Origin: Acidimicrobiaceae bacterium
GTDB lineage: Bacteria; Actinomycetota; Acidimicrobiia; Acidimicrobiales; UBA10347
Length of the DNA stretch: 7,510 bases
NCBI GenBank assembly: GCA_003485885.1
Contig: DNHM01000245.1
Span: 1-7,510, forward strand
Direction of reading: 5' to 3'
Shown here one piece after another: positions 1-7,510 of this stretch (its first letter is position 1; each line of letters starts with the position of its first letter). The position numbers and the translations under genes are program-made. Under the pieces are notes generated by a model. The model worked only from the letters and a program-made list of their open reading frames with translations. It ran no database searches and was not told the origin of the DNA.

Positions 1-2
1 TT

Positions 3-1217
3 GGCGCTGGAATCATCGGCGCTTCAGCCGCACTCCACCTGATCGAGTCTGGCGCTCGTGATGTCATCGTCATCGACGCTGGTGAACCGCTGACCGGCAC
101 GACACCAGCCGGCGCCGGCTTCGTCGCACGTTTCGGCGCTGATCACAACCGTCGGCTTGGTTCGTGCACCATCCCGCTGCAGGAGTACGGCCTGGAGTTC
201 TACCGAGGTCTGCACGAGTCGGGCGCAGATCTCGAATTTGCGAGCAACGGAAATGTGGTGCTCGCCTGCACGCCAACCATGCTCGACACGTTGGCCGACG
301 GCATCATGGGACACCCCCATGTGGGCGCTGGCACGCGCGTGCTCGACGCGGACGGTGTCGCAGAAGTCATGTGTGGAGCGGTCGATCCAGCGGCCGTCGC
401 TGGTGGCATCTATATGCCAGAAGCCATTCAGCTCACCACCGGTCTCGCTCAGCAGGAAATCATTACCCGTCTCGAAGATGCGGGTGTGCAGTTCCAGTGG
501 GACACACCAGCAACGGGTGTGCGCATCGCCGATGGCGCAGTCACCGGCGTGGTGACCACCAAGGGAACGATCGACGCGTCGACCATCGTATTCGCTGCAG
601 GGGCATGGAATCAGACCCTCCTGGAATCCGTGGATCGCCGCCTCCCACTCATCCCGATGGTCGCGACCCGCTGTGTTTCCGAGCACGCAGGCTTGTCGCC
701 GCTCATGCCGACGGTGCAATGCCTGGAGCTTCACCTGTGGCTTCGAGAGCTGCACGGCGCATTCTCGTGGGGCGGCAGCTTTTCGTATCGACTCCTGTCG
801 GCGCTCAAAGAGGACGGACTTGAGTTCGGGTACGAGCGCCCCGTGTCACAGTCGCTGCTCGATGCGCAGTATGCCTCTCAAGAAAATATCGCCGCAGTCT
901 TCCCGGCGCTGTCCGGGCTCTCGACAACCGAGACCATCCAAGGAATCCCCGTCTATACCGTCGATGGCGGGCTCTACGTCGGAGCGGTTCCCGGCATCGA
1001 TGGCCTGTGGGCCCTCGCTGGCGATAGCGAGTCCGGCATAACCCACGGACCCGGTATGGGCAAACTTGTTGCCCAACTCATCATGGGTGAGACCCCCTTT
1101 GCTGACCCGACACCGTTCCGCCTCGACCGCATTGACCCTGCGGCCTACCCGGACGAGGCCTCCATGGTCGCAGCCATGGCAGAAGACCGCATCGCCACCG
1201 CCGCCCAACTCAACTGA
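3..1217 (+). CDS. FAD-dependent oxidoreductase, DAO family (5' end outside window)
   Basis: The reading frame is open from the window edge to TGA at 1215-1217, giving 404 residues. The first visible residues are GAGIIG (1-6), the Rossmann dinucleotide-binding GxGxxG, followed by a beta strand ending in Asp25 (VIVIDAG), which would hold the FAD ribose. Probably only about five to ten residues are missing. TPAGAGF (34-40) matches the conserved Ala/Gly-rich segment after the first strand of DAO proteins, IVFAAGAWN (195-203) is the typical 'AaGaW' strand, and GLYVGAVPG followed by GITHGPGMGKLVAQLIMGE (about 323-363) is the C-terminal FAD-closing segment. The family (sarcosine oxidase beta, glycine oxidase, dimethylglycine dehydrogenase, D-amino-acid dehydrogenase) oxidises amines or amino acids in the cytoplasm or at the membrane. 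The substrate cannot be read from the sequence. The next gene begins 175 nt downstream and is unrelated in function, so an operon is unlikely. Confidence 0.88.
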   Translation, partial: GAGIIGASAALHLIESGARDVIVIDAGEPLTGTTPAGAGFVARFGADHNRRLGSCTIPLQEYGLEFYRGLHESGADLEFASNGNVVLACTPTMLDTLADGIMGHPHVGAGTRVLDADGVAEVMCGAVDPAAVAGGIYMPEAIQLTTGLAQQEIITRLEDAGVQFQWDTPATGVRIADGAVTGVVTTKGTIDASTIVFAAGAWNQTLLESVDRRLPLIPMVATRCVSEHAGLSPLMPTVQCLELHLWLRELHGAFSWGGSFSYRLLSALKEDGLEFGYERPVSQSLLDAQYASQENIAAVFPALSGLSTTETIQGIPVYTVDGGLYVGAVPGIDGLWALAGDSESGITHGPGMGKLVAQLIMGETPFADPTPFRLDRIDPAAYPDEASMVAAMAEDRIATAAQLN

Positions 1218-1245
1218 TCCGCCCCTTCTCCGCCGACTCGCTGGA

Positions 1246-1261
1246 CACCGCCATGGCGGTG
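1246..1261. terminator. Perfect 16-bp palindrome, possible weak terminator or operator
   Basis: CACCGCCATGGCGGTG is its own reverse complement and lies 28 nt after the stop of the oxidoreductase. As RNA it would form a 6-bp GC-rich stem with a CATG loop followed by CTCTTT, a short pyrimidine run. The U tract is too poor for a strong intrinsic terminator, so an operator-like protein site is the alternative. The rest of the 175-nt gap to the next gene shows no convincing promoter. Confidence 0.35.
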
Positions 1262-1381
1262 CTCTTTCGCAACGAGGACGTAAGTCCCTGGATCACCAGC
1301 AACGAACTCGTTAACTTCTGTTAGGTGGTCCGTATGGAGCGGGCCATCTTCGCCTCTTGAACGGCGAGCACCAAGAAGAGC

Positions 1382-1387
1382 AGGTGG
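1382..1387 (+). promoter_or_regulatory. Ribosome binding site fixing the ATG at 1393
   Basis: AGGTGG lies 5 nt before ATG 1393. An in-frame TTG at 1357 would add 12 charged residues (NGEHQEEQ...) in front of the signal peptide and has no Shine-Dalgarno sequence, so 1393 is preferred. Confidence 0.65.
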
Positions 1388-1392
1388 CCTCT

Positions 1393-2733
1393 ATGAAATC
1401 GGCACTACCTCCGTTGGTGCAGCGGTCCCTTCAATCGGTTTTAGGAACCGTGCTCGTATTGGTCGCAGTGGCCATGGCGGCATCGAATGCTGGGGCTCAA
1501 GACGCCGCTACCTTTGGTGGTGTCGAGTTCCCGCAGGGTGCCATCTCGTTTGCGGACCGGGTTGTCAGCTACACCAGCGCCGAGGGCGTGATTGCTCCTA
1601 ACGACGATCCAACACGGGCCCTAGGGCCGCCCGATGATGCCGGTGCAATGGTGTCCCTTGGCAACGCCGATTCCCAGTGCCAGACCTCGTTGGTGCTGGA
1701 GTTCGTCGACAACTACTTGGTCGACGTCGAGGGAAACGATCTCTGGATCTTCGAAGTGGGACCCGATGTCGAGGCGACCGAATTGTTCATCAGCACCGAC
1801 GCGGTCAACTGGATCGCGATCGGAAAGGTCGAAGGTTCGACCCGTGGCGCGGACATCGCCGACTTCGTTTCGCCGGGCCAGAAGTTTCCGTTCATCCGCC
1901 TGTGTGACTTCCCTGACGGTGTCACAAGCGGCTCACCTTACGCCGGCCCCGACATCACAGCAGTCGGCGCAATCGGGTCGATAGTCCGCCCGCCCAGCGA
2001 ACAGACCAACCCGCCAACGGTCACCGGTGACGGCCAAACAGGTAGCGGCCAAACAGGTAGCGGCCAGACAAGTGGCGGGGTGATTGGTAGCGGCGCTATC
2101 GGCTCGACCTATCCGCCTCTACCCTTCGGAAGCCCAGAGCCGTGGCCTGTCGACCGGATGACGATCCAAGCAGCGCAACGACAGGTGGTTGCCGGTGGCC
2201 GGGTGTGGGTGCCGGTCTACTTGTTGCGAAGCGACAACGTCGCCAACATCAACTTTGAGATCACCTACGACGCAAGCGTCGCTGTACCCGACGGGGATCT
2301 GGTCGCAGGCAACCTACTCGGAGGACGGCTGTTCAGCGCCAACCCTGGCGATCCCGGGATCGTGAGAGTCGGCTTCTCTGGCACCGACGGGGTGTTCGGC
2401 ACCGGCACGGTGGCCTGGATCCCCTTCAGAGCGGTGGGACAACCCGGTCAACGGACCGTCCTCTCGGTGACCGTGAGCACGATCAATGAACCCAACGGCG
2501 CAGAACCTCCCATCGATCGGATCAACGGCGCAATCATCATCGTCGACGCAAACGGGCTGACACCTGGAGACTGCGACGGAAATGGGTACCTGACCGAATA
2601 TGACGCATTCTGCGCTCTCCAGATGTCCGTGCAACTGCGACCGGTTCAGCTCACGCTCGATATCGACAACGATGGTGCCGTCACCAGCCGCGACGCGACC
2701 ATCATCTTGCAGCGAGTAACCGGACGGGCCTGA
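1393..2733 (+). CDS. Secreted cohesin-dockerin protein with N-terminal jelly-roll-like domain
   Basis: This 446-aa exported protein has five parts. (1) A signal peptide, 1-35, with a hydrophobic core around 17-30 and a likely cut after SNAGA. (2) A domain at about 38-196 with ALGPPDD, NDLWIFEVGP, ELFISTDAVNW, DIADFV and AGPDITAVGAIGS, a pattern I know from bacterial surface proteins with lectin- or F5/8-like folds; Cys96 and Cys171 could form a disulfide. (3) A Gly/Ser/Thr/Gln/Pro linker, 197-255. (4) A cohesin-like domain, about 256-385, with the NINFEITYD strand and GTVAWIPFRAVG. (5) A type I-like dockerin, 391-446, with two 12-residue calcium loops (D393-D395-N397-T401-D404 and D423-D425-D427-T431-D434). 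Cohesin and dockerin modules bind each other in cellulosomes and in non-cellulosomal surface proteins. No catalytic domain is visible. The next gene, also with a cohesin, follows directly and may be co-transcribed. The dockerin call is strong, the cohesin call good, and the N-terminal fold tentative. Confidence 0.85.
   Translation: MKSALPPLVQRSLQSVLGTVLVLVAVAMAASNAGAQDAATFGGVEFPQGAISFADRVVSYTSAEGVIAPNDDPTRALGPPDDAGAMVSLGNADSQCQTSLVLEFVDNYLVDVEGNDLWIFEVGPDVEATELFISTDAVNWIAIGKVEGSTRGADIADFVSPGQKFPFIRLCDFPDGVTSGSPYAGPDITAVGAIGSIVRPPSEQTNPPTVTGDGQTGSGQTGSGQTSGGVIGSGAIGSTYPPLPFGSPEPWPVDRMTIQAAQRQVVAGGRVWVPVYLLRSDNVANINFEITYDASVAVPDGDLVAGNLLGGRLFSANPGDPGIVRVGFSGTDGVFGTGTVAWIPFRAVGQPGQRTVLSVTVSTINEPNGAEPPIDRINGAIIIVDANGLTPGDCDGNGYLTEYDAFCALQMSVQLRPVQLTLDIDNDGAVTSRDATIILQRVTGRA
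2032..2076 (+). repeat. Three 15-bp tandem repeats in the linker of the cohesin-dockerin gene
   Basis: Units at 2032-2046 and 2047-2061 are identical (GGCCAAACAGGTAGC). The third, 2062-2076, differs at three bases. Each unit encodes the pentapeptide GQTGS or GQTSG, giving an extended flexible hinge between the N-terminal domain and the cohesin. The unit is a multiple of three, so gain or loss of copies would keep the frame. Confidence 0.9.
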
Positions 2734-2737
2734 GATC

Positions 2738-3640
2738 ATGAACCTAGACACCGTGAAACCTGCAACCGTGAACCCACCACATCTCATCACATTCAGCACG
2801 ACAACCTGTCGGGCAAAAGGCGGAGGCCACCTGCGACGCTACATCAGCAAAATATTCGTCTCCCTGGTTGCCGTCGTCGCGGTCATGGCTGCGATGTCGA
2901 ACGCTCAGGCGCAGATACCTGTCAACGTACAGGTCGATGCCGTCGAGCTTGAGACAAGTGCCATCGACACGGTGCCGATCGTCATCACCGGCGCCGACGG
3001 CATCGTGGCCATGCACGTCGAAATCACCTATGACCCTGCCGTCCTCCAGTGGGACAGCCTCGAAAACGGCGACTTGTTGTCCTCCAACAGCTTGGTCGAG
3101 GTCAACCCAGATATTGCCGGGACGGTGATCGTCGGTATCGCCACCCTCGACCCGGTCAGCGGAACCGGCCCGCTACTCCTCCCCCGGTTCTCGGTACTGG
3201 GTGCCGAAGGCGCCACCGCAACGGTTGGTCTACAGAACGTTGCAGCTTGGGATGAGAATGGCTTCGATGTCTTGATCCAGACCCAAGACCAGAACCTTGC
3301 CATCGCCGGCGGAAGTGGTCCTCCCATTCTGTTGATCGCCCTGATCGTCGGTGCCGTCGTCATTATTGGTATCGCAGCGCGGCTGATGAAAGGGCGCCGA
3401 ACACCTCCAGCCGTTGCACCGACATCGACCCCGGCAACGGTCGGGCCTGCACCTGGTGCCGCCGGTTCGCAGGTCTTTGTCAACCAACCCGTGACCCTGC
3501 TGGACAGTCAACAGAACCCGGTGGGCCAACTACAGCCGGGTCAGTTCTACACAGTCATGGAAGAAAACGCTGGTTGGTACGCAGTCACCGATGCTGCGGG
3601 GAACAGTGGCTGGGTCTCGGCGACCATGGTCAACCGGTGA
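2738..3640 (+). CDS. Membrane-anchored cohesin-domain protein with C-terminal SH3b-like domain
   Basis: The longest form, from ATG 2738, is 300 aa and starts 4 nt after the previous stop. Its first 31 residues are polar and precede a normal signal peptide (LRRYISKIF, then a hydrophobic core at about 40-53, likely cut at NAQA-Q). CTG 2831 (residue 32), 4 nt after GGAGG, may be the real start. Domains in this numbering: cohesin-like, about 60-190 (VAMHVEITYDPAVLQW, GTVIVGIA, LLPRFSVLG); a transmembrane helix, about 195-214; a basic stop-transfer RLMKGRR, 215-221; a Pro/Thr/Ala linker, 222-243; and an SH3b-like module, about 245-300 (GQLQPGQFYTV, GWYAV, GWVSATMV). Its signal peptide resembles that of the upstream protein, and both cohesins share the ITYD strand and GTG motif, which suggests a common origin. 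It could be a surface receptor for the neighbour's dockerin. The binding partner is inferred; the SH3b call is moderate. Confidence 0.78.
   Translation: MNLDTVKPATVNPPHLITFSTTTCRAKGGGHLRRYISKIFVSLVAVVAVMAAMSNAQAQIPVNVQVDAVELETSAIDTVPIVITGADGIVAMHVEITYDPAVLQWDSLENGDLLSSNSLVEVNPDIAGTVIVGIATLDPVSGTGPLLLPRFSVLGAEGATATVGLQNVAAWDENGFDVLIQTQDQNLAIAGGSGPPILLIALIVGAVVIIGIAARLMKGRRTPPAVAPTSTPATVGPAPGAAGSQVFVNQPVTLLDSQQNPVGQLQPGQFYTVMEENAGWYAVTDAAGNSGWVSATMVNR
2796..2814 (+). promoter_or_regulatory. Small hairpin in the leader between the two cohesin genes
   Basis: CGACA (2799-2803) pairs with TGTCG (2807-2811) across a 3-nt loop, and the stem extends two more pairs after one A-G mismatch. It lies 7 nt upstream of GGAGG at 2822. 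It may be an RNA processing or stability element separating the two cistrons, or have no function. It makes most sense if 2734-2830 is an untranslated leader. Confidence 0.3.
2822..2826 (+). promoter_or_regulatory. Shine-Dalgarno sequence pointing to a CTG start at 2831
   Basis: GGAGG (within GGCGGAGG) is the best Shine-Dalgarno match near this gene, 4 nt before CTG 2831, exactly where the n-region of the signal peptide (LRRYISK) begins. ATG 2738 and the in-frame GTGs at 2753 and 2768 lack a comparable site. The spacing is a little short and CTG starts are rare, so this is suggestive only. Confidence 0.4.
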
Positions 3641-3660
3641 GCCCATAAGCAACCGGTGAG
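3631..3660. repeat. Short direct repeat over the stop of the second cohesin gene
   Basis: CAACCGGTGAG occurs at 3631-3641 and again at 3650-3660, 19 nt apart. The first copy contains the TGA stop (3638-3640). It looks like a small local duplication at the 3' end. The 76 nt between this stop and the stop of the convergent TPR gene contain no clear intrinsic terminator. Confidence 0.6.
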
Positions 3661-3697
3661 TGTTGCGTCGACCATCTGAACCCACCTGACAACAACA
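3658..3697. repeat. Intergenic motif pair, copy 1
   Basis: GAGTGTTGCGTCG (3658-3670) is followed by ACCCACCTGACAACAACA (3680-3697), between the convergent cohesin and TPR genes. Near-identical versions of both motifs, in the opposite order, occur upstream of cysS at 6374-6420. They could be part of a dispersed intergenic repeat family or a coincidence. Confidence 0.3.
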
Positions 3698-3716
3698 GCT
3701 TGCTGGCGGTTAGCTC

Positions 3717-5399
3717 TCAGGATTCGCAGCAAGATTCTTCGAGACGGCAGAAGCACGATGACGTGACGTCGATGTCGGCGCTCTTGGCCGCCTCTGCCAG
3801 CTGGGTGGCAATATCGGCGGCTTCATCCAGGCGACCAAGCAACTCGCAACACTCGCGATAGCCGTGCAACGCCCACAGATTGCCGGGATGTTGTGATGGT
3901 CTGACCAGCGTGTCATCGAGGCCCAAGTCAGCTCGATACACGGTCGCGGCCTCTTCGACATGGCCCTGCTCGAGCAGCAATGCACCCAGAGCATGGCGTG
4001 GTGGCTGCATCCACACCCATGGTTCGCTGTAATTGAGCTGGTCATAGAGCTCGACACATCGACGCAGCTCTGCGAAGGCCAGATCAAATTTGCCCCGGCG
4101 ATACTCGAGCTCGCCGGACAACATGGCTTCGCCCACCTTGAGCATGTCGCGGCTTTCGTTGTTGAACACCTTGCGATCTTCGGGAACGCGATCAAACGCC
4201 TGCGCGAACAAGTCCTGCTGATCTGCAGCCCTCTGGACATCGCCCGAGGCGGCATACGCGACACCCTTGGCGTAGTGCCACAACGCGGTGGTGACACAGA
4301 ACAGTTCAGGGTCGAGCGGCATGGGTTCGTCAATGATCTCTTGCCACTTGCCAAAGCGGATGTAGACGTGCACCTTCATGCCGTAGAACGCTTCGAGATA
4401 GTTGACGAGGAACTCGTTCTCGTGCTGCAAGACCTCGGGCGTCACGGTCTCCCAGATCTGGTTGCCAGCCTTCAACGCTGGTTCGCACTGACCCAGAAAC
4501 ATGGCCGAGTACATCTGGAAATGGATGTTGTGCAGCATGTAGATCGAGTAGATCCCGACCTCGGGATTGGCTGCCATGTACTTCTCGTCGGCCACGACCG
4601 CTTCGACATTCGCATCGAGCGAGTCTTGGAACTGGCCACACAACACATAGAGGTGCGACGGCATGTGAATCAAGTGCGCAGCATCGGGCACCAGCGACCG
4701 CAAAACGTCGGCCTCAGGCAACCCAGCTTCGGGCGTGGGCGACATCTCCATGATGTGGATCTTGAAGTGCAGCAGACCAGGGTGAGGCGGGCGTTCTTCG
4801 GTAGCCGCACGCTCGAGCGCCATATCGAGTAGTTCGAGCGCCTGAACCGTAGAGGCTCCTTCGGCCGGGCAACGCTTCTCGAGATCCCACAGCTGCCACG
4901 GGGTCCGACACATGAGCGCATCGATGGCCAAGGCCACGACATCGTCGTCGGCCAGGAAACGTTCGGCGACAGCGACCATCGCGTCGGCGTAGTCGTCGTC
5001 CCACTGGGCGTAGATCTCCAGGCTGTCGTTCGCCGGTTCCGGGCAACGGATTGCGTAGGCCGCAATGAGCGCCTGCTCGGCAGCCGATGCGGACGACGCG
5101 TGTTCTTGCGCCTGGGCCATGAACCCGTGCACCTGCTGGTTCACATGTGCACGAAGCGGTGCAGGCATGCGGTCCCATGGGCCGTTGTAGTACGGCCCCA
5201 ACGAATAGGCAAGACCCCAGTACCCAATCGCGCAGGTTGGGTCGAGTTCCACGACCTTCTCGAAACAGCGATGGGCCTCTTCGCGCGAAAACGCGTAGGA
5301 CCAGTTCAGCCCGCGGTCAAACCACACCTGTGCCTCGGCCGAGGATGTGGTGACGATCCGGGTATGGGATCCAAGGTCAAAATCGTAGTCATCGCTCAC
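3717..5399 (-). CDS. TPR-repeat protein of 560 aa with Cys-rich C-terminus
   Basis: This is a soluble protein with no signal peptide or membrane helix, made of helical pairs in the tetratricopeptide style. The N-terminal repeat (about 21-70: WFDRGLNWSYAFSREEAHRC, LDPTCAIGYWGLAYSLGPYYN) is characteristic of a bacterial TPR family. The middle has HIMEMSPTPEAGL (215-227) and a HLIHMPSHLYVLCGQFQDSL segment (242-261). The C-terminal part (EPWVWMQPPRHALGALLLEQ, then EEAATVYRADL and NLWALHGY) matches the usual end of that family. TPR arrays are protein-binding scaffolds; no enzyme domain or partner can be read here. The protein ends in C549-F-C551 and C557-C558, a possible metal or disulfide site. 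The start is GTG 5399: there is no Shine-Dalgarno sequence, but a TAGGTT box fits a leaderless transcript. It is convergent with the cohesin genes and divergent from the LtrA remnant, so probably transcribed alone. Confidence 0.85.
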   Translation of the reverse strand: MSDDYDFDLGSHTRIVTTSSAEAQVWFDRGLNWSYAFSREEAHRCFEKVVELDPTCAIGYWGLAYSLGPYYNGPWDRMPAPLRAHVNQQVHGFMAQAQEHASSASAAEQALIAAYAIRCPEPANDSLEIYAQWDDDYADAMVAVAERFLADDDVVALAIDALMCRTPWQLWDLEKRCPAEGASTVQALELLDMALERAATEERPPHPGLLHFKIHIMEMSPTPEAGLPEADVLRSLVPDAAHLIHMPSHLYVLCGQFQDSLDANVEAVVADEKYMAANPEVGIYSIYMLHNIHFQMYSAMFLGQCEPALKAGNQIWETVTPEVLQHENEFLVNYLEAFYGMKVHVYIRFGKWQEIIDEPMPLDPELFCVTTALWHYAKGVAYAASGDVQRAADQQDLFAQAFDRVPEDRKVFNNESRDMLKVGEAMLSGELEYRRGKFDLAFAELRRCVELYDQLNYSEPWVWMQPPRHALGALLLEQGHVEEAATVYRADLGLDDTLVRPSQHPGNLWALHGYRECCELLGRLDEAADIATQLAEAAKSADIDVTSSCFCRLEESCCES

Positions 5400-5405
5400 G
5401 TAGCC

Positions 5406-5411
5406 AACCTA
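5406..5411 (-). promoter_or_regulatory. -10 box consistent with a leaderless transcript of the TPR gene
   Basis: On the minus strand TAGGTT (5411 to 5406) fits the actinobacterial TANNNT -10 pattern. Its last base is 7 nt before the G of GTG 5399, so transcription would start at the start codon itself. This would explain why no ribosome binding site is seen. No good -35 box is found at 16-18 nt spacing. Confidence 0.42.
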
Positions 5412-5509
5412 GTAGCGAGAACCGGGTTGACTCGCGGTGTCGTCACTAGGGTGCGGCGAAGCGCGGCCTGCCAGTACCGGATCGGACCGAAGACTTCACC
5501 GCTGATCCG

Positions 5510-6302
5510 GTGGAGCTCTTCTTTGACCTGGCATTCGTTTATGCGTTCTCCCAACTCGTTGCCCACTTGGTCCACTTCCCTACCTGGGGCGGCGCTGGGG
5601 ACGCAGCGCTGGTGTTGCTGGTGCTGTGGTTTGCGTGGTCGATGTTCACATGGGCAGCGAACGCCGTGAGCGGTGACGCACGCGAGGTGCGGTTTGCCTT
5701 CTTGATCAGCACCGCCGTATCCGTCCCTATGGGCGCATCGGTGCAGAGCGCCTTTTCGTCAGGCGGCGGCACCTTTGCGATCTGCGCATCAGTGATCGTT
5801 GGGTTAGCTATTGCCCTCCAACTTTGGGCAACTGCAAGCCTGGGAGACGGCCGGAAGGAACGGCTGACCGTCATTCGATACGGCTTGCCCAACCTGCTCG
5901 CCTGCTCGTTGCTGATCGCCGGCGGTTTTCACCATGACCCATATTCCATTGGTGGCAGGGATCATCACCACCGCAGCCGCTACCGAAGAGATCCTGCTCC
6001 ACCCCAAAGACGAGGCGCACACGGAGTTCCTCCTCATGTTCGTGGCCGGCATCACGTTGTTCTTTGGCGGCGTGGCCCTCGCTGTCTTTATCTCATTTCG
6101 AGCGGTCGCGATCGAACGGCTTGCCACCATTGCTGCGATCGCCGTTCTCACCCTTGTTGGCAGCTCCCTCGACGGGGTCACGCTGCTTTTCATCGTCGAT
6201 GGGTTGATCCTGGTGGGCTTGATCGCCGAACATCGACGTATCGAAAACATGCAGCCGGTTACTTCAGAACCCACACCTACCCACGCACGTTCGAAGAAGT
6301 AG
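5510..6302 (+). pseudogene. LtrA-family (low temperature requirement A) membrane protein remnant, internal deletion with frame change
   Basis: The 5' part, in the frame of GTG 5510, begins with VELFFDLAFVYAFSQL, the hallmark N-terminal motif of LtrA proteins, and continues through about five hydrophobic helices to RYGLPNLLACSLLIAGGF (ending near 5929). From there homology continues one base later in the frame of 5934 with THIPLVAGII, LHPKDEA and four more helices, which match the LtrA C-terminus, to TAG at 6300-6302. LtrA proteins are usually around 350-400 aa; here the two parts total about 260. The conserved central part, with its His/Glu-Arg and Gly-Glu helices, is absent at the junction. 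No ATG or Shine-Dalgarno sequence precedes the first motif: the frame is open back to a TAG at 5447 and only CTG 5468 or GTG 5510 are available. The original frame runs on to 6346 as non-membrane, Arg/His-rich sequence. LtrA function is poorly known. An assembly or sequencing error could explain the frame change but less easily the missing core. Confidence 0.7.
5934..6302 (+). CDS. C-terminal LtrA fragment, ORF with its own ATG
   Basis: This is the 3' half of the LtrA remnant described above, given separately because gene callers may report it. It encodes 122 aa with four predicted membrane helices (about 4-21, 32-57, 62-80 and 84-98) and a polar tail ending THARSKK. The start MTHIPLVAGII corresponds to an internal position in full-length LtrA proteins, and there is no Shine-Dalgarno sequence before ATG 5934. 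It is therefore more likely the downstream part of a broken gene than an independent protein. Confidence 0.4.
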   Translation: MTHIPLVAGIITTAAATEEILLHPKDEAHTEFLLMFVAGITLFFGGVALAVFISFRAVAIERLATIAAIAVLTLVGSSLDGVTLLFIVDGLILVGLIAEHRRIENMQPVTSEPTPTHARSKK

Positions 6303-6373
6303 CGAGACGCGTAGCGCTCGCCGGTGATCGCTCATCGACGACCTGAGGCGGGAGTAGCCGCATGAAAGTATTG

Positions 6374-6420
6374 ACCCACTGACAACAACCAGAGGTGTCA
6401 ACCCCTCGAGTGTTGCATCG
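6374..6420. repeat. Intergenic motif pair, copy 2, upstream of cysS
   Basis: ACCCACTGACAACAACCA (6374-6391) and GAGTGTTGCATCG (6408-6420) repeat, in reversed order, the two motifs found at 3658-3697. The stretch also holds a weak inverted repeat, AACAACCA (6384-6391) with TGGTTGTT (6442-6449), which could fold the leader of cysS. I see no T-box features. Confidence 0.3.
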
Positions 6421-6472
6421 TGTCGATAAATAGCCGCCCAGTGGTTGTTCGATGCCTCTAACCTCTCTGCCC

Positions 6473-7510
6473 ATGAAGTACTTCGACACCCTCACCAACG
6501 AAATGGTCGAGTTCGCGCCACGCGAACCGGGCAAGGTGTCGATCTACGCCTGCGGACCAACGGTGTACGACGTGCCCCACCTTGGCCACGCTCGTACGGC
6601 GCTGACCTACGACGTAATCGCTCGTTTCCTTCGGTGGCGAGGCTTCGAAGTCACGATGGTGGCCAATATCACCGACATCGATGACAAGATCATCCAGCGG
6701 GCCGCGGCCGAAGGCACAACGGAGACAGCGATCGCCGAGACCTACACCAAGGCCTACATCGATCAGATGGACCGACTGAACATTGTCCATCCTGAGCACC
6801 GTCCCCACGCCACCGAATACGTCGATGAGATGCAGGACGTCATCCAGCAGCTGATCGACCGTGAACACGCCTATGTGATCGACGGCCAAGGTGTCTACTT
6901 CAGCGTCGCCAGCTTCGAAGACGGCTACGGCAAACTCGTACATCGCTCGGCCGAGGATCTTCGCGAAGGAGCTGGCGCCCGAGTCGAGGTCGACGAACGC
7001 AAGAAGGACCCCCTCGACTTCGCTCTATGGAAGGCGGCCAAACCAGACGAACCAACCTGGCCCTCCCCATGGGGCGACGGGCGCCCCGGCTGGCACATCG
7101 AATGTGTCGCGATGGCTCTGGACATCCTGGGCGATGGCTTCGACCTGCACGGTGGCGGCACCGACCTGGCGTTCCCCCATCACGAGAACGAACGGTCCGA
7201 GTCCGAGGCTGCTGGCCATCCCTTCGCCCGTGGTTGGATCCACTCAGCGATGCTGAATATTGGCGGCGAGAAGATGTCGAAGTCGTTGAACAACTTCAAG
7301 ACACTCGGCGACGTGCTCGACATGTGGGACCCGCGTGCCCTACGTCTGGCCATGTTGCAGACCCATTACCGCAAGGTCATGGAACTCGGCGACGAAGCCA
7401 TGCAGGGCGCGACCGCTGCTCTCGACCGTCTCGATGCGTTCCAGCGCCGGATCAGCGTGCTCAACCTCGATGCCAACGCACCGCTGCAGGCCGACGAGGT
7501 TGCCGCATTC
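6473..7510 (+). CDS. cysS: Cysteinyl-tRNA synthetase, cysS (3' end outside window)
   Basis: This cytoplasmic enzyme charges tRNA-Cys with cysteine using ATP. The 346 residues seen carry the full class I signature: [16 protein letters not shown] with the HIGH motif as HLGH (36-39), [14 protein letters not shown] (207-211), [15 protein letters not shown] (226-240) and KMSKS (267-271). The zinc ligands expected from the E. coli enzyme are present as C27, C211, H236 and E240. The sequence fits CysRS rather than its mycothiol-pathway relative MshC, which has a different motif around HIGH. About 110-130 C-terminal residues (anticodon-binding part) should lie beyond the edge. ATG 6473 gives the usual short N-terminus (MKYFDTLT); an in-frame ATG at 6452 would add seven residues. 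Neither has a Shine-Dalgarno sequence; TAACCT at 6459-6464, 8 nt before ATG 6473, could be a -10 box for a nearly leaderless mRNA. Confidence 0.96.

What the first reader, a model, noticed from the sequence alone, without database searches (positions are those of the whole stretch)
1393..3640. Two-gene cohesin/dockerin surface module without any enzyme
Seen: a secreted protein with a cohesin-like domain and a dockerin with two canonical calcium loops, followed by a gene for a membrane-anchored cohesin-like protein with SH3b. Known: cohesin-dockerin pairs build cellulosomes in clostridia, and isolated modules of unclear role occur widely in other bacteria. Inference: this pair forms a minimal calcium-dependent surface assembly in a probably non-cellulolytic actinomycete-type bacterium, with the dockerin of the first protein docking on the cohesin of the second.
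Basis: partly seen in the sequence, partly recalled or inferred. Interest (0 to 1): 0.8.

Follow-up and report, generated by a model that had tools for sequence, protein, structure and literature searches.

The report
Enzyme-free cohesin–dockerin surface display cassette
Two neighbouring genes in an uncultured bacterium encode a protein with a predicted secretion signal, a protein "socket" (cohesin) and a "plug" (dockerin), and a second socket protein with a predicted membrane anchor; the plug likely locks into the anchored socket, as in cellulosomes but with no enzyme domain recognised in the pair, which would display the first protein on the cell surface.

Summary
Gene 1 (1393-2733) has a signal peptide, an unnamed beta-rich domain, a cohesin and a C-terminal dockerin with two calcium loops. 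Gene 2 (ORF 2738-3640) has a signal peptide, a cohesin, a transmembrane helix and an SH3-like tail. Both cohesins pass Pfam's cut-off; the best solved match is the Archaeoglobus fulgidus cohesin. The 80%-complete genome shows only these two cohesins and one clear dockerin.

The pair is a conserved cassette: in 8 of 8 clusters examined, an X-cohesin-dockerin gene is followed at once by a gene 2-type cohesin gene. Among 69 homologues the dockerin is C-terminal, the N-terminal part varies and Pfam names no enzyme domain. A relative's dockerin and anchor cohesin, fused, fold with pTM 0.79, suggesting docking (no control). In A. fulgidus a pair with this layout is reported to bind strongly (PMC9705933, passages).

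Correction: the SH3-like tail should be cytoplasmic. This is a new variant of the known non-cellulosomal cohesin-dockerin pair.

The parts
1393..2733 (+). Gene 1: X-cohesin-dockerin protein (446 aa) with predicted signal peptide, adaptor-like
1393..1497 (+). Predicted signal peptide of gene 1 (residues 1-35, cleavage likely AGA|Q)
   Evidence: sequence; helix 7-30; inferred
1498..1995 (+). N-terminal beta-rich domain (residues 36-201), no Pfam name; the part that varies among homologues
1996..2142 (+). Low-complexity Gly/Ser/Thr/Gln/Pro linker, residues 202-250
   Evidence: sequence; low pLDDT 209-227
2152..2556 (+). Cohesin 1 (residues 254-388)
2563..2730 (+). C-terminal dockerin (residues 391-446) with Cys394 and Cys407
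2569..2604 (+). Calcium loop 1 (residues 393-404)
   Evidence: sequence; D393 and D404 invariant in 69 of 69
2659..2694 (+). Calcium loop 2 (residues 423-434)
   Evidence: sequence; D423 and D434 invariant in 69 of 69
2738..3640 (+). Gene 2 ORF: cohesin protein with predicted signal peptide, transmembrane helix and SH3-like tail; likely start CTG at 2831
2822..2826 (+). GGAGG, Shine-Dalgarno-like, 4 nt before CTG 2831
   Evidence: sequence; start inferred from relatives
2831..2911 (+). Predicted signal peptide of gene 2
   Evidence: sequence; (hydrophobic 36-54, K/R before it); inferred
2912..3307 (+). Cohesin 2 (residues 59-190 of the ORF), the anchor socket
   Evidence: fold of a relative's copy
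3323..3379 (+). Predicted transmembrane helix (residues 196-214), K/R-rich after it
3509..3625 (+). SH3-like tail (residues 258-296), expected in the cytoplasm
   Evidence: 25.5 bits, cut-off 27; topology inferred

Best explanation
The window holds a two-gene cassette: one gene encodes an X-cohesin-dockerin protein with a predicted signal peptide, the next a cohesin protein with a predicted membrane anchor, and the dockerin of the first likely docks with calcium on the cohesin of the second, so that the N-terminal domain would be held on the cell surface. Gene 1 works like a monovalent adaptor. Its own cohesin stays free to receive another dockerin: a second copy of gene 1, or in relatives the dockerin-only proteins encoded upstream. 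Short chains could therefore form on the anchor. Shown: domains, order, conservation of adjacency, and no enzyme domain named by Pfam in the homologues scanned. Predicted: secretion, membrane topology with the SH3-like tail inside the cell, and docking. Untested: binding, calcium dependence, chain growth, and what the displayed domain binds.
For: Both cohesins pass the Pfam cut-off, and both families match the A. fulgidus cohesin 2xdh best by sequence profile; one search shows the fold for a relative's anchor cohesin. Adjacency holds in 8 of 8 clusters from 7 genomes. Cohesin 1 and cohesin 2 form two groups with support 100/98, and their distances correlate, r 0.73; 169 of 40320 relabelings reach it. 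Of the 8 gene-2 proteins, 7 have a signal-like stretch plus a later hydrophobic helix followed by K/R; the eighth has a lipobox instead. In 4 of the 7 genomes counted with Pfam, the cassette's two cohesins are the only ones found, own genome included; in one of those four, G009, blastp shows a further one on contig C171. A relative's dockerin and anchor cohesin in one chain give pTM 0.79; the cohesin alone is about 135 of 225 residues, so about 0.6 would be expected without docking, my estimate. A. fulgidus Doc of ORF2375 with Coh of ORF2376 is described as the most specific and strongest of 154 pairs compared (PMC9705933, passages).
Against: No binding data exist for this organism. The window dockerin scores below Pfam's cut-off (15.8 vs 22.9). 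The complex test used a relative, gave no coordinates or PAE, and had no control. The pair is rare: 2 of 99 relatives, own genome included, and 3 of 400 Chloroflexota genomes. It was not found in 5 same-genus genomes; in one, G002, the place next to the TPR gene holds a tRNA-Arg gene instead of gene 2, so the function is dispensable in the genus. Three of the seven genomes have further cohesins elsewhere, two of them with a two-cohesin frame (G357, G360), so the partner there is not unique. One gene-2 relative (L015) has a third hydrophobic stretch after the helix, which could turn its tail outward.
Confidence: 0.7

Rival explanations
1. The dockerin mainly binds cohesin 1 on another gene 1 molecule, so gene 1 polymerises head to tail into a fibre; gene 2 is only the base or a minor partner.
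For: Cohesin and dockerin sit in one protein in all 69 homologues aligned, with the same 13-residue spacing in 50 of 69. That argues for a rigid unit and against folding back on itself (inference). In A. fulgidus both cohesins bind the one dockerin (abstract of Voronov-Goldman 2011, recalled, not read here).
Against: The anchor gene is present in 8 of 8 clusters, which a pure homopolymer would not need. Dockerin-only genes upstream in 3 of the 8 clusters suggest defined rather than open-ended stacks. The dockerin was not tested against cohesin 1.
Confidence: 0.25
2. The modules are relics: the cohesins act as plain beta-sandwich spacers and the N-terminal domain does the work alone.
For: An early paper on the archaeal modules called them an enigmatic vestige (title seen in a reference list). 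The window dockerin is below the Pfam cut-off. One copy in L020 is interrupted by a stop.
Against: Calcium-ligand aspartates D393, D404, D423 and D434 are invariant in 69 of 69, and C407 too. Adjacency and two separate cohesin lineages are kept across phyla. The N-terminal part changes while the cohesin-dockerin unit does not.
Confidence: 0.1
3. It is a stripped or partial cellulosome, with dockerin-bearing enzymes missed in the part of the genome not assembled.
For: The genome is 80% complete. Cohesins and dockerins define cellulosomes. Many N-terminal parts of the homologues have no Pfam name. Two relatives' genomes have a frame with two cohesins outside the cassette (G357:C449, G360:C17).
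Against: 0 of 69 homologues carry a catalytic Pfam domain at E <= 0.001. In the own genome no frame has more than one cohesin. In five relatives' genomes this dockerin type lies in the cassette contigs except for one further copy in G360, counting G009 C171 with C124.
Confidence: 0.04

Closest known systems
Archaeoglobus fulgidus ORF2375/ORF2376 non-cellulosomal cohesin-dockerin pair
   Same: Consecutively numbered genes: one with a dockerin at residues 432-506, one with a cohesin at 29-162; strong specific binding reported (PMC9705933, passages). The A. fulgidus cohesin 2xdh is the best sequence match of both cohesin families here.
   Different: Here it is bacterial, with two cysteines in the dockerin, a transmembrane or lipid anchor with changing tails, changing N-terminal domains, and sometimes dockerin-only genes upstream. 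That ORF2375 also has a cohesin is recalled, not checked; the archaeal sequences were not compared for these features.
Monovalent adaptor scaffoldin plus nonSLH-anchoring scaffoldin of cellulosomes (terms of PMC11557425, passages)
   Same: One dockerin with one cohesin in gene 1; a cohesin with a C-terminal TM helix in gene 2.
   Different: In the own genome no multi-cohesin scaffoldin and no dockerin-bearing enzyme was found.
Cohesin/dockerin proteins of ANME archaea (PMC9012536, passages)
   Same: Use of the modules outside cellulosomes; meaning described as not clear.
   Different: ANME have proteins with up to five cohesins and several kinds of dockerin protein; here two cohesins and one dockerin.

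Membership tests
Cohesin (PF00963) | Profile score over Pfam's curated cut-off | tested here: met
   25.9 and 29.1 bits vs 24.1; 28.9 and 30.3 in the genome search
Cohesin (PF00963) | Cohesin fold | tested here: met
Dockerin type I (PF00404) | Two duplicated 12-residue calcium loops, each followed by a helix | tested here: met
   Loops 393-404 and 423-434, helices 402-412 and 432-443 in the model; ligand Asp at 393, 404, 423, 434 invariant in 69 of 69
Dockerin type I (PF00404) | Score over Pfam's curated cut-off (a detection limit rather than a biological feature) | tested here: inconclusive
   Window 15.8 vs 22.9, so not reached by the window protein; relatives 31.4 (L015 2-361) and 22.9 (L021 280-2136); L017, L019, L020 below; 15 of 69 homologues match at E <= 0.001
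A. fulgidus-type two-gene cohesin-dockerin pair | Neighbouring genes: C-terminal dockerin in one, N-terminal cohesin in the other | tested here: met
   Window and 7 further clusters; A. fulgidus layout from PMC9705933 passages
A. fulgidus-type two-gene cohesin-dockerin pair | Measured strong binding between the two proteins | not testable with these tools
   Indirect only: pTM 0.79 for a joined chain of a relative
Cellulosome | Scaffoldin with several cohesins | tested here: not met
   Only two cohesins found in the own genome, one in each gene; genome 80% complete. Two relatives' genomes have a two-cohesin frame outside the cassette.
Cellulosome | Dockerin-bearing enzymes | tested here: not met
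   One dockerin found in the own genome; 0 of 69 homologues with a catalytic Pfam domain
Cellulosome | Cellulose-binding module and cellulases | not tested
   No search for these families was run in the genome

The most novel reading that the evidence does not exclude
The cassette is a calcium-locked modular surface filament with a receptor at its base. Cohesin-dockerin units stack head to tail on a transmembrane cohesin, upstream dockerin-only proteins cap the stack, and the cytoplasmic tail of the anchor (SH3-like here; FHA, zinc ribbon or none in relatives) reports occupancy to the cell. It has spread between Acidimicrobiia and Chloroflexota, here beside a tRNA-associated site, with interchangeable outer and inner domains.
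Probability: 0.25. Interest if true: 0.8.

Novelty: new variant of a known kind. Interest (0 to 1): 0.52.

Why it matters
Papers seen here say that the function of cohesins and dockerins outside cellulosomes is not known (PMC5244752, passages) or that their implications are not clear (PMC9012536, passages). This cassette is small and, in several genomes, closed, so binding, calcium dependence and surface display can be tested with two proteins. The changing inner tails, FHA among them, raise the question whether such anchors also signal. In the library searched I saw no description of the bacterial cassette in the listings or in the passages read; the main review of non-cellulosomal modules (Peer 2009) is not held, so it may be described there.

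Tried and rejected
Cellulosome reading: dropped, since no multi-cohesin protein or dockerin enzyme was found in the own genome and none of 69 homologues has a named enzyme domain. Contaminant contig: made unlikely, because the cysS gene on the window is 93% and 83% identical to that of two same-genus genomes. Promoter and terminator scan: no promoter-like and one terminator-like site, neither above the shuffles. Rfam gave no match. The class-wide search with the gene 2 profile listed 57 of 296 genomes, but in the rows listed all except the own genome match only from profile position 105 onward, mostly the hydrophobic helix and tail, so they do not count as cohesins; only up to 8 candidates per genome were scored. 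The fold of the N-terminal domain was not resolved: the 50 rows shown in each search follow the cohesin, so no statement is made on it. Of the 11 loci, seven were analysed; L024-L027 (Clostridia, Geomonas), which matched only over query residues 381-444, were set aside. Not counted in the 8 clusters: the cohesin-dockerin gene on G009 contig C171 (L016/L023), followed by a gene cut by the contig end, and a copy in L020 (3819-4640) with an in-frame stop, followed by a dockerin-only gene. P0001 (99% identical to gene 1) was replaced by the window's own protein in the set of 69.

Full report
1. What is there. The window is the whole of contig C427 of a 3.44 Mb assembly, 80% complete. Gene 1 (1393-2733) encodes 446 residues: predicted signal peptide, a beta-rich N-terminal domain with no Pfam name, a Gly/Ser/Thr/Gln/Pro linker, a cohesin (Pfam 25.9 bits, cut-off 24.1) and, at the very end, a dockerin-like module with two 12-residue calcium loops. 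That module scores 15.8 against Pfam's cut-off of 22.9, but is recovered at 112 bits by a profile of its relatives, which includes the window's row. Gene 2 (ORF 2738-3640) encodes a predicted signal peptide, a cohesin (29.1 bits), one more hydrophobic helix followed by K/R, and an SH3-like tail (25.5 bits, cut-off 27). The genome yields two cohesins and one dockerin, all here. A second dockerin-profile hit on another contig (11.9 bits, E 0.69) was not followed.

2. Start of gene 2. Three relatives listed (P0123, P0126, P0127) begin at the residue where the window has CTG (2831-2833); others are listed with longer N-termini. GGAGG stands 4 bases before that CTG. The protein then has 269 residues and a normal-length signal peptide. 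This is an inference.

4. The cassette. The genome-contig scan gave 11 loci; seven were analysed, two of them being the G009 contigs also taken as L015 and L016, and one more cluster came from G473. Eight clusters have a readable X-cohesin-dockerin gene with sequence after it: the window; G009, an Acidimicrobiia MAG in the same order; L017, L018, L019; L020 and L021 (one isolate); and G473. In 8 of 8 the next gene is a cohesin protein of the gene 2 kind. Seven of these eight have a signal-like stretch and a later hydrophobic helix followed by 4-5 K/R in 15 residues; the G473 one has a lipobox and no such helix. The L015 protein has one more hydrophobic stretch after the helix. Three clusters also have upstream genes with a dockerin and no cohesin (L015 2-364, cut by the contig end; L020 4909-6519; L021 280-2139). 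The 16 cohesins split into a gene 1 group and a gene 2 group, each on one side of a branch with support 100/98, and their distance matrices correlate (r 0.73; 169 of 40320 relabelings reach it). Most inner branches of that tree are weak (2 of 13 starred), and I judge that the correlation leans on the close pair L017/L018 and the outlier G473.

5. What varies. Of 120 homologues of gene 1 listed by the protein search (161 found), 10 match both halves, 51 only the N-terminal domain and 59 only the cohesin-dockerin half. In 69 proteins with that half (the window, P0002-P0010 and the 59), the residue aligned to Q440 near the end of the dockerin lies 4-11 residues from the C-terminus. D393, D404, C407, D423 and D434 are invariant and C394 is kept in 67. 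The spacing from cohesin to dockerin is the same 13 residues in 50, while the part before the cohesin runs from 56 to 524 residues. Pfam finds no catalytic domain among the 69 at E <= 0.001. Besides cohesin (60) and dockerin (15) it finds LCCL (4, with four Rxt3 matches), WSC (1), TSP3 (1) and LGFP (1); most N-terminal parts are unnamed, so an unknown enzyme is not excluded. The gene 2 tail varies too: SH3-like (window), a weak likeness to it in L015 (blastp E 0.001; no Pfam match), FHA (L017, 72.4 bits; P0131, 75.9 bits), zinc ribbon (L020, below cut-offs), a tail without Pfam name (L021; P0128), or none (L018, L019). FHA domains normally work in the cytoplasm (established knowledge), which agrees with the K/R cluster after the helix. 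The tail should therefore be inside the cell.

6. Nearly closed set. With the dockerin profile, the genomes of L017, L018 and L019 show one match each, G009 three and L020's genome six. All but one of these (G360:C17) lie on the cassette contigs, counting G009 C171 with C124. That those two contigs adjoin is a guess. Cohesin counts by Pfam are 2 in the own genome, G009, G358 and G473, but 6, 4 and 6 in G357, G359 and G360, some in frames with two cohesins. So the set is not closed everywhere.

7. Distribution. Relatives: 2 of 99, the window and G009. Class sample: of 296 genomes only the own one matches over the cohesin (few candidates were scored per genome). Chloroflexota: 3 of 400, two of them already known, one being the centre of the draw. 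Gene 1's cohesin-dockerin half is more like Chloroflexota copies (61% to L017; 69% to P0011, labelled Thermomicrobiales) than like that of G009 in the same order (46%). The contig itself belongs to the genus: its cysS is 93% and 83% identical to two same-genus copies. In G002, one of these, the TPR gene (83%) stands near cysS as here, but past its end, where the window has gene 2 after 76 bases, lies a tRNA-Arg gene and no trace of gene 2. The window has no tRNA. Gain by transfer next to a tRNA gene is likely, but loss is not excluded and no rooted tree was made.

8. Docking. In L019 the two genes lie in one frame. Reading the intergenic stops as Gly gives dockerin - linker - signal peptide - anchor cohesin in one chain of 225 residues. 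It folds with pLDDT 87.7 and pTM 0.79, with residues 61-90 at about 47-60. The cohesin is about 135 residues; with no fixed dockerin position a pTM near 0.6 would be expected (my estimate). This suggests docking, but without coordinates, PAE or a decoy it is weak evidence. Stronger is the precedent: in A. fulgidus, Doc of ORF2375 (432-506) and Coh of ORF2376 (29-162) are described as the most specific and strongest pair among 154 (PMC9705933, passages). That both archaeal cohesins bind the one dockerin is recalled from the abstract of Voronov-Goldman 2011, not read here.

9. Mechanism and verdict. The two proteins most likely form an anchored display: the gene 2 cohesin outside the membrane receives the gene 1 dockerin, and gene 1's own cohesin can receive a further dockerin. 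A constant cohesin-dockerin unit behind changing N-terminal parts is what a carrier would look like. The parts are known (adaptor and TM-anchoring scaffoldins, PMC11557425, passages; the archaeal pair). What is new, as far as the searches reach, is the cassette without recognised enzymes in Acidimicrobiia and Chloroflexota, with its exchangeable outer and inner domains.

Noticed in passing
window 5510-6299: The LtrA-like gene is in two pieces: the first matches LtrA profile positions 5-143, the second 257-352, with the middle missing and a frame change. In the same-genus genome G002 about 370 bases lie between the TPR gene and cysS, with no LtrA-like frame of 100 aa.
   Followed up: partly
L089 37-113 (G002 contig C1) against window 3640-3717: Where the window has gene 2 beside the TPR gene, the same-genus genome G002 has a tRNA-Arg (CCT) gene; a possible integration site.
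   Followed up: partly
window 1-473: The first 473 bases overlap the end of contig C203 of the same assembly at 97.9% identity, so the upstream neighbour is known and strain variants may be mixed.
   Followed up: partly
window 2569-2730 and homologues: Two near-invariant cysteines in the dockerin (67 and 69 of 69), absent in the G473 copy, suggest a disulfide that marks this subfamily.
   Followed up: partly
L020 3819-4640: A cohesin-dockerin gene in this cluster is interrupted by an in-frame stop inside the dockerin, and the dockerin-only gene after it also looks frame-shifted at its start.
   Followed up: no
P0130: A gene 2 relative carries, after a second hydrophobic stretch, a PF06439 domain, so some anchors may have an outer tail.
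   Followed up: no
G360:C17:4757-5692 and G357:C449:30970-32178: Open frames of 1114 and 693 residues with two cohesins each, the first also with a more distant dockerin, lie outside the cassettes.
   Followed up: no
window 1498-1995: The N-terminal domain of gene 1 also occurs in 51 listed proteins without cohesin-dockerin, some with OmpA or VWA domains, including named proteins of Gymnodinialimonas, Jannaschia and Cereibacter.
   Followed up: no
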